Shown here in pieces: positions 1 to 64,000 of a DNA stretch of 64,000 nt. The stretch lies in the NCBI GenBank assembly GCA_019187485.1, contig JABAQR010000014.1, positions 62,001 to 126,000 on the forward strand. The letters run 5' to 3'. The stretch's first letter is position 1; each line of letters opens with the position of its first letter. This DNA is from Lysobacterales bacterium (GTDB lineage Bacteria > Pseudomonadota > Gammaproteobacteria > Xanthomonadales > SZUA-5). The notes under the pieces were generated by a model. The model saw only the letters and a list, made by a program, of their open reading frames with translations, had not been told where the DNA came from and ran no database searches. Both the position numbers and the translations under genes were made by a program.

Positions 1-252
1 TCGGACTCTCCCGTGTCTGACTCGCACCGGTCGTGGACGCGACGAGTGCGGAAGCTACGACATTCTCGGTATGGCGCAAGCGTGCCGAAGTGAACAGCCC
101 GTGTGGGGCGCGATTTTCGGCCTTGTTGGCGTTGCGACGCCGATGCGATCATCGCCGGCTGTCCCGCCGTGTCCATCTCGCATGCCCTTCGCTCTCCGCC
201 ATCGTCAGCCACCGCCGGACCGCGGCACAAACTTGGCGCGCTGAGTCCGATC
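1..252. other. Leader stretch without a supported gene
   Basis: No reading frame here has a convincing start, ribosome binding site and recognisable protein. The long frames that cross it continue out of frame through dgkA and terC, so they are shadows. I see no clear promoter or terminator. It may hold the 5-prime region of the dgkA-terC pair. Confidence 0.4.
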
Positions 253-633
253 ATGGCGAGTATCGAGTCGCGCGGTCCGCGGCAGATGGTGCTGGCGCTG
301 CGCTATTCGTGGCAGGGCCTGCGCGCCGCCTGGCGCTTCGAAAGCTCCTTCCGGCTCGAGGTCTGGCTGTGCCTGCCCCTGCTGCCGCTGGCGCTGTGGC
401 TCGGGGCCACGCCGGTCGAGCGCGCGCTGCTCTCGGGCTCGCTGCTGCTGGTGCTGGCGGCGGAACTCCTCAATGGCGCCGTCGAGGCGATCGTCGACAA
501 GACCACGCCGGAGTACAACGAACTCGCCGGCCGCTCCAAGGACATGGGCTCGGCCGCGGTGTTCATCTGCATGCTCAACGTGATCGCGGTGTGGGGTCTG
601 CTGCTCGGTCCGCGCCTGGCGGGGATCGGCTGA
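253..633 (+). CDS. dgkA: Diacylglycerol kinase (prokaryotic DgkA family)
   Basis: A 126-aa inner-membrane enzyme that phosphorylates diacylglycerol to phosphatidic acid, recycling lipid released by membrane-derived glycan synthesis. Three hydrophobic segments fit the family (about 120 aa). The conserved active-site pattern is present: ELLN at 71-74, E78, D82, and K96-D97 followed by GSAA. I chose the ATG at 253 because it gives the usual family length; an upstream in-frame ATG at 103 would add about 50 residues unlike the family. The stop is immediately followed by the terC start, so the two genes are probably co-transcribed. Confidence 0.93.
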   Translation: MASIESRGPRQMVLALRYSWQGLRAAWRFESSFRLEVWLCLPLLPLALWLGATPVERALLSGSLLLVLAAELLNGAVEAIVDKTTPEYNELAGRSKDMGSAAVFICMLNVIAVWGLLLGPRLAGIG

Positions 634-1365
634 ATGGGAGTGCTGCTGACCACCGAAGGTCTGATCGCGCTGCTGACGCTGTCGACGCTCGAGATCGTGC
701 TCGGCATCGACAACCTCGTGTTCCTGTCGATCGTCACCGCGCGCCTGCCGCCCGAGCAGCGTCCGAGCGCGCGGCGCTTCGGCATCGCGCTGGCCTGCGT
801 CACTCGCATCATGCTGCTGCTCAGTCTGTCGTGGCTGGCCGGGATGACCCACGAGTTGTTCGCGGTCGCCGACATGGGATTTTCGGTGCGCGACCTGGTG
901 CTGATCGTCGGTGGGCTGTTCCTTCTGGTGAAGGCGACCATGGAGATCCACGCCGAGGTCGAAGGCGAACCCGATGGCGAAAACGGCGCGCGTCCGGCAT
1001 CCAGCTACTGGGGCGCGATCACGATGATCGCGGTGATCGACATCGTGTTCTCGCTGGACTCGGTGATCACCGCGGTCGGCATGATCAACAACGTGCCGAT
1101 CATGGTCGCCGCGATCCTGCTCGCCGTGGCGATCATGATGCTGGCGTCCAACCCGGTGGCCGATTTCATCGAACGCCGGCCGACGCTCAAGATGCTGGCG
1201 TTATCCTTTCTGATCCTGGTCGGCGTGGCGCTGATCGCCGACGGCTTCGAGTTCCACATCCCGCGTGCCTACCTCTACTTCGCGATGGCCTTCTCGGCGG
1301 GCGTCGAGGGCCTCAACATCCTGGTGCGGCGCAAGCAGGAACGGGCACCGGTGGATGGGGAGTAG
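634..1365 (+). CDS. TerC family integral membrane protein
   Basis: A 243-aa polytopic membrane protein of the TerC/Alx family, whose members are linked to tellurite resistance and manganese or other metal-ion export. About seven hydrophobic segments can be seen. The two family motifs with buried aspartates are present: GIDNLVFLS near residue 25 and FSLDSVITA near residue 140. The middle loop is acidic (EVEGEPDGENG). The start codon directly follows the dgkA stop, so translation is probably coupled. The substrate in this organism cannot be read from sequence. Confidence 0.9.
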   Translation: MGVLLTTEGLIALLTLSTLEIVLGIDNLVFLSIVTARLPPEQRPSARRFGIALACVTRIMLLLSLSWLAGMTHELFAVADMGFSVRDLVLIVGGLFLLVKATMEIHAEVEGEPDGENGARPASSYWGAITMIAVIDIVFSLDSVITAVGMINNVPIMVAAILLAVAIMMLASNPVADFIERRPTLKMLALSFLILVGVALIADGFEFHIPRAYLYFAMAFSAGVEGLNILVRRKQERAPVDGE

Positions 1366-1446
1366 GCGTGGTCGTTCGCTGGTGTTGGCGGGTCCGTGGC
1401 GGGCCGTGGTTCCGCCAAGGCCGACAACCCATGCCAACGCCGATCA

Positions 1447-1749
1447 CTACCGGTTCAAGGCCACCAGCGACACGAAAGCCGCCGCCGCCAGGATTGCGAG
1501 CTGCCACAGCGCAAACAGAATCACGGCTATCCAGCGGGGCTGACCGAAGAACGCCGCGGTGCGCCAACCGTAGCCGACAATCGACGCGAGGCACAGCAGC
1601 AGTTCGAACACCAGCAGTACCAGCGCCGCACGTTCGGCGGTCGCGCCGCCGGCTTTGTCGAGCCACAGCATGGTGAGCATGAGCGCGCCGAGATAGCCGG
1701 CCATGCTCGCCAGCGACAGCAGCCAGGCGCTGGCAAGCAGTTTTCGCAC
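1447..1749 (-). CDS. Small four-helix membrane protein, unknown function
   Basis: A 100-aa protein with a GTG start (RKLLASAW follows) and four predicted membrane helices at about 5-30, 40-60, 60-80 and 75-95. I do not recognise the family. Its start is 10 bp after the stop of the peptide transporter, so it is very likely in the same operon and may serve membrane transport or maturation. The reading frame is intact and ends before the convergent terC gene. Confidence that it is a real gene rests on spacing and consistent hydrophobicity only. Confidence 0.6.
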   Translation of the reverse strand: MRKLLASAWLLSLASMAGYLGALMLTMLWLDKAGGATAERAALVLLVFELLLCLASIVGYGWRTAAFFGQPRWIAVILFALWQLAILAAAAFVSLVALNR

Positions 1750-1758
1750 CGATGCGCC

Positions 1759-3342
1759 TCAGCGTGCGCCGCCGCTGGCGCGCTTCATCCACGGCGTGAG
1801 GAGCAGCATGACCACGCCGGCGGCGACGCCGATCCACATCAGGCGCAGGAATACGTCGGCGTAGACCGCCATCGCCGCCGCAGTGTCGAAGCTGCCGTCC
1901 GCGCGCGGTTCGATCGCCGCCCAGGTGCCGAAACGGCCGGCGACCATCTCGCCGAAGGCCGAGGCAAGGAACCACGCGCCCATCATCATGCCGACCACGC
2001 GCGGCACCGACAGCGTGGTCACCGCGGACAGGCCGATCGGAGACAGCACCATCTCGCCGAGCACAAGGATCGCGTAGGCCGCGACCATCCACCACAGGCT
2101 GACCAGACCGTCCGCGCCCGGGTTCTGCGCGGCAAAACCCAGCAGGCCGGTACCGAGGCCACAGAAGATCAGGCCCCAGCCGAACTTCGCCGAAAGGCTG
2201 GGATTGAGGCCCAGCTTGTCCAGGCGCGGCCACAGCCAGGCGAAGATCGGACTGAACAGAATCACGTAGATCGCGCCGAAGGAGGTGGTCTGGCCGGCGG
2301 TCCACTCGATGCCGAAGGTGCTGCGATCCATGCCGCGTTCGGCGAAGGCCACCCAGGTGCCGTAGCTCTGTTCGTAGATGCCCCAGAACAGTGCGCTGAT
2401 CGCGATCAGCACCATCAGCACGATCATCCGGCCGCGTTCGGCCGGTCCGATGCCGCTGAACAGGAAGCGCAGGAACCACACGGCGAGGCCAATGCCCATG
2501 ACCACGGCGACGACTTCGGTCAGCGTCACTTCGTGGCCGCCTGCGAGCGCGGTCAGCGGGCCGAAGTCGATCTTGGTCTGCAGAATCACCCACACGACGA
2601 GCGTGGTCAGGATGCCCCACAGATAGATCGAGTACTCGAGCGGCAGGCCACCCACTTTCGTCTGGAGCGCTCCCGGATTCGGCGGCTCGGCCTGGCCCAT
2701 CAGGTGCTTCTGGCCCCACATGAATTGCACGAGACCGGCGGCCATCATCACGCCGGCGAGTGCGAAACCGTAGCCCCAGCCGAAGTTCTCGCCGATGTAG
2801 GCGACGATCAGCGAGGACAGCGCCGCACCGATGTTGATGCCCATGTAGAAGATCGTGAAACCGGAGTCGCGACGCGGGTCGTTGTCCGCGTACAGACGGC
2901 CGACGATCGTCGAGATGTTCGGCTTCAGGAAGCCGACGCCGACCGCGATCAGCGCCAGCGACAGGTACATCACCTGGATCGCGAAGCCGTCGCGCACCGC
3001 CGCGCCGACGCTGCCGGTCGCGGCATTGCCGGTGTACGCCATGCCGAGCTGGCCGAGCACCAGCAGCGCGCCGCCGAAGAGCACCGCCTTGCGCATGCCG
3101 AGCCAGCGGTCGGCGATCATGCCGCCGAGCAGCGGCAGCGCGTAGGCGAGGCCGGCGTAGGTGCCGAGCAGCACGTAGCCGTCGCTGTCGTTGAAGAGGT
3201 GGTACTTGGTCAGGTACAGGAACAACAGCGCTTTCATGCCGTAGAAGGAAAAGCGCTCCCACATCTCGGTCAGGAAGCAGACGTAGAGGCCGAGCGGATG
3301 GCCGAGAAACTCGCGGTGGGCGGGCAGGGCGGAAGCGGACAT
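1759..3342 (-). CDS. Proton-dependent oligopeptide transporter (POT/PTR family)
   Basis: A 527-aa major-facilitator-type inner-membrane transporter that imports di- and tripeptides with protons. The N-terminal signature for proton coupling is present (TEMWERFSFYG, the ExxER motif), followed by 12-14 hydrophobic segments. Motifs such as GGMIADRWLG in the first cytoplasmic loop and FLKPNISTIVG are typical of the bacterial DtpA/YdgR group. I chose the ATG at 3342 (SASALPAHREF follows), because upstream in-frame codons encode proline-rich sequence unlike the family. The downstream 100-aa membrane protein follows after 9 bp. Confidence 0.92.
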   Translation of the reverse strand: MSASALPAHREFLGHPLGLYVCFLTEMWERFSFYGMKALLFLYLTKYHLFNDSDGYVLLGTYAGLAYALPLLGGMIADRWLGMRKAVLFGGALLVLGQLGMAYTGNAATGSVGAAVRDGFAIQVMYLSLALIAVGVGFLKPNISTIVGRLYADNDPRRDSGFTIFYMGINIGAALSSLIVAYIGENFGWGYGFALAGVMMAAGLVQFMWGQKHLMGQAEPPNPGALQTKVGGLPLEYSIYLWGILTTLVVWVILQTKIDFGPLTALAGGHEVTLTEVVAVVMGIGLAVWFLRFLFSGIGPAERGRMIVLMVLIAISALFWGIYEQSYGTWVAFAERGMDRSTFGIEWTAGQTTSFGAIYVILFSPIFAWLWPRLDKLGLNPSLSAKFGWGLIFCGLGTGLLGFAAQNPGADGLVSLWWMVAAYAILVLGEMVLSPIGLSAVTTLSVPRVVGMMMGAWFLASAFGEMVAGRFGTWAAIEPRADGSFDTAAAMAVYADVFLRLMWIGVAAGVVMLLLTPWMKRASGGAR

Positions 3343-3511
3343 CGGCGGGCTCGGCGGCGCGGGAAGGGGCGGAGTATGCCGCAGTGCTGTCGGGCGCGGT
3401 CGCGCGCCTGGTGTTCGCCAACTGCTTGGCACTTCGCGGGGTCAACGGACCTGCGGTGGCTGCGTTCCATGCACGCAAGCCGGACATCCCGTCCGACCGC
3501 CGAGGAAGACG

Positions 3512-3832
3512 ATGAACACGATGAAGTCCGCGATGCTCGCGCTCGCCCTGCTGTGGACCGCCAGTGCCTGCGCCAGCAACGAGACGCCCCGCGCCGACAC
3601 GCGCCAGGAGCGCCAGGAGGCGCGCATCGAGCAGGGCGTGGCCAGCGGTGAATTGACCCGCCGCGAAGCGAACCGCCTGGAAGCGCGCCAGGAACACATC
3701 GACAACGTCGAAGAACGCGCCAAGGCCGACGGCGTGGTCACCCGCCGCGAGCGCGCCAGGCTGGAGGTCAAGCAGGACCGCAACAGCCGCGCGATCGCCC
3801 GCCAGAAGCACGACCGGCAAGATCGCGATTGA
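3512..3832 (+). CDS. Secreted charged helical protein, unknown function
   Basis: A 106-aa protein with a signal peptide (NTMKSAMLALALLWTASACA). The cysteine in SACAS could be a lipobox, making it a possible lipoprotein. The mature part is almost entirely charged helix rich in Arg, Glu and Gln. It contains a repeated pattern around LTRREANRLEARQ (near 50) and VTRRERARLEVKQ (near 76), suggesting an internal duplication of about 25 residues. Similar small Arg/Glu-rich periplasmic proteins occur in Xanthomonadales, but I cannot assign a role. The gene ends 70 bp before a two-way terminator. Confidence 0.7.
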   Translation: MNTMKSAMLALALLWTASACASNETPRADTRQERQEARIEQGVASGELTRREANRLEARQEHIDNVEERAKADGVVTRRERARLEVKQDRNSRAIARQKHDRQDRD

Positions 3833-3901
3833 GCGGGTGCTGCGTGAACGGTCGGCGATGCGGGGCGATGGCGGATAAGGCGCCCCCATCCAGGCGAGAC
3901 G

Positions 3902-3927
3902 AAAATGGCGCCTGCGGGCGCCGTTTT
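3902..3927. terminator. Bidirectional rho-independent terminator
   Basis: A GC stem (GGCGCC, loop TGCG, GGCGCC) is flanked by AAAA on the left and TTTT on the right, so it works in both directions. It sits between the convergent secreted helical protein (ending 3832) and the outer-membrane protein on the other strand (ending 3947). Confidence 0.8.
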
Positions 3928-3946
3928 CACGGACCGGGAAAGCGCC

Positions 3947-4942
3947 TCAGAAGTCCTGCTCGTAGCGCACGTATGGCGTGCGACTGAAAGCATCGTCCCC
4001 ATCCACCGGGGCGCGCGGCGAGTTGCCGAGCCTGGGTGGATCGCCGCGACTGAAGAGGTTGCGCGCACCCACGGAGAGGATGCCGGACCACGGGGTGCGC
4101 CAACTGACGCCGAGGTCCATGCCGGCCCACAGCGGGTTGGCGGCCTCGACGCTGCGGCGGATCAGTTGCGTGGCCATGTCGGCGCTGAATGGGCCATAGT
4201 CCAGGCTGAACTGAACGCGACCAAGGTCGGGACTGTTCTCCAGTCGTGGCAGGCGCGACATCGCCAGCGCTACGCCGACGCGCGATCGTTCCGACAACGA
4301 CAGCTCGCCGCCCAGGGTCAACGTCTGCGCAGGCTCGCGTTGGGTGCCGGCCAACGGAGCCATTGGCAGACTCGTCGGCGTGCCCAGCGCGGTCGCGGGA
4401 CCGAGCGAGCCCGGCAGCACCCAAATCGCGGGGCTCTGGCTGTAGCCGACGGTGAAGCTCGCGTCGCCCACGCTGAGCGAGCCGGACACGCCGAGCAAAC
4501 CCTCACTGGCGTAGCTCTGGCAGGCATCCGACCGCAGCGGCGCCAGCGGCGTTTGCATCAGGCTGCGACAGGGCACGAAATCGGTGACGGTCACGGCCGC
4601 GCCGAGGCCGAGTTCCTCAGTCAGACGCCACTGCAAAGCGGGCGCAACCGACACCGTGTCGGCGCCCTGCGTCTGACCTCGCACCTGGGCCACACCCAGC
4701 AACACGCTGCCCACCGGAGTCGGCGAGAAGGGATCCGCCAGGAAAGTGCCATCGCCATCGCCGAGCACGAATACCGGTACCCAGGTGCTGCCGTCCGTCT
4801 GGGGCCACGGAACCGGGTGAGCGGGATCCTGCGTTGGGGTCGGCAACGCCAAAGCACCGGTCTGGGCGAAAGCCGGCGTGGAAAGGCACGCGAAGGTGAT
4901 CGCCAATGCGATCACGCGGGTTCGACGGTTCAGTGCGGGCAT
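3947..4942 (-). CDS. Predicted outer-membrane beta-barrel protein, unknown family
   Basis: A 331-aa protein with a clear signal peptide (ALNRRTRVIALAITFAC, cleavage after AFA-Q near residue 27). The rest is rich in alternating polar/hydrophobic strands and Gly/Ser turns, and the last residue is phenylalanine (RYEQDF), the usual outer-membrane insertion signal. Two cysteines near 150 and 160 could form a disulfide. I chose the ATG at 4942, which has GAGG about 9 nt upstream; another ATG at 5020 would put 26 charged residues before the signal peptide. A distant resemblance in layout to the barrel protein at 15940 is possible. Function unknown. Confidence 0.72.
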   Translation of the reverse strand: MPALNRRTRVIALAITFACLSTPAFAQTGALALPTPTQDPAHPVPWPQTDGSTWVPVFVLGDGDGTFLADPFSPTPVGSVLLGVAQVRGQTQGADTVSVAPALQWRLTEELGLGAAVTVTDFVPCRSLMQTPLAPLRSDACQSYASEGLLGVSGSLSVGDASFTVGYSQSPAIWVLPGSLGPATALGTPTSLPMAPLAGTQREPAQTLTLGGELSLSERSRVGVALAMSRLPRLENSPDLGRVQFSLDYGPFSADMATQLIRRSVEAANPLWAGMDLGVSWRTPWSGILSVGARNLFSRGDPPRLGNSPRAPVDGDDAFSRTPYVRYEQDF

Positions 4943-5067
4943 CGGGGCTGCCTCGTCTTGTTCGCTTGCGACCTTCGTGCGGGGCCTTGGTTCCCAGAAT
5001 GAGCCGGTCACAGCGTTCATTTTGCGCTGACGATAGCAGAAATCAAGGTCCAACGCGGACTTGCGGC

Positions 5068-5946
5068 TCATTGTGGACGTTCCGACGAAGGTCCGACCGG
5101 TGGGTGGAACAGTTGTTCGATCTCGACCGGATCGAAACGATAGGTCCTGCCGCAGAACTCGCAAACCACTTCGGCGTGGCCCAGCGTGTGGCTCGCGGCG
5201 AAGGCCTCTTCGCGGCCGATGCGACGCAACACGTCGGCAACTTTCTCGCGCGAACAGCGACAGCGCACGTGCAGCGGCACTGGATCGCGGGCGATCCGCT
5301 CGAGGTCGTGGAACAGCCGGTGCAGCAGCAGTTCGCTGTCGGTCGCCAGCAGTTCCGGAGGTGCCACCGTGCCCAGCAGGTGCTCGACGCGGTTCCAGCC
5401 ATCCGCATCGGCGGCACCATGCCCGCCTTCGGCCGGCAGGCGTTGCAGCAGCAGGCCGGCGGCGAGCTCGCCATCCGCCGCCAGCAGGATGCGCGTCGGC
5501 AACTGTTCGCTCTGTGCGAAATAGCCTTCCAGCGACTCCGCGAGGGTGGTGCCGGCGAGAGGCACGATGCCCTGGTAGCGCTCGCCGCGTTGCCAGGGTT
5601 CGAGCGTGATCGCGAGCACCGCGCCGGCGGCGGCCACGTCGAATCCGCGACCGAGGTCGTTCGCGGCCTCGGCCACGCGGGCGATGCCGCGCAGGTCGCC
5701 CTCGCTGGTGCATTCGGCGTACATCAGTTCCAGCACCGTGCCGCCCTGCAGTTGCAGCGACAGCCGTCCGCGGAACTTGAGTCCGGTCAGCAGCAGCGTC
5801 GCGGCCGCCAGCGTCTCGCCGAGCCAGCGTCCGACCGCGTCCGCATAGGGCTGGTGCGAGAGCACCTCGCGATAGCCCGCACCCAGTCGCACCGCGGCGC
5901 CGCGGACACCAAGCTCGGGGAGTACGAAGGCGTGCAGGAGGTCCAT
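5068..5946 (-). CDS. hslO: Redox-regulated chaperone Hsp33
   Basis: A 292-aa cytoplasmic holdase chaperone that is activated by oxidation. The C-terminal zinc-binding redox switch is complete: C229-x-C231 (CRC) and C262-x2-C265 (CEFC). The N-terminal domain fits the family, with ELMYAECTSEGDLRGIAR near 73-90. Length and domain order are normal. It is transcribed away from a CGACAAC-type hairpin repeat that lies between it and typA. Confidence 0.94.
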   Translation of the reverse strand: MDLLHAFVLPELGVRGAAVRLGAGYREVLSHQPYADAVGRWLGETLAAATLLLTGLKFRGRLSLQLQGGTVLELMYAECTSEGDLRGIARVAEAANDLGRGFDVAAAGAVLAITLEPWQRGERYQGIVPLAGTTLAESLEGYFAQSEQLPTRILLAADGELAAGLLLQRLPAEGGHGAADADGWNRVEHLLGTVAPPELLATDSELLLHRLFHDLERIARDPVPLHVRCRCSREKVADVLRRIGREEAFAASHTLGHAEVVCEFCGRTYRFDPVEIEQLFHPPVGPSSERPQ

Positions 5947-6006
5947 GGGGGCTTGCGGACGAGTTCGAGGTGCCTTGAAGTTCCCGGGATTCGAAGAGAC
6001 CGCGCC

Positions 6007-6097
6007 GGTTGGCGGTTGTCGGTGGCTCGTCGGTAGCTATGCCACCTCGTTCTTGCAGACTCCGCTGCCGACAATCGACAACCAGCAACCGACAACC
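6007..6097. repeat. Intergenic inverted repeat built on CGACAAC words
   Basis: The left arm has GGTTGTCGGT (6014-6023) and further GTCGGT words. The right arm (about 6068-6097) has CCGACAA, CGACAACC and CCGACAACCC in near-tandem. The arms can pair across a spacer of about 45 nt. It fills the gap between hslO and the typA stop. It looks like the same kind of element as the ACGCAAAGG, CCCCGTG and GGGGCTG repeats elsewhere in the window: a short word repeated in tandem in each of two inverted arms. Confidence 0.55.
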
Positions 6098-6104
6098 CGC
6101 TGCG

Positions 6105-7922
<1,818 letters not shown>

Positions 7923-8398
7923 GGGGCTCGTGGCACGGCGGGATCGAGCAACGCGCGGAACGCGGCGCCGGGTGCCATGCGGGCAGGAAAACGGGCGCGG
8001 AGCATAGCAAGCCCACGCTGGAGCCCTTTCTCGGGAGGTCAGCGCGGGTTCACCCGTGCGGCTCGTGTCGGGGGTTCTGCTTGCGGCGAGCGGGTGGCGC
8101 GAGTCGCTTTCCTCCCGCCGCTGCAAGTTCGCCCAGTCCGCCCGGACCTGCGCCGAATGGTTTCCGCCATGGTCGGAGCGTTTCCCGAGTCGCCGTCGTT
8201 GGTCGATGTCGGCGCGGAGCGCTGCGGTTGCTGGCGTTGCACGGGCTGCTGACTGGCACCACCATGGAGTTCTGTCGAGCGTGAGTCGCTCGAGGTCGCT
8301 CGCGCCGTCTGGATTCGCCGTCGGTGCTCGGATAATCTCAGCGCCACGGGCGCGCCGACCCGCCGCCGTCGCCCATCCGTCGAGGAGGACGCCGCACC
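7923..8398. other. Divergent intergenic region typA / sspA, no gene seen
   Basis: This 476-bp gap separates the divergent typA and sspA genes. Reading frames crossing it are GC-driven shadows with no recognisable protein. A GATAAT hexamer at 8331-8336 could be a -10 element for sspA, but I see no good -35 partner. A strong Shine-Dalgarno GAGGAGG lies 10 nt before the sspA start. No repeat or RNA structure was recognised. Confidence 0.4.
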
Positions 8399-9028
8399 AT
8401 GTCGCCGCCGGGTTCGCGATCGCGCAGCGCACTGACCTTGTACTCTGCCCTCGATTGCCCGCGTTCGCATGCGATCCGCTTCGTGTTGGCGTTGAAGGGG
8501 CTGCCGCACGACCTGGTCTATGTCGACCCGCGACAGCCACCCCCGGAGTTGGTGGCCGGGATGACGGCTCTGGTGCTGCCGGCGCTGGTGGAGCGCGACG
8601 TGCTGTTGTACGAGCCGCGCATCATTGCCGAGTATCTGGACGAACGTTTCCCGCACCCACCGCTGTTGCCGAGCGATCCGCTCGGGCGTGCGCGTGGTCG
8701 GCTCACGGTCTACCGTATCGAGCAGGAATGGCTGTTGCCGCTGGAATGCGCCTGCGGTTCGGATCGCAGCGCGGCGAACCGCGCCCGCGAGGCGCTGCGC
8801 AGCGGTTTGGTCGAATCCGAGCCCTTGTTCCAGGTCGCCAAGTTTTTCCTGAGTCCCGACATCGGTCTTGCCGACTGTATGCTGTTGCCGATCCTGTGGC
8901 GGCTGCCCGCCGCGGGGCTCAAGCTGCGCGAACTCGGCGCCGGCATCGACGCCTACGCGCAGCGCCTGTTCAACACCCCGCTGTTCCAGCGCACGCTGAC
9001 CGACAGCGAACGCGCGCTGGCTGGCTGA
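8399..9028 (+). CDS. sspA: Stringent starvation protein A (GST-fold, RNA polymerase-associated)
   Basis: A 209-aa glutathione-S-transferase-fold protein without catalytic GST activity, which binds RNA polymerase holoenzyme in the stationary phase. The N-terminal thioredoxin-like domain starts with LTLYSALDCPRSHAIRFVL. The surface PHP motif that contacts sigma-70 in the family is present in DERFPHPPLLP (near 78-84). A strong GAGGAGG lies 10 nt before the ATG. It sits 74 bp before sspB, the standard gammaproteobacterial pair. Confidence 0.92.
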   Translation: MSPPGSRSRSALTLYSALDCPRSHAIRFVLALKGLPHDLVYVDPRQPPPELVAGMTALVLPALVERDVLLYEPRIIAEYLDERFPHPPLLPSDPLGRARGRLTVYRIEQEWLLPLECACGSDRSAANRAREALRSGLVESEPLFQVAKFFLSPDIGLADCMLLPILWRLPAAGLKLRELGAGIDAYAQRLFNTPLFQRTLTDSERALAG

Positions 9029-9102
9029 AGCGACGGTGGGCCGGGCCACTGACCGGTGCCCGCTTTGGCGCGGCCGCGGAAACTTGCCGTGAGGACGACG
9101 CA

Positions 9103-9546
9103 ATGGAAATGAGTTCGACGCGGCCTTATCTGGTGCGCGCGATGTACGAGTGGATCGTCGACAACCACCGCACGCCCTATCTGCTGGTCGACGCCGGCGT
9201 CGTCGGCGTGCGTGTGCCGCGGCAGGCGATCCAGGAAGGCCGGGTGGTTCTGAACATCGCCCCGCACGCGGTTGATCGCCTCGAACTCGGCATCGACCAG
9301 ATTCGCTTCAACGCGCGTTTCTCGGGTGTCAGTCAGGCGATCGTGATCCCGACCGTCGCGGTGCTTGCGGTCTACGCCCAGGAAAATGGTCAGGGCATGA
9401 TGTTCCCGAGCGAGAGCGAAGGCGAGGGCGGCGGCGGGGAAGCCGCACCCGGGACAGCCGCAGTGGAACCGGCCGTGGACGCGATGGTCCAGGGCGATCC
9501 GCCGGCTCCGGAGCGCCCGCGGCCCTCGCTGCGCATCGTCAAGTAG
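9103..9546 (+). CDS. sspB: ClpXP adaptor SspB
   Basis: A 147-aa adaptor that binds ssrA-tagged peptides from stalled ribosomes and delivers them to ClpXP. The N-terminal substrate-binding domain (residues about 5-110) matches the family, including RPYLVRAMYEWIVDN and TPYLLVDA. A flexible acidic Gly/Glu/Pro linker follows. The last residues, PSLRIVK, correspond to the family's C-terminal ClpX-docking tail. It lies behind sspA and is probably co-transcribed. Confidence 0.93.
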   Translation: MEMSSTRPYLVRAMYEWIVDNHRTPYLLVDAGVVGVRVPRQAIQEGRVVLNIAPHAVDRLELGIDQIRFNARFSGVSQAIVIPTVAVLAVYAQENGQGMMFPSESEGEGGGGEAAPGTAAVEPAVDAMVQGDPPAPERPRPSLRIVK

Positions 9547-9718
9547 CACGGCGCACCCGGAAGGCCGTGCCGTCCGTGGACGTGGCGCATTGCCTGCGTC
9601 CCATGCGGCGCCAGGAAGAAGCCAATCGCCAAATCAAGCACTTGCGCGCTCGATTTGCGAACTGACCATCCATGGCCGGCGTTTCCTCTCTCGCGGGACG
9701 GATCCTGCGGTGACTAAC

Positions 9719-10855
9719 TCACTCCGGCAGCAGGGCACCGATGGCATCGAGGGCGGCGGCGATGCGGCGCACTTCGATAATCGGGACGCCTGCCGTGAAT
9801 GCCGCGTCACTGAGCGTGCTGCCCTGTGCGAGCGCACGCACCACCTGCGCCTCGCGCGGGTAGTCGGCCGCCAGATCGATGCGCTCGATCAGACGGTAGC
9901 GCAAGCCGTCGTCGAGCTCAGCCGGCGCATCTTCGATCCAGGCGCACAGCCAGCGCAACTCCAGATACGGCCGTGCCGGCAAGCGCTCGCGCACCGCGGC
10001 GAAATCGCCGGTCGAGAGCGTGCGCCAGTCGCCGCGGCGCGGGGCGGAGCGGCACATCTCCGCGAGCACGCACAGTGCCCCACGCGCGTAGTACTGGCGA
10101 TTGCGCGGATCCAGCGTCAGCGCGATCCCGGCGACTTCCGCTCGCGAAGGCCCAGGCAGCAGCCGTCCCGACAGGAAGGCGGACAGCGGGTGGCGCGATT
10201 CGGCTTCCTCGGTGGTCAGTGTGTGCAGGGTGCCGACGAGGCCGCTCGCGAGCGCGCCGCGCTTGTCCTTGCGCGCAATGCCCCATTCGGTCTTGCCCTC
10301 GGTGGCCTCGACATCGACATGGTCTGGCAAGCGGATCGATTTCAGCGCATCGCGGTGCTGCTCGCGCGGGTCGTGGCGGAAGAAGGCCTCCGCCTCGTGC
10401 ATCAGCTCGGCGCCGCGGGTATCCGCCGGCGGCATCCAGTCGGCGTCGCTGTCGAGCAGGTTGTCGCTGGTCTTCCAGCGGTCCGAAGGTTCGGAATCGA
10501 AAAGGTCGTCGTACACGTTGTGCGTGATCGCCGGACCCGCTGGTGGTTGCGCGGCGGCGACGCCGGTCAGGTTGAACAACTTGACCAGTTGCTCCAGCGA
10601 CAGCGGCCAGTGGACCGTTTCCATGCCGGCGGCGCCGAAGGCCGGATCGACCAGGCGCACGCGCCGCGGCGCCCCCGGCGCCAGCGCCTCCTCGCCGTTG
10701 TCGGCGATCACCAGCAGGTCGACGTGCTCGTCGCCGTCCCGGCGCAGCCGCCACTTGTCCTCCAGTTGCACCGCCGCGCGCCGAATCAGCAGGCGCAGGT
10801 AGGCGACCTCGTCATCGCTGCCGCCGACGAATTCGAGGATGCGTTCGCGTTTCAT
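9719..10855 (-). CDS. Conserved-looking protein of unknown function (378 aa)
   Basis: I do not recognise this protein. It is soluble, with no signal peptide. Residues 1-90 could be a degenerate receiver-like fold (VDLLVIADNGEE). A linker rich in Asp, Ser and Trp follows (DSEPSDRWKTSDNLLDSDADW, positions about 120-140), then a helical middle part. The last 60 residues contain a likely winged-helix-type segment (LSDAAFTAGVPIIEVRRIAA). It has normal codon use and ends with its own stop before sspB. It diverges from the dihydropyrimidinase gene with 131 bp between. A sensory or regulatory scaffold is possible, but this is inference. Confidence 0.65.
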   Translation of the reverse strand: MKRERILEFVGGSDDEVAYLRLLIRRAAVQLEDKWRLRRDGDEHVDLLVIADNGEEALAPGAPRRVRLVDPAFGAAGMETVHWPLSLEQLVKLFNLTGVAAAQPPAGPAITHNVYDDLFDSEPSDRWKTSDNLLDSDADWMPPADTRGAELMHEAEAFFRHDPREQHRDALKSIRLPDHVDVEATEGKTEWGIARKDKRGALASGLVGTLHTLTTEEAESRHPLSAFLSGRLLPGPSRAEVAGIALTLDPRNRQYYARGALCVLAEMCRSAPRRGDWRTLSTGDFAAVRERLPARPYLELRWLCAWIEDAPAELDDGLRYRLIERIDLAADYPREAQVVRALAQGSTLSDAAFTAGVPIIEVRRIAAALDAIGALLPE

Positions 10856-10953
10856 GACGGGGTTCCGCGCGCTACTTCGGAGCCGTGAATCCTAGACCTC
10901 CGGCGTCGAATCGGCGTTCCCGGTGCTTTGACGCGAGCCGCGAGCCGCCGTAG

Positions 10954-12399
<1,446 letters not shown>

Positions 12400-12507
12400 G
12401 GGACCGGGCAGGAGACGGCCCGGACGCCTCGAGACCCAGGACGCGTGCGCCATCTGGTGAATCGCCCTTCATCGAAGAACACGCGCCCCGGCGTGCTCGG
12501 AGAACGC

Positions 12508-14880
12508 ATGAACAGTTGTAAACACGGACACGATCGTGATCAGCCGCATGACCAATCGGCGCACCCGACGACGCATGCCGGTGCTGGGTCGGCCTTCATC
12601 GATCCGGTGTGCGGGATGACGGTGAACACCGATTCGCCGTATCACGTTGCGCATGCCGGCCTGGAGCTTCGATTCTGTTCGGCGGGTTGCCGGACGAAGT
12701 TCCTGGCCGATCCGGACAAATACCGATCTGCCGGGGCACCGCAGCTCCGGCGGGTGATCGCTCAGCCGTCGGCAGCGCCGGGTACGCGCCACACCTGCCC
12801 GATGCATCCGGAGATCGAGCAGGACGGCCCCGGCACCTGTCCCAAGTGCGGTATGGCGCTGGAGCCGCTGATGCCCTCGCTGGACGAGGACGAGAATCCG
12901 GAGTTGCGCGATTTCTCGCGGCGTTTCTGGTTCACCCTGCCGTTCACCGCGGTGGTCGCGGCGTTGGCGATGTTCGGCCAGCATGGACTGGTGCTGTCGG
13001 TGGCGGCGCGCACCTGGCTGGAACTGGTGCTGACCATTCCCGTCGTGCTCTGGGCTGGTTGGCCCTTCCTGACGCGCGGCGTCGAGTCGATCCGCAGTGG
13101 CAACCTGAACATGTGGACGTTGATCGGTACCGGCGTGCTCGCAGCCTTCTCCTACAGCATGGCGGCGACCCTCGCGCCGGACGTCTTCCCCGAATCCTTC
13201 CGCGAGCACGGACGGGTCGGTGTCTACTTCGAGGCGGCGGCGGTGATCGTTTCGCTGACACTGCTTGGCCAGATTCTGGAGTTGCGCGCGCGTTCCCGGA
13301 CGTCCGCCGCGATCAAGGCCCTGCTCGAGCTTGCGCCGAAGACCGCCCGTCGCATCAATGCCGACGGCGGCGAGGAAGACATCCCTCTGAACCACGTGCA
13401 TCTCGGCGACCGCCTGCGCGTGCGTCCGGGCGAAAAGGTGCCAACCGATGGCCGCGTGATCGGGGGGCACTCCAGCGTCGACGAATCCATGCTGACCGGC
13501 GAACCGATGCCGGTGGTGAAGCAGGCCGGCGACACCGTGATCGGCGCGACCCTCAACACCTCCGGCGCACTGGTCATCGAAGCCGTCAAGGTTGGTGCCG
13601 ACACCATGCTGGCGCAAATCGTGCAGCTGGTGGCGAGTGCGCAACGCTCGCGCGCGCCGATGCAGCGCATGGCCGATGCGGTGTCCTACTGGTTCGTGCT
13701 GGCGGTGCTGGCCATCGCGCTCGTGACGCTACTGGCCTGGGGGCTGTTCGGGCCGGAGCCGCGCTGGATCTACGGCGTGCTGAATGCGGTGTCGGTGCTG
13801 ATCATCGCCTGTCCCTGTGCTTTGGGTCTGGCCACGCCGATGTCGATCATGGTTGCCACCGGCCGCGCCGCAGGCGCGGGCGTGCTGTTCCGCGACGCCG
13901 AAGCGATCGAACACCTGCGCCGCATCGACACCCTGATCGTCGACAAGACCGGCACGCTGACCGAGGGCCGACCAAGTTTTCGTGAGGTCGTCGCGGCGCC
14001 CGGCTTCGCGGGCGACGAAGTATTGCGCCTCGCGGCCAGCCTCGATCAGGGTAGCGAACATCCGTTGGCTGAGGCGATTGTCGCCGAGGCGCGAACCCGC
14101 GGCATGATCTTGTCGAGTGCGGAATCATTTGAATCGGCCAGCGGCATCGGTGTGCGTGGCCGCGTCGAGGGCAAGGTGCTCCGCCTGGGCAATACCCGCC
14201 TGCTGGAGGAGGCGGGGGTTGCGACCACAGCCATCCATCGCGACGCAGAACGGCTGCGCGGCGACGGTGCCAGCGTCATGTTCCTGGCCGTGGACGGACG
14301 TCTTGCCGGACTGATCGGCGTCGCCGACCGCATCAAGCCGACCACGCCCGAGGCCATCCGACAGCTTCAGGCAGCGGGTCTGCGCGTGATCATGGCGACT
14401 GGCGACGGCGAGACCACCGCGCGCGCGGTCGCCCGTGAACTCGACATCGACGAGGTGCATGGAGAGGTGCGCCCGCAGGACAAGGCCGATCTCGTCGCCC
14501 GGCTCAAGGCCGCAGGACGGCGCGTCGCGATGGCAGGAGACGGCATCAACGATGCACCAGCGCTGGCGCTGGCCGACGTCGGCATCGCCATGGGCACGGG
14601 AACCGACGTGGCCATGTCCAGCGGTCGGGTTACGCTCGTGAAGGGCGATCTGCGCGGAATCGTCCGGGCTCGGCAGATCTCCGATGCGACCGTCGCCAAC
14701 ATGAGGCAGAACCTCGGCTTTGCCTTCCTCTACAACGCACTCGGCGTACCGGTGGCGGCGGGTGTCCTGTATCCGGCTTTTGGCTTGCTGCTCAGCCCGA
14801 TGTTGGCCGCGTTGGCGATGAGTCTGAGCTCTGCGTCGGTGGTGGCCAACGCGTTGCGGCTGCGCGGATCGGCGGTCTGA
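12508..14880 (+). CDS. Copper-translocating P1B-type ATPase with YHS and metal-binding N-terminus
   Basis: A 790-aa inner-membrane ATPase that exports Cu(I). It has three N-terminal parts: a His-rich tail (1-25), a YHS-type domain (DPVCGM at 32-37, FCSAGC at 56-61) and a heavy-metal-binding domain (TCPMHPEI near 96-103, [10 protein letters not shown] near 111-120). The core has the membrane copper motif [10 protein letters not shown], the phosphorylation site [18 protein letters not shown] hinges, and C-terminal YN and MSxSS residues typical of Cu(I) transporters. It lacks the usual CxxC ferredoxin-like HMA domain. I chose the ATG at 12508, with GGAGA upstream. The gene stands alone. Confidence 0.93.
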
Positions 14881-15006
14881 TTTCGGGGCTGCCGGGAAAC
14901 TGCCGATTCGATCGGGGCTGAACGGCCGCACGGACCGCTTTAGCCGGTGCCGTGAAGCACGGGAAGCGAAGGGCCGACAAGGGCGTGTGGCAAGGTGTGT
15001 TGTGAG

Positions 15007-15810
15007 CTACCGTAACCCGCGTCCCACCGGATACGGCACCCACACCTTGCCCTTGCCCACTTCCGCACCGCATTGGAGCGCCACACGAAAGGCGGCGATC
15101 GCGGTTGTCACCGCCTCGCGGTCACGCTCGCCCAGCGCCAGGCGCGCAGTCAGCAGCGCCGCGAGCGTGCAACCGGTGCCATGGCCGCGCAGGCGACGTC
15201 GTTCGCTGCGGAACTCGACGATGCCATCGGCGTCGCAGTAGCAGTCGACGACTTCCTTTCCGGCCAGATGCCCGCCCTTCAGCAGCACCGCGTGCGCGCC
15301 GCGTGCGCGCAGGGCCTCGGCGGCGCTCGGCATGTCGGCGACGCGACGGATGCGACGGCCCAGCAGCACTTCTGCTTCCGGAACGTTCGGCGTCAGCAGG
15401 TGGGCCCGCTGCAACAGCGGTTCGAGCGCGCGTTCCGCTGCGGCGTCGAGCAGACGCGCGCCGGAACTTGCGATCATCACGGGATCGACCACCAGCGACA
15501 GGTTGCGCCCCACGAGTGCGCGCAGCACTGCGCGCACGATGCCGGCCGACGCGAGCATGCCGGTCTTGGCGGCGCCGACCGGGTAGTCGTCGAATACGGC
15601 ATCGATCTGGGCTCGCACGAAACCCGGTCGCTGCACCGCAACCGAGCGTACCGCGCGCGAGTTCTGCGCAGTCAGCGCGGTGATCGCGCTCAGTCCGAAC
15701 ACGCCCTGGCTGGCGAAAGCGCGCAGATCCGCCTGGATACCGGCCCCCCCGCCCGAGTCGGATCCGGCGATCGTGAGCGCGCAGGCGCGCGGGCGGAAGA
15801 TGGCAGGCAT
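15007..15810 (-). CDS. thiD: Bifunctional hydroxymethylpyrimidine kinase / phosphomethylpyrimidine kinase
   Basis: A 267-aa ribokinase-fold enzyme that phosphorylates HMP and HMP-phosphate for thiamine synthesis. The N-terminal substrate site [14 protein letters not shown] (near 17-30) and the C-terminal anion-hole motif [12 protein letters not shown] (near 210-221) are intact. Length is normal. It is transcribed divergently from the barrel protein at 15940, with a 129-bp AT-rich gap that contains promoter elements. I found no TPP riboswitch pattern in its short leader. Confidence 0.93.
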
Positions 15811-15860
15811 ACGAATTCCTTGTTGTAGAAAAGCTACAGAAAATTCTTGCTGTTGCGTAG

Positions 15861-15925
15861 TTGACGCGATGTTGTTTTTTTGCGATGATGGCGTCGGCTA
15901 GAAGCAACACTCCTTCTCTTCTAGC
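15861..15925 (+). promoter_or_regulatory. Sigma-70-like promoter followed by a 5-prime leader hairpin
   Basis: TTGACG at 15861-15866 and GATGAT at 15884-15889 are separated by 17 bp, a good -35/-10 pair. Transcription would begin near 15896. The transcript then immediately forms a perfect 8-bp hairpin: GCTAGAAG at 15897-15904 and CTTCTAGC at 15918-15925, with a 13-nt pyrimidine-rich loop. The hairpin ends about 15 nt before the ATG at 15940, so it may stabilise the mRNA or control ribosome access. Confidence 0.6.
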
Positions 15926-15939
15926 AGGGCTTCAGGGGC

Positions 15940-17100
15940 ATGCAGGCGAGAGCACGTTTGCACATTCTGATTGGGACGGCGGGTTTGATGCTCGCCGTCC
16001 CTTCTTTTTCCCCGGCCGAAGATTATTCCCGGGACAGCGGTGCGCGTCATGGCGTGCTGCGCGGTCCCTTGCGCGTGGCCGCTGCGCAGCGGCTCGCTCC
16101 TGATTTTGCATGGGTGGATCTGGACTCGCTGATCGAAGTGCCGTCGCTGAACCCGATTGCGCGCGCGCTCGGTGAGCTGCTGGTGGTGCCGCTCGCGAGC
16201 GAGCGCGATTGGGCGCTGTATGCACGCGCCGCACGCCTGGCCGAGCGTCGGCCCAGCCGTTGGTCCACCAGCGACGACCCGACCGTGCGTGCCTTCGGTG
16301 ATCCCGGTCTCGAGCGCCGGCTGCTGACGTCGGGTCTGTTGCTGGAGACGCAGGCCGGGTTCGGCATTGGCGTCGATGCGGTGTTCGCCGAGCAGCGTTT
16401 CGCCAGCGGCAGTCTGACGCCGCTGGTCGATGCGCCGGACAGTCGATTGGCCAGCGCGGTCGCCTCCCAGGAGGAATCGCGCGGCACCGGCCTTGCGCTG
16501 GCCTTCGGCGCGCCGTTGACGGATCGCATCGGCTGGAGTCTCGGCCTGCGCTCACGAGTCGACATGAATGAGTACAAGTCCTATCGAGGCGTGTACTCGG
16601 AGCCCGGTGATCTCGACATTCCCGCGACCGCCGCGCTTGGCATCACCGCGCAGATCGCGCCGCGCACCAGTGTCGTGCTTGGCGCCGAGCAGGTTTTCTA
16701 CAGCGACATCAACAGTTTCTCCAGCTACGCACTGCCGAATCGTTTCCTGGCGCTGCTCGGTGACAGCAACAGTCCCAGCTTTGCCTGGCAGGATCTGACC
16801 GTCTATTCGGCGATGCTGCAAGGTGGCGTGCGCCAGTGGCAGTGGTCGCTCCGTTACACCACCAGCCTGCAGCCAAATCCGACCGCGCCGTTGTTGCAGC
16901 AGGCGATCGAAGGAATCCAGAGCGACTCCAACTGGTCGCTCGGTGTAGGCCGTTCGCTCGGTGGGTTCGGAGATGTGCGGCTGACCGCCAGCTATGCCGG
17001 GGCCGAGTACGTGTTGGGATCGCCGCTCGTGCGCACCAGTGTCGATCCAACCGAGTCCGAGCACTTCGAATTCGAAGCACTCTGGAACCTGCGCTTCTGA
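15940..17100 (+). CDS. Predicted outer-membrane barrel protein, unknown family
   Basis: A 386-aa protein with an N-terminal signal peptide (QARARLHILIGTAGLMLAV, cleavage near residue 26). The rest shows repeated amphipathic strands and ends in phenylalanine (ALWNLRF), as outer-membrane barrel proteins do. The N-terminal mature part (WVDLDSLIEVPSLNP) may be a periplasmic plug or helix. I do not recognise a family. The gene is monocistronic, with its own promoter and leader hairpin. The layout is similar to the barrel protein at 3947, but I see no strong sequence similarity. Confidence 0.7.
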   Translation: MQARARLHILIGTAGLMLAVPSFSPAEDYSRDSGARHGVLRGPLRVAAAQRLAPDFAWVDLDSLIEVPSLNPIARALGELLVVPLASERDWALYARAARLAERRPSRWSTSDDPTVRAFGDPGLERRLLTSGLLLETQAGFGIGVDAVFAEQRFASGSLTPLVDAPDSRLASAVASQEESRGTGLALAFGAPLTDRIGWSLGLRSRVDMNEYKSYRGVYSEPGDLDIPATAALGITAQIAPRTSVVLGAEQVFYSDINSFSSYALPNRFLALLGDSNSPSFAWQDLTVYSAMLQGGVRQWQWSLRYTTSLQPNPTAPLLQQAIEGIQSDSNWSLGVGRSLGGFGDVRLTASYAGAEYVLGSPLVRTSVDPTESEHFEFEALWNLRF

Positions 17101-17339
17101 GCGTTTGGTGCTTGCGCGCCACCCTTTCTGGTTCGCCGGCGAGGCAACCGAGCCGATGCCCCGTGCTGGGCGTGCGGTGAGCGTATGGCGCATCGAGTCG
17201 TGGTGTGGCGCGGGCCCGCAGCCCGCGACGCGAAGGCAACGCGAGCTGCCGAGGACCACAGGCGCACCGGTCGGTGTGCCCCGTGTCCTTGGGCGACTGT
17301 CGATTGGGGGCGGTCGTGCCGGCGTGTTGGCGCCTGCGT

Positions 17340-18737
17340 CTACAGCACTTCCGACGCGAAATCCGCGAGCCTGGAACGTTCTCCCCGGCGCAGGGTGATG
17401 TGCGCGCTGTGCGGCCAGTGCTGGAAGCGGTCGACCGCGAAGGTCAGGCCGCTGGTGGTTTCGGTGAGGTAGGGCGTGTCGATCTGTTCGACGTTGCCCA
17501 GACACACCATCTTGGTACTCGGGCCAGCGCGGGTCAGCAGGGTCTTCATCTGCTTGGGCGTCAGGTTCTGCGCCTCGTCGATGATCACGTAGCGGGACAG
17601 GAAGGTGCGGCCGCGCATGAAGCTCATCGAGCGCACCTTGATGCGTGAGGACAGCAGGTCGTTGGTCGCCTGGCGCGCCCAGTTGCTGGAGTCCTGCGGG
17701 CTCGCGAGCACTTCCAGGTTGTCGTTCAGGGCGCCCATCCACGGCGTCATCTTCTCTTCCTCGGTGCCGGGCAGGAATCCGATGTCCTCGCCTACCGGCA
17801 CCGTCGCGCGGGTGACGATGATTTCCTTGTAGCGTTGCTGGTCCATGGTCTGGGCGAGGCCGGCTGCGAGCGCCAGCAGGGTCTTGCCGGTACCGGCGGT
17901 ACCGAGCAGGGTCACAAAGTCGACTTCCGGATCCATCAGCACGTTGAGGCCGAAGTTCTGCTCGCGATTGCGCGCGCTGATGCCCCACACGCGGTGCGGA
18001 TTGCTCTGGTAGTCATCGACGATCTGCAGCGTCGCGCGCCCGCCCTCGATCTTCAGCACCCGCAGCGCGACCTGGTTGTCGTCGCCGAAATGCAGGAACT
18101 GGTTGGGGTGCCAGCGCTCGTCGCGGCGCATCTTGACGCGATAGTAGGTGCGCCCGCGTTCCGACCAGGATTCGAGTTCCGGGTGCTTGCTCCAAAACTC
18201 GGCCTTGAGCACGGCCACGCCGGTGTACAGCAGCGCGAGATCGTCGAGCGCGCGGTCGTTCTCGTAGTCCTCGGCGGGGATGCCGTGGATCTTCGCCTTG
18301 ATCCGCAGGTTGATGTCCTTGGTGACCAGCACCACCGGAGTGCGCGACTGCGACTCGCGCAACTGCAGCACGGCGAGCAGGATCTGGTTGTCCGGCACCA
18401 CCGTGCCGAAGCTGTGGCCTTCAGCCTTGGCTTCGGTGGTCTGGAAACGCAGCAGGCCGCGCGGCTTGTGGCGGCCGAGGTCTAGGCCATCCGGGCGTTT
18501 CAGCGGGATGCCGCGGTCGAGATGGCCGTTGCCGTGCCCTTCGACAAGTTCGCTCAGGAAGCGACTGACCTGACGGACGTTGCGCGAAACCTCCGAAGTG
18601 CCCTTCTTCGCGGCGTCCAGTTCCTCCAGCACCATCATCGGCAGGTAGACGTCGTGTTCCTCGAAGCGGAACAGTGCCGTCGGGTCGTGCATCAGCACAT
18701 TGGTGTCGAGGACGTAGGTGCGCTTTCGCTGACTCAT
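17340..18737 (-). CDS. PhoH family ATPase with N-terminal PIN domain
   Basis: A 465-aa protein in which a PIN nuclease domain (residues about 5-140; VLDTNVLMHDP, later VTKDINLR) is fused to a PhoH-type P-loop ATPase domain (about 235-460). Walker A is GTAGTGKT and Walker B-like is VIIDEAQN. Such PIN-PhoH (YlaK-like) proteins are thought to be RNA helicase-nucleases. I chose the ATG at 18737 (SQRKRTYVLDTN follows); upstream codons are not homologous. It diverges from the TonB-dependent receptor with 147 bp between. Confidence 0.9.
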   Translation of the reverse strand: MSQRKRTYVLDTNVLMHDPTALFRFEEHDVYLPMMVLEELDAAKKGTSEVSRNVRQVSRFLSELVEGHGNGHLDRGIPLKRPDGLDLGRHKPRGLLRFQTTEAKAEGHSFGTVVPDNQILLAVLQLRESQSRTPVVLVTKDINLRIKAKIHGIPAEDYENDRALDDLALLYTGVAVLKAEFWSKHPELESWSERGRTYYRVKMRRDERWHPNQFLHFGDDNQVALRVLKIEGGRATLQIVDDYQSNPHRVWGISARNREQNFGLNVLMDPEVDFVTLLGTAGTGKTLLALAAGLAQTMDQQRYKEIIVTRATVPVGEDIGFLPGTEEEKMTPWMGALNDNLEVLASPQDSSNWARQATNDLLSSRIKVRSMSFMRGRTFLSRYVIIDEAQNLTPKQMKTLLTRAGPSTKMVCLGNVEQIDTPYLTETTSGLTFAVDRFQHWPHSAHITLRRGERSRLADFASEVL

Positions 18738-18884
18738 GGGTTCTCCGTCGGGCGGCATGACCGCGCCTGCCAGCATGCCCAAAAATCGCCCGCGACGCGC
18801 GCACTCCCGGACGGCCGGCGTGTCCGCTGCATCCGGAACGGATTTCGCCAGCGTAACGCCGGCATTCTTCCCGGGAACCCAAAC

Positions 18885-20936
18885 ATGCACAGAACCCTTG
18901 CCGGCGTCTGCGTTCTGCTGCTCGCCGCGACTTCCATCGATGTCCTCTCCGCACAGACGCCGTCGGATCCGGAGGCACTCGATGCCGTGTTCGTCTTTGG
19001 ACGCCAGGCCAATCTGCTCGGCGCCGCGATCAGTGCCTCCGAAGGCGTTGTGGGTCCCGGCGAACTGGCCGAGCGCCCGCGCCTGCGCAGCGGCGACCTC
19101 GTCGAGTACGTGCCCGGCATGGTCGCCACCCAGCACTCGGGTTCGGGCAAGGCCAACCAGTACTTCCTGCGCGGCTTCAATCTCGATCATGGCACCGACT
19201 TCGCGAGTTTCGTCGACGGCATGCCGGTGAACCTGCGCAGTCATGGTCATGGCCAGGGCTATTCCGACCTCAATTTCCTGATCCCCGAGCTGGTCGAGGA
19301 ACTGGCCTATCGCAAGGGCACCTGGCATGCCGAGGTCGGCGATTTCTCCTCCGCCGGTAGTGTGAACTTCCGTCTCGCGGAGACCCTGGAACGCCAGCGG
19401 TTGCGTTTCAGCGCCGGCGAACACGGCTACCTGCGCGGGCTCGCCAGCGGGGGCTTCGGCAGCGCCGCGCGCAGCCTGGTGTACGGCCTCGAGACCCAGA
19501 CCTACGACGGCCCCTGGAGCGACATCGAGGAAGACGTGCGCAAGCGCAACCTGGTGCTGAAAGGCGCGGCCGACCTCGCCGGCGGACGCGGGTACCTCAG
19601 TTTGATGAGCTACCACAACCGCTGGAATGCGCCGGACCAGATTCCGCAGCGTGCCATCGATACCGGTCTGATCGATGCCCTCGGATCACTCGACCGCGAC
19701 CTCGGCGGCGTCAGCAGCCGCTCCTCACTGGCGGCTGGCTGGAGCGGAGCGCTCGCCGGCGGCGAATTCGAGGCTGGTGCCTATGCGATCGACTACGACC
19801 TGCGGCTGTGGTCCAACTTCACCTACTTCCTCGACGATCCCGTGATCGGCGACGAGTTTCGGCAACGCGACCGCCGCCGCGTGACCGGTTTCCATGTGCG
19901 CGACAGTTTCGAGGGCGAGCGCTGGCGCTGGCGCGTCGGGATCGCCGGCCAACGCGACGACATCGGCGCGGTCGGGCTGTGCCGGAGTGTCGCTCGCGAA
20001 TGCGTACGCGACATCCGCCGCGACCGCGTGGACGAGCGCAGTCTCGCCCTGTGGAGCGACTTCGAGTACCGCTTCGGCGAGCGCCTGCGCGGCTATCTCG
20101 GCTGGCGCCACGACCGCTACGACTTCGAGGTCGACGCGATCGAAGCGGCGAACTCGGGCAGTCGCGATGCTTCGATCGGCTCGCCGAAAGCCAGTCTCGC
20201 GTACGTCGCCCATCCCAGTCTCGAGCTCTACCTGTCCTGGGGACGCGGCTTTCATTCGAACGACGCGCGCGGCACCGTGCTGCGGATCGATCCGGTCAGC
20301 GGCGATCCCGCCGATCCGGTGACGCCGCTGGTGCGTTCGCGCGGCAGCGAAATCGGCGCGCGCTGGTACCTTTCGCAGCGCCTGCATGCCACGCTCGCAA
20401 CCTGGCGCCTGGACTTAGATTCGGAACTGCTCTACGTCGGCGATGCCGGCACCACCGAAGCCAGCCGTCCGAGCGAGCGCCGCGGCGCCGAACTCGGCCT
20501 GTACTGGTTCGCCAGCGAAGCGCACAGCGCCGAACTCGAGATCGAGTACACGGACGCGCGCTTCGGCAACGCCGATCCCGCCGGGCGCGAGATTCCGGGT
20601 GCGGTGCCGCTGACCATTGCCGCCGGCTGGAACGCGCATTTCGACGGCGGCTGGGACGCGACCCTGCGCTGGCGCCATGTCGGCGGCTACCCGCTGATTG
20701 AGGACGACTCGCAGCGCGCCGAGGGTTCTGATCTCGTCAACCTGCGTGTCGGTCGCCAGCTCGGCGACTGGCGCATCGACGCCGAGCTGCTGAACCTGCT
20801 CGACGCCGATGATCGCGATATCGAGTATTTCTATGCCTCTCGCCTACCCGGCGAGCCGGCGGATGGTGTCGAGGATCGCCACTTCCACGCCTTCGAACCG
20901 CGGGCCCTGAGGCTGACGGTGAGTCGGGAGTTCTGA
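18885..20936 (+). CDS. TonB-dependent outer-membrane receptor
   Basis: A 683-aa outer-membrane transporter. It has a signal peptide (HRTLAGVCVLLLAATSI, cleavage near SAQ), a TonB-box-like segment (DAVFVFG near 32-38), a plug domain with the RGFNLDHG and FVDGMPVNL motifs (about 40-165), and a barrel that ends in phenylalanine (TVSREF). The substrate is not evident. No siderophore or cobalamin genes are adjacent. A single cysteine pair (CRSVAREC) lies in one extracellular loop. The gene is monocistronic and diverges from the PhoH gene. Confidence 0.9.
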   Translation: MHRTLAGVCVLLLAATSIDVLSAQTPSDPEALDAVFVFGRQANLLGAAISASEGVVGPGELAERPRLRSGDLVEYVPGMVATQHSGSGKANQYFLRGFNLDHGTDFASFVDGMPVNLRSHGHGQGYSDLNFLIPELVEELAYRKGTWHAEVGDFSSAGSVNFRLAETLERQRLRFSAGEHGYLRGLASGGFGSAARSLVYGLETQTYDGPWSDIEEDVRKRNLVLKGAADLAGGRGYLSLMSYHNRWNAPDQIPQRAIDTGLIDALGSLDRDLGGVSSRSSLAAGWSGALAGGEFEAGAYAIDYDLRLWSNFTYFLDDPVIGDEFRQRDRRRVTGFHVRDSFEGERWRWRVGIAGQRDDIGAVGLCRSVARECVRDIRRDRVDERSLALWSDFEYRFGERLRGYLGWRHDRYDFEVDAIEAANSGSRDASIGSPKASLAYVAHPSLELYLSWGRGFHSNDARGTVLRIDPVSGDPADPVTPLVRSRGSEIGARWYLSQRLHATLATWRLDLDSELLYVGDAGTTEASRPSERRGAELGLYWFASEAHSAELEIEYTDARFGNADPAGREIPGAVPLTIAAGWNAHFDGGWDATLRWRHVGGYPLIEDDSQRAEGSDLVNLRVGRQLGDWRIDAELLNLLDADDRDIEYFYASRLPGEPADGVEDRHFHAFEPRALRLTVSREF

Positions 20937-21004
20937 GATCCGGTGACCGGCGCCCGGCGCCGGCGACGGGCCGTGCATGCCGACTTTTGCCGACCACCGT
21001 CTTT

Positions 21005-21565
21005 TCAGCCTTTCAACGGCTCCAGGATCGCATCCAGGTTGAGGGTGTCGCAGAACTCCAGAAAGTCTTCACGCAGGCTGGAGATGTGCGCGGAAGCGGG
21101 AATGCCGATCGAGATCTGCGAGGAGAACATCTCGGCGCCGGTTTGCGCGGCGCGGTAGCGCGAGGAGGAAAGGGCCTCGACGGTGATGCCGCGGCGCGAG
21201 AAGAATTCGGCGAGCTGGTAGAGGATGCCGGGTCGGTCGGCGGCGATCACCTCGACCGTGTACGGCAGGCTGCTGCCGGTCAGTTCCCGGGAACTGGTGC
21301 GGCGCATGGTCAGCGTCATCTGCTCGTCGCGCTGCAGTTTGCCGAGCGCGTTCTCGCATTTGGCGATCGCGTCCCAGGCGCCCGAACACAGCAGTTGCAC
21401 TGAAATCTCCTGGCCGAGCAGTGCGACCCGCGCCTCCAGCAGGTTGCAGCCGGCGTCGACCACGCGTTTGGCGAGGACGGTCAGCAGCGACACCGAGTTC
21501 GGGGCGATCGCGGAGACCAGCAGGTGGTTTTCGGGGACGGCGGGACGGACGGGGGTTTCGGTCAC
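21005..21565 (-). CDS. gcvR: Glycine cleavage system transcriptional repressor-type ACT protein
   Basis: A 186-aa protein with two ACT domains (about 14-85 and 98-175), the architecture of GcvR, which binds glycine and controls GcvA. The second domain begins YTVEVIAADRPGILYQLAEF. The start is GTG (TETPVRPAVPENH follows). It diverges from dapA with 126 bp between, the same arrangement as in Escherichia coli (gcvR opposite dapA-bamC). No gcvA or gcvTHP genes are in this window. Confidence 0.88.
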   Translation of the reverse strand: MTETPVRPAVPENHLLVSAIAPNSVSLLTVLAKRVVDAGCNLLEARVALLGQEISVQLLCSGAWDAIAKCENALGKLQRDEQMTLTMRRTSSRELTGSSLPYTVEVIAADRPGILYQLAEFFSRRGITVEALSSSRYRAAQTGAEMFSSQISIGIPASAHISSLREDFLEFCDTLNLDAILEPLKG

Positions 21566-21691
21566 GGCGGGCGACTTTGCTGCGGTTGCGGAAACTGCCC
21601 GGAAGGTGTCCCGAACAGCCGCGCAGGATACTTGTCAGCTCCGAAAAGCCGCAAGTAAGATCGGGCGAACTCCCCACAGGGCAAGCCCTTC

Positions 21692-22591
21692 GTGCACATT
21701 CGTGGCAGCGTTCCGGCCTTGGTCACACCTTTCCAGCAGTGCGGCGCGCTCGATCTGCTCGCCTTCGAGGACTTGTTGCGCTGGCAACTGCATGAGGGCA
21801 GCGAGGCTCTGGTGGTGGGCGGTTCCACTGGAGAGTCCGGGGCGCTCGAAGAGACCGAACTGGCTGCGTTGCTGGAATGCGCGTTGAGGACTGCCTCCGG
21901 CCGCGTGCCGGTGATTGCCGGTACCGGTGCACCGGCGACCGCAAAAGCCCTGAAAATGGCGCGCCTGGCGCGCAGCGTGGGCGCCGATGCGGTGCTCGCC
22001 GTGACGCCCTACTACTCGCGGCCAACGCAGGTTGGGCTTGCGACGCATTTTCGCGCGCTCGCCGATGGCGGCGGTCTGCCGGTGATCGTCTACAACGTGC
22101 CCACTCGCACCGGGGTCGACCTGCTGCCGGACACCGTGGCGGCGCTGGCGGCGCACCCTCGCATCGTCGGTATCAAGGAGGCGGTTGCCGAGGAGCAGCG
22201 CATGCGGGCGCTGCTGGCGTTGCGACGGCCCGGATTCGCCGTGCTCAGCGGCGATGATGCGACCGCGCTGCGTGCACTCGCGGCCGGTGCCGATGGCGTA
22301 ATCTCGGTGGTGGCGAACCTCGTCCCCCGGCTGTTTGCTGAACTCGTGCGCCACGCTCGTGAAGGACGCTTGCAGGCGGCCGGACAAATCGACGCTATGC
22401 TTGCGCCGTTGTACGCCGCTGCCGGCAGCGAGCCGAATCCGATTCCGGTGAAGGCCGGGCTGGCGCTGATGGGGCGCATGCAGGACGTGCTGCGGTTGCC
22501 ATTGCTGCCCCTGTCGGAATCCCTGCGACCGGCGCTGGTGCAGGCGCTCGCGAGCGCCGGGGTCGCTCCCGGCGCCGTGCTCGCGGCCTGA
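21692..22591 (+). CDS. dapA: 4-hydroxy-tetrahydrodipicolinate synthase
   Basis: A 299-aa TIM-barrel aldolase that condenses pyruvate with aspartate semialdehyde, the first step of the lysine/diaminopimelate branch. The Schiff-base lysine is K162 (IVGIKEAV) and the catalytic tyrosine Y134 (VYNVPTRTG). The pyruvate-binding loop reads GGSTGES instead of the commoner GTTGE, a conservative change. The start is GTG at 21692 (HIRGSVPALVTPF). bamC follows after 40 bp. Confidence 0.93.
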   Translation: MHIRGSVPALVTPFQQCGALDLLAFEDLLRWQLHEGSEALVVGGSTGESGALEETELAALLECALRTASGRVPVIAGTGAPATAKALKMARLARSVGADAVLAVTPYYSRPTQVGLATHFRALADGGGLPVIVYNVPTRTGVDLLPDTVAALAAHPRIVGIKEAVAEEQRMRALLALRRPGFAVLSGDDATALRALAAGADGVISVVANLVPRLFAELVRHAREGRLQAAGQIDAMLAPLYAAAGSEPNPIPVKAGLALMGRMQDVLRLPLLPLSESLRPALVQALASAGVAPGAVLAA

Positions 22592-22631
22592 GTCCGCGCA
22601 CCGCGCCACCCAAAGACTCCGAGGAACCCGC

Positions 22632-23225
22632 ATGTCCCATTCGCGCCTGGCATTCGCCGCACGAGCCCTGTTGATGGCGAGCCTGTGCCTGCCCTTCGGT
22701 TGCAGCCTGATCAACCGCCCGATCCTCTACGAGGACGCGCGCGAGACGCCACCGCTGCGGGTACCGTCCGGACTGATCGCGCCGGCGCCGAATCCGGCGT
22801 TGCAGATCCCGGCTGTGGAGGGCACGGCGAGCGCAGTGGGACTCGCGCCGCCCGCGCTGGGCAGTGCCGTCGCGGTCGCACGCGGCGGCCTGCCGCGTGC
22901 CACGAACGCAGTGCTCACGGTCGCCGACGAGGTCGACAGCGTCTGGCGGCGCGTCGGCATCGCGCTCGGGCGGAGTGGTTGCTGCCGGGTGCTGGGCAAG
23001 GACCACGAAGGTCTTCGCTATGAGGTCGAACTGGTGGCGGCGTTACCCAGGCCGGGCTTCTTCAGGCGTCTGTTCGGTGCCGACGAACCGGTGTCGACGA
23101 TGACGGTGCAGGTGGCGGCAACGGAGACGGGCGCTATCGTTTCGGTGGTCGACGCCGACGGCGGTACACGCCGCGACGACGGCGCGTTGAGCGTGCTCGG
23201 CGCGGTGGAGGCACGCCTCAAGTGA
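22632..23225 (+). CDS. bamC: Short BamC-like outer-membrane assembly lipoprotein
   Basis: A 197-aa lipoprotein with the lipobox LPFGC (Cys near residue 24). An unstructured N-terminal stretch with PPLRVPSGLIAP...LQIPA resembles the BamD-binding lasso of BamC. One helix-grip domain follows (VDSVWRRVGIALGRSGCCRVL near 103-123). Classical BamC is about 340 aa with two helix-grip domains, so this is a shorter form. Position directly after dapA matches the known dapA-bamC (nlpB/dapX) order. It probably supports the BAM complex. Confidence 0.75.
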   Translation: MSHSRLAFAARALLMASLCLPFGCSLINRPILYEDARETPPLRVPSGLIAPAPNPALQIPAVEGTASAVGLAPPALGSAVAVARGGLPRATNAVLTVADEVDSVWRRVGIALGRSGCCRVLGKDHEGLRYEVELVAALPRPGFFRRLFGADEPVSTMTVQVAATETGAIVSVVDADGGTRRDDGALSVLGAVEARLK

Positions 23226-23285
23226 CGGGTGCGGTGAGTTCGCCCCAGGGATGGTCGTGGCCGGCGCGGTGCGCCGGGATGCAAC

Positions 23286-23609
23286 TCAGCGCTCCAGATA
23301 CCGCAGCTTGTCCGGCTTGCCGTCCCACTCCTTGGCATCGGCCGGTGCTTCCTTGCGGGTGGTGATCGTGGGCCAGCCAGGCGCGAGTTCGCGATTCAGT
23401 GCGATGAAGTGTTCCTGGCCTTCGGGCACGTCGTCCTCGGGGAAGATCGCATTCGCCGGGCACTCCGGCTCGCACAGCGTGCAGTCGATGCACTCGTCGG
23501 GATCGATCACGAGGAAGTTCGGACCTTCGTGGAAGCAGTCCACCGGGCAGACCTCCACGCAATCGGTGTACTTGCACTTGATGCAGTTTTCGACGACAAC
23601 GAAGGGCAT
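23286..23609 (-). CDS. fdxA: Seven-iron ferredoxin FdxA
   Basis: A 107-aa ferredoxin with one [3Fe-4S] and one [4Fe-4S] cluster. The cysteines are in [14 protein letters not shown] (near 9-22) and [12 protein letters not shown] (near 40-51). The C-terminal extension rich in Trp and Pro is typical of the Azotobacter FdI/FdxA group. The ATG at 23609 gives the usual [12 protein letters not shown] start; a TTG two codons upstream is less likely. The gene starts 21 bp after the 3-prime end of tRNA-Glu on the same strand, so both probably share the tRNA promoter. Confidence 0.93.
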
Positions 23610-23630
23610 TGGCAAGTACGACTGGAGATT

Positions 23631-23705
23631 TGGCGCTCCCTACGAGAATCGAACTCGTGTTTTAGCCTTGAGAGGGCCACGTCCTGACCGCTAGACGAAG
23701 GGAGC
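23631..23705 (-). tRNA. tRNA-Glu (anticodon CTC)
   Basis: Read on the minus strand this 75-nt sequence folds as a cloverleaf: acceptor stem GCTCCCT/AGGGAGC with discriminator G and encoded CCA; D arm with TTCGTCTAGCGGTCAGGAC; anticodon stem TGGCC/GGCTA around loop CTCTCAA, giving anticodon CTC; T arm with GTTCGATTC. It reads GAG codons. The identity follows from the anticodon and the glutamate-type start CCTTCGTCTAG. Confidence 0.95.
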
Positions 23706-23721
23706 GTCGCGGGGCGCCGCG

Positions 23722-23750
23722 ATGATAGCCACGGCTCGAGTGCGCCACAA
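23722..23750 (-). promoter_or_regulatory. Promoter of tRNA-Glu / fdxA
   Basis: On the minus strand, TTGTGG (23750-23745) and TATCAT (23727-23722) are separated by 17 bp, a good sigma-70 match. A GC-rich discriminator follows (CGCGGCGCC), typical of promoters under stringent control. Transcription would start near 23714, just upstream of the mature tRNA 5-prime end at 23705. Confidence 0.65.
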
Positions 23751-23853
23751 CCGGAGCGACTGAACGCAGGACAACACGGACGCGGCCCCGCGGGCGCCGC
23801 GCATGCAGGGACCGGCGGCAACGCCGTTGCAGGGAACACGGAACACTCAACGG

Positions 23854-25239
23854 ATGGATATCGACAGCATCAACCATGCCGCGGATGGCGGCGAGCGCCT
23901 GCCGCTGCTGCTACACCGCGCCGCACACACCATCTCGCGCAAACGCATTTCCCCGGCGGCCGTGCGTGTGCTCTACGGGTTGCACGAGGCGGGGTGGCAG
24001 GCACATCTGGTCGGCGGTGCGGTGCGCGACCTGCTGCTCGGCGGCGCACCCAAGGACTACGATGTCGCCACCGACGCACACCCGGAGGACATCCGGGGCG
24101 CCTTCCGCAGTTGCCGCCTGATTGGCCGCCGCTTCGTGATCGCGCATGTGCGCTATGGCCAGGAGATCATCGAGGTCACCACCTTCCGCGGCGGCAACGA
24201 GCTCTCCGCCGAGGACGAGCATCCGGATCGCGAGGTCGAGGCCGAAGGCCTGATCCTGCGCGACAACGTGTTCGGGACCATCGAGGAGGACGCGCGCCGG
24301 CGCGACTTCACGGTCAACGCGCTGTACTACTCGATCGACGATTTCGCGGTGCGCGACTATGTCGGCGGCCTGTCCGACCTCGCCGAACGCAAGCTGCGCC
24401 TGATCGGCGATCCGGAGACCCGCTATCGCGAGGATCCGGTGCGCATGCTGCGCGCCGCACGGCTCGCGGCGAAACTCGGGTTCACCATGGATCGCGCCAC
24501 CGAGGAGCCGATCGGCCGCCTCGCCGGCCTGCTCGACGCAATCCCGCCGGCGCGCCTGTTCGACGAGCTGCAGAAGCTGTTCCTGCTCGGGCACGCCGAG
24601 AAAAGCTACGACCAGTTGCTGCGCCTGCGCCTGTTCGAACACCTCTTTCCCGGCGTCAGCATCGACGCCGACAGCGGGCGTCCGTATGCCGACGCACTGA
24701 TCCGCGCGGCCCTGCGCAGCACCGACGCGCGCGTCGCCGAGGGCAAGCCTGTGACCCCGGCCTTCCTGTTCGCGGCTTTCCTGTGGGAGCCGCTGCAGAT
24801 GGAGTGCGCGCACATCGACGTCAACGCCGAGGGCGCGCTCGGCCTGGCCGCCGACGCGGTCTTTCGCGAAGCCGTCGAGCGGGTCGCGTTGCCCAAGCGT
24901 TTCTCGCTTGTGACTCGCGAGATCTGGGAGTTGCAACCGCGCTTCGCAACCCATTCGCCGGGTCGCGCGAAGCGCCTGTTGCGGCATCCACGCTTCCGCG
25001 CCGCCTTCGACTTCCTGGTCCTGCGCGCTGCGGTGGACCCGGAGCTGGTCGAGCAGGCCAAGCGCTGGGAGATGGCGCAGACGGTGGCGGACGACGGGTT
25101 CGATGCGCTCTTCCGCGCGGTCCCGCAGACCGCCGCTTCACGCGCGGTCGGTGCCGTCGTCTGCGATGGTGAGGCCAGGCCTGCCGCAAAACGCCGCCGT
25201 AGGCGCCGACGCAAGCCTGCGATCGCTCCGAGCGAATGA
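23854..25239 (+). CDS. pcnB: Poly(A) polymerase I
   Basis: A 461-aa nucleotidyltransferase that adds poly(A) tails to RNA and promotes decay. The head domain has LVGGAVRDLLLGG and the catalytic DYD (PKDYDVAT, near 68-72). The RNA-binding region contains DFTVNALYY and REDPVRMLRAARLAAKLGF. The C-terminus is strongly basic (KRRRRRRRK), as usual for PcnB. The start is uncertain: ATG 23854 (DIDSINHAADGG) is preferred, but an in-frame ATG at 23803 would add 17 residues. The last 4 bp overlap the folK start (ATGA), so the genes are translationally coupled. Confidence 0.93.
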   Translation: MDIDSINHAADGGERLPLLLHRAAHTISRKRISPAAVRVLYGLHEAGWQAHLVGGAVRDLLLGGAPKDYDVATDAHPEDIRGAFRSCRLIGRRFVIAHVRYGQEIIEVTTFRGGNELSAEDEHPDREVEAEGLILRDNVFGTIEEDARRRDFTVNALYYSIDDFAVRDYVGGLSDLAERKLRLIGDPETRYREDPVRMLRAARLAAKLGFTMDRATEEPIGRLAGLLDAIPPARLFDELQKLFLLGHAEKSYDQLLRLRLFEHLFPGVSIDADSGRPYADALIRAALRSTDARVAEGKPVTPAFLFAAFLWEPLQMECAHIDVNAEGALGLAADAVFREAVERVALPKRFSLVTREIWELQPRFATHSPGRAKRLLRHPRFRAAFDFLVLRAAVDPELVEQAKRWEMAQTVADDGFDALFRAVPQTAASRAVGAVVCDGEARPAAKRRRRRRRKPAIAPSE

Positions 25240-25742
25240 AGCGCGCCTGGATCGGACTTGGCAGCAATCTCGGCGCGCCCGAACGCCAGGTCGATCACGC
25301 TTTGCGCGCGCTCTCCTTGTTGGCGCGTTCACGACTGGTTGCGGCTTCTTCGCTGTATCGCTCGCTGCCCTGGGGCGACCCGGATCAGGATGATTACGTC
25401 AACGCGGTCGCTGCGCTCGACACCCGGTTGCCGCCGCGCGTCTTGATGGAGCAACTGCTACGCATCGAGGCAGAGCATGGTCGTGATCGCAGCGCGCAGC
25501 GACCCAATGGCCCGCGCACGCTCGACCTCGATCTGTTGTTGTACGGCGAGGAGCATTACCGGTTGCCTGACCTGACGTTGCCGCATCCACGCCTGCACGA
25601 GCGTGCCTTCGTGCTGCTGCCGCTGGCCGAGCTCGCGCCGGAGCTGCCGATTCCTGGTCACGGCAACGTGAAGTCCCTGCTCAAACCGGAATTCGCTAGC
25701 CTGTGCTGGCGCCTGCCCGAGTCGGGCGCTTCTCTCCGTTGA
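25236..25742 (+). CDS. folK: 2-amino-4-hydroxy-6-hydroxymethyldihydropteridine pyrophosphokinase
   Basis: A 168-aa folate-pathway enzyme that transfers pyrophosphate from ATP to 6-hydroxymethyl-dihydropterin. The motifs GLGSNLGAPERQ (near 7-18), SSLYRSLPWGDPDQDDYVNA (near 38-57) and GPRTLDLDLLLYG (metal-binding aspartates, near 91-103) are intact. The ATG overlaps the pcnB stop, and panB starts 8 bp after the folK stop. This pcnB-folK-panB order is known in many gammaproteobacteria. Confidence 0.95.
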   Translation: MKRAWIGLGSNLGAPERQVDHALRALSLLARSRLVAASSLYRSLPWGDPDQDDYVNAVAALDTRLPPRVLMEQLLRIEAEHGRDRSAQRPNGPRTLDLDLLLYGEEHYRLPDLTLPHPRLHERAFVLLPLAELAPELPIPGHGNVKSLLKPEFASLCWRLPESGASLR

Positions 25743-25750
25743 GCGCCGCC

Positions 25751-26581
25751 ATGTACCCGACTCCGTCCGTCTCCGCGCCCGGCAGCAAGCCGGTGTCCGT
25801 CCCCGGCCTGCGCAAGATGAAGCAGGAGGGCACGCCGATCGTCGCACTGACCGCCTACGACGCCAGCTTTGCGCACGTACTCGACGCCGCCGGTGTCGAT
25901 GTGGTGCTGGTCGGCGATTCCCTCGGCATGGTCTTCCAGGGCCACCCGAACACCCTGCCGGTGACCGTCGACGACATCGTCTACCACAGCCGTGCCGTGC
26001 GCCGCGGCCTGGCGCGCGCGCTGCTGATGGCGGACATGCCTTTCCTGAGCTACGCGACGCCGGAGCAGGCGCTCGCGACGGCGAAGCGCCTGCTGGTCGA
26101 TGCCGAAGCCGGCATGGTCAAGCTCGAGGGCGGCCAGGACTGCGTGCTCGAGGTGATCCGCTTCCTGACCGAGCGCGAGGTGCCGGTGTGCGCGCACCTC
26201 GGCCTGACGCCGCAATCGATCCTGCGCATGGGCGGTTTCCGCGTGCAGGGACGCGAGGAGGCCGCGCAGAAGAAGATGGTCGAGCAGGCGCACGCGGTGG
26301 TCGCCGCCGGCGCCGAGGCGCTGGTGCTCGAATGCGTACCGGCGACGCTCGCTCAGCAGATCACCCAGGCGATCGAGATCCCCACCATCGGCATCGGTGC
26401 CGGTGTGCATTGCGACGGCCAGATCCTGGTCGGCTACGACGCCCTCGGCATCACCCCGGGCAAGCGCGTGCGCTTCACCAAGGACTTCCTGATCGAAACC
26501 GGCAGCGTCGAAGGCGCCGTCCAGCGCTACGCCGCGGACGTCCGCGCGCGGCGTTTTCCGGGGCCGGAACACAGTTTCTGA
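25751..26581 (+). CDS. panB: 3-methyl-2-oxobutanoate hydroxymethyltransferase
   Basis: A 276-aa (beta/alpha)8 enzyme that makes ketopantoate from ketoisovalerate in pantothenate synthesis. The metal and substrate motifs are visible: LVGDSLGMVFQGH (near 50), KLEGGQD (near 120), GLTPQSI (near 153) and the C-terminal IGIGAG. The ATG at 25751 begins YPTPSVSAPGSKP; an alternative start inside folK at 25703 is less likely. It is separated from panC by an ACGCAAAGG hairpin repeat. Confidence 0.95.
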   Translation: MYPTPSVSAPGSKPVSVPGLRKMKQEGTPIVALTAYDASFAHVLDAAGVDVVLVGDSLGMVFQGHPNTLPVTVDDIVYHSRAVRRGLARALLMADMPFLSYATPEQALATAKRLLVDAEAGMVKLEGGQDCVLEVIRFLTEREVPVCAHLGLTPQSILRMGGFRVQGREEAAQKKMVEQAHAVVAAGAEALVLECVPATLAQQITQAIEIPTIGIGAGVHCDGQILVGYDALGITPGKRVRFTKDFLIETGSVEGAVQRYAADVRARRFPGPEHSF

Positions 26582-26610
26582 GCCTTGCGCCACGCTCCGG
26601 GCGTGGCCGG

Positions 26611-26797
26611 AAGAGCGTTGGACGCAAAGGACGCAAAGAAGAGCAAGCAAGGACGCAAAGGAGGCGGGCAGCTCGGTCGAATAACTTGGGGCTGCGTCGC
26701 TTCACGCCTCGAGATGACGACCTCAGTCTTCCCCGAGCCATTGCCGTTCTTTGCGTCCTTTCTTTTCCCCTTTGCGTCCTTTGCGTCCAACGCTCTT
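26611..26797. repeat. ACGCAAAGG-type hairpin element, copy 1 (perfect ends)
   Basis: A 187-bp intergenic element with perfect terminal inverted repeats of 28 bp: 26611-26638 begins AAGAGCGTTGG and continues with tandem ACGCAAAGG words, and its exact inverse ends at 26797. A further arm word pair lies inside (26651-26662 and about 26761-26778). The spacer includes CGCCTCGAGATGACGACC. It lies in the panB-panC gap. Two related copies are at 50401 and 52665. There is no open frame of note and no transposase. Confidence 0.85.
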
Positions 26798-26843
26798 CTG
26801 GTCGCTGATAGCGTAGGCGCCCCGAATCGCGCGAGCCCGACCC

Positions 26844-27689
26844 ATGCAGCGTTTCAACGATCCCGCGCCGATGCGCGAACTGCTGCGCGAGTGGCGGCGC
26901 GAGCGGCAGCGGATCGCGTTCGTGCCGACCATGGGCAATCTGCACGAGGGCCACATCTCGCTGGTCGAGAAGGCGCGCGGGCTGGCCGATCGGGTGGTCG
27001 CCAGCGTGTTCGTCAACCCCACCCAGTTCGGGCCCTCGGAGGACTACGCGGCCTATCCGCGCACGCTCGAGCGCGACGCCGGCTTCCTCAGTGCGGCCGG
27101 ATGCGACGTGCTGTTCACGCCGACGATCGAATCGATGTACCCCTACGGCGAGACCGCGGCCTGGGTGGACGTGCCAAGCCTGTCCGGGATCCTGTGCGGC
27201 GCGTTCCGGCCGGGGCATTTCCGCGGTGTCGCCACCGTGGTCACACGGCTGTTCAACCATGTCGCTCCGGACGTTGCGGTATTCGGTGAGAAGGACTACC
27301 AGCAACTGCTGCTGATCCGGCGCATGACCCGTGACCTCGGTTTCCCGATCGAGATCGTCGGTGCACCCACCGCCCGCGATGCCGATGGCCTGGCGATGTC
27401 TTCGCGCAACCAGTATCTGAGCGCGGAACAGCGCGCGATCGCAGGCACCATCCATCGCGTGCTGCGCGCGGTGGCCGATGTGGTGGTCGCCGGTGGCGAC
27501 GCCACGCCGAGTATCGAGACCGGGCTCGCCACGCTGCGCACCGCCGGTTTCCGCCCGGACTACCTGGAGGTGCGCAGCGCCGAGTCGCTGCAGCCGCCCG
27601 ATGCCGGGGAGCGCGAACTGGTCGTGCTGACCGCCGCCTGGCTGGGCCGGGCGCGGCTCATCGACAACCTGCGTTTCACGAAACCCTAA
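26844..27689 (+). CDS. panC: Pantothenate synthetase
   Basis: A 281-aa ligase that joins pantoate and beta-alanine with ATP. The nucleotide-binding motif [15 protein letters not shown] (near 27-41), pantoate-site [16 protein letters not shown] (near 57-72), [13 protein letters not shown] (near 148-160) and MSSRNQYLS (KMSKS-like, near 184-192) are all intact. It follows panB on the same strand after the hairpin element. No panD gene (aspartate decarboxylase) is present in the window. Confidence 0.95.
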
Positions 27690-27870
27690 CCGCTGTTGCA
27701 ACAGGCTGAATGCGCGCAACAAGTGTATGGATTCTCGCAACAGCCTGTGGTACGTTTACAACCACTCTGAGGAGCCAGCCACATCCGCGACTCAGGGTAC
27801 GCAGGGCGCGTTGAGGTAATCGTCACTCCGATCTAAAAACCCTCGCCGATCTGGACGAGGGTTTTTTTTT
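27690..27870 (+). ncRNA. Candidate small RNA or structured 3-prime UTR ending in a strong terminator
   Basis: The 145 nt between the panC stop and the terminator contains no gene. It has a possible stem, ACAGGCTG (about 27699) with CAGCCTGT (about 27744), and several short GC segments before a strong terminator. It could be the 3-prime UTR of panC or an independent sRNA. A TTGCAA hexamer lies near 27696, but a matching -10 is not convincing. I report it as a weak candidate. Confidence 0.25.
27835..27870 (+). terminator. Rho-independent terminator after panC
   Basis: Stem CCCTCG / CGAGGG with a 10-nt loop, preceded by AAAAA and followed by nine T residues. It is the expected end of the pcnB-folK-panB-panC transcript. 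A group II intron 5-prime fragment begins 2 nt after the T run. Confidence 0.9.
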
Positions 27871-27872
27871 GC

Positions 27873-28065
27873 GTGCCCGGCAGGACGCGCCTGCCTGGAG
27901 GTGGAAGTCCCCTGCTCGTCCGGCAAAGGGAAGAGTCGGCCGAACGGCAAAAGGTGTCACGGGCAACTGCGAATCCGGAGGAAGCCTGGGTAGTGCGCCG
28001 GGCTGGCGAACAGGAGGCGGATAGAAGGCGGCACAGCGGGGCGAGGCGGACACTATCGTCGAAGC
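27873..28065 (+). mobile_element. Group II intron 5-prime fragment (domain I), copy A
   Basis: The sequence begins GTGCCCGGCAGGACGCGCC and contains the typical domain I phrases TGGAGGTGGAAGTCC, GGCAACTGCGAATCCGG and CTGGCGAACAGGAGGCGG. The first 120 nt are about 80% identical to copy B at 38484. No reverse transcriptase and no domain V follow, so this is a dead 5-prime piece. Position directly behind a terminator T run is the known insertion preference of class C group II introns. The rest of the stretch up to 28430 has no recognisable gene. Confidence 0.72.
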
Positions 28066-28430
28066 CTGGTTCTTGTGCGGATCGCATCCCAGCAAGTGAT
28101 GGAAGTCCACCTCCGCGCGAACGCGGCAACCTTTGGTCCGCGGATGTGCGGGTGGTGGGTACAACACCTCGGTCCCGACCACAATCCAGGCGGCATCAGG
28201 AAGCGCCACTTCCACTTGGAACGCGACCTGTGAAAACCATCATGTACTGCCTTGCGTACGGGAAAAGTAACCCAAGGCATTGTTCTGCAAGGCATCCATT
28301 CTTGGGACGGTGATCGAGAGTTCGCACGCCGCCGGGTCGGGTGCCGACGCTGACCGAGCCTCGCCTGGTTTGCCTCGCCGTCAACGCCTCGCCGGGTTAT
28401 CGTCGTCGGGTCATCCCGGAGAGTGCGCGC

Positions 28431-29207
28431 ATGGGCGAGATGGACGGCAAGACCTACCGCAAGGCGCTGGAGCCTTTGCAGGAAGAACTGAACGCGATGC
28501 ACCGCTGGTTGCAACACACGAAACGGCGGCTGGTGGTGGTGTTCGAAGGGCGCGACACCGCCGGCAAGGGCGGTGCCATCAACGCCGTTGCAGGCTGCCT
28601 GAATCCACGCGCCTGTCGGGTCGTCGCGCTGTCCAAACCGAGTGACCGCGAGCAGTCGCAATGGTATTTCCAGCGCTACGCGGTGCACCTGCCGAGCGCC
28701 GGCGAGATCGTGCTCTTCGACCGCAGCTGGTACAACCGCGCCGGCGTCGAGAAGGTGATGGGCTTTTGCCAGGAGGAGGAGTACCAGCGATTCCTCGAGG
28801 ATTGCCCGAAGTTCGAGCGCATGCTGGTGGCGAGCGGCATCCTGCTGTTCAAGTACTGGTTCGCCTGCGACCAGAAGGCCCAGGAGGAGCGCCTCGCCGA
28901 GCGCCTCGCAGACCCGGTCAAGCGCTGGAAGATCTCGCCGATCGACCTCGCCGCGCGTGGCAAGTATGGCGACTACACCGTCGCCCGTGATGCCATGTTC
29001 GCCGCGACCGACATCCCGGAGGCGCCGTGGACGCTGGTCGACATGAACGACCAGAAACGTGGCCGGCTCAACATGATCCGCCACCTGCTCGACCACCTGC
29101 CGGACCACGAGATCGCGCCCGAGCCGCTGGAGCTGCCGCCGCTGGAGCGCAAACCGATGAAAGAGAGCTACCCGAAAGGCGTGGCCAGGGCGAAGTCGGT
29201 GTACTGA
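28431..29207 (+). CDS. Polyphosphate kinase 2 family protein
   Basis: A 258-aa P-loop kinase that transfers phosphate between polyphosphate and nucleotides. The Walker A motif is GRDTAGKGG (near 40-48), and the lid and Walker B region reads FDRSWYNRAGVEKVMGF (near 100-116). A C-terminal GRLNMIRHLLDHLP follows. Length fits class I PPK2 enzymes. I chose the ATG at 28431, which has GGAGAG 8 nt upstream. The gene stands alone between the intron fragment and acyP, and the direction (GTP or ATP formation) cannot be read from sequence. Confidence 0.9.
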   Translation: MGEMDGKTYRKALEPLQEELNAMHRWLQHTKRRLVVVFEGRDTAGKGGAINAVAGCLNPRACRVVALSKPSDREQSQWYFQRYAVHLPSAGEIVLFDRSWYNRAGVEKVMGFCQEEEYQRFLEDCPKFERMLVASGILLFKYWFACDQKAQEERLAERLADPVKRWKISPIDLAARGKYGDYTVARDAMFAATDIPEAPWTLVDMNDQKRGRLNMIRHLLDHLPDHEIAPEPLELPPLERKPMKESYPKGVARAKSVY

Positions 29208-29267
29208 AGCGATTCTCGGCGCAGGTGTCGGGCGCTCCAGCCCGACGGGCTCACCAGCCCGACCGCC

Positions 29268-29537
29268 TCACCAGCCGATGCTGAAGCCGGCGAGTGACTG
29301 CGTCTCCACGTCAGCGCCGATGACCGCGTCCACGCGCGCCAGCGGCGGGCCGCGCCAGAGCCAGGACTCGAGTTTTGCGAGCGCATCCGGCTCGCCCTGG
29401 GCGAGCACTTCGACCCGGCCATCGGCGAGGTTGCGGGCGTGCCCGTGCAGGCCCAGCGCCTGCGCCTGCTGGCGGGTCGCGGCACGGTAGCCGACGCCCT
29501 GCACGCGGCCGCTGACGAGGAATCGCCGTGTCGCCAT
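29268..29537 (-). CDS. acyP: Acylphosphatase
   Basis: An 89-aa ferredoxin-fold enzyme that hydrolyses acyl phosphates. The phosphate-binding GRVQGVGYR (near 11-19, catalytic Arg) and the catalytic asparagine in NLADGRVEV (near 37-45) are present. It begins 4 bp after the stop of the TlpA-like gene, at the end of a yihY-tlpA-acyP run. Confidence 0.93.
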   Translation of the reverse strand: MATRRFLVSGRVQGVGYRAATRQQAQALGLHGHARNLADGRVEVLAQGEPDALAKLESWLWRGPPLARVDAVIGADVETQSLAGFSIGW

Positions 29538-29541
29538 CGCT

Positions 29542-30009
29542 TCAGTCGACCGCCGCGGCGGCGATCGCCTTCTCGATGTCGGCGCGCGTCACCGGACCCA
29601 GGAAGCTCTTCGCGAGACTGCCGTCCGGAGCCACCAGGTGGGTGGTCGGCAGGCCCTTGGGTACCGCGAAGGCCTTCGGCGGCGCGTACACGTCGACCAC
29701 CGCAATCGGGTAGCGCACCGGCCGCTGCTTCAGGAAGGCCTCGAGGTCCTCGGGCGTGGTCTCTTCGAAAGCGAGACCCAGGACGACGAGGTCTGTGCGC
29801 GCATGGTCGAGTTCGTCGAGTTCCGGCATTTCCTTGATGCAGGGCCCGCACCAGGTGGCCCAGTAATTGATGACCACCCACTGGCCGCGCTGTTGCGCGA
29901 GGTCGAAGGTGGCGCCGTCGAGGGTGGTGACGGCGAGCTCGATAGGAGCGGCCTGGGCGGCGGTGCACAGCGCGAGCGCCAGAGTGAGCGGTCGGAAAAG
30001 GCGGGTCAT
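29542..30009 (-). CDS. TlpA-like periplasmic thioredoxin
   Basis: A 155-aa thioredoxin-fold protein with a signal peptide (TRLFRPLTLALALCTAAQAA). The active site is WCGPC in NYWATWCGPCIKEMPEL (near 47-63), and the cis-proline region is PTTHLV. It fits the ResA/TlpA group of periplasmic thiol-disulfide reductases. I chose the ATG at 30009; in-frame upstream sequence lacks a signal peptide pattern. It is followed after 4 bp by acyP and preceded by yihY, with the same direction. Confidence 0.88.
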   Translation of the reverse strand: MTRLFRPLTLALALCTAAQAAPIELAVTTLDGATFDLAQQRGQWVVINYWATWCGPCIKEMPELDELDHARTDLVVLGLAFEETTPEDLEAFLKQRPVRYPIAVVDVYAPPKAFAVPKGLPTTHLVAPDGSLAKSFLGPVTRADIEKAIAAAAVD

Positions 30010-30080
30010 GGTGTTTCGGGTCTCGGGAATGGACGGAGTATGCATCGGACCGGGCGACGGACCGGTCGCTGACGCCGCGC

Positions 30081-32433
<2,353 letters not shown>

Positions 32434-32486
32434 ACCAGGCGTCGCTGCGGTCATGGCCCCGGCGAACCGCAGCGTGGCATGCCGGG

Positions 32487-35024
32487 TCACGAGGCCGCGC
32501 GGCCCTGCTCGGTGACCCAGCGGGCGAAGTCGAAGTCGAACTGCGCGGTCGCCGCGCCCAGGGTTGGACTCTCTGCGTAATCGACGCCGGCCGCCTGCAA
32601 CTGCTGCGCCTGCTCGCGGCTGTCGACGTTGCCGGCGATCACCATCATGCCGCTTTGGTGCGCGCGCCGGATCAGCGCGGTCAGCCACTCGGCGGCGCGC
32701 TCGCTGCTGCCGGTGCCGGTGGACAGTTCCGGCGACAGTCGCAGGTAATCCACTGGCACGCCGCGCAGACGCTGCACCAGGGTCAGGTCACGGCCGACGT
32801 CCTTGAGGCCGACGCGCACCGCGAGTGGCTTCAGTTGCTGCGCGAAGGCCACCAGCGCTTCCATGCGATCAGCGAGCACCGCAGCCGGCAGAGTCAGGGC
32901 AATCCCGGATCCCGACAGCCGCCGCTCCTGCAACATCTGGGTCAGATGCGTGGCCAGCGCGCCATCGTCCAGCGCCCATGGCGAGAGATCGACCACCAGG
33001 CGCACCTGGCGCCCGCGCTTCAGAAGGTCGGCGCGCACCGACAGCGCTTCGCCGATCACGAAGCGGTCGAGTTCGGCGACGCAGCCGAGTTCACGGGCGA
33101 CGCGCAGGAAGTCCTCCTGGCTGGCCGCCGGCTGGCCGGCGCCACCTGGGCGCCAGCACGTCGCCAGTTCGTATTGTCCGGGAACGCGACCGCGCAGCGG
33201 CAGCCAGGGCGCGCCGCGGACTTCCATGGTCTGGCCGAAGCGGCGGCTTTGCAGGATGCCGCGCAATTGCGCATCGCGCTCGGCCGGGATCAGGCTGGCG
33301 CTGGAGGCTTCGAACCACATGCAGCGATCACCGCCCAGATGCTGCGCGGCGAGGGCGGCGGCTTCGGCATTCTGTACCGCGATATCGGCCGACTCGCCTT
33401 CCAGATGGGCCAGACCCAGGCTCGCCGCGAGCGCGAGTTCACGCTCGCCGATCTGGATGCGCCGTCGCAGCAGGCTCTCGCGCAGCGCCTCGGCGCTGGC
33501 GAGCGCGGCGGCGCGGTCGCTGCGACGCAACAACACGAGGTAGCGGCAGTCCTGGTAGAGCGCGGGCAGGTCCTCGGCGCGCAGGTGTTCCTTGAGCGCC
33601 TGACCGACGGCCACATCCAGCCGGCTCTGCCCGGAGATGCCGAGCGACTTGCGCAGCATCTCGTGCTCGTCCAGCGCGATGTACAGCACCACCGCTCCGG
33701 GCTGGCCGCGCGCGGCCTCGGCGCGTTCGATGAACTCGCGGCGCGGATACAGCCCGGTCGACTCGTCGCGCGCGGCGCCGCGCCGCGGCGCGAAGCGGCG
33801 GCTGCGCTTCAACCGCGCTTCGATCACGCTGACCAGGTGGCGTGGCTTCAGCGGCTTCAGCAGGTATTCGTCGGCACCGCCGGCGATCGCCTGTTCGCGC
33901 AGCGCCAGTTCGCGCGAACCGGCGACCAGCACCACCGGGATATCGGCGGTCTGTGCGCGCTCGCGCAGCCCGTGTACCAGTTTCATCGAATCCGCACCAC
34001 GCAGGTCGGCATCGATCACCGCCAATTGCGGCTTGAAGCCGTCGACGGCCTCGAGTGCTTCAGCGGCGCCCTGGCACAAACGCACGCTGTATCCGGCATC
34101 CTTGAGCCAGCCAGCCGCCTGCAGGCCGCGTTCGCGCTCGCCGTCGACCAGCAGCACGCGGCTGGGCGTCGCCGATGCGGTCGCCTCGGTGGTGAGCGCC
34201 ACCAGCATCGCCAGAGGATCCAGCGGCGGCTCGAAGTACTTGACGCCCTGGCGCAGCGCCACCAGGCGCCGCCCCAGGTCCTGGCGTGGCGCCACGACCG
34301 CCAGCGCCGGTTCGCGATGGTTTTCCCCAAGGACAGTCCTTGCGTTCACCGCGGCACGCAGGTGCGGCACGCTGTTGGCGCAGGCGGCGCCGACCACGAG
34401 CGCGCGCGGAATGACGCTGGCGAGCAGCGCGAAAGCCTGCTCGGCGCGCGCGAAACTGCGTACCGAATAGCCCTGTTCGGCGATCGCCGGGGCAAGATCG
34501 ATGCCGAATTCGGCTTCCTCACCGATCAGCACGATGATCTCCCTGCCCAGCGGGCGCCGCGCGCCGGGAACCGGGAAGGTGGGCCTGCTCGTGCTCACGG
34601 CGGTTGCCGCGACTTGCGCCGGCGCAGGTGTCGGCGCCGCCGGTTCGGGTTCCGGTGCGGCGGCGGGCAGCGCCCGCGCCTGCACCATGTCGAGCGCGAG
34701 CGCCGTGCTGGCGAGCGTGCTGACCAATGCCGACAGCGTGCGCAACTGCTCTGGATTGGGGGTCAGCGCAGTATCGACGAACACCCGCACGAAGGTCTCG
34801 AGCTCGCCCGCCTTGCGGCTCAGGGACAGTCGCAGCCGCTCGCAGGCGCGCACCAGTTGCTTGGCCGCCAGTTGCAGGCCGCGTCCATGCGCCGGACTCC
34901 AGCGGCCCTGATTCAGCTTGTCCCAGGCCAGCACCAGACTGGTGGCGTGTTGCTTCAACTCCTCGCGGGCGCGCTCGAGGTGCGCTTCGACGCTCTGCTG
35001 CCGCGACTCCGCGCCTGAATTCAT
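32487..35024 (-). CDS. FimX-like regulator: receiver-like domains plus degenerate GGDEF and EAL
   Basis: An 845-aa cytoplasmic protein. Residues 1-120 are helical (Hpt-like), followed by a Pro/Ala linker. Two receiver-like domains follow (about 160-275 and 285-400; the second has VIDADLRG, where the aspartate may be phosphorylated). A degenerate GGDEF domain (about 415-560) reads QDCRYLVLL where RYGGDEFAVLL is expected. A degenerate EAL domain (about 590-840) lacks EAL but keeps the VDYLRL and VIAGNVDSREQ segments. It cannot be a cyclase or phosphodiesterase by known rules, so it is probably a cyclic-di-GMP sensor like FimX. I chose the ATG at 35024. Confidence 0.82.
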   Translation of the reverse strand: MNSGAESRQQSVEAHLERAREELKQHATSLVLAWDKLNQGRWSPAHGRGLQLAAKQLVRACERLRLSLSRKAGELETFVRVFVDTALTPNPEQLRTLSALVSTLASTALALDMVQARALPAAAPEPEPAAPTPAPAQVAATAVSTSRPTFPVPGARRPLGREIIVLIGEEAEFGIDLAPAIAEQGYSVRSFARAEQAFALLASVIPRALVVGAACANSVPHLRAAVNARTVLGENHREPALAVVAPRQDLGRRLVALRQGVKYFEPPLDPLAMLVALTTEATASATPSRVLLVDGERERGLQAAGWLKDAGYSVRLCQGAAEALEAVDGFKPQLAVIDADLRGADSMKLVHGLRERAQTADIPVVLVAGSRELALREQAIAGGADEYLLKPLKPRHLVSVIEARLKRSRRFAPRRGAARDESTGLYPRREFIERAEAARGQPGAVVLYIALDEHEMLRKSLGISGQSRLDVAVGQALKEHLRAEDLPALYQDCRYLVLLRRSDRAAALASAEALRESLLRRRIQIGERELALAASLGLAHLEGESADIAVQNAEAAALAAQHLGGDRCMWFEASSASLIPAERDAQLRGILQSRRFGQTMEVRGAPWLPLRGRVPGQYELATCWRPGGAGQPAASQEDFLRVARELGCVAELDRFVIGEALSVRADLLKRGRQVRLVVDLSPWALDDGALATHLTQMLQERRLSGSGIALTLPAAVLADRMEALVAFAQQLKPLAVRVGLKDVGRDLTLVQRLRGVPVDYLRLSPELSTGTGSSERAAEWLTALIRRAHQSGMMVIAGNVDSREQAQQLQAAGVDYAESPTLGAATAQFDFDFARWVTEQGRAAS

Positions 35025-35161
35025 CGCGCATCTCCCCAAGGATCGACGCCGATTCTGCACCCGATCGCGCCCCGCGAGTGTGCGCGCGTTCAGGATCCGG
35101 ACGCGCTGTCCGGCCCGCGTCGGGTGTAGGCTTCCCGGGCCCGATTGGAGGAGCGACGGAA

Positions 35162-35608
35162 ATGCGATCCAGCAGCGGACGCAGTCGGTTCGGCGGCTAC
35201 CTTCCGTCCTTGCTGGCGATCACGGCCCTGGTGGTGGACGTGCTGTTCAACTGCTTCAGCTATGCGGCGCTCGCGGAACATCCGGAAATGGGCAACGCCT
35301 TCCGCAATGCCATCAAGAACGATTCGCCGATCGTGGAGAGCTACATCGCCGGTGGTCGATTCTTGCGCAGCCTGCCCGGCATGGCTCGCATCGGCGACGA
35401 CACCGCCGCCGCCGCCGCCGCGCCTCTGCTGGCGCGCGTCAAGGACTTTCCGCAAGGCGCAGACGCGGTGTTCTTCGGCAACGCGAAGAGCGGAGCGCAC
35501 GCGCGCATGCTGTGGGGGCGCATCCTGATGCCTTTCCTGGCGCTGCTGGCGATCGTGCTCTGGGTGCGGCGACAGAAACCGGTGCAGACACGTCCGGCGT
35601 CGCGTTGA
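35162..35608 (+). CDS. Two-helix membrane protein, unknown function
   Basis: A 148-aa protein with two membrane segments: YLPSLLAITALVVDVLFNCF (near 13-32) and ILMPFLALLAIVLWV (near 121-135). Between them is a periplasmic region of about 85 residues with an alanine run encoded by GCC repeats (DDTAAAAAAPLLAR). I do not recognise it. A GGAGGAGCGACGGAA sequence lies just upstream of the ATG, supporting this start. It diverges from the FimX-like gene with 137 bp between, so it may share regulation. Confidence 0.6.
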   Translation: MRSSSGRSRFGGYLPSLLAITALVVDVLFNCFSYAALAEHPEMGNAFRNAIKNDSPIVESYIAGGRFLRSLPGMARIGDDTAAAAAAPLLARVKDFPQGADAVFFGNAKSGAHARMLWGRILMPFLALLAIVLWVRRQKPVQTRPASR

Positions 35609-36072
35609 CGACGAACCCGATGGCGCCTTCGATCCGATGAGCGCGAGGATTGCCCGACTTCGAGCCAGCGGAGCATCGCAGCATCCGCCTGTGGGCGGAT
35701 TCGGACAGCGTGACTGCTCGCCAAATGATCTATTCATATGTCATTCAGTTAATGACTTGTTGTGCGGTGCAGCAAATGGTTTCGCGAGATACCAACACTG
35801 AATCAAGCGTGAATACTAAAGCTCGCTTCTGTTCAGGTTCAGAATGCCACTGAGTGCTCGAATTGGATGCTGCATTGCAGCACAACTGACGCCCCGCGGC
35901 ACATTGTGCCCCGATTGACCCCTGAATGAACGCTGATTAGTGTGCGCGCCGGTCACGACGTCGAGTCCTCACTGGGGAGGTCTGGATTCCGTCGTGGCCG
36001 CTTCGTTCATCCCAACGCCGGCCGGGTCCACCCGGTCCTAAGTATCTCTTGGACTTTCTGGGGGTTGCACTC
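35609..36072 (+). promoter_or_regulatory. AT-richer upstream region of the subtilase, with palindromes
   Basis: This 464-bp gap has clearly lower GC from about 35700 to 35880. It contains a perfect palindrome TGCTGCATTGCAGCA (35868-35882), a near palindrome GGCACATTGTGCC (35898-35910) and TCATT/AATGA arms near 35742. A TTGACC hexamer (about 35915) could be a -35, with TAGTGT 17 bp later. A 67-codon open frame at 35650-35853 has no recognisable product and I do not call it. These look like operator sites for the secreted protease. Confidence 0.45.
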
Positions 36073-38397
36073 ATGCAAAAGGTTGGTTCCAGTCTGGCGA
36101 TTGCGATCGCAATGTCGCTCCCGTCCCTCGCGGTCTCGGCCGATCTGCGGCCTTCGTCGCGTCCGGTCGAGGGTCAGTACATCGTCGTGCTGAAGGAAAG
36201 CCACGTGCGCTTCGGCGACAACACCGGGGCGCGCACTTCCCTGCCCGACGTGCTGACCGCAGCGGTCGATGTGTCTGCCGCCTACGGGGCGCGCTACGTG
36301 CGTCACTTCGAGAAGGTGCTGCCGGGTTTCGTGATCCAGGCCACCGCGGCCGATGTGGACCGCATGTTGTTCGATCCACGCATCGACTACATCGAGCAGG
36401 ACGGCATCGTCGTCGCCAGCGCCACCCAGTCCGGCGCCACCTGGGGCATCGATCGCGTCGACCAGCGCGCGCTGCCGCTCAGCAGCACCTACACCTATGA
36501 CACCACGGCGAGCAATGTGCACGCCTACATCGTCGACACCGGCGTGCTCGGCAGCCACACCCAGTTCACCGGGCGCATGGGCAACGGCTACACCGCCATT
36601 TCCGACTCCAACGGCACCAACGACTGCAACGGCCACGGTACGCACGTCGCCGGCACCGTCGGCGGCAGCACCTACGGCGTCGCCAAGGGCGTCACCATCC
36701 ACCCGGTGCGCGTGCTCGGCTGCAACGGCTCCGGCACCAACTCCGGCGTGATCGCCGGCATGGACTGGGTCGTCAGCAACCGCGTCCAACCCGCAGTTGC
36801 GAATATGAGCCTCGGCGGAGGCGCTTCCACCGCGACCGACGACGCCATCCAGCGCATGTACGCCGCGGGCGTCACCGTGGTCGTCGCGGCCGGCAACGAC
36901 AACGCGAATGCCTGCAACTATTCGCCGGCGCGTGCCCCGAACGCGATCACGGTCGGCTCCACGACCAACACCGACGCGCGCTCCTCCTTCTCGAACTACG
37001 GCACCTGCGTCGACATCTTCGGGCCAGGCTCGAACATCCTGTCGGCCTGGTACACCGGCACCAGCGCCACCAACACCATCAGCGGCACCTCGATGGCCTC
37101 GCCGCATGTGGCCGGCGTTGCCGCGCTCTACCTCGCGGCCAATCCGTCGGCGACGCCGGCGCAGGTCGCCAGTGCGCTCAACAGCAATGCCACGCTGAAC
37201 GTGGTCACCGGTGCCGGTACCGGTTCCCCGAACCGGCTGGTGTATTCGCTGTTCGGCGGCACGCCGCCGGCCAACGTTCCACCGACTGCCAACTTCAGCT
37301 TCACCACCAGCGGCCTGACCGCGACCTTCACCAACACCTCCACCGACAGCGACGGCACGATCGCCTCGCGCAGCTGGAACTTCGGTGATGGCACCACCTC
37401 GACCACCAACAACCCGAGCAAGACCTACAGCGCGGCCGGCACCTACACGGTCACGCTGACGGTCACCGACGACGACGGCGCCAGCAGTTCGACCTCACGT
37501 TCGGTCACGGTGTCCTCCGGTGGCGGTGGCGGCAGCGCCCTCAGCAACGGCGTGGCGCGCGCGGGCTCCACGGCTTCGACCAGCGCGAACAGCGACTACG
37601 ACGATTACACCGTCGCGATCCCGGCCGGTGCGACCAACCTGACCATCGCCACCAGCGGTGCGTCCGGTGATATCGACCTGCACGTCAAGTTCGGTGCCCA
37701 GGCCACCACCAGTGTCTACGACTGCCGTCCGTACAGCTCTTCCGGCAACGAGACCTGCAGCTTCGCGACGCCGAGCGTCGGCACCTACTACGTCCGTGTC
37801 TATGGCTACCAGACCGGCACCGTGAACTACAACATCACGGCCTCCTGGAGCACCGGCGGTGGCGGCGGCACGGTCACCGAGAAGTTGTCCAACGGCAACT
37901 TCGACACGATCACCTCCAGCACCAACTCGGCGCCGGATGGCTCGTGGGCGCGCTCGGCTTACACCGGCACCTCCTTCAATACCCTGGTGGCCGGCCAGAG
38001 CAACGCACAGTCCGGCGGCAGTTACGCCTACCTCGGAGTCAACGCCAGCACCAGCTCGCAGACCGTGCAGAGCAAGCCGACCCTGATCCCGGCCGGTGCC
38101 ACCCAGGCGACGCTGTCCTTCTACACCTCGATCGTGACCAGCGAGACCACCACCTCGACCGCCTACGACAAGTTGCAGGTGCAACTGGTCGATGCCGGCA
38201 CGAACGCGGTGATCACGACCCTGGTGACCCTGTCGAACCTCAATAAGACCACCAGCGCCTCCACCTACGTGCAGCGCAGCTACAACGTCGCGGCGTACAA
38301 GGGTCGCAATGTGCGCATCCGCTTCGTGGCCACCACCGACGTCTCGCTGGCGACGACCTTCCGGGTCGACACGGTCAGCCTGCGCACGGACGGCTGA
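36073..38397 (+). CDS. Secreted subtilisin-like serine protease with PKD and PPC domains
   Basis: A 774-aa extracellular protease. The layout is: signal peptide (1-23, cleavage near VSA), inhibitor I9 propeptide (about 35-115, [11 protein letters not shown]), S8 catalytic domain with D155 (YIVDTGV), H188 (NGHGTHVAG) and S340 (GTSMASPH), PKD domain (about 405-487, WNFGDGTT), a glycine linker, PPC domain (about 500-600) and a C-terminal jelly-roll-like domain (about 605-774). Many cysteines pair in the catalytic part. I chose the ATG at 36073 with GGGGG 8 nt upstream. Export is probably by Sec and type II secretion. A terminator follows. Confidence 0.95.
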
Positions 38398-38448
38398 GCA
38401 TGGGTCCAGGCGGGCGTCGCTTCGGCGGCGCCTCGCCATGCAGCACCC

Positions 38449-38477
38449 AAAGCCCCGGGGGAAACTCCGGGGCTTTT
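38449..38477 (+). terminator. Rho-independent terminator after the subtilase
   Basis: AAAGCCCCGG and CCGGGGCTTTT form a stem around a GGGAAACT-type loop, ending in four T. It ends the subtilase transcript. A group II intron 5-prime fragment starts 7 nt downstream. Confidence 0.85.
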
Positions 38478-38483
38478 CCGTTC

Positions 38484-38620
38484 GTGCGCCCGACAGGGCG
38501 CGCCTGCTTGGAGGTGAGAGTCCGCTACTCGCCCGGCAAGGGGAAGCGTCGGCCAAACGACAGGGGCGTCGCGGATAACTGTGGATCCGGAGGAAGCTGG
38601 AGGCGAGTCGGGTGAACGGC
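38484..38620 (+). mobile_element. Group II intron 5-prime fragment (domain I), copy B
   Basis: The fragment begins GTGCGCCCGACAGGGCGCGC, the typical group II intron 5-prime end, and continues with TGGAGGTGAGAGTCC and ATAACTGTGGATCCGG. It aligns with copy A at 27873 (about 80% over 120 nt). It lacks an open frame for a reverse transcriptase and a domain V. As with copy A, it lies directly behind a rho-independent terminator. The rest of the gap to 38801 shows no gene. Confidence 0.72.
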
Positions 38621-38801
38621 CACGGTCTTCGGTCCCTTTGCCAGCGTCGTCGTGCAGCGGATCCACGTGGGTCGTGCGGGTTGGCTGGAGCGGGTACCGC
38701 TCCGCGGCTGACATTCGTCACGCGTCGCGGATGACACCCCACACTGCCGCGTCGCGGCCCCACCATCGATGCTGGACTCCCCCGGATCCGGAGTTCTGTC
38801 G

Positions 38802-39707
38802 ATGGGGTACGCCTCGATCGCCGAACTGCGTGGCGCCAGCAAGCGCTACGGCAAGCACATCGCCCTGCAACCCACCGATCTTTCCATTCGCGCCGGCGAA
38901 GTCCTCGCACTGCTGGGCCCCAACGGCGCCGGCAAGACCACCGTGCTCGGGCTGCTCACCGGGCGGCTGTCGGCGGACGCCGGCAGCGCGCGGCTGTTCG
39001 GCGCCGATCCGCGCGACTGGCGGGCTCGTCGTCGCATCGGTGTGATGCTGCAGGATGGTCGGTTGCCGGAAACGCTGCGCGTGTCCGAGCACATCGCGCT
39101 GTACGCGGGCTATTACCCGAAGCCGAGACCGCTGGAGGAGACACTCGAGCTCGCGGGCCTCACCGACATCGCCCAACGTCGCTACGAGCAGCTCTCCGGC
39201 GGCCAGCAGCGGCGTGTGCAGTTCGCACTGGCGATCTGCGGGCGTGCACCGCTGCTGTTCGTCGACGAGCCGACGGTTGGCCTCGATGTCGAGGCGCGAC
39301 GCAATTTCTGGCAAGTGCTGGGACAGTTGCGTGCGGAAGGCAGCAGCATCGTGCTGACCACCCACTACCTCGAAGAGGCCGATGCGCTGGCCGACCGCAT
39401 CGTGCTGCTCGCCGGGGGCCGCATCTTCGCCGAAGACACGCCGGCCGGCATCAAGGCGCGCGCCAGCGGCAAGCGCCTGCGCTGCCGTACCCGGTTGTCG
39501 GCGGCAATGCTGCGGGGCTGGCCGGAGGTCGGCAAGGTCCACGTCGAAGGCGAGCGCACCGAGATCTGCAGCCACGCGCCCGAGGTGCTGTTGCGCCGCC
39601 TGCTCGCGGCGGACGCCGACCTCGTCGACCTGGAGGTGCTGCCGCTCAGCCTCGAGGAAGCCTTCCTGACCCTGACTGCCACGAGCGCATCGAAGGAGGC
39701 CGCATGA
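38802..39707 (+). CDS. ABC transporter ATP-binding protein (ABC-2 exporter type)
   Basis: A 301-aa ATPase of the DrrA/CcmA-like group. Walker A GPNGAGKTT (near 38-46), Q-loop MLQDG, signature LSGGQQRRVQF and Walker B LLFVDEPTVGLD with the H-loop (TTHYLEEAD) are intact. A C-terminal domain of about 90 residues is typical of drug or lipid exporters. I chose the ATG at 38802, with GGAG 9 nt upstream. It overlaps the permease start by 4 bp (ATGA). A DesK/DesR-type pair lies downstream and may control it. Confidence 0.9.
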   Translation: MGYASIAELRGASKRYGKHIALQPTDLSIRAGEVLALLGPNGAGKTTVLGLLTGRLSADAGSARLFGADPRDWRARRRIGVMLQDGRLPETLRVSEHIALYAGYYPKPRPLEETLELAGLTDIAQRRYEQLSGGQQRRVQFALAICGRAPLLFVDEPTVGLDVEARRNFWQVLGQLRAEGSSIVLTTHYLEEADALADRIVLLAGGRIFAEDTPAGIKARASGKRLRCRTRLSAAMLRGWPEVGKVHVEGERTEICSHAPEVLLRRLLAADADLVDLEVLPLSLEEAFLTLTATSASKEAA

Positions 39708-40468
39708 ACGCCGCCATTGCCACCGGACCCAGCCTCGTCGGCCTCTGCCTGCGCGAAGCCGGCTACGAGTTCCTGCGCCAGTTGCGTACGCCCGCCGTGG
39801 CGGTGCCGACGCTCGCCTTCCCGCTGGTGTTCTACGTGCTGTTCGGTCTGGTGCTGCCCGGCAAGTGGGGGCAATACGACAAGACTGCCTATCTGCTCGC
39901 CACCTACGGCGTATTTGGAGTGATCGGCCCGGCACTGTTCGGCTTCGGCGTCGGCCTCGCGCTCGAACGTCACAGCGGCTGGCTGGAACTGAAACGCGTC
40001 AGTCCGATGCCGATCGGCGCCTATTTCTTCAGCAAGATCGCGATGAGCCTGGGTTTTGGCCTGATCGTCGTGGTGCTGCTGTCGATCGCCGCGATCGGTT
40101 TTGGCGGCGTGCGCATCGATCCGATCACCTGGCTCAAGCTGACTGGTGTGCTGCTGGTCGGCACCCTGCCTTTCTGTGCGATCGGCCTGTGGGTGGGCTC
40201 ACTGGTCTCCGGCCAGGCGGCGGTCGCGGTCATCAACCTGATCTACCTGCCGATGTCGGTGTTGTCCGGCTTGTGGCTGCCGCTGTTCGCCTTCCCGGTG
40301 ATCCTGCAGAAGTTCGCGGTGATCTGGCCGGCCTGGCACCTCGCGCAACTGGCGCTCGGCATGATCGGTCAGGCGCAGGACGCCAAGCTCGTGCTGCACA
40401 CTGGCGTGCTGCTGGCGACTTCCGTGCTGTTCCTGAGTTTGGCGGCGCTGAAGCTGCGGGAGAGGTGA
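39704..40468 (+). CDS. ABC-2 type transporter permease
   Basis: A 254-aa permease with six membrane helices, of the ABC-2 family (FPLVFYVLFGLVLPG near 41-55; MSVLSGLWLPLFAFP near 182-196). It pairs with the ATPase upstream, with overlapping start and stop codons. The pair plus the histidine kinase and response regulator downstream resembles the yvfS-yvfT/desKR arrangement known from Firmicutes and Xanthomonads. The substrate is unknown. Confidence 0.9.
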   Translation: MNAAIATGPSLVGLCLREAGYEFLRQLRTPAVAVPTLAFPLVFYVLFGLVLPGKWGQYDKTAYLLATYGVFGVIGPALFGFGVGLALERHSGWLELKRVSPMPIGAYFFSKIAMSLGFGLIVVVLLSIAAIGFGGVRIDPITWLKLTGVLLVGTLPFCAIGLWVGSLVSGQAAVAVINLIYLPMSVLSGLWLPLFAFPVILQKFAVIWPAWHLAQLALGMIGQAQDAKLVLHTGVLLATSVLFLSLAALKLRER

Positions 40469-40555
40469 GGAGGGCGTATCCGCGGGCCGCCGCCGACAAC
40501 ATCCTGACGGCGCACGCCGACAGTCATCCGCTTTCGAGCACCGCCAGGAGCGGTC

Positions 40556-40981
40556 ATGGGCATCGCCAGACCCGCGCTGCTCGCGATCCTGCAACAACGT
40601 TGCGAGCGGAACCGCGGGCGCCACCCGGGAGTCGACTGGACACGAGTCGAAGCGCGCGTGCAGGCGCAGCCGGGTGCACTCGCGACATGGGCTTCGATGG
40701 AGGACAGCGGTGGCGAATCGGATGCGGTCGACATCGACGCCAACGGCCGCATGCCCAGGTGTGATTGCAGCCCCGAGAGCCTGGTCGGCCGCCGCAGTCT
40801 CTGCCGCAACCAGGCCGCGCTGGAAGCACGCAAGCACGACAAGCCGCACTGGCGGCGTCGATCGGCATCGAACTGCTCGACGAAGTGCAATGCACTGCAA
40901 GGATTGCGTGTGATCGCCTTCGCTGCCAGCCTGCCCTTCGGATCCTTGGAACTGCCGATCGACGAGGCTTTGCTGTGGTGA
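40556..40981 (+). pseudogene. Decayed DUF4256 family gene (frameshifted and truncated)
   Basis: Residues 1-95 of this frame match the DUF4256 pattern: RHPGVDWTRVEARV, SMEDSGGESDAV, CSPESLVGRRSLCRNQAALEARKHDKP. After KHDKP (near 40845) the expected continuation is in another frame: ALAASIGIELLDEVQ matches the DUF4256 segment MAAAMGIELLTEEQ. A short ALQGL then returns in the first frame. The C-terminal third of the family is missing. The sequence therefore contains at least one frameshift and a deletion. The start of the histidine kinase lies inside the tail. Confidence 0.6.
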
Positions 40982-42132
40982 ATGACCCGTCGCCTGCTCC
41001 CCCGGCCAGCATCAACGGGCGCGCGATCGATCTCGGCCTCTTCGAACGGCCGGGGATCGGGCTCGTCTATCTGTTCTTCGTGTTCCTGCCGCTGATGTTC
41101 CCGCCGCGCGTGGGCGCACTGGCGATCAGCGCGAGCGCCATCGCCTGCGTGCTGTTCCTGCCGATCTACTACGCCTCCTTCCGGCGCGAGTCGGGACACT
41201 GGCCGATCGCCGCGAGCGCGCTGGTCGGCTATGCGCTGATCCCGCTCAACCCCGGCGGCAACACCTTCATCATTTACGCGATGGCGATGGCCGCGCACCG
41301 CTTGCCGCCGCGCATGGCGGTTGGGCTCTCGGCCGGGTTGCTGCTGGTCATGGGCATGGAGTTCCTGGGGCTCGGCCGGGAGCCGGTCGCGGCGCTTGGC
41401 TTCGTTGCAGTGGTTGCGGTGATCGGCACGATGGTCGTCGCCGGAACGCTGTACACGCGCGTGCAGCAGCGCCGGATCGCCGAACTCAAGCTCTCGCACG
41501 ACGAGGTCCGTCGGCTCGCCGCGCTGGCCGAGCGCGAACGCATCGCACGCGATCTGCATGATCTGCTCGGGCACACGCTGTCGATCGTGGTGCTGAAGAG
41601 CGAACTCGCCGGCAAGCTCATCGCACACCGGCCGGAAGTGGCCCGCGCGCAGATCGGCGAGGTCGAGCAGGTCGCGCGCCAGGCGTTGCGCGAAGTGCGC
41701 GAGGCGGTGACGGGCTATCGCAGCGGCGATTTGCAAGCGGAACTCGCTGCTGCGCGACTGGTGCTGCTGGGCGCGGAGATCGAACTGCACCACCGAATCG
41801 AGGTCGACGCGCTGCCGGTGGCGGTCGAAGCGGCGCTCGCGCTCGGCCTGCGCGAGGCCGTCACCAATGTGTTGCGGCATGCCGGTGCGCGGCGCATCGA
41901 CGTACGTCTGGAACGACAGGGTGAGCGCGTCTGCCTGCGGGTCGGCGACGACGGCCGCGGCGGCATCGAACGCAGCGGCAATGGTCTCGTCGGCATGCGC
42001 GAGCGGCTCGCCGCGCTCGGCGGCGAGGTCCTCATCGAATCGCCGCCCGGCGACGGCACGCGGCTGACGCTGTGCGTTCCGCTCCGTCACGAGGAATCGG
42101 TGGCGCTGCCTTCGCCTGGAGCGGGCGCATGA
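40975..42132 (+). CDS. DesK-type sensor histidine kinase
   Basis: A 385-aa membrane histidine kinase of the NarL/DesK (HisKA_3) class. About four to six membrane helices cover residues 25-150. The H-box ARDLHDLLGHTLS contains the phosphorylated histidine, and the ATPase domain has TNVLRHAGA (N-box) and GDDGRGG. The start is GTG at 40975 (or 40978), with GAGG 7 nt upstream; the open frame continues upstream without being kinase. The stop overlaps the response regulator start. The membrane-only sensor suggests detection of lipid state or membrane stress. Confidence 0.9.
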   Translation: MVNDPSPAPPASINGRAIDLGLFERPGIGLVYLFFVFLPLMFPPRVGALAISASAIACVLFLPIYYASFRRESGHWPIAASALVGYALIPLNPGGNTFIIYAMAMAAHRLPPRMAVGLSAGLLLVMGMEFLGLGREPVAALGFVAVVAVIGTMVVAGTLYTRVQQRRIAELKLSHDEVRRLAALAERERIARDLHDLLGHTLSIVVLKSELAGKLIAHRPEVARAQIGEVEQVARQALREVREAVTGYRSGDLQAELAAARLVLLGAEIELHHRIEVDALPVAVEAALALGLREAVTNVLRHAGARRIDVRLERQGERVCLRVGDDGRGGIERSGNGLVGMRERLAALGGEVLIESPPGDGTRLTLCVPLRHEESVALPSPGAGA

Positions 42133-42731
42133 TCCGGATCGTGCTTGCCGAGGATCAGGCGATGGTGCGCGGCGCGTTGGCCGCGCTGCTCGGGTTGGAG
42201 CCGGATATCGACGTGGTCGGCGAGGCCGGCGACGGCGCGCAGGCGCTGAAGCTGGTCGCCGAGCGCAGCCCGGATGTACTGCTGACCGACATCGAGATGC
42301 CGATCCTGACCGGCCTCGATCTCGCCATGCGTCTGCAGGAGGGGCGGTCGTCGACGCGGGTCGTGATCCTGACCACTTTCGGCCGGGCCGGCTATCTGCG
42401 CCGGGCACTCGACGCTGGCGTGCGCGGTTATCTCCTCAAGGACGCCCCGAGCGCACAGCTCGCGAGTGCGCTGCGTCAGGTCATGCGCGGCGTACGCGCG
42501 ATCGACCCGCAGCTGGCGGTCGCCGCTTGGGGCGAGGAGGATCCACTGACCGAACGCGAACGCACGGTGCTGCGCCTCGCTGGCGAAGGCCTCAGCAGCG
42601 CCCAGGTGGCCGAGCGCCTGCACCTCTCGCAAGGCACGGTGCGCAACTACCTGTCGGAAGCGATCGGCAAGCTCGGTGCGGGCAATCGCATCGAGGCCTT
42701 CCGGAGCGCGCGGCAGAAGGGCTGGCTGTAG
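42129..42731 (+). CDS. DesR/LuxR-type response regulator
   Basis: A 200-aa NarL-family regulator. The receiver domain has E8-D9 and phosphoacceptor D54 (LLTDIEMP). The C-terminal LuxR-type helix-turn-helix is LTERERTVLRLAGEGLSSAQ onwards (near 139-190). The start overlaps the kinase stop by 4 bp, so the two are a cognate pair. The likely target is the upstream ABC exporter. Confidence 0.93.
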   Translation: MIRIVLAEDQAMVRGALAALLGLEPDIDVVGEAGDGAQALKLVAERSPDVLLTDIEMPILTGLDLAMRLQEGRSSTRVVILTTFGRAGYLRRALDAGVRGYLLKDAPSAQLASALRQVMRGVRAIDPQLAVAAWGEEDPLTERERTVLRLAGEGLSSAQVAERLHLSQGTVRNYLSEAIGKLGAGNRIEAFRSARQKGWL

Positions 42732-42981
42732 GTCGCACAAAGCACGGCGTGCGCAATACGCGCGCCGCTCCAGCCTGTGCACGGGGCTTGCGGCAGCATG
42801 CACCCTGCGGATTGCGGCGCGGATCGACATGCCGCCGGCACAATGCCAGCGTGCAGCTTCGGTGTCGCCGGCAGCGACTCGAACGCGTCGAGGACCCGGC
42901 CGTACCGGCCCGGATATTCCATGAGTTCGCAAGGTACGGGCGTGTCGGTGTCCACCGCGTCCAACCCGGTTGCGCTTGCGC
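42732..42981. other. Convergent gap between response regulator and tatD, no gene
   Basis: About 250 bp between two convergent genes. A minus-strand open frame here (start near 42986) overlaps the response regulator for 85 bp and has no recognisable features, so I do not call it. No clear terminator or RNA gene was seen. Confidence 0.4.
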
Positions 42982-43758
42982 TCATCTTCGGGTTCCCAGC
43001 GCCGTACCGAACAGGCGTATCGCGTTCTCGCCGGTCTGCCTTGCCAGCTCGTCGGGCGAAACCGCGCGCAGCTCGGAAACCGCCTGCAGGACCGTCGGCA
43101 GCCTGCCGGGCTCGTTGCGCTGGCCGCGATGGAATGCATCCGGCTGGTCCGGTGCGTCGGTCTCCAGCAGCAGCCATTCCACCGGCATCGTCGCCACCAG
43201 CCGGCGCAGCCGCCGCGCGCGTTCGTAGGTGACCGGCCCGCCGATGCCGAGGCAGAAACCGAGCTTCCACAAGGCCCGCGCCTGCTCCTCGCTGCCGCCG
43301 AAGCTGTGCACGACACCGCGCACGCCGCCGACGCGCCGCAGCGTCGCGATCACCTCGTCGACCGCGCGCCGCGCGTGCAGCACCAACGGCAGGTCGAACT
43401 CGCGCGCGAGCCGCACCTGGGCCAGGAAGTACTCGCGCTGCAGCGCCGGATCGAGCCCGTCGATGAACAAGTCGAGCCCGCACTCGCCGACCGCGATCGC
43501 GTCGCCATGCGCCAGTCTGGCGCGCACCGCGTCGAGGTGCTCGGGCCGATGCTCGGACAAGTACATGGGGTGCAGGCCATAGCCGGCGTGCACATCGGGC
43601 TCGGCGGCAGCGAGACCTGCGAGCGCATCGAAGCCCGCCGCCGACACCGCCGGCACCACCAGCGCCGCCACCCCCGCCGCCCGCGCGTGCGCCAGCACCG
43701 CGTCGCGGTCGGCGGCGAACTCCGGTGCGTCGAGGTGGCAATGGGTGTCGGTCAGCAC
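42982..43758 (-). CDS. TatD family metal-dependent hydrolase
   Basis: A 258-aa TIM-barrel hydrolase of the TatD family (3-prime to 5-prime DNase/RNase activity is reported for the family). The metal motif TDTHCHLD is at the N-terminus, with GECGLDLF near 90, HARRAVDE near 128, HSFGG near 152 and ETDAPDQPD near 200. I chose the GTG at 43758 (LTDTHCHLD follows), which matches the usual TatD start. The in-frame ATG at 43803 would add 15 residues apparently encoded by a repeat element. Confidence 0.88.
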   Translation of the reverse strand: MLTDTHCHLDAPEFAADRDAVLAHARAAGVAALVVPAVSAAGFDALAGLAAAEPDVHAGYGLHPMYLSEHRPEHLDAVRARLAHGDAIAVGECGLDLFIDGLDPALQREYFLAQVRLAREFDLPLVLHARRAVDEVIATLRRVGGVRGVVHSFGGSEEQARALWKLGFCLGIGGPVTYERARRLRRLVATMPVEWLLLETDAPDQPDAFHRGQRNEPGRLPTVLQAVSELRAVSPDELARQTGENAIRLFGTALGTRR

Positions 43759-43873
43759 GGGTATGGGGCGCGGGAAGAGCCACGAGCGGCTCCGATGAGC
43801 CATTCTGCGCTTGTGTGACTCACAGATTGTGCGAGCTTCCCCGTGCCCCGTGCCCCGTGCCCCGTGCCCCGTC
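43756..43873. repeat. CCCCGTG tandem repeat with a degenerate inverted partner
   Basis: Five near-perfect tandem copies of the 7-mer CCCCGTG occupy 43839-43873, ending exactly at the mgtE stop codon. A degenerate inverse (CACGGG and GGGGCGCGGG, 43756-43775) lies about 65 nt upstream. It resembles the other short-word inverted elements in this window. It spans the end of mgtE and the start of tatD. Confidence 0.5.
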
Positions 43874-45088
43874 CTACAGCACCAACCACGCCGCCAGCCC
43901 GAGGAAAGCCCCCATGCTGACGACGTCGGTCGCGGTCGTCAGGAAGATGCTGGATGCGGTGGCGGGATCGGTGCCGAGGCGTTTCAGCAGCAGCGGCACG
44001 CCGGCGCCGGCCATGCCGCTGACCATGCAACTGGCGGTCATCGCCGCGAAGGTGATCAGGCTCAGCGTGAACGGGCTCGCAGCATCCTGCATGGCCGCGA
44101 GCACGTACATGACGACGCCGGCGACGACTCCGGTGAGCGCGCCGTTGAGGAAGCCGAGCCAGGCCTCCTTGCTCATCAGGCGCACCGCGCTGCCGGGCTT
44201 GACCTCGTTCAGGGTCATTCCGCGCAGGGTCACGGCGAGCGCCTGGCAGCCGGTGTTGCTGCACTGGCCGGAGAGCACCGGGATGAACACCGCGAGCAGC
44301 ACGATGCGGTCGACGGTCTCCTGGAACAGGCCGACCACCGCCCCGGCAACGAAGGCGGTCAGCAGGTTCAATTGCAGCCACGGGTGGCGGAAACGCAGCG
44401 ACTGCGCCCACGGCGTGTTCAGCCGCTCTTCCTTCTCGACGCCGACCATCGCGCCGGCCTGCGCCGAAATCTCGAAGGCCTGTTGCTCGAACAGCACCGA
44501 ACCCTTGACCTGGCCGATCAGTTGCCCGGCCGCGCTGCACACCGGATAGACCGGGTAGTGGCGGGTCACCACCTCGCGCATCGCCTCGGGCAACTGCATC
44601 TCCGGCCGCAGCCGGAACGGCGACTGCACCATGATGTCGCGCAGTTCCGCGCCGCGGTCCGAGTACAGCAGCTCCCGGAAGGCGACCACGCCGGTGAACT
44701 GGCGGTTCCGGTCGATGCAAAAGACGTAGACGATCTGAGTGGCCCGGATCGCGTCGCGCAGGGTGTCGATCACCTCGCCGACCGGCGAAGTCTCCTGGAA
44801 CACCGCGGGTGCGCGCTCCATCAGCCGGCCGACGCTGCCCTCGGGGTAACGGTGGCCGGCCAGCCAGTCGGCGCCGGCCGCAGTTTCGGCGGCGATCGTC
44901 GCCCTGCGCTGCGGCGGGAACTCCTCCAGCACCTCGACCGCCTGGCCGGTGCTGAGGCCGGCGAGCACCTGGGCGATCAGCTGGTCGCCATGCGGGGCGA
45001 GCATCTTCGCCGCACTCTTGAGATCGGTCGCGCGCACGCGATCCACCAGGGAGGGCAGCAGATCGGCGTGGATGGTCGGCTCGGCCAT
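43874..45088 (-). CDS. mgtE: Magnesium transporter MgtE
   Basis: A 404-aa Mg2+ channel. It has an MgtE N domain (about 5-110, superhelical), two CBS domains (about 120-235, with VYVFCIDRNRQFTGVV and HYPVYPVCSAAGQLIGQV) and a membrane domain with five helices (about 265-404). The pore signature PVLSGQCSNTGCQALAV is near 305-321. Length is a little shorter than the 450-aa average. I chose the ATG at 45088 (AEPTIHADLLPSL). Regulation of MgtE by Mg2+ binding to CBS is known for the family; no upstream Mg2+ riboswitch was recognised. Confidence 0.9.
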   Translation of the reverse strand: MAEPTIHADLLPSLVDRVRATDLKSAAKMLAPHGDQLIAQVLAGLSTGQAVEVLEEFPPQRRATIAAETAAGADWLAGHRYPEGSVGRLMERAPAVFQETSPVGEVIDTLRDAIRATQIVYVFCIDRNRQFTGVVAFRELLYSDRGAELRDIMVQSPFRLRPEMQLPEAMREVVTRHYPVYPVCSAAGQLIGQVKGSVLFEQQAFEISAQAGAMVGVEKEERLNTPWAQSLRFRHPWLQLNLLTAFVAGAVVGLFQETVDRIVLLAVFIPVLSGQCSNTGCQALAVTLRGMTLNEVKPGSAVRLMSKEAWLGFLNGALTGVVAGVVMYVLAAMQDAASPFTLSLITFAAMTASCMVSGMAGAGVPLLLKRLGTDPATASSIFLTTATDVVSMGAFLGLAAWLVL

Positions 45089-45205
45089 GGGCGACCGCGA
45101 TTCGGAAGGCGTCGCCAAGACTAGCAGGGACGCTGCACCGCGACCTTGAGTGTCGGCTACGCGGAGCGCCCGGTAATCTGTTCGCGGGTGAAGCGCGTGC
45201 TGCCC

Positions 45206-45222
45206 TGCACCAATGTGGTGAT
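45206..45222 (+). promoter_or_regulatory. Candidate NtrC-binding site upstream of amtB
   Basis: The sequence TGCACCAATGTGGTGAT matches the NtrC dyad (GCACC, 5 nt, GGTGC) in nine of ten positions. It is about 200 bp upstream of the predicted sigma-54 start site of amtB, a normal distance for an enhancer. A half-site TGGTGCA is near 45246. This supports nitrogen control of amtB-glnK. Confidence 0.55.
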
Positions 45223-45336
45223 CGCGTCCGTCCATCCGGCATCGGTGGTGCACCGCATCGAATCCTGGTTCGCCGGGACGCCGTCGCAAGATTTCCGGGT
45301 AGTTCGATGGGATGTGCGGCAAGTCATTGAAATTAG

Positions 45337-47139
<1,803 letters not shown>

Positions 47140-47329
47140 CCCCTCTTCGCCAAGCATCTGCCGCAGTGCCGTAATCGAGTCTTCGTGGCCGAAGGCGCGC
47201 GAAGTCGAAGGCAGCGAAGTGGTCATCAAGCGCAACCTCAGTCGACCGTCTCAAACACGGAGAGGAAGCGAGCGCAGGGTGCCTCCACCAGTCGAGTGGA
47301 TGCGTGGCGTGCCGATGAATCGAGCTTTC

Positions 47330-47530
47330 TTACAAGGCGCGCGCGGCCTCGACGACGGTCGGTTCCAGGCTCGCGCCGCCGGCTTGGATGAGCTGCAGTA
47401 GCTCCTTCCGCATCCGCGGCGTCCAGAAATGACGCAGGTGCTCGGCGATCGCCGCCGGCGCGGCGTCGCCCAGCGCAGCGAGGTTGTGCGCGATGTCGTT
47501 GGCCATGCGCGCGAGCTTGTCGGGCTTCAT
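47330..47530 (-). CDS. fdsD: Formate dehydrogenase delta subunit
   Basis: A 66-aa helical protein matching FdsD (KPDKLARMANDIAHNLAALG near the start; HLRHFWTPRMRKELL near 32-46). FdsD is needed for assembly or stability of NAD-linked molybdenum formate dehydrogenases. The start overlaps the fdsA stop by 4 bp. It is the last gene of the fds run here; the usual fdsC/fdhD gene is not in the window. Confidence 0.88.
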   Translation of the reverse strand: MKPDKLARMANDIAHNLAALGDAAPAAIAEHLRHFWTPRMRKELLQLIQAGGASLEPTVVEAARAL

Positions 47531-50373
47531 CCGGCGCCCTCGGGCAGTTCGCGCTCGATGCGGCGCAGGAAGTCGGCGCGTGCTGCGTTCTCGCGTTGCC
47601 AGTCGCTGGGTGCGGCGGTGCGCGTCACCTGCACTGCGGTGACCTTGTACTCGGGGCAGTTGGTGGCCCAGTCGGAGTAGTCGGTGGTGACCACGTTGAC
47701 GCCGCTGCGGGCGTGGTGGAAGGTGGTGTAGACCACGCCCGGCTGCACGCGTTCGCTGATCTGCGCACGCAGCGAGGTGGCGCCGGCGCGGCTGCGCAGC
47801 AGGACGCGGTCGCCGTCGTTGATCCCGCGCTGCTCGGCGTCGAAGGGATGGATCTCGAGCAAATCCTCGTCGTGCCAGCGGGTGTTCGGCGTGCGCGCGG
47901 TCTGGGTGCCGACGTTGTACTGGCTCAAGATGCGGCCGGTGGTCAGCAGCAGCGGGAAGCGCTCGCCGGTGCGTTCCTCGGTGGGCACGTAGCCGGTCAG
48001 CATGAAGCGGCCCTTGCCGCGCACGAAGCGCTCGACGTGCATGATCGGTGTGCCGGTCGGCGCGGCCGCGTTGCAGGGCCACTGGATCGAGCCGAGTTCG
48101 TCGAGGCGGGCGTAGGACACGCCGGCGAAGCTCGGCGTGGCGCGTGCGATCTCGTCCATGATCTCGGAGGGATGCGCGTACTGCATCGGGTAGCCGAGCG
48201 CGGCGGCGAGGCCGAGCGTGACTTCCCAGTCGGCGAGCCCGGCGAGCGGCGCGATCACCTTTCGCACGCGGCTGATGCGGCGCTCGGCGTTGGTGAAGGT
48301 CCCGTCCTTCTCGAGGAAGGAGGCGCCCGGCAGGAACACGTGCGCGTACTTCGCGGTCTCGTTGAGGAACAGGTCCTGGACGACCACGCACTCCATCGCC
48401 GACAGGCCGGCGATCACGTTCTGCGTGTCAGGATCGGATTGCGCGATGTCCTCGCCCTGGATGTAGAGGCCCTTGAAGTGGCCGGACTGGGCCTCGTCGA
48501 CCATGTTGGGGATGCGCAGGCCGGGCTCGCGCGCGAGCGCCACGCCCCACAGTTGCTCGAAGACCTCGCGGGTGGCGTCGTCGGAGACATGCCGGTAGCC
48601 GGAGAACTCGTGCGGGAAGGAGCCCATGTCGCAGGCGCCTTGCACATTGTTCTGGCCGCGCAAGGGGTTCACGCCGACGCCGACGCGGCCGACGTTGCCG
48701 GTCGCCATCGCGAGGTTGGCCATGCCCATGACCATGGTCGAGCCCTGGCTGTGCTCGGTGACGCCCAAGCCATAGTAGATCGCGGCATTGCGCGCGGTCG
48801 CGTACAGCCGCGCCGCGGCGCGCAGCTCGCCGGCCGGTACGCCGGTGATGTCGGCGCTGGCCTCCGGGGCATGCCGCGGATCGGCGATGAAGCGCGCCCA
48901 GGCCTCGAAGGACGCGAGATCGCAGCGCTCGCGCACATAGTCCTCGCGCACGAGGCCCTCGGACACGACGACGTGCGCGAGCGCGTTGATCAGCGCGACA
49001 TTGGTGCCAGGCTTGAGCGCCAGGTGATGCGCGGCCTGGATGTGCGGCGAGCGCACCAGGTCGATGCGGCGCGGATCGGCGACGATCAGCCGCGCGCCCT
49101 CGCGCAGCCGCCTCTTCATCCGTGAGGCGAACACCGGGTGCGCGTCGGTGGGGTTGGCGCCGATCAGCAGGATCACGTCGGCCTGCGCGACCGACTTGAA
49201 GTCCTGGGTGCCGGCCGAAGTGCCAAAGGTCTGCTTGAGCCCGTAGCCGGTCGGCGAGTGGCAGACGCGCGCGCAGTTGTCGACGTTGTTGTTGCCGAAA
49301 ACGGCGCGCACCAGCTTCTGCACCAGGAAGGTCTCCTCGTTGGTGCAGCGCGAGGAGGTGATGCCGCCGACTGCTTCGCGGCCGTATTGCGCTTGGATCC
49401 GCCGGAACTCCGATGCGGCATGGGCGAAAGCCTCGTCCCACGAGACCTCGCGCCAGGGATCGCTGATGCGCGCGCGGATCATCGGCCGGGTGATCCGGTC
49501 GGGATGGGTCGCGTAGCCGTAGGCAAAGCGGCCCTTGACGCAGGAATGGCCCTCGTTGGCCTGGCCCCGCTTGTACGGCACCATGCGCACCAGCTGGCCG
49601 CCCTGGGTTTCGGCGCGGAAGCTGCAGCCGACGCCGCAATAGGCGCAGGTGGTGATGGTCGCGCCGGTCGGCGTGCCGTGCTCGATCACGCTCTTCTCGT
49701 TGAGCGTGGCGGTCGGGCAGGCCTGCACGCAGGCGCCGCAGGAGACGCACTCGGAGGACAGGAAATCGAAACTGCCGGTGCTGACCTTCGATTCCAGTCC
49801 GCGACCGGTGATGGTCAGCGCGAAGGTGCCCTGGACTTCGGCGCAGGCGCGCACGCAGCGCGAGCAGACGATGCACTTGCTGGAATCAAAGGTGAAGTAG
49901 GGGTTGCTCTCGTCCTTCGCCTCGGTGCGGTGCTTGCGGCCGTCCTGGCCGTAGCGCACCTCGCGCAGGCCGACCGCGCCGGCCATGTCCTGCAGCTCGC
50001 AGTCGCCATTGGCGCTGCAGGTCAGGCAGTCGAGCGGGTGGTCGGAGATGTACAGCTCCATGACCCCGCGCCGCAGCGCGGCCAGGCGCGCGGTCTGGGT
50101 GTGCACGACCATGCCGTCCTCGGCCGGCGTGGTGCACGAGGCCGGCGTGCCGCGCCGGCCCTCGATCTCGACCAGGCACAGCCGGCAGGAGCCGAAGGCC
50201 TCGACCATGTCGGTGGCGCACAGCTTCGGGATCTCGATGCCGTGGCTGCGCGCGGCGGCGAGGATGGCGGTGCCCTTCGGGACGCGCACTGCGCGGCCGT
50301 CGATGGTCAGCGTGACCGTGTCCGCCGATTCCCGCAGCGGCGTGCCGTAGTCGATTACCTTGGGCAGTGGCAT
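47527..50373 (-). CDS. fdsA: NAD-dependent formate dehydrogenase, molybdenum catalytic subunit
   Basis: A 948-aa cytoplasmic enzyme that oxidises formate to CO2. It has an N-terminal [2Fe-2S] domain (C52, C63, C66, C80), a second cluster set (C116, C119, C125), two [4Fe-4S] clusters (C167-C177, C209-C219) and the bis-MGD domain with its own cluster (C243, C246, C250, C278). The molybdenum ligand is cysteine C371 (ARVCHSP), not selenocysteine. I chose the ATG at 50373. It is preceded by a hairpin repeat and fdsB, and overlaps fdsD. Confidence 0.95.
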   Translation of the reverse strand: MPLPKVIDYGTPLRESADTVTLTIDGRAVRVPKGTAILAAARSHGIEIPKLCATDMVEAFGSCRLCLVEIEGRRGTPASCTTPAEDGMVVHTQTARLAALRRGVMELYISDHPLDCLTCSANGDCELQDMAGAVGLREVRYGQDGRKHRTEAKDESNPYFTFDSSKCIVCSRCVRACAEVQGTFALTITGRGLESKVSTGSFDFLSSECVSCGACVQACPTATLNEKSVIEHGTPTGATITTCAYCGVGCSFRAETQGGQLVRMVPYKRGQANEGHSCVKGRFAYGYATHPDRITRPMIRARISDPWREVSWDEAFAHAASEFRRIQAQYGREAVGGITSSRCTNEETFLVQKLVRAVFGNNNVDNCARVCHSPTGYGLKQTFGTSAGTQDFKSVAQADVILLIGANPTDAHPVFASRMKRRLREGARLIVADPRRIDLVRSPHIQAAHHLALKPGTNVALINALAHVVVSEGLVREDYVRERCDLASFEAWARFIADPRHAPEASADITGVPAGELRAAARLYATARNAAIYYGLGVTEHSQGSTMVMGMANLAMATGNVGRVGVGVNPLRGQNNVQGACDMGSFPHEFSGYRHVSDDATREVFEQLWGVALAREPGLRIPNMVDEAQSGHFKGLYIQGEDIAQSDPDTQNVIAGLSAMECVVVQDLFLNETAKYAHVFLPGASFLEKDGTFTNAERRISRVRKVIAPLAGLADWEVTLGLAAALGYPMQYAHPSEIMDEIARATPSFAGVSYARLDELGSIQWPCNAAAPTGTPIMHVERFVRGKGRFMLTGYVPTEERTGERFPLLLTTGRILSQYNVGTQTARTPNTRWHDEDLLEIHPFDAEQRGINDGDRVLLRSRAGATSLRAQISERVQPGVVYTTFHHARSGVNVVTTDYSDWATNCPEYKVTAVQVTRTAAPSDWQRENAARADFLRRIERELPEGAG

Positions 50374-50400
50374 GGGCGTGCTCCGCCGCTGAGTGGAGTC

Positions 50401-50502
50401 AAGAGCGTTGGACGCAAAGGACGCAAAGTTGAAAAGAAAGGACGCAAAGGAAAGCGCAAGCAAATCTTGGCTTTGTTTGCGTCCTTTGCGCCCTTTGCGT
50501 CA
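50401..50502. repeat. ACGCAAAGG-type hairpin element, copy 2 (inside the fds operon)
   Basis: The left arm (50401-50428) is identical to the end of copy 1: AAGAGCGTTGG followed by ACGCAAAGG words. Another ACGCAAAGG word is at 50442-50450. The right arm (about 50471-50500) has TTTGCGTCC and CTTTGCG words in inverse, less perfectly. The arms can form a long hairpin in the fdsB-fdsA intercistronic RNA. It probably acts as a mRNA-stability or polarity element, if anything. Confidence 0.8.
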
Positions 50503-50554
50503 AGAAAATCAGCCTTCGGGCGCCAGCGCGCGCCATCAGGTGATCGCGTGATGC

Positions 50555-52069
50555 TCATGGCCCGAAGTCCTCGCGGAAGTGCCGGATCGCGCTCATGACC
50601 GGTAGCGCGGTGAGGCCGCCGAGGGCGCATAGCGAGGCGTCGGTCATCACCGTGCAGAGGTCCTCGACGACCTTGAGGTTCGCCTCGGGCGCGATGCCGC
50701 GGGAGACCTTGGCGAGGGTCTCGGCGCCGCGGGTGGAGCCGATCCGGCAGGGCGTGCACTTGCCGCAGCTCTCCAGCGCGCAAAACTCGAAGGCGAAGCG
50801 CGCCTGCGCGGCCATGTCGACGGAATCATCGAACACGACGATGCCGGCGTGGCCGAGGAGGCCGCCGGCCGCGGCCATCGCCTCGTAGTCGAGCGGCGTG
50901 TCGAGCAGCGATTCCGGGAAGTAGGCGCCGAGCGGGCCGCCGACCTGCACGGCGCGCAGCGGCCGGCCGCTGGCGGTGCCGCCGCCGATGTCGACCACCA
51001 GTTCGCGCAACGTGATGCCGAAGGCACACTCGAACAGCCCGCCGTGGCGCACATTGCCGGCCAGTTGCACCGGCATCGAGCCGCGTGAGCGGCCGCAGCC
51101 GAAATCGGCATAGGCCTTGCCGCCGTGGCGCAGGATCCACGGCACGGCCGTGAGGGTCAGCACGTTGTTGACCACCGTCGGCCGCCCGAACAGGCCGTGG
51201 TGCGCCGGCAGCGGCGGCTTGGCGCGCACCTGGCCGCGACGGCCTTCCAGGCTCTCCAGCAGCGAGGTCTCCTCGCCGCAGATGTAGGCGCCGGCGCCGA
51301 CCCGCAGATCGATGTCGAAGTGCGCGCCGAGCAGCCCGTCCGCGCGCGCCAGTGCGAGCGCGCGGCGCAGCACCGCGATCGCCTGCGGGTATTCCGAGCG
51401 CAGGTAGACGACGCCGCGGTCGGCGCCGACCGCGAGACCGGCGATCGCCATGCCCTCGATCAGTGCAAACGGGTCGCCCTCGATCAGCATGCGGTCGGCG
51501 AAGGTGCCGCTGTCGCCCTCGTCGGCATTGCAGACGATGTACTTGCGCGGACCCGGTGCCTGGGCGACGGTGCGCCACTTGATGCCGGCCGGGAAGCCGG
51601 CGCCGCCGCGGCCGCGCAGGCCGGAATCGATGATCTGCTGAAGCACCGCGTCGGCGCCGGTGTCGCGCGCGTGCTGCAAGCCGGCGAGGCCGCCGTGCGC
51701 GCGGTAGTCGACAAGCGAGAGCGGATCGATGACGCCGACGCGCTCGAAGCTCAGGCGTTGCTGGCGCGCCATCCACGGCAGCGCGTCGATGCGGCCGAGG
51801 CCGAGCGGGTGCGCGCCGGCGTCGGGGAATCCGGCGTCGAACAGGCTGGCGACATCGGCGGGATTCACCGGACCGTAGCCGACGCGTCCGTCCGCGGTGT
51901 CGACCTCGACCAGCGGCTCCAGCCACAGCATGCCGCGGGTGCCGGTGCGCACGAGCTGGATCTCGATGCCGCGCGCCTGCGCTGCGGCCGCGATGGCGGC
52001 GGCGACCGCGTCCGCGCCGACCGACAGTGCGGCCGCATCGGCGGGCACGTAGACCCGTGGCGCGCTCAC
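50555..52069 (-). CDS. fdsB: Formate dehydrogenase beta subunit (NuoF-like, NAD- and FMN-binding)
   Basis: A 504-aa diaphorase subunit. An N-terminal thioredoxin-like domain (1-100) precedes the NADH/FMN part with GRGGAGFPAGIKW (near 152-164), NADEGDSGTFADRMLIEGDP (near 182-201) and YICGEETSLL. The C-terminal [4Fe-4S] site is ESCGKCTPCRIGS. It passes formate electrons to NAD. The 3-prime end is followed by the hairpin element and then fdsA. Its start overlaps the fdsG stop by 4 bp. Confidence 0.94.
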   Translation of the reverse strand: MSAPRVYVPADAAALSVGADAVAAAIAAAAQARGIEIQLVRTGTRGMLWLEPLVEVDTADGRVGYGPVNPADVASLFDAGFPDAGAHPLGLGRIDALPWMARQQRLSFERVGVIDPLSLVDYRAHGGLAGLQHARDTGADAVLQQIIDSGLRGRGGAGFPAGIKWRTVAQAPGPRKYIVCNADEGDSGTFADRMLIEGDPFALIEGMAIAGLAVGADRGVVYLRSEYPQAIAVLRRALALARADGLLGAHFDIDLRVGAGAYICGEETSLLESLEGRRGQVRAKPPLPAHHGLFGRPTVVNNVLTLTAVPWILRHGGKAYADFGCGRSRGSMPVQLAGNVRHGGLFECAFGITLRELVVDIGGGTASGRPLRAVQVGGPLGAYFPESLLDTPLDYEAMAAAGGLLGHAGIVVFDDSVDMAAQARFAFEFCALESCGKCTPCRIGSTRGAETLAKVSRGIAPEANLKVVEDLCTVMTDASLCALGGLTALPVMSAIRHFREDFGP

Positions 52070-52575
52070 GACCCGCTCTCCTTCAGTCCGAGGATCAGCG
52101 CATCGACGGCCGACTCGTCCAGATTCGCGAGCAAGCGCTCATCGAGCAGCGCCGCCGGCCCGAGTGTGCAGTTGCCGAGGCAGTAGACGTTTTCGAGCGT
52201 CAGCTCGTCGCGGGTCTGGCCGGGGCGCAGCCCGTGCGCGGATGCGAGGTGCGCCGCGACGCGCTCGCAGCCGCGCGCCTGACAAGCCTCGGCGCGGCAC
52301 AGTTTCAGCACGTGGCGCGCGGCCGGCGCTTCGCGGAAGTCGTGATAGAAGCTGAGCACGCCGCGCACGTCGGCGCGCGACACGTTCAGGCCCTCGGCCA
52401 CCAGCGGCACGGCTTCCGCCGGCACGCAACCGAAGCGCGCCTGCAGCGCGTGCAGGATCGGCAGCAGCGCGGTCGCGCCGTTGGCGTCCTCGCCGTAGAA
52501 ATCGCGCGCGGCGGCGATCTCGGCCGCGATCAGCGCGTCCGCGACCCGGACGTCGAATTCAGGAGTGTCGGCCAT
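52066..52575 (-). CDS. fdsG: Formate dehydrogenase gamma subunit (NuoE-like)
   Basis: A 169-aa thioredoxin-like [2Fe-2S] protein. The cluster cysteines are in CRAEAC (near 93-98) and CLGNC (near 131-135), the NuoE spacing. The N-terminal helical bundle holds LLPILHALQARFGCVP. It is the first gene of the fdsG-fdsB-fdsA-fdsD operon. I chose the ATG at 52575 (ADTPEFDVRVAD). Confidence 0.93.
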   Translation of the reverse strand: MADTPEFDVRVADALIAAEIAAARDFYGEDANGATALLPILHALQARFGCVPAEAVPLVAEGLNVSRADVRGVLSFYHDFREAPAARHVLKLCRAEACQARGCERVAAHLASAHGLRPGQTRDELTLENVYCLGNCTLGPAALLDERLLANLDESAVDALILGLKESGS

Positions 52576-52664
52576 GCGCAATTGTAGTCGCGCGCGATGG
52601 TCCCTGGCGCGCAGGAGCACGATTCATCGCGCCCGCCATGGCCGTGGGACTCCGATCGGGCCGG

Positions 52665-52779
52665 AAAAGCGCTGGACGCAAAGTACGCAAAGGAGAAAAG
52701 AAAGGACGCAAAGGAGAGCGGGAGCGGAATCGTCCGCCCGCTCTTGGCTTTCTTTGCGTCCTTTGCGTACTTTGCGGCC
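52665..52779. repeat. ACGCAAAGG-type hairpin element, copy 3 (with compensatory change)
   Basis: Left arm 52665-52714 has GGACGCAAAGTACGCAAAGG and a later GGACGCAAAGG. Right arm about 52748-52779 has CTTTGCGTCC and CTTTGCGTAC. The left-arm change (GGACG to GTACG) is matched in the right arm (CGTCC to CGTAC), so pairing is kept. The element lies upstream of fdsG and downstream of the EVE gene's end. The remaining gap to 52898 holds no gene. Confidence 0.82.
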
Positions 52780-52898
52780 ACAAACAGGTGCTGCAATCAG
52801 CGCGGGAACTCGGGGCCAGGGCCGGTTCCTGGTGCCTTCCCAGCTTCTCGCCGGGACGGCCGACCCGCAGTCAGACGTTCCCTGGTCGAATCGCGCCC

Positions 52899-53351
52899 CT
52901 ACGACCCGGCCTCCACGATCGCCCGCCACTGCAGCTCGTCGACCGGCATCACCGACAGCCGCGTGCCGCGCTGCACCAGCGGCAGCCCGGTGAGTTCCGG
53001 CATCGATTTCAGCCGCTCCAGCGTCAGAGGTGACTTGAACTTGCGCACGAAGGCCACTTCGACCGCCGACCAGCGCGGATCGGCGGGCTTGCTGCCGGCA
53101 TCGTGGTACTCGCTCGCCGGGTCGAACTGGGTGGGATCCGCGAAGGCCGCGCGCGAAATGCGCGCGATACCGACGACGGCGGGCACCGCGCAGCTCGAGT
53201 GGTAGAACAGTGCCTCGTCGCCGACGGCCATCGCGCGCAGGTAATTGCGCGCCTGGTAGTTGCGCACGCCGTCCCAGGCCTCGCGCTTCTTGCGCTTGAG
53301 ATCGTCGATCGAGAACACGTCCGGTTCGGACTTCATCAGCCAGTGGGCCAT
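52899..53351 (-). CDS. EVE domain protein
   Basis: A 150-aa protein of the EVE (PUA-like) family, which binds modified bases in DNA or RNA. Motifs AHWLMKSEPDVFSIDDL, WDGVRNYQARNYLRAM and YHSSCAVPAVVGIARI are typical of the thymocyte nuclear protein 1 group. The ATG overlaps the stop of the 5-FCL gene by one base (TGATG), so the genes are coupled. I chose this start because the upstream frame is not homologous. Confidence 0.9.
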   Translation of the reverse strand: MAHWLMKSEPDVFSIDDLKRKKREAWDGVRNYQARNYLRAMAVGDEALFYHSSCAVPAVVGIARISRAAFADPTQFDPASEYHDAGSKPADPRWSAVEVAFVRKFKSPLTLERLKSMPELTGLPLVQRGTRLSVMPVDELQWRAIVEAGS

Positions 53352-53947
53352 CACGATCTCCGGCAGGGGATCAGTTCGTTTTCGGTCGCGACCGCGTCCA
53401 GCGGCACGTCCCAGTCGGCGAGCGGGATGCCCTCGACTTGCTGGCAGGCGTAGCCGATGCCGACCAGCCACGGCGGGGCGGCGCGGCCGAGGCGGAAGGT
53501 GAGTGCGCGGTCGTAGAAGCCGGCGCCGGAGCCGAGGCGGCCGCCCTGGCGGTCGAAGGCGAGCAGCGGCAGCAGCACGAGGTCGAGGTCGTCCGCGCCG
53601 ACCAGTTCGCCGGCTTCCACCATCGGCTCGGGGATACCGAAGCGATTCGCCAGCAGGCGCCGGCCGGTATGCCAGGGCGCGAAGCGCATGTGCGCGGCGT
53701 TCTCGATGTGCGGCAGGTAGACGCTTGCGCCGCGTTCGCGCAGCGTCGCCACGACGGCCTCCAGTGAGAGTTCGCTGGCCACCGCCGCGTACACGCCCAC
53801 GCGCTGCGCGCCGGCGAAGGCGGGCAGCGTCGCGAGGATCGCCGGCAGCGCCGCGGCGGCCGCTGCGCGAACCTCGTCGTCGAGCGCCTTGCGCGCCGCG
53901 CGGGCGCGCTGGCGAAGCTGGTGGCGCAGCTCGTCGGGTGTGTGCAA
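53351..53947 (-). CDS. fau: 5-formyltetrahydrofolate cyclo-ligase
   Basis: A 198-aa enzyme that converts 5-formyl-THF to 5,10-methenyl-THF with ATP. The C-terminal motif FDRQGGRLGSGAGFYDR (near 130-146) and ATENELIP are intact; the N-terminal basic helix is RHQLRQRARAARKAL. I chose a TTG start at 53947 with GGAGG 6 nt upstream. A GTG at 53980 gives 11 more residues, but it lies inside the predicted 6S RNA. The zapA / 6S / 5-FCL order is conserved in gammaproteobacteria. Confidence 0.9.
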   Translation of the reverse strand: MHTPDELRHQLRQRARAARKALDDEVRAAAAAALPAILATLPAFAGAQRVGVYAAVASELSLEAVVATLRERGASVYLPHIENAAHMRFAPWHTGRRLLANRFGIPEPMVEAGELVGADDLDLVLLPLLAFDRQGGRLGSGAGFYDRALTFRLGRAAPPWLVGIGYACQQVEGIPLADWDVPLDAVATENELIPCRRS

Positions 53948-53948
53948 A

Positions 53949-54137
53949 GGGTCCTCCGCCGATGCCGATGCGGGTCTCACGACCTTGATCCGTAGGATCA
54001 GGTGGGAAGAAGATCGCCGCTAAAGGCGGTCCGCTGCGAGGCGGACAAGCGCATACGCGGCTGGCAACTCTTCCCGAGGTCGAACAACAGGGTCAAGGTT
54101 TATTGCGGACACGCTGTCGCACAACGCAGAGGACGCC
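53949..54137 (-). ncRNA. ssrS: 6S RNA candidate
   Basis: Located between zapA and the 5-FCL gene, the conserved 6S site. On the minus strand a promoter reads CTGGCG, 17 bp, TACAAT (-10 at 54148-54143), giving a start near 54137. The ends pair (GTCCTC with GAGGAC). GGGAAGAG pairs with CTTCTTCCC in the central stem. The diagnostic 3-prime hairpin CACCTGATCC / GGATCAAGG matches the family's CACCTTGAACC / GGTTCAAGG pattern. About 189 nt, normal for 6S. It inhibits sigma-70 RNA polymerase in the stationary phase. Confidence 0.78.
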
Positions 54138-54156
54138 GAGGCATTGTACGCGGGTC

Positions 54157-54450
54157 TCAGGACTTCGCCAGCGCGGCGTCGATGCGCGCATTCAGCTTGC
54201 GCAATTCCTCGCCGACGTCGACGCCCACCTGCTTGAGCTCGGTGCGCGCCTGCAACGACTCGTGGGCGATGTTGAGCGCCGCCATCACGGCGATGCGTTC
54301 GAGTCCGACCAGTTTGGCGCGGCCGCGGATCTCGCGCATCTTGCCGTCCAGATAGGCGGCGGCCTCGATCAGACCCGAACGCTCCTCCGGCGCGCAGGCG
54401 ACCGCGTAGTCGCGGTCGAGAATCGACACGTGCACGGTCTCCTGACTCAT
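54157..54450 (-). CDS. zapA: Cell division protein ZapA
   Basis: A 97-aa Z-ring-associated protein. The N-terminal globular part (SQETVHVSILDRDYAVACAP) and C-terminal coiled coil (MAALNIAHESLQARTELKQV) match ZapA. It stabilises FtsZ filaments. The ATG overlaps the stop of the upstream ZapB-like gene (4 bp). The 6S RNA gene follows directly. Confidence 0.92.
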   Translation of the reverse strand: MSQETVHVSILDRDYAVACAPEERSGLIEAAAYLDGKMREIRGRAKLVGLERIAVMAALNIAHESLQARTELKQVGVDVGEELRKLNARIDAALAKS

Positions 54451-54671
54451 CCCTGCTGCTCCAGCGCCCTCAGCCGGCCGATCATTGCCTCGACGCGACC
54501 GCGCGCCTGCTCGTTCTTGGCCAGCAGGGCGGCTCGCTCCAGCGCAAGTTGTTCCTGTGCATGGCGCAGGCTGCGATTTTCCTCGTTGAGCCGCGCATTC
54601 GCGGCGAGCAGTCGCTCCAGCTTGTCCGCCAGCGACTTCAGTTCGCTTTCCACCGCCACGCGTTCCGCCAT
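54447..54671 (-). CDS. ZapB-like coiled-coil protein (TIGR02449-type)
   Basis: A 74-aa protein that is almost entirely one coiled coil (LKSLADKLERLLAANARLNE). It is the small protein always found just before zapA in Pseudomonas and Xanthomonads, and corresponds to the TIGR02449 family. By position and fold it probably works with ZapA at the divisome. Start and zapA start overlap by 4 bp. Confidence 0.85.
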   Translation of the reverse strand: MAERVAVESELKSLADKLERLLAANARLNEENRSLRHAQEQLALERAALLAKNEQARGRVEAMIGRLRALEQQG

Positions 54672-54898
54672 CTCGGTGCCAGCCGTCCGGGTTGCGCCGT
54701 GGCCAGTCTACCCCAGGCCACCCACGCAGGCGCGGAGCGAGCGGTGCGTTCACGCCTCGCATGCGCCCTGGAGACCGACCGAGCGTTCGCACCGAACCGT
54801 GCGTGCGCGGGCGATGCGCTCGTGGAAGCCGCCTTCCCTTGCACTCTCGGCTTGCGCGGACAGTGCCCACAGCCTGTGGTTCCGCGCCGGTGATGCCG

Positions 54899-56278
54899 CT
54901 ACTTCCAAAGTACCTTGGCCACCTCCGGTCGTTCCGCCTCGATGCGCACGAACCACAGCAGGGCGCCGGCGAGGATCTTCACCGCCACCGGCAACACGAT
55001 GTACACGATCACCAGCGCGTGGGTGTCGTAGCGTCCGTTGCCGGGGTTGAATCCGAGCGCGTCCAGGATCGGCAGTGAGGCGGCGGCGCCGATCGCGGTC
55101 GCGAGCTTGGTGCTGAGCGCCCACAAACCGAAGTAGGCGCCGGTGGCGCCGCGTGTCTCGCGCCCTTCCTTGGCGTTGATGACGTCGGCGAGGATCGCCG
55201 GCGGCAGGCCGTAGTCGGCGCCGAGACCGAGGCCGGTGATCGCCGAGATGGCGATGAAGAGGCCGATGTCGCCTTCGCCGAGCAGAGCTGCGCTGGCCAT
55301 CGCGACCGCCGTCAGCACGATGCCGACGAACCAGGCGGCGGCCTTCGACAAATGCCGCGACAGGTACATCCACAGCGGCACGCTGGCGGCGCCGGATACG
55401 AAGTAGGCGAGCAGGATCAGGCCGGCTTGCAGCTTGCCGCCCCCGAGCACGTGCTCGACGTAGAACAGCATCACGCTGACGGCGATGCCGAGCGCCGAGC
55501 CGTTGACGATGAAGACTACGAGCAGACGCCGGTACAGCGGGTTTCCGAGCGGCGCGAAGAAGGCTCCGAGGATGCTGTGGCCGGGCGGACGCATCACCGG
55601 GCCATGCACCGAGGGCGGCGAGTACAGCAGGGTCGGCAGGGCCGCGGCGATCGCGATCGGCAGGTAGAGGATGCCGAGCCACTGGTAGCCGGAGGCCTCG
55701 CCGAAGCGCGCGGTCAGGATCGTTGGCAGCACCACCGCGAGCATCATGCCGGTGAGCCCGAAGACCTCGCGGCCGACGGTCACGCGGGTGCGTTCGTCGT
55801 AGTCGTCCGAGAGCTCCGCACCGAGTGCGTGGTAGCTGATCGAGACCCCGGCGTAGCCCAGGTGCACCAGCAGCAGCGAGACGAACAGCCAGACACCGAG
55901 CATCTCCATATTCGGGCTGCCGCCATCGGCCGCCGGATGGAACATCGCCGGCGGGTCGAAGAGCATGAAGAAGCCGACCAGCAGCAGCGGCACCATGCCC
56001 GCCACCAGCAACAGGCGGCCGTTTTTTCGATGCGTCAGGCGATCCGAGAGGAAGCCGATGATCGGGTCCTGGATCGCGTCGATCACGCGCGAGGCGATCA
56101 AGATCGGGCCGATGACCGCGAGCGAGAGCTTCAACACTTCGCCGTAGTAGTGGGCGACGTTCAGCACCACCGGCAGCGCCGCCATCGCCAGCGGCAGTTG
56201 CAGCGTCGAATAGGCGGTCAGCCGTGCGAAGGGGATGTGCACCCGGGTGTTGCCGTTGGTGGGTGCGGGTGTGCTCAA
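54899..56278 (-). CDS. MFS sugar/cation symporter (GPH family)
   Basis: A 459-aa transporter with 12 membrane helices, of the glycoside-pentoside-hexuronide:cation symporter group ([19 protein letters not shown] near 72-90; [19 protein letters not shown] near 350). I chose a TTG start at 56278 ([19 protein letters not shown]), preceded by GGAG at ideal spacing; an ATG at 56341 would add 21 residues. The substrate is unknown; no glycosidase is nearby. The gene stands alone between zapB-like and purH. Confidence 0.82.
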
Positions 56279-56469
56279 GCGGGCTCCGGGTGGCCGATGG
56301 TGAGGGAGAAACTCGCGGCTGACGCCGTGATCGATGCGCATGCCGCCCAGTCGAGGGCGCGCCTCGACACCGCCCGAGCATACGCGCCGATGGCGTCGGC
56401 ACGAGGCGTGCGCAGGTGGCGAACCGCTCCGATGTTCAGCCCCGACCGTGCCAGGAGCGCGGCCGACAC

Positions 56470-58044
56470 TCAGTGTCGGAAGTGGCGCACGCCGGTGAAC
56501 ACCATCGCCATCCGGTGTTCATCCGCGGCCTCGATGACTTCCGCATCGCGCATCGAACCACCGGGCTGGATCACCGCGCGGATGCCGGTCTTGGCGGCCG
56601 CGTCGATGCCGTCGCGGAAGGGGAAGAAGGCGTCCGAGGCCATCACCGATCCGACCACCTGCAGGTTGGCCTGCTGCGCCTTCCAGCCCGCGATTTCGGC
56701 GCTGACGACGCGGCTCATCTGACCGGCGCCGATGCCGATCGAGCGCCCGTCACGCGCATACACGATCGCATTCGACTTGACGTACATCGCGAGTTTCCAC
56801 GCGAACATCAGGTCCGCGAATTCCTGCGCCGTCGGCCGGCGCTGGCTGACCACCCGGAGCTCGCGCGCGTGCAGCGTGTCGCGGTCCGTCTCCTGCACCA
56901 GCAAGCCACCGGCGATGCGCTGGTAGTCGCGCGTCGCTGCCGGCGCACCGAGCGCGCCGGTGGCGAGCACGCGCACATTCGGCTTGCTCGCGAAGGCCGC
57001 CAGTGCCAGCTCGTGGTAGTCGGGTGCGATCACCACCTCGATGAACTGGCGCTGCAGGATGGTGCGCGCGGCTTCGGCGTCGAGCGCACGGTTGAAGGCG
57101 ATGATGCCGCCAAAGGCGGACACCGGATCGGTCGCGTAGGCGCGCTCGTAGGCCTCGACCAGGGTGGTCGCGACGGCAACGCCGCAGGGGTTGGCGTGCT
57201 TGACGATCACACAGGCGGGTTCGTCGTACTGGCCGACGCAGGCGAGCGCGGCATCGGCGTCGGCGAGGTTGTTGAAGGACAGGGTCTTGCCCTGCAGCAC
57301 GCGCGCGGCCGCGACGCTCGCGGGCGGCAGCGGCGACTCCAGGTAGACCGCTGCGGCCTGATGCGGATTCTCGCCGTAGCGCAGCGCCTCGCCGCGGCGC
57401 AGCGACAGGTGCAGTGTCGGCGGGAAGGCCTCCGGCTGCTCCGGATCGGCCGCGCGCGCGCCGAGGTACTCGGCCACCTGGCCGTCGTAGCGCGCGGTGT
57501 GCGCGTAGGCGGTCGCCGCAAGGCGTCGGCGCTGCGCGGCGTCGGTGCCGCCGCGCTTGAGCGCCGTGCGCAGCTCGGCGTAATCGGCGGGATCGACGAC
57601 CACCGCGACCCGCTCGTGGTTCTTGGCCGCGGCGCGCAGCATCGCCGGTCCGCCGATGTCGATGTTCTCGACCGCGTCGGCGTAGCTGCAGTCCGCCCGC
57701 GCGATGGTGGCCGCGAAGGGATAGAGGTTGACGACCACCAGGTCGATCGCCGCGATCTCGTGCTGGCGCATCACCGCGTCGTCGATGCCGGAACGGCCGA
57801 GCAGTCCGCCGTGGATCTTCGGATGCAGGGTCTTGACGCGTCCGTCCATGATCTCCGGGAAGCCGGTCACACGGCTCACGTCGGTGACCGCCAGGCCGGC
57901 TTCGCGCAGCGCGCGCGCGGTGCCGCCGGTGGACCACAGTTCCACGCCGGCGGCGACGAGATCGTGGGCGAGTTCGACCAGGCCGGTCTTGTCGGAGACG
58001 CTGAGCAGGGCGCGTCGGATCGGCTGCAAGGCGGATGAGATCAT
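56470..58044 (-). CDS. purH: Bifunctional AICAR transformylase / IMP cyclohydrolase
   Basis: A 524-aa enzyme for the last two steps of purine synthesis. The N-terminal MGS-like cyclohydrolase domain (about 1-190) has [27 protein letters not shown] and [12 protein letters not shown]. The C-terminal transformylase domain has [13 protein letters not shown] (K-H catalytic pair), RYGENPHQ and [10 protein letters not shown]. The ATG at 58044 fits the family start. It lies downstream of fis, as in related genomes. Confidence 0.95.
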
Positions 58045-58206
58045 GCCGAGTATCGCTGGGCGGCGGGGGCGCGATGCTGCGGCCAGCGGCGGATGGCGCG
58101 CAAGCGTGGTCGGATGCAAAGAGCTGGCGGACACGCCGCGGTGTCCAGCGTGACGATCACCGTCGCGGAATCCGCGGCACGGACAATTTGAGTTGCGAGT
58201 GCCGCC

Positions 58207-58485
58207 TCAGTGCGCGATGCCGAGCTCGTCCAGCTTCTTGCGCAGGGTGGCGCGGTTCATGCCGAGCAATTCGGCGGTGCGCGTCAGGTTGCCGCCGCAA
58301 TGGCGCAAGGCTTCCTCCAGGACCGGTCGCTCCACTTGACGCAGCATCAGCGCGTACAGATCGCGGCAGTCGCTGCCGTTGAGATCGTGCAGGTAACGGC
58401 GCACCACGCGCGTGGCGGCGTCGCGCAACGTGGATTCGGTGCGACTGAGCTCGATGCCGTGATCGATGGAGCTGGCGACGTTCAT
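58207..58485 (-). CDS. fis: DNA-binding protein Fis
   Basis: A 92-aa nucleoid protein that bends DNA and activates rRNA and many other promoters in fast growth. The C-terminal helix-turn-helix reads CGGNLTRTAELLGMNRATLRKKL (positions 64-86, shown in part). The N-terminal beta-hairpin arms for recombination stimulation are shorter than in E. coli. Start ATG 58485 gives the standard length. purH follows after 162 bp; the fis-purH link is common in gammaproteobacteria. Confidence 0.93.
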   Translation of the reverse strand: MNVASSIDHGIELSRTESTLRDAATRVVRRYLHDLNGSDCRDLYALMLRQVERPVLEEALRHCGGNLTRTAELLGMNRATLRKKLDELGIAH

Positions 58486-58675
58486 CCGGTGGTTCCTTGC
58501 CCGCCAGGCTAAGCTCCGCCCGCGCCGCACTCGCGCAGCGTGAGCAGGATTGTGGAAGAAGCGGGGCGATGAGGATAACGCCAAGCCGGCCGCGCGCGTC
58601 AATCGTTTTGCTGGAACTTCGGGCGAAGCGCGATGCATTCGACAGATTGTGCGGGCCATGCCGGCGACTGGCCGT

Positions 58676-59398
58676 TCAGCGCGTCCGGAAGATCACGATG
58701 GTCTTGCCGGAAACCGCGATCTTGCCTTCCTCTTCGAGCTGCTTCAGCACGCGCCCGACCATTTCTCGCGAACAGCCGACGATGCGGCTGATCTCCTGGC
58801 GCGAGATGCGGATTTGCGTGCCTTGCGGGTGGCTCATCGCATCGGGTTCCTCGCACAGATCGACGAGGGTGCGGGCAACACGGCTGGTAACGTCCATGAA
58901 AGCCAGCCGCGAGACCTTGCGTGAGGTCTGCAACACGCGCTTGGTCAGTTGCGAGGCGATCGAGAACAGGATGCGCGGACATTCGTCCTTGAGCGGGCCG
59001 TCGAAAAGCTGGAACAGCCGCTCGTAGCTGATCTCAGCGAGTTCGCAGGGCGTGCGCGAGCGCACCAGCACCTCGCGCTTCTCGGGTTCCATGAACAGGC
59101 CCATTTCGCCGATGTAGTCGCCCTCGTTGACGTAGGCGAGGATCAGTTCGCGTCCCTCGTCGTCCTCGCTCATCACCGCGAGCGAGCCCTCGATGATGTA
59201 GTACAGGGTGTTCGCCATGTCGCCTGGTCGGATGATCGGCGCCTTGGACGGATAGCGACGACGGTGGCACATCGACAGGAAACGTTCGATGTGGTGTGGC
59301 TCGGGGGCCAGCGGCCGCGCGGCTGCGAGCTTGCGCAGACTGGCTTGCAACGTGTAGCGCAGCAATGGTCTGTCCGGTTTGAGGTGCGAGGCGGCCAT
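58676..59398 (-). CDS. clp: CRP/Clp family transcriptional regulator
   Basis: A 240-aa regulator with a cyclic-nucleotide-binding fold (about 45-155, GDYIGEMGLFMEPEKREVLVR), a long helix and a C-terminal helix-turn-helix (ISRQEISRIVGCSREMVGRVL). The effector pocket has KREVLVRSRT where E. coli CRP has ERSAWVRAKT. This matches the Xanthomonas Clp group, which binds cyclic-di-GMP rather than cAMP (family knowledge). The ATG at 59398 gives the standard start. It likely controls exopolysaccharide, protease and motility genes. Confidence 0.9.
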   Translation of the reverse strand: MAASHLKPDRPLLRYTLQASLRKLAAARPLAPEPHHIERFLSMCHRRRYPSKAPIIRPGDMANTLYYIIEGSLAVMSEDDEGRELILAYVNEGDYIGEMGLFMEPEKREVLVRSRTPCELAEISYERLFQLFDGPLKDECPRILFSIASQLTKRVLQTSRKVSRLAFMDVTSRVARTLVDLCEEPDAMSHPQGTQIRISRQEISRIVGCSREMVGRVLKQLEEEGKIAVSGKTIVIFRTR

Positions 59399-59519
59399 CG
59401 CGTCTCCCCTGCGCGGTTGCGGCGTGGTCCTTATAGCACTGCACTGCGCGGTGGGTGGGCTGCGCGGCTTTGACCGTCCAGCGGAGTGTCGGCAGCGACT
59501 GGGTGCGAGGGTCTTGCAT

Positions 59520-59591
59520 GAACCACCATATGCGGAACCGCACGTACGGTGGTGTGGGAGGACGGCAAGGGAGGGCTCGCCTCCTCCCGAT
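59520..59591 (+). mobile_element. Group II intron 3-prime fragment (domains V and VI)
   Basis: 59520-59554 folds as a group II domain V: CCACC pairs with GGTGG, then ATATGCGG with CCGCACGTAC (two-base bulge), joined by a short loop. 59555-59591 forms domain VI: GGGAGGA pairs with TCCTCCC and ends CCCGAT, a typical intron 3-prime end. No reverse transcriptase or 5-prime part is nearby. It lies in the clp-rpoN gap. Confidence 0.7.
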
Positions 59592-59653
59592 GCCATTGCA
59601 ACCTTTGACCCAGGCCACTGGAAACGGCCTCCCGGCGCCCTCAGACTATGGCC

Positions 59654-61072
59654 ATGAAGCCGAGTCTCCAACTCCGCGTGGGCCAGCAACTTACGCTGAC
59701 CCCGCAGCTCAAACAGGCGATCCGGCTGTTGACCCTTTCGACCCTGGAGCTTCAGAACGAACTCTCGGTGGCGGTCGAGACCAACCCGATGCTGGAGTGG
59801 GACGAGGCGCAGGCCCGAGAGCCCCCGGCCGAGAAGGTCGATACGGCGCACGACCCGAGCGGCGATGAGACAGAGGCTGGCGCCGACGACGACTGGCGCG
59901 AAGCCGATGGCTTCGATCTGCCCGATTTCGCGAGCGTTCGTCCGGGCGAAGATGCCGACGAGGACGGTGGTGACGCGCGTTTCGCTGCCATACCGGATCT
60001 GCACGATCACCTGCTATGGCAGTTGCACCTCTCGCAACTGTCGCCGCGTGATCTGGCGATCGCCCAGGCGATCGTGGAGGCGCTCGACGAGGATGGCTAC
60101 CTGCACGAACCGGACGAAGCGATCATCGCCGCGGTCGCGCCCGAGCATCGTGTCGGTGCCGATGAAGTCGCCGCCGTGCGCCATTACGTGCAGCAGTTGG
60201 AGCCGGTCGGCGTCGCCAGTCGCGATCTGCGCGAGTGCCTGACGGTGCAGTTGCAGCAGTTCCCGGACGATGCCGCGCGCGCGCTCGCGTTGCGCATTGT
60301 CGCCGCGCACCTGGAACCGCTGGCGCGCCAGGATCGTGGCCGTCTGGTGCGCGAACTCGGGATCGAGGAGTCCGCGCTGGAGGCCGCGAGTGCGCTGGTG
60401 CGCCGCTGCGCGCCCAAACCCGGGGCGCGCTTCGCGTCGATCGCGGCGGAACATGTTGTCCCCGACGTATACGTCTACAAGCGGCAGGTGCACTGGGAGG
60501 TCGGCCTCAATCCCGCGGCGGCGCCCCGACTGCGCGTGAACGACCACTACGTGAGCCTGCTGCGCCGCTGCGGTCGCGATGAGGGCAGCGCGCTGCGAGG
60601 GCAGTTGCAGGAAGCTCGCTGGTTGCTGAAGAGCCTGGAACAGCGCGACCAGACCGTGCTCAAAGTCGCGCGGGTGATCGTAGGGCGCCAGCAGGACTAT
60701 TTCGAACGCGGCCCGGAAGCGATGAAACCGATGGTACTGCGCGAGGTGGCCGAGGAGATCGGCATGCACGAGTCCACGGTCAGCCGCGTGACCACGCGCA
60801 AGTACATGCACACCCCGCGCGGCACCCTGGAATTCAAGTATTTCTTCTCCAGCCACGTGGCCACTCGCGACGGCGGTGAGGCCTCCAGCACCGCGATTCA
60901 GGCCATGATCAAGAAGCTCATCGACGAGGAGACGCCGCAGAAGCCTCTGTCCGACAGCAGTATTTCCGATCTGCTGAAGCGTCGCGGCATCCTGGTGGCA
61001 CGGCGAACCGTGGCGAAGTATCGTGAAGCCCTGCGCATCCCCTCGTCGAACGAACGTGTGCGCGCCGGCTGA
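59654..61072 (+). CDS. rpoN: RNA polymerase sigma-54 factor
   Basis: A 472-aa alternative sigma factor. Region I is KPSLQLRVGQQLTLTPQLKQ, an acidic region II follows (about 50-110), then the core-binding domain and the C-terminal DNA-binding part with the RpoN box ARRTVAKYRE (near 455). The first ATG at 59648 is two codons earlier and also possible. It leads the rpoN-hpf-ptsN-hprK-rapZ cluster. Targets in this window include the amtB promoter. Confidence 0.95.
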   Translation: MKPSLQLRVGQQLTLTPQLKQAIRLLTLSTLELQNELSVAVETNPMLEWDEAQAREPPAEKVDTAHDPSGDETEAGADDDWREADGFDLPDFASVRPGEDADEDGGDARFAAIPDLHDHLLWQLHLSQLSPRDLAIAQAIVEALDEDGYLHEPDEAIIAAVAPEHRVGADEVAAVRHYVQQLEPVGVASRDLRECLTVQLQQFPDDAARALALRIVAAHLEPLARQDRGRLVRELGIEESALEAASALVRRCAPKPGARFASIAAEHVVPDVYVYKRQVHWEVGLNPAAAPRLRVNDHYVSLLRRCGRDEGSALRGQLQEARWLLKSLEQRDQTVLKVARVIVGRQQDYFERGPEAMKPMVLREVAEEIGMHESTVSRVTTRKYMHTPRGTLEFKYFFSSHVATRDGGEASSTAIQAMIKKLIDEETPQKPLSDSSISDLLKRRGILVARRTVAKYREALRIPSSNERVRAG

Positions 61073-61186
61073 GTGGACCTGTAATTGCGGTCGCTCGTGC
61101 CGGAGCCGGTCCCGCCCCATGCGGGATCCGGGCGCGCGTCCTGCGGTGCCCGCCGTGGCACCGCTCATCTGCAGAGGAGTCCATCC

Positions 61187-61498
61187 ATGAACCTCACCAT
61201 CTCCGGCCATCAGTTGGAAGTCACCGATGCGTTGCGGAACTACGCGCGGGTCAAGGCGCAGCGGCTGACCGACAACCAGGACAAGGTGCTCGACGCGCAC
61301 ATGATCCTGGGCACCGAGAAGCTCGCCCAGTACGCCGAAGCCACCGTCAACCTGCGCGGCAAGACGCTGTTCGCGAAGGCCGAAGGTCAGGACGTGTACG
61401 CCGCCATCGACGGATTGATCGACAAGCTGGACCGGCAGTTGGTGCGGCACAAGGAACGTGCGGGGGACCACCGCGGAGCGGATCATTTCGAGCACTGA
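61187..61498 (+). CDS. hpf: Ribosome hibernation promoting factor (short HPF)
   Basis: A 103-aa protein of the HPF/YfiA family (NLTISGHQLEVTDALRNYA, YAEATVNLRGKTLFAKAEG). It lacks the C-terminal dimerisation domain, so it is the short form that helps make 100S ribosomes. A GAGGAG is upstream. It lies between rpoN and ptsN, as in many proteobacteria. Confidence 0.94.
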   Translation: MNLTISGHQLEVTDALRNYARVKAQRLTDNQDKVLDAHMILGTEKLAQYAEATVNLRGKTLFAKAEGQDVYAAIDGLIDKLDRQLVRHKERAGDHRGADHFEH

Positions 61499-61504
61499 TT
61501 GCCC

Positions 61505-61969
61505 ATGCAACTGATCGACATCCTGGCCAGGGACCGCGTCGGCGCCGACCTGCGCGTCAGCGGCAAGAAGCGGCTGCTGGAACTGCTCGCGAACATGCTC
61601 GCGCCGGAGGCATCGCTGGTGCGTCCGGTCTTCGAGGCGCTGATCGCCCGCGAGCATCTCGGCTCCACCGCGCTCGGCCAGGGTGTCGCCATTCCCCACG
61701 GACGGGTCGCCCTAGACATCGCACCGACCGCCGCCTTCGCGCGGCTGAAAGATCCGATCGAGTTCGATGCACCCGACGGCGAGCCGGTCGACCTGGTGCT
61801 GGCACTGGTGGTCCCCGAGCACTTCACCGACCAGCACCTGACCCTGCTCGCCCAGGTCGCCGAACTCTTCAGCCACCCGGAGGTCTGCGCCGAACTGCGC
61901 GCCGCCAGCGATGCCCACACCTTGTTCGATCGCCTCAACGAACGCACCTTGCAGTTCAGCGAGAGTTGA
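61505..61969 (+). CDS. ptsN: PTS IIA-like nitrogen regulatory protein
   Basis: A 154-aa IIA(Ntr) protein. The phosphorylated histidine is H65 in GVAIPHGR. It takes part in the nitrogen PTS with PtsP and NPr and regulates potassium transport and other targets. The ATG at 61505 is preferred over an upstream TTG. It starts 6 bp after hpf and ends 6 bp before hprK. Confidence 0.94.
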   Translation: MQLIDILARDRVGADLRVSGKKRLLELLANMLAPEASLVRPVFEALIAREHLGSTALGQGVAIPHGRVALDIAPTAAFARLKDPIEFDAPDGEPVDLVLALVVPEHFTDQHLTLLAQVAELFSHPEVCAELRAASDAHTLFDRLNERTLQFSES

Positions 61970-61975
61970 GCGGCG

Positions 61976-62926
61976 ATGACGCGTTCGGTTTCCGCCCGCG
62001 AACTCTACGAGGAGGTGCGCCTGCGGCTGGAACTGCAGTGCGTGGTGGAGGGCGATGGCGAACGCCGCATCGAGATTGCCGAAGGTCGGACGCGACGCCC
62101 TTCACTGATCGGCTACCTGAATCTGATTCACCCCAACAAGATTCAGATCATCGGTGCCGAGGAAGTCGAGTTCCTGGATGGCCAGCCGGCGAGCAAGCGG
62201 CGCGCGATCTTGCAGCGCATGTTTAAGCTGCAGCCGGCGGTGTTGGCAATCACGCGCGGCATAGAGCCCCCGGCGGACCTGCTGATGGCTGCGAAGCGTT
62301 CGAAAGTGCCGGTCTGGCGCACGCCCAAGCGCGGTCACGACGTGCTGACCTACCTGCAATACCATCTCGCGCGCGCGCTCGCGCCGCAGACCTCCCTGCA
62401 CGGCGTCTTCCTGGAGGTCTATTCGATCGGCGTGCTGATCACGGGCGAGGCCGGCTCCGGCAAGAGCGAGCTGGCGCTGGAGTTGATCACGCGTGGGCAC
62501 CGGCTGGTCGCCGACGATGCGCCCGAGTTCACCCTGGTGGCGCCCGACGTGATCGATGGCACCTGTCCTGAAATGCTGCAGGACTGTCTGGAAGTGCGCG
62601 GCCTCGGCGTGCTCAATGTGCGCGAGATGTTCGGCGACACCGCGGTCAAGCGCAACAAGTACCTGCGCCTGATCGTGCACCTGGGTGCGCCGGTCGCGGA
62701 CGGCGAGCTCGACGGCATGAAGCGCCTGTATGGCGACGTCAGCACCGCGAAGCTGCTCGATGTCGAGGTTCCGCGGCTGGTGATCCCGGTCGCGCCCGGG
62801 CGCAATCTCGCGGTCCTCGTCGAGGCGGCCGTGCGCAATCACGTCCTGAAGAGCAAGGGCATCGATGCGGCACAGACTTTCGTTGATCGCCAGGCGCACG
62901 CGATGAAGCGGCAGCGCACATGGTAG
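61976..62926 (+). CDS. hprK: HPr kinase/phosphorylase
   Basis: A 316-aa bifunctional enzyme that phosphorylates and dephosphorylates a serine of HPr-type proteins. The Walker A motif GEAGSGKS is at 157-164 and the signature LEVRGLGVLNVREMFG near 207. In proteobacteria such genes occur beside ptsN and rapZ and without a full sugar PTS (family knowledge). The stop overlaps the rapZ start by 7 bp. Confidence 0.94.
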   Translation: MTRSVSARELYEEVRLRLELQCVVEGDGERRIEIAEGRTRRPSLIGYLNLIHPNKIQIIGAEEVEFLDGQPASKRRAILQRMFKLQPAVLAITRGIEPPADLLMAAKRSKVPVWRTPKRGHDVLTYLQYHLARALAPQTSLHGVFLEVYSIGVLITGEAGSGKSELALELITRGHRLVADDAPEFTLVAPDVIDGTCPEMLQDCLEVRGLGVLNVREMFGDTAVKRNKYLRLIVHLGAPVADGELDGMKRLYGDVSTAKLLDVEVPRLVIPVAPGRNLAVLVEAAVRNHVLKSKGIDAAQTFVDRQAHAMKRQRTW

Positions 62927-63807
62927 ATGGCACGCTCCAGACGCCCGGGAAGGTGCGCCTCGCCGTGGTCAGCGGTCTGTCGGGCTCGGGCAAGAGCGTG
63001 GCCTTGCGCACGCTCGAGGATCTCGGCTTCTATTGCATCGACAACCTGCCGGTGGGGCTGTTGCCGGCGTTGGCTGATCATGCGCTCGGACACACGGCCG
63101 TGCGCTGGCCGCGTCTTGCGGTGGGGATCGACGCGCGCACCGCGAGCGGGGATCCGGAGGAGCTTCCGCGCGCCTTCTCGCAACTCGCCGAACGCGGGCT
63201 GCCGCCCTTCGTGGTATTCCTCGACGCCCGCGACGAAGTGCTGTTGAAGCGTTACAGCGAAACCCGCCGGCGGCATCCACTCGGCGTCCGGGGGACTTCG
63301 CTGACCGGTGCGATCGCACGCGAACGCGAGCTGCTGAAGCCGCTGCGGCAGATCGCGGATGTCGAGATCGACACCAGCGAGCTCAATGTCTATCAGTTGC
63401 GCCGGCGCATCCTCGACGCGCTTGGACTCTCGGCCAGCGGAGTTTCCCTGTTGTTCGAGTCCTTCGCCTTCAGGCGCGGCGTGCCCGACGAAGCCGATTT
63501 CGTATTCGATGCGCGCGCGCTGCAGAACCCGCACTGGGAGCCGCGGTTGCGGCCGCTGTCCGGCCGCGATGTCGCGATCGTCGAGTACTTCGAGGCGCGT
63601 CCGGAAGTCGGCGAGTTCATCGATGACGTCGAGCGCTTCCTGCGCCGCTGGCTGCCGCGCTTCGATCCTTCCGAACGCAGCTACCTGACGGTGGCGATCG
63701 GCTGCACCGGCGGCCGCCATCGCTCGGTCTACATCGTCGAACGCCTGCAGGAACGCTTCCGCGCCCTCGGCGGCGAGGTGCTCTGCTTCCACCGGGAGCT
63801 GGCATGA
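62920..63807 (+). CDS. rapZ: RNase adapter protein RapZ
   Basis: A 295-aa P-loop protein. Walker A GLSGSGKS is at 19-26, and LDARDEVLLKRYSETRRRHPL is near 97. The C-terminal domain has IGCTGGRHRSVYIVERL. RapZ binds small RNAs and guides RNase E to control amino-sugar synthesis in E. coli. Overlaps hprK by 7 bp; last gene of the cluster visible here. Confidence 0.94.
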   Translation: MVDGTLQTPGKVRLAVVSGLSGSGKSVALRTLEDLGFYCIDNLPVGLLPALADHALGHTAVRWPRLAVGIDARTASGDPEELPRAFSQLAERGLPPFVVFLDARDEVLLKRYSETRRRHPLGVRGTSLTGAIARERELLKPLRQIADVEIDTSELNVYQLRRRILDALGLSASGVSLLFESFAFRRGVPDEADFVFDARALQNPHWEPRLRPLSGRDVAIVEYFEARPEVGEFIDDVERFLRRWLPRFDPSERSYLTVAIGCTGGRHRSVYIVERLQERFRALGGEVLCFHRELA

Positions 63808-63829
63808 GCGGCGTGGGAAGGCCAACTGC

Positions 63830-63981
63830 GGGGCTGGGGGCTGGGGGCTGGGGACCTGGCCTGTCGCTTCGGACGCGTCATTCAGCGGGCTCGTGGCGTG
63901 ATCACGCAGGAACTCCGGGAGCGGGTTCACCCTGCGACGTCCAAGCACATCGGTCGCCCGTCCCCAGCCCCCCAGCCCCGC
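63830..63981. repeat. GGGGCTG-type inverted element after rapZ
   Basis: Left arm 63830-63855 has three tandem GGGGCTG-type words ending GGGGAC. Right arm 63961-63981 begins GTCCCCAGCCCCCCAGCCC, the inverse. The spacer is about 105 nt. It has the same layout as the other short-word elements in the window and no gene. It lies just after the rapZ stop. Confidence 0.6.
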
Positions 63982-64000
63982 CGTTCCAGGCTTTTCCATG

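Follow-up and report, generated by a model that had tools for sequence, protein, structure and literature searches.

What is the long hairpin that lies between panB and panC in this 64-kb stretch of bacterial DNA (the window, meaning the whole sequence analyzed), and how might it have come to lie there? Its two 28-bp arms (AAGAGCGTTGGACGCAAAGGACGCAAAG) are perfect inverted copies of each other built from ACGCAAAGG words, as a preliminary description of the sequence had put it, and the spacer then given as about 130 bp measures 131 nt (Table 1). When one mismatch is allowed, the arms stretch to 26607-26638 and 26770-26801. The words follow each other with a period of 9 nt, rather than the 7-nt period of STRR/heptamer repeats, and ACGCAAAGG is found at 10 sites in the window (0.33 expected from shuffles). 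At the thresholds used, no other inverted repeat in the window has arms of 24 nt or more. The RNA fold of the element is calculated at -131 kcal/mol (z is -11 compared with shuffles), and its DNA fold is likewise strong. The earlier reading that 26611-26797 holds no open frame agrees with our search, which located no protein gene inside this copy. An Rfam scan returned no family for the element, only sub-threshold microRNA-like hairpin matches. Elsewhere in the window, the scan matched a Group II intron domain 3' of panC (27957-28114; RF02001, 37.5 bits, gathering 32) and a 6S RNA gene on the minus strand (53949-54135; L037:7539-7725).

Table 1. Features of the panB–panC hairpin, its neighbors and its further copies in the window
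Feature	Position	Strand	Description	Match
panB, ketopantoate hydroxymethyltransferase, upstream neighbor	25703..26581	+		Pfam PF02548, E 1.5e-104
Left arm	26611..26638	+	28 nt, AAGAGCGTTGG then ACGCAAAGG-type words	perfect inverted match to 26770-26797
Spacer	26639..26769		131 nt, gene-free; long-stem fold; extra inverted word pair 26651-26661 / 26745-26758	
Right arm	26770..26797	-	28 nt	inverted match to left arm
panC, pantoate-beta-alanine ligase, downstream neighbor	26844..27689	+		Pfam PF02569, E 2e-103
Second copy	50401..50504		right end imperfect	identical 28-nt left end
Third copy	52664..52782		AAAAGCGCTGGACGCAAAG end; in compound subfamily	

The hairpin is one of many. The additional copies previously noted at 50401 and 52665 are real, and the former carries the exact 28-nt end. 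Its neighbors, both on the minus strand, encode NADH-dehydrogenase 51K-like and molybdopterin oxidoreductase domains; the other copy lies outside a 2Fe-2S ferredoxin gene of the minus strand, past the start of that gene. In the source genome (G000; 3.83 Mb in 81 contigs, completeness 99.5%), GACGCAAAGGACGC with at most one mismatch occurs at 147 sites, compared with 11 for the reversed pattern. We located 57 word clusters in the fetched stretches of this genome. They correspond to ∼56 elements, because both arms of one gene-bearing copy were counted as separate clusters, and these counts are minima since they are drawn from the fetched stretches. Two ways in which the preliminary description could have failed, namely that the genome holds no other copies or that copies lie at random in coding regions, can thus be set aside: 55 of the 57 clusters are intergenic according to a simple codon-model gene caller (coding density of the window is 0.835). 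Both arms are present in 47/57 clusters, and the median length is 104 nt. The polarity of the words is fixed, with ACGCAAAG first and CTTTGCGT second in all 57 clusters. The flanking genes are co-directional for 43 of the 55 intergenic clusters (background 215/301 gene pairs), and the distance to the neighboring gene is often 30-55 nt on each side.

Dozens of dispersed copies have AAGAGCGTTGG ends in common. The loops of the copies in this genome are mostly unrelated, so copying of whole elements is not visible here except in one subfamily with common loops and flanks. In this subfamily, ∼17 elements are embedded in a compound dispersed repeat of ∼260 nt (L055:3916-4175, L044:5546-5621, window 9682-9724), flank pieces of which are also found without the full palindrome.

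A single copy in G000 (C5:7120-7602) has the same arrays enclosing an open frame, which encodes a GxxExxY protein (TIGR04256, E 1.6e-40; PF13366, E 3.9e-39). The ends of the gene-less copies match the ends of this element, which is located between carA and carB. The CarA frame enters the word array, and the array codes for the last CarA residues and the stop codon (L205, L204, L244, L258); the element thus abuts the extreme 3' end of carA. The same arrangement is found in the relative G005 (Lysobacterales MAG RX3_metabat.bin.54), and carA|carB is a recurrent site of GxxExxY elements. Comparison of 66 GxxExxY sequences revealed that Glu-33, Tyr-36, Asp-72, Glu-82-x-Lys-84, Gln-96, and Tyr-100 (fragment numbering) are kept in 98-100% of them. 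The protein thus has the conserved Asp, the ExK and the RecB-type Q-Y motifs of PD-(D/E)XK enzymes, together with their predicted fold. Compared with solved structures, an AlphaFold2 model (pLDDT 91) resembles Cas4 SSO0001 most closely (Z 9.9); next come further PD-(D/E)XK nucleases, among them Hjc resolvases and restriction enzymes. By this model GxxExxY is a PD-(D/E)XK nuclease with a predicted fold nearest to Cas4, and its conserved catalytic residues suggest an active enzyme.

To relate words and gene beyond this genome, we used at least 118 stretches that hold the 18-mer GACGCAAAGGACGCAAAG and that were chosen by the word alone from a collection of ∼85,000 species (Nostoc, Chlamydiae, Planctomycetes, Acidobacteria, Chloroflexi, Bacteroidota, and more). 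Among the matches listed, 10 of 118 stretches contain a GxxExxY gene, in nine cases at a distance of 7-207 nt from the 18-mer; a four-helix-bundle gene is present in none of the 118. PF13366 is present in 41/50 word-bearing genomes, again among the matches listed, compared with 3/14 named controls; a background of 49/299 refers to the window's order only, whereas the word-bearing genomes span other phyla. Some of the nine word-bearing genomes without PF13366 are incomplete. The 18-mer itself is patchily distributed, occurring in 5/299 genomes of the window's order. Seen from the gene, inverted arrays flank 57 of 61 GxxExxY loci across phyla (score above all 40 shuffles) versus 8 of 100 random positions. 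The words are spaced by 8-10 nt and share a C[GA]CN[AG]A[GT] core (CGCAAAG, CACAGAG, CGCAGAT, CACGGAT, CGCTAAG, and others), and 40 of 50 gene-bearing copies are located downstream of a co-directional gene. We considered plasmids and phages as carriers and rejected them, as GxxExxY is rare on plasmids and was not found on phages. In each of four plasmid-borne examples, the two genes on either side are co-directional, and arrays or related inverted ends are present.

Comparison of orthologous spacers reveals turnover. G000 and G002 have an ACGCAAAGG element in the panB|panC spacer, where G001 has a gene-less palindrome of GTTGGT words and G003-G005 have no full element (the G004 spacer is short). 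A pheT-like spacer holds elements with differing ends in G000 and G001, two more G000 sites are without the element in G002 or G001, and the array of a Nostoc spacer is missing in the more distant genomes L343 and L344. Elements thus come and go, and the same spacers are re-used. The comparison of empty and filled sites advocated in the preliminary description was informative in one respect, in that it returned orthologous sites that lack the element and others that hold a different one, but no target duplication could be defined in the panB|panC, pheT, carA|carB, two other, and one Nostoc spacers. An exact empty/filled pair giving the boundaries was not found in the spacers compared. The GxxExxY-bearing Nostoc locus offers no empty site because the orthologues examined carry it.

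Across phyla, the arm match is 24.0 within a locus versus 11.0 between loci (0 of 2000 permutations). In G000, within-locus agreement above the between-locus level was not seen, and co-evolution of arms per locus is unsupported there; it is evident in Nostoc and in the cross-phylum comparison. At an orthologous Nostoc GxxExxY locus (86-92% identical across several kb in the closest genomes), both arms consist of CGCAAAG words in some species and of CGCAGAG words in others, and in a second Nostoc spacer the words of one array change type as a block. Mapping of the AG/AT word type on a tree of the 66 GxxExxY proteins requires three changes, compared with 11-18 in 500 shuffles, a low count that partly reflects vertical inheritance at sites such as carA|carB. 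One of the switches is found in G000 itself, where the protein belongs to the AT clade yet is accompanied by AG words. The arrays look as if they are replaced or converted as cassettes, rather than mutated point by point. In Nostoc, a word array is also found nested in a small repeat with CAATACGGTTCAGTTAAG / CTTAACTGAACCGTATTG ends (L121:5794-5886, L132:6896-7016, L149:40-161), and in a Nostoc spacer the word array of one species is interrupted by an unrelated insert of ∼50 nt (L340).

The association with the gene, the arrays and the turnover thus define the panB–panC hairpin, very probably, as one of the gene-less members of a family of operon-spacer elements that is linked to a nuclease and spans phyla, and with which it shares inverted C[GA]CN[AG]A[GT] word arrays of fixed polarity. 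As a whole, the explanation by such a family and its proposed mode of spread is, on balance, probable. The complete element consists of inverted short-word arrays around one small gene, GxxExxY, and we favor spread of the elements by nuclease cutting and break repair. How the parts work together we can propose only tentatively: GxxExxY may recognize the word arrays, or the hairpin formed by them, and cut there, and repair of the break from another copy would spread the elements and homogenize their words, as a homing-like gene conversion. Gene-less copies would travel as non-autonomous passengers, with the one GxxExxY gene, located between carA and carB, acting on them in trans, and the unit may be seen as selfish and homing-like. 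We infer the action of GxxExxY on the words. Several observations speak against this explanation: the spacers compared yielded neither an insertion with exact boundaries nor a target duplication; in G000, arms of one locus agree no more than arms of different loci, and most loops are unrelated; nine of the 50 word-bearing genomes, some of them incomplete, lack PF13366; and GxxExxY is scarce on plasmids and missing from the phages searched. The earlier proposal of a non-autonomous element moved or copied in trans stands in part, given many intergenic copies with conserved arms, empty or refilled orthologous sites, and a copy that shares these ends and carries a gene whose product could act in trans; the target duplication it would lead one to look for was not found in the spacers compared. 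The data point to mobile-like elements that settle between operon genes and that are new to the literature searched: in the part of the open-access literature covered, no paper was found that describes GxxExxY elements or deals with these words.

The main rival, already raised in the preliminary description, places the function in RNA. The hairpin would be transcribed within operons and kept for processing (for example by RNase III) or for mRNA stabilization or attenuation between cistrons, and GxxExxY would either have such RNA as its target or be carried along as a passenger. A very stable stem, the position of the elements between co-directional genes at 30-55 nt from each, and the gene-bearing copies downstream of co-directional genes (40/50) fit such a role, for which the 23S rRNA intervening sequences provide an analogue: these stem-loops have an S23p ORF and are processed by RNase III (PMC4990558). 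However, the same spacers in relatives lack the element or contain another kind, the distribution is patchy (5/299 genomes of the order), the DNA also folds strongly, and the closest solved folds are mainly DNA nucleases, and we regard a role in RNA as unlikely. Agreement of arms within a locus and their joint switching are also what template switching in a quasi-palindrome would produce, with slippage creating the tandem words and neither an element nor an enzyme involved. Also in favor of this reading, the length of heptamer repeats differs among Xanthomonas species (PMC4692102). Such neutral palindromes leave unexplained why the same words occur across phyla, in fixed polarity, tied to GxxExxY and excluded from genes, and why dozens of dispersed copies end in AAGAGCGTTGG; we find this reading rather improbable.

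Terminal inverted repeats, small size, multiple copies and intergenic location are traits of MITEs that the element displays, and the ∼17 similar ∼260-nt copies of one subfamily would suit an ordinary MITE mobilized by a conventional transposase encoded elsewhere in the genome, with GxxExxY as unrelated cargo. A search of G000 (completeness 99.5%) returned 0 matches for Y1_Tnp/RAYT, and RAYT/Y1 was rejected as the driver for this reason. The spacers compared showed no target duplication, and arrays accompany GxxExxY at nearly all of its loci across phyla, unlike chance cargo, so that an ordinary MITE appears very unlikely. We give least credence to a defense-type system, in which GxxExxY would attack foreign DNA while the arrays dispersed in the genome serve as marks of self or as stops. 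The nuclease is Cas4/RecB-like, chromosomal, rare on plasmids and absent from the phages searched, as one might expect of such a system, but no PADLOC model matches it, and annotated GxxExxY examples are single genes amid housekeeping genes.

The GxxExxY-linked elements resemble several known systems in part. REP/REPIN elements and their RAYT (TnpA-REP) likewise combine many short intergenic palindromes with apparently one serving gene per genome, but that gene is a Y1 transposase, of which G000 has none, whereas the gene linked here is a PD-(D/E)XK nuclease, and REP arms of 20-40 nt are replaced by tandem 9-nt words. MITEs are similar in that their gene-less copies are small, intergenic and bounded by terminal inverted repeats, and in that a relative carrying a gene has these ends too; they differ in that the gene linked here is not a known transposase, the word-array ends switch type, and no target duplication is seen. 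Heptamer repeats (cyanobacterial STRR, Xanthomonas/Nostoc GGGAATC (PMC4692102), Beggiatoaceae TAACTGA (PMC4679880)) likewise consist of short words repeated in tandem between genes, which in Xanthomonas often form convergent pairs (PMC4692102), but they have a period of 7, other words and no linked gene in the cited passages, in contrast to the period of 8-10 and the linked nuclease found here. GxxExxY has motifs and fold in common with Cas4/RecB-type nucleases, from which it differs by its size (∼125 aa), its one domain, and the lack of a CRISPR or helicase partner at the loci seen. Enzyme, word architecture and phylum-wide spread set the elements apart from other intergenic palindromes served by one gene.

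A sister family is formed by 7-nt-word palindromes with four-helix-bundle (S23/IVP) genes. G000 has five PF05635 genes (three also checked against TIGR02436), and inverted word arrays surround 15 of the 17 four-helix-bundle loci tested in G000 and relatives. These arrays are largely composed of 7-nt words that vary by site (GGGACCC, AACTAGC, GTTTTAC, GTGAGTA, GGGGCAC). The four-helix-bundle protein family includes S23p. In Coxiella, the ORF carried by the 23S rRNA intervening sequence is S23p (PMC4990558). Like the elements described here, such intervening sequences form a stem-loop, carry a small ORF in its loop and are inserted into DNA that is transcribed, and S23p-type genes occur in the 7-nt-word family; the panB–panC copy differs in lying between protein genes and in having no ORF, and among the matches listed for the 118 word loci S23p never accompanies the present word class, where GxxExxY is found instead.

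It is conceivable, though we would not yet call it probable, that both families belong to one class of operon-spacer elements bounded by word arrays that are swapped and homogenized as cassettes. This class would comprise at least two sister families (GxxExxY with 8-10-nt words and S23/IVP with 7-nt words) and a single mechanism, one that works with no known transposase, would connect the orphan GxxExxY family, heptamer repeats and 23S rRNA intervening sequences. Annotations of many bacteria list GxxExxY and four-helix-bundle proteins to which no role is assigned, and repeats of the ACGCAAAG/CACAGAG/CGCAGAT type are dispersed in many genomes with no known mechanism. Gene and repeats taken as one unit provide a testable function for both, and would account for the spread of short repeats into the spaces between operon genes in different phyla with no standard transposase involved. 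The window also contains, at 63829-63986 after a stop codon, a gene-less 7-nt-word palindrome (GGGGCTG ... CCCCAGC) of the type that flanks four-helix-bundle genes elsewhere, and at 43839-43872 a CCCCGTG array (x4.9) with a weak partner arm, a word found beside four-helix-bundle genes in relatives.
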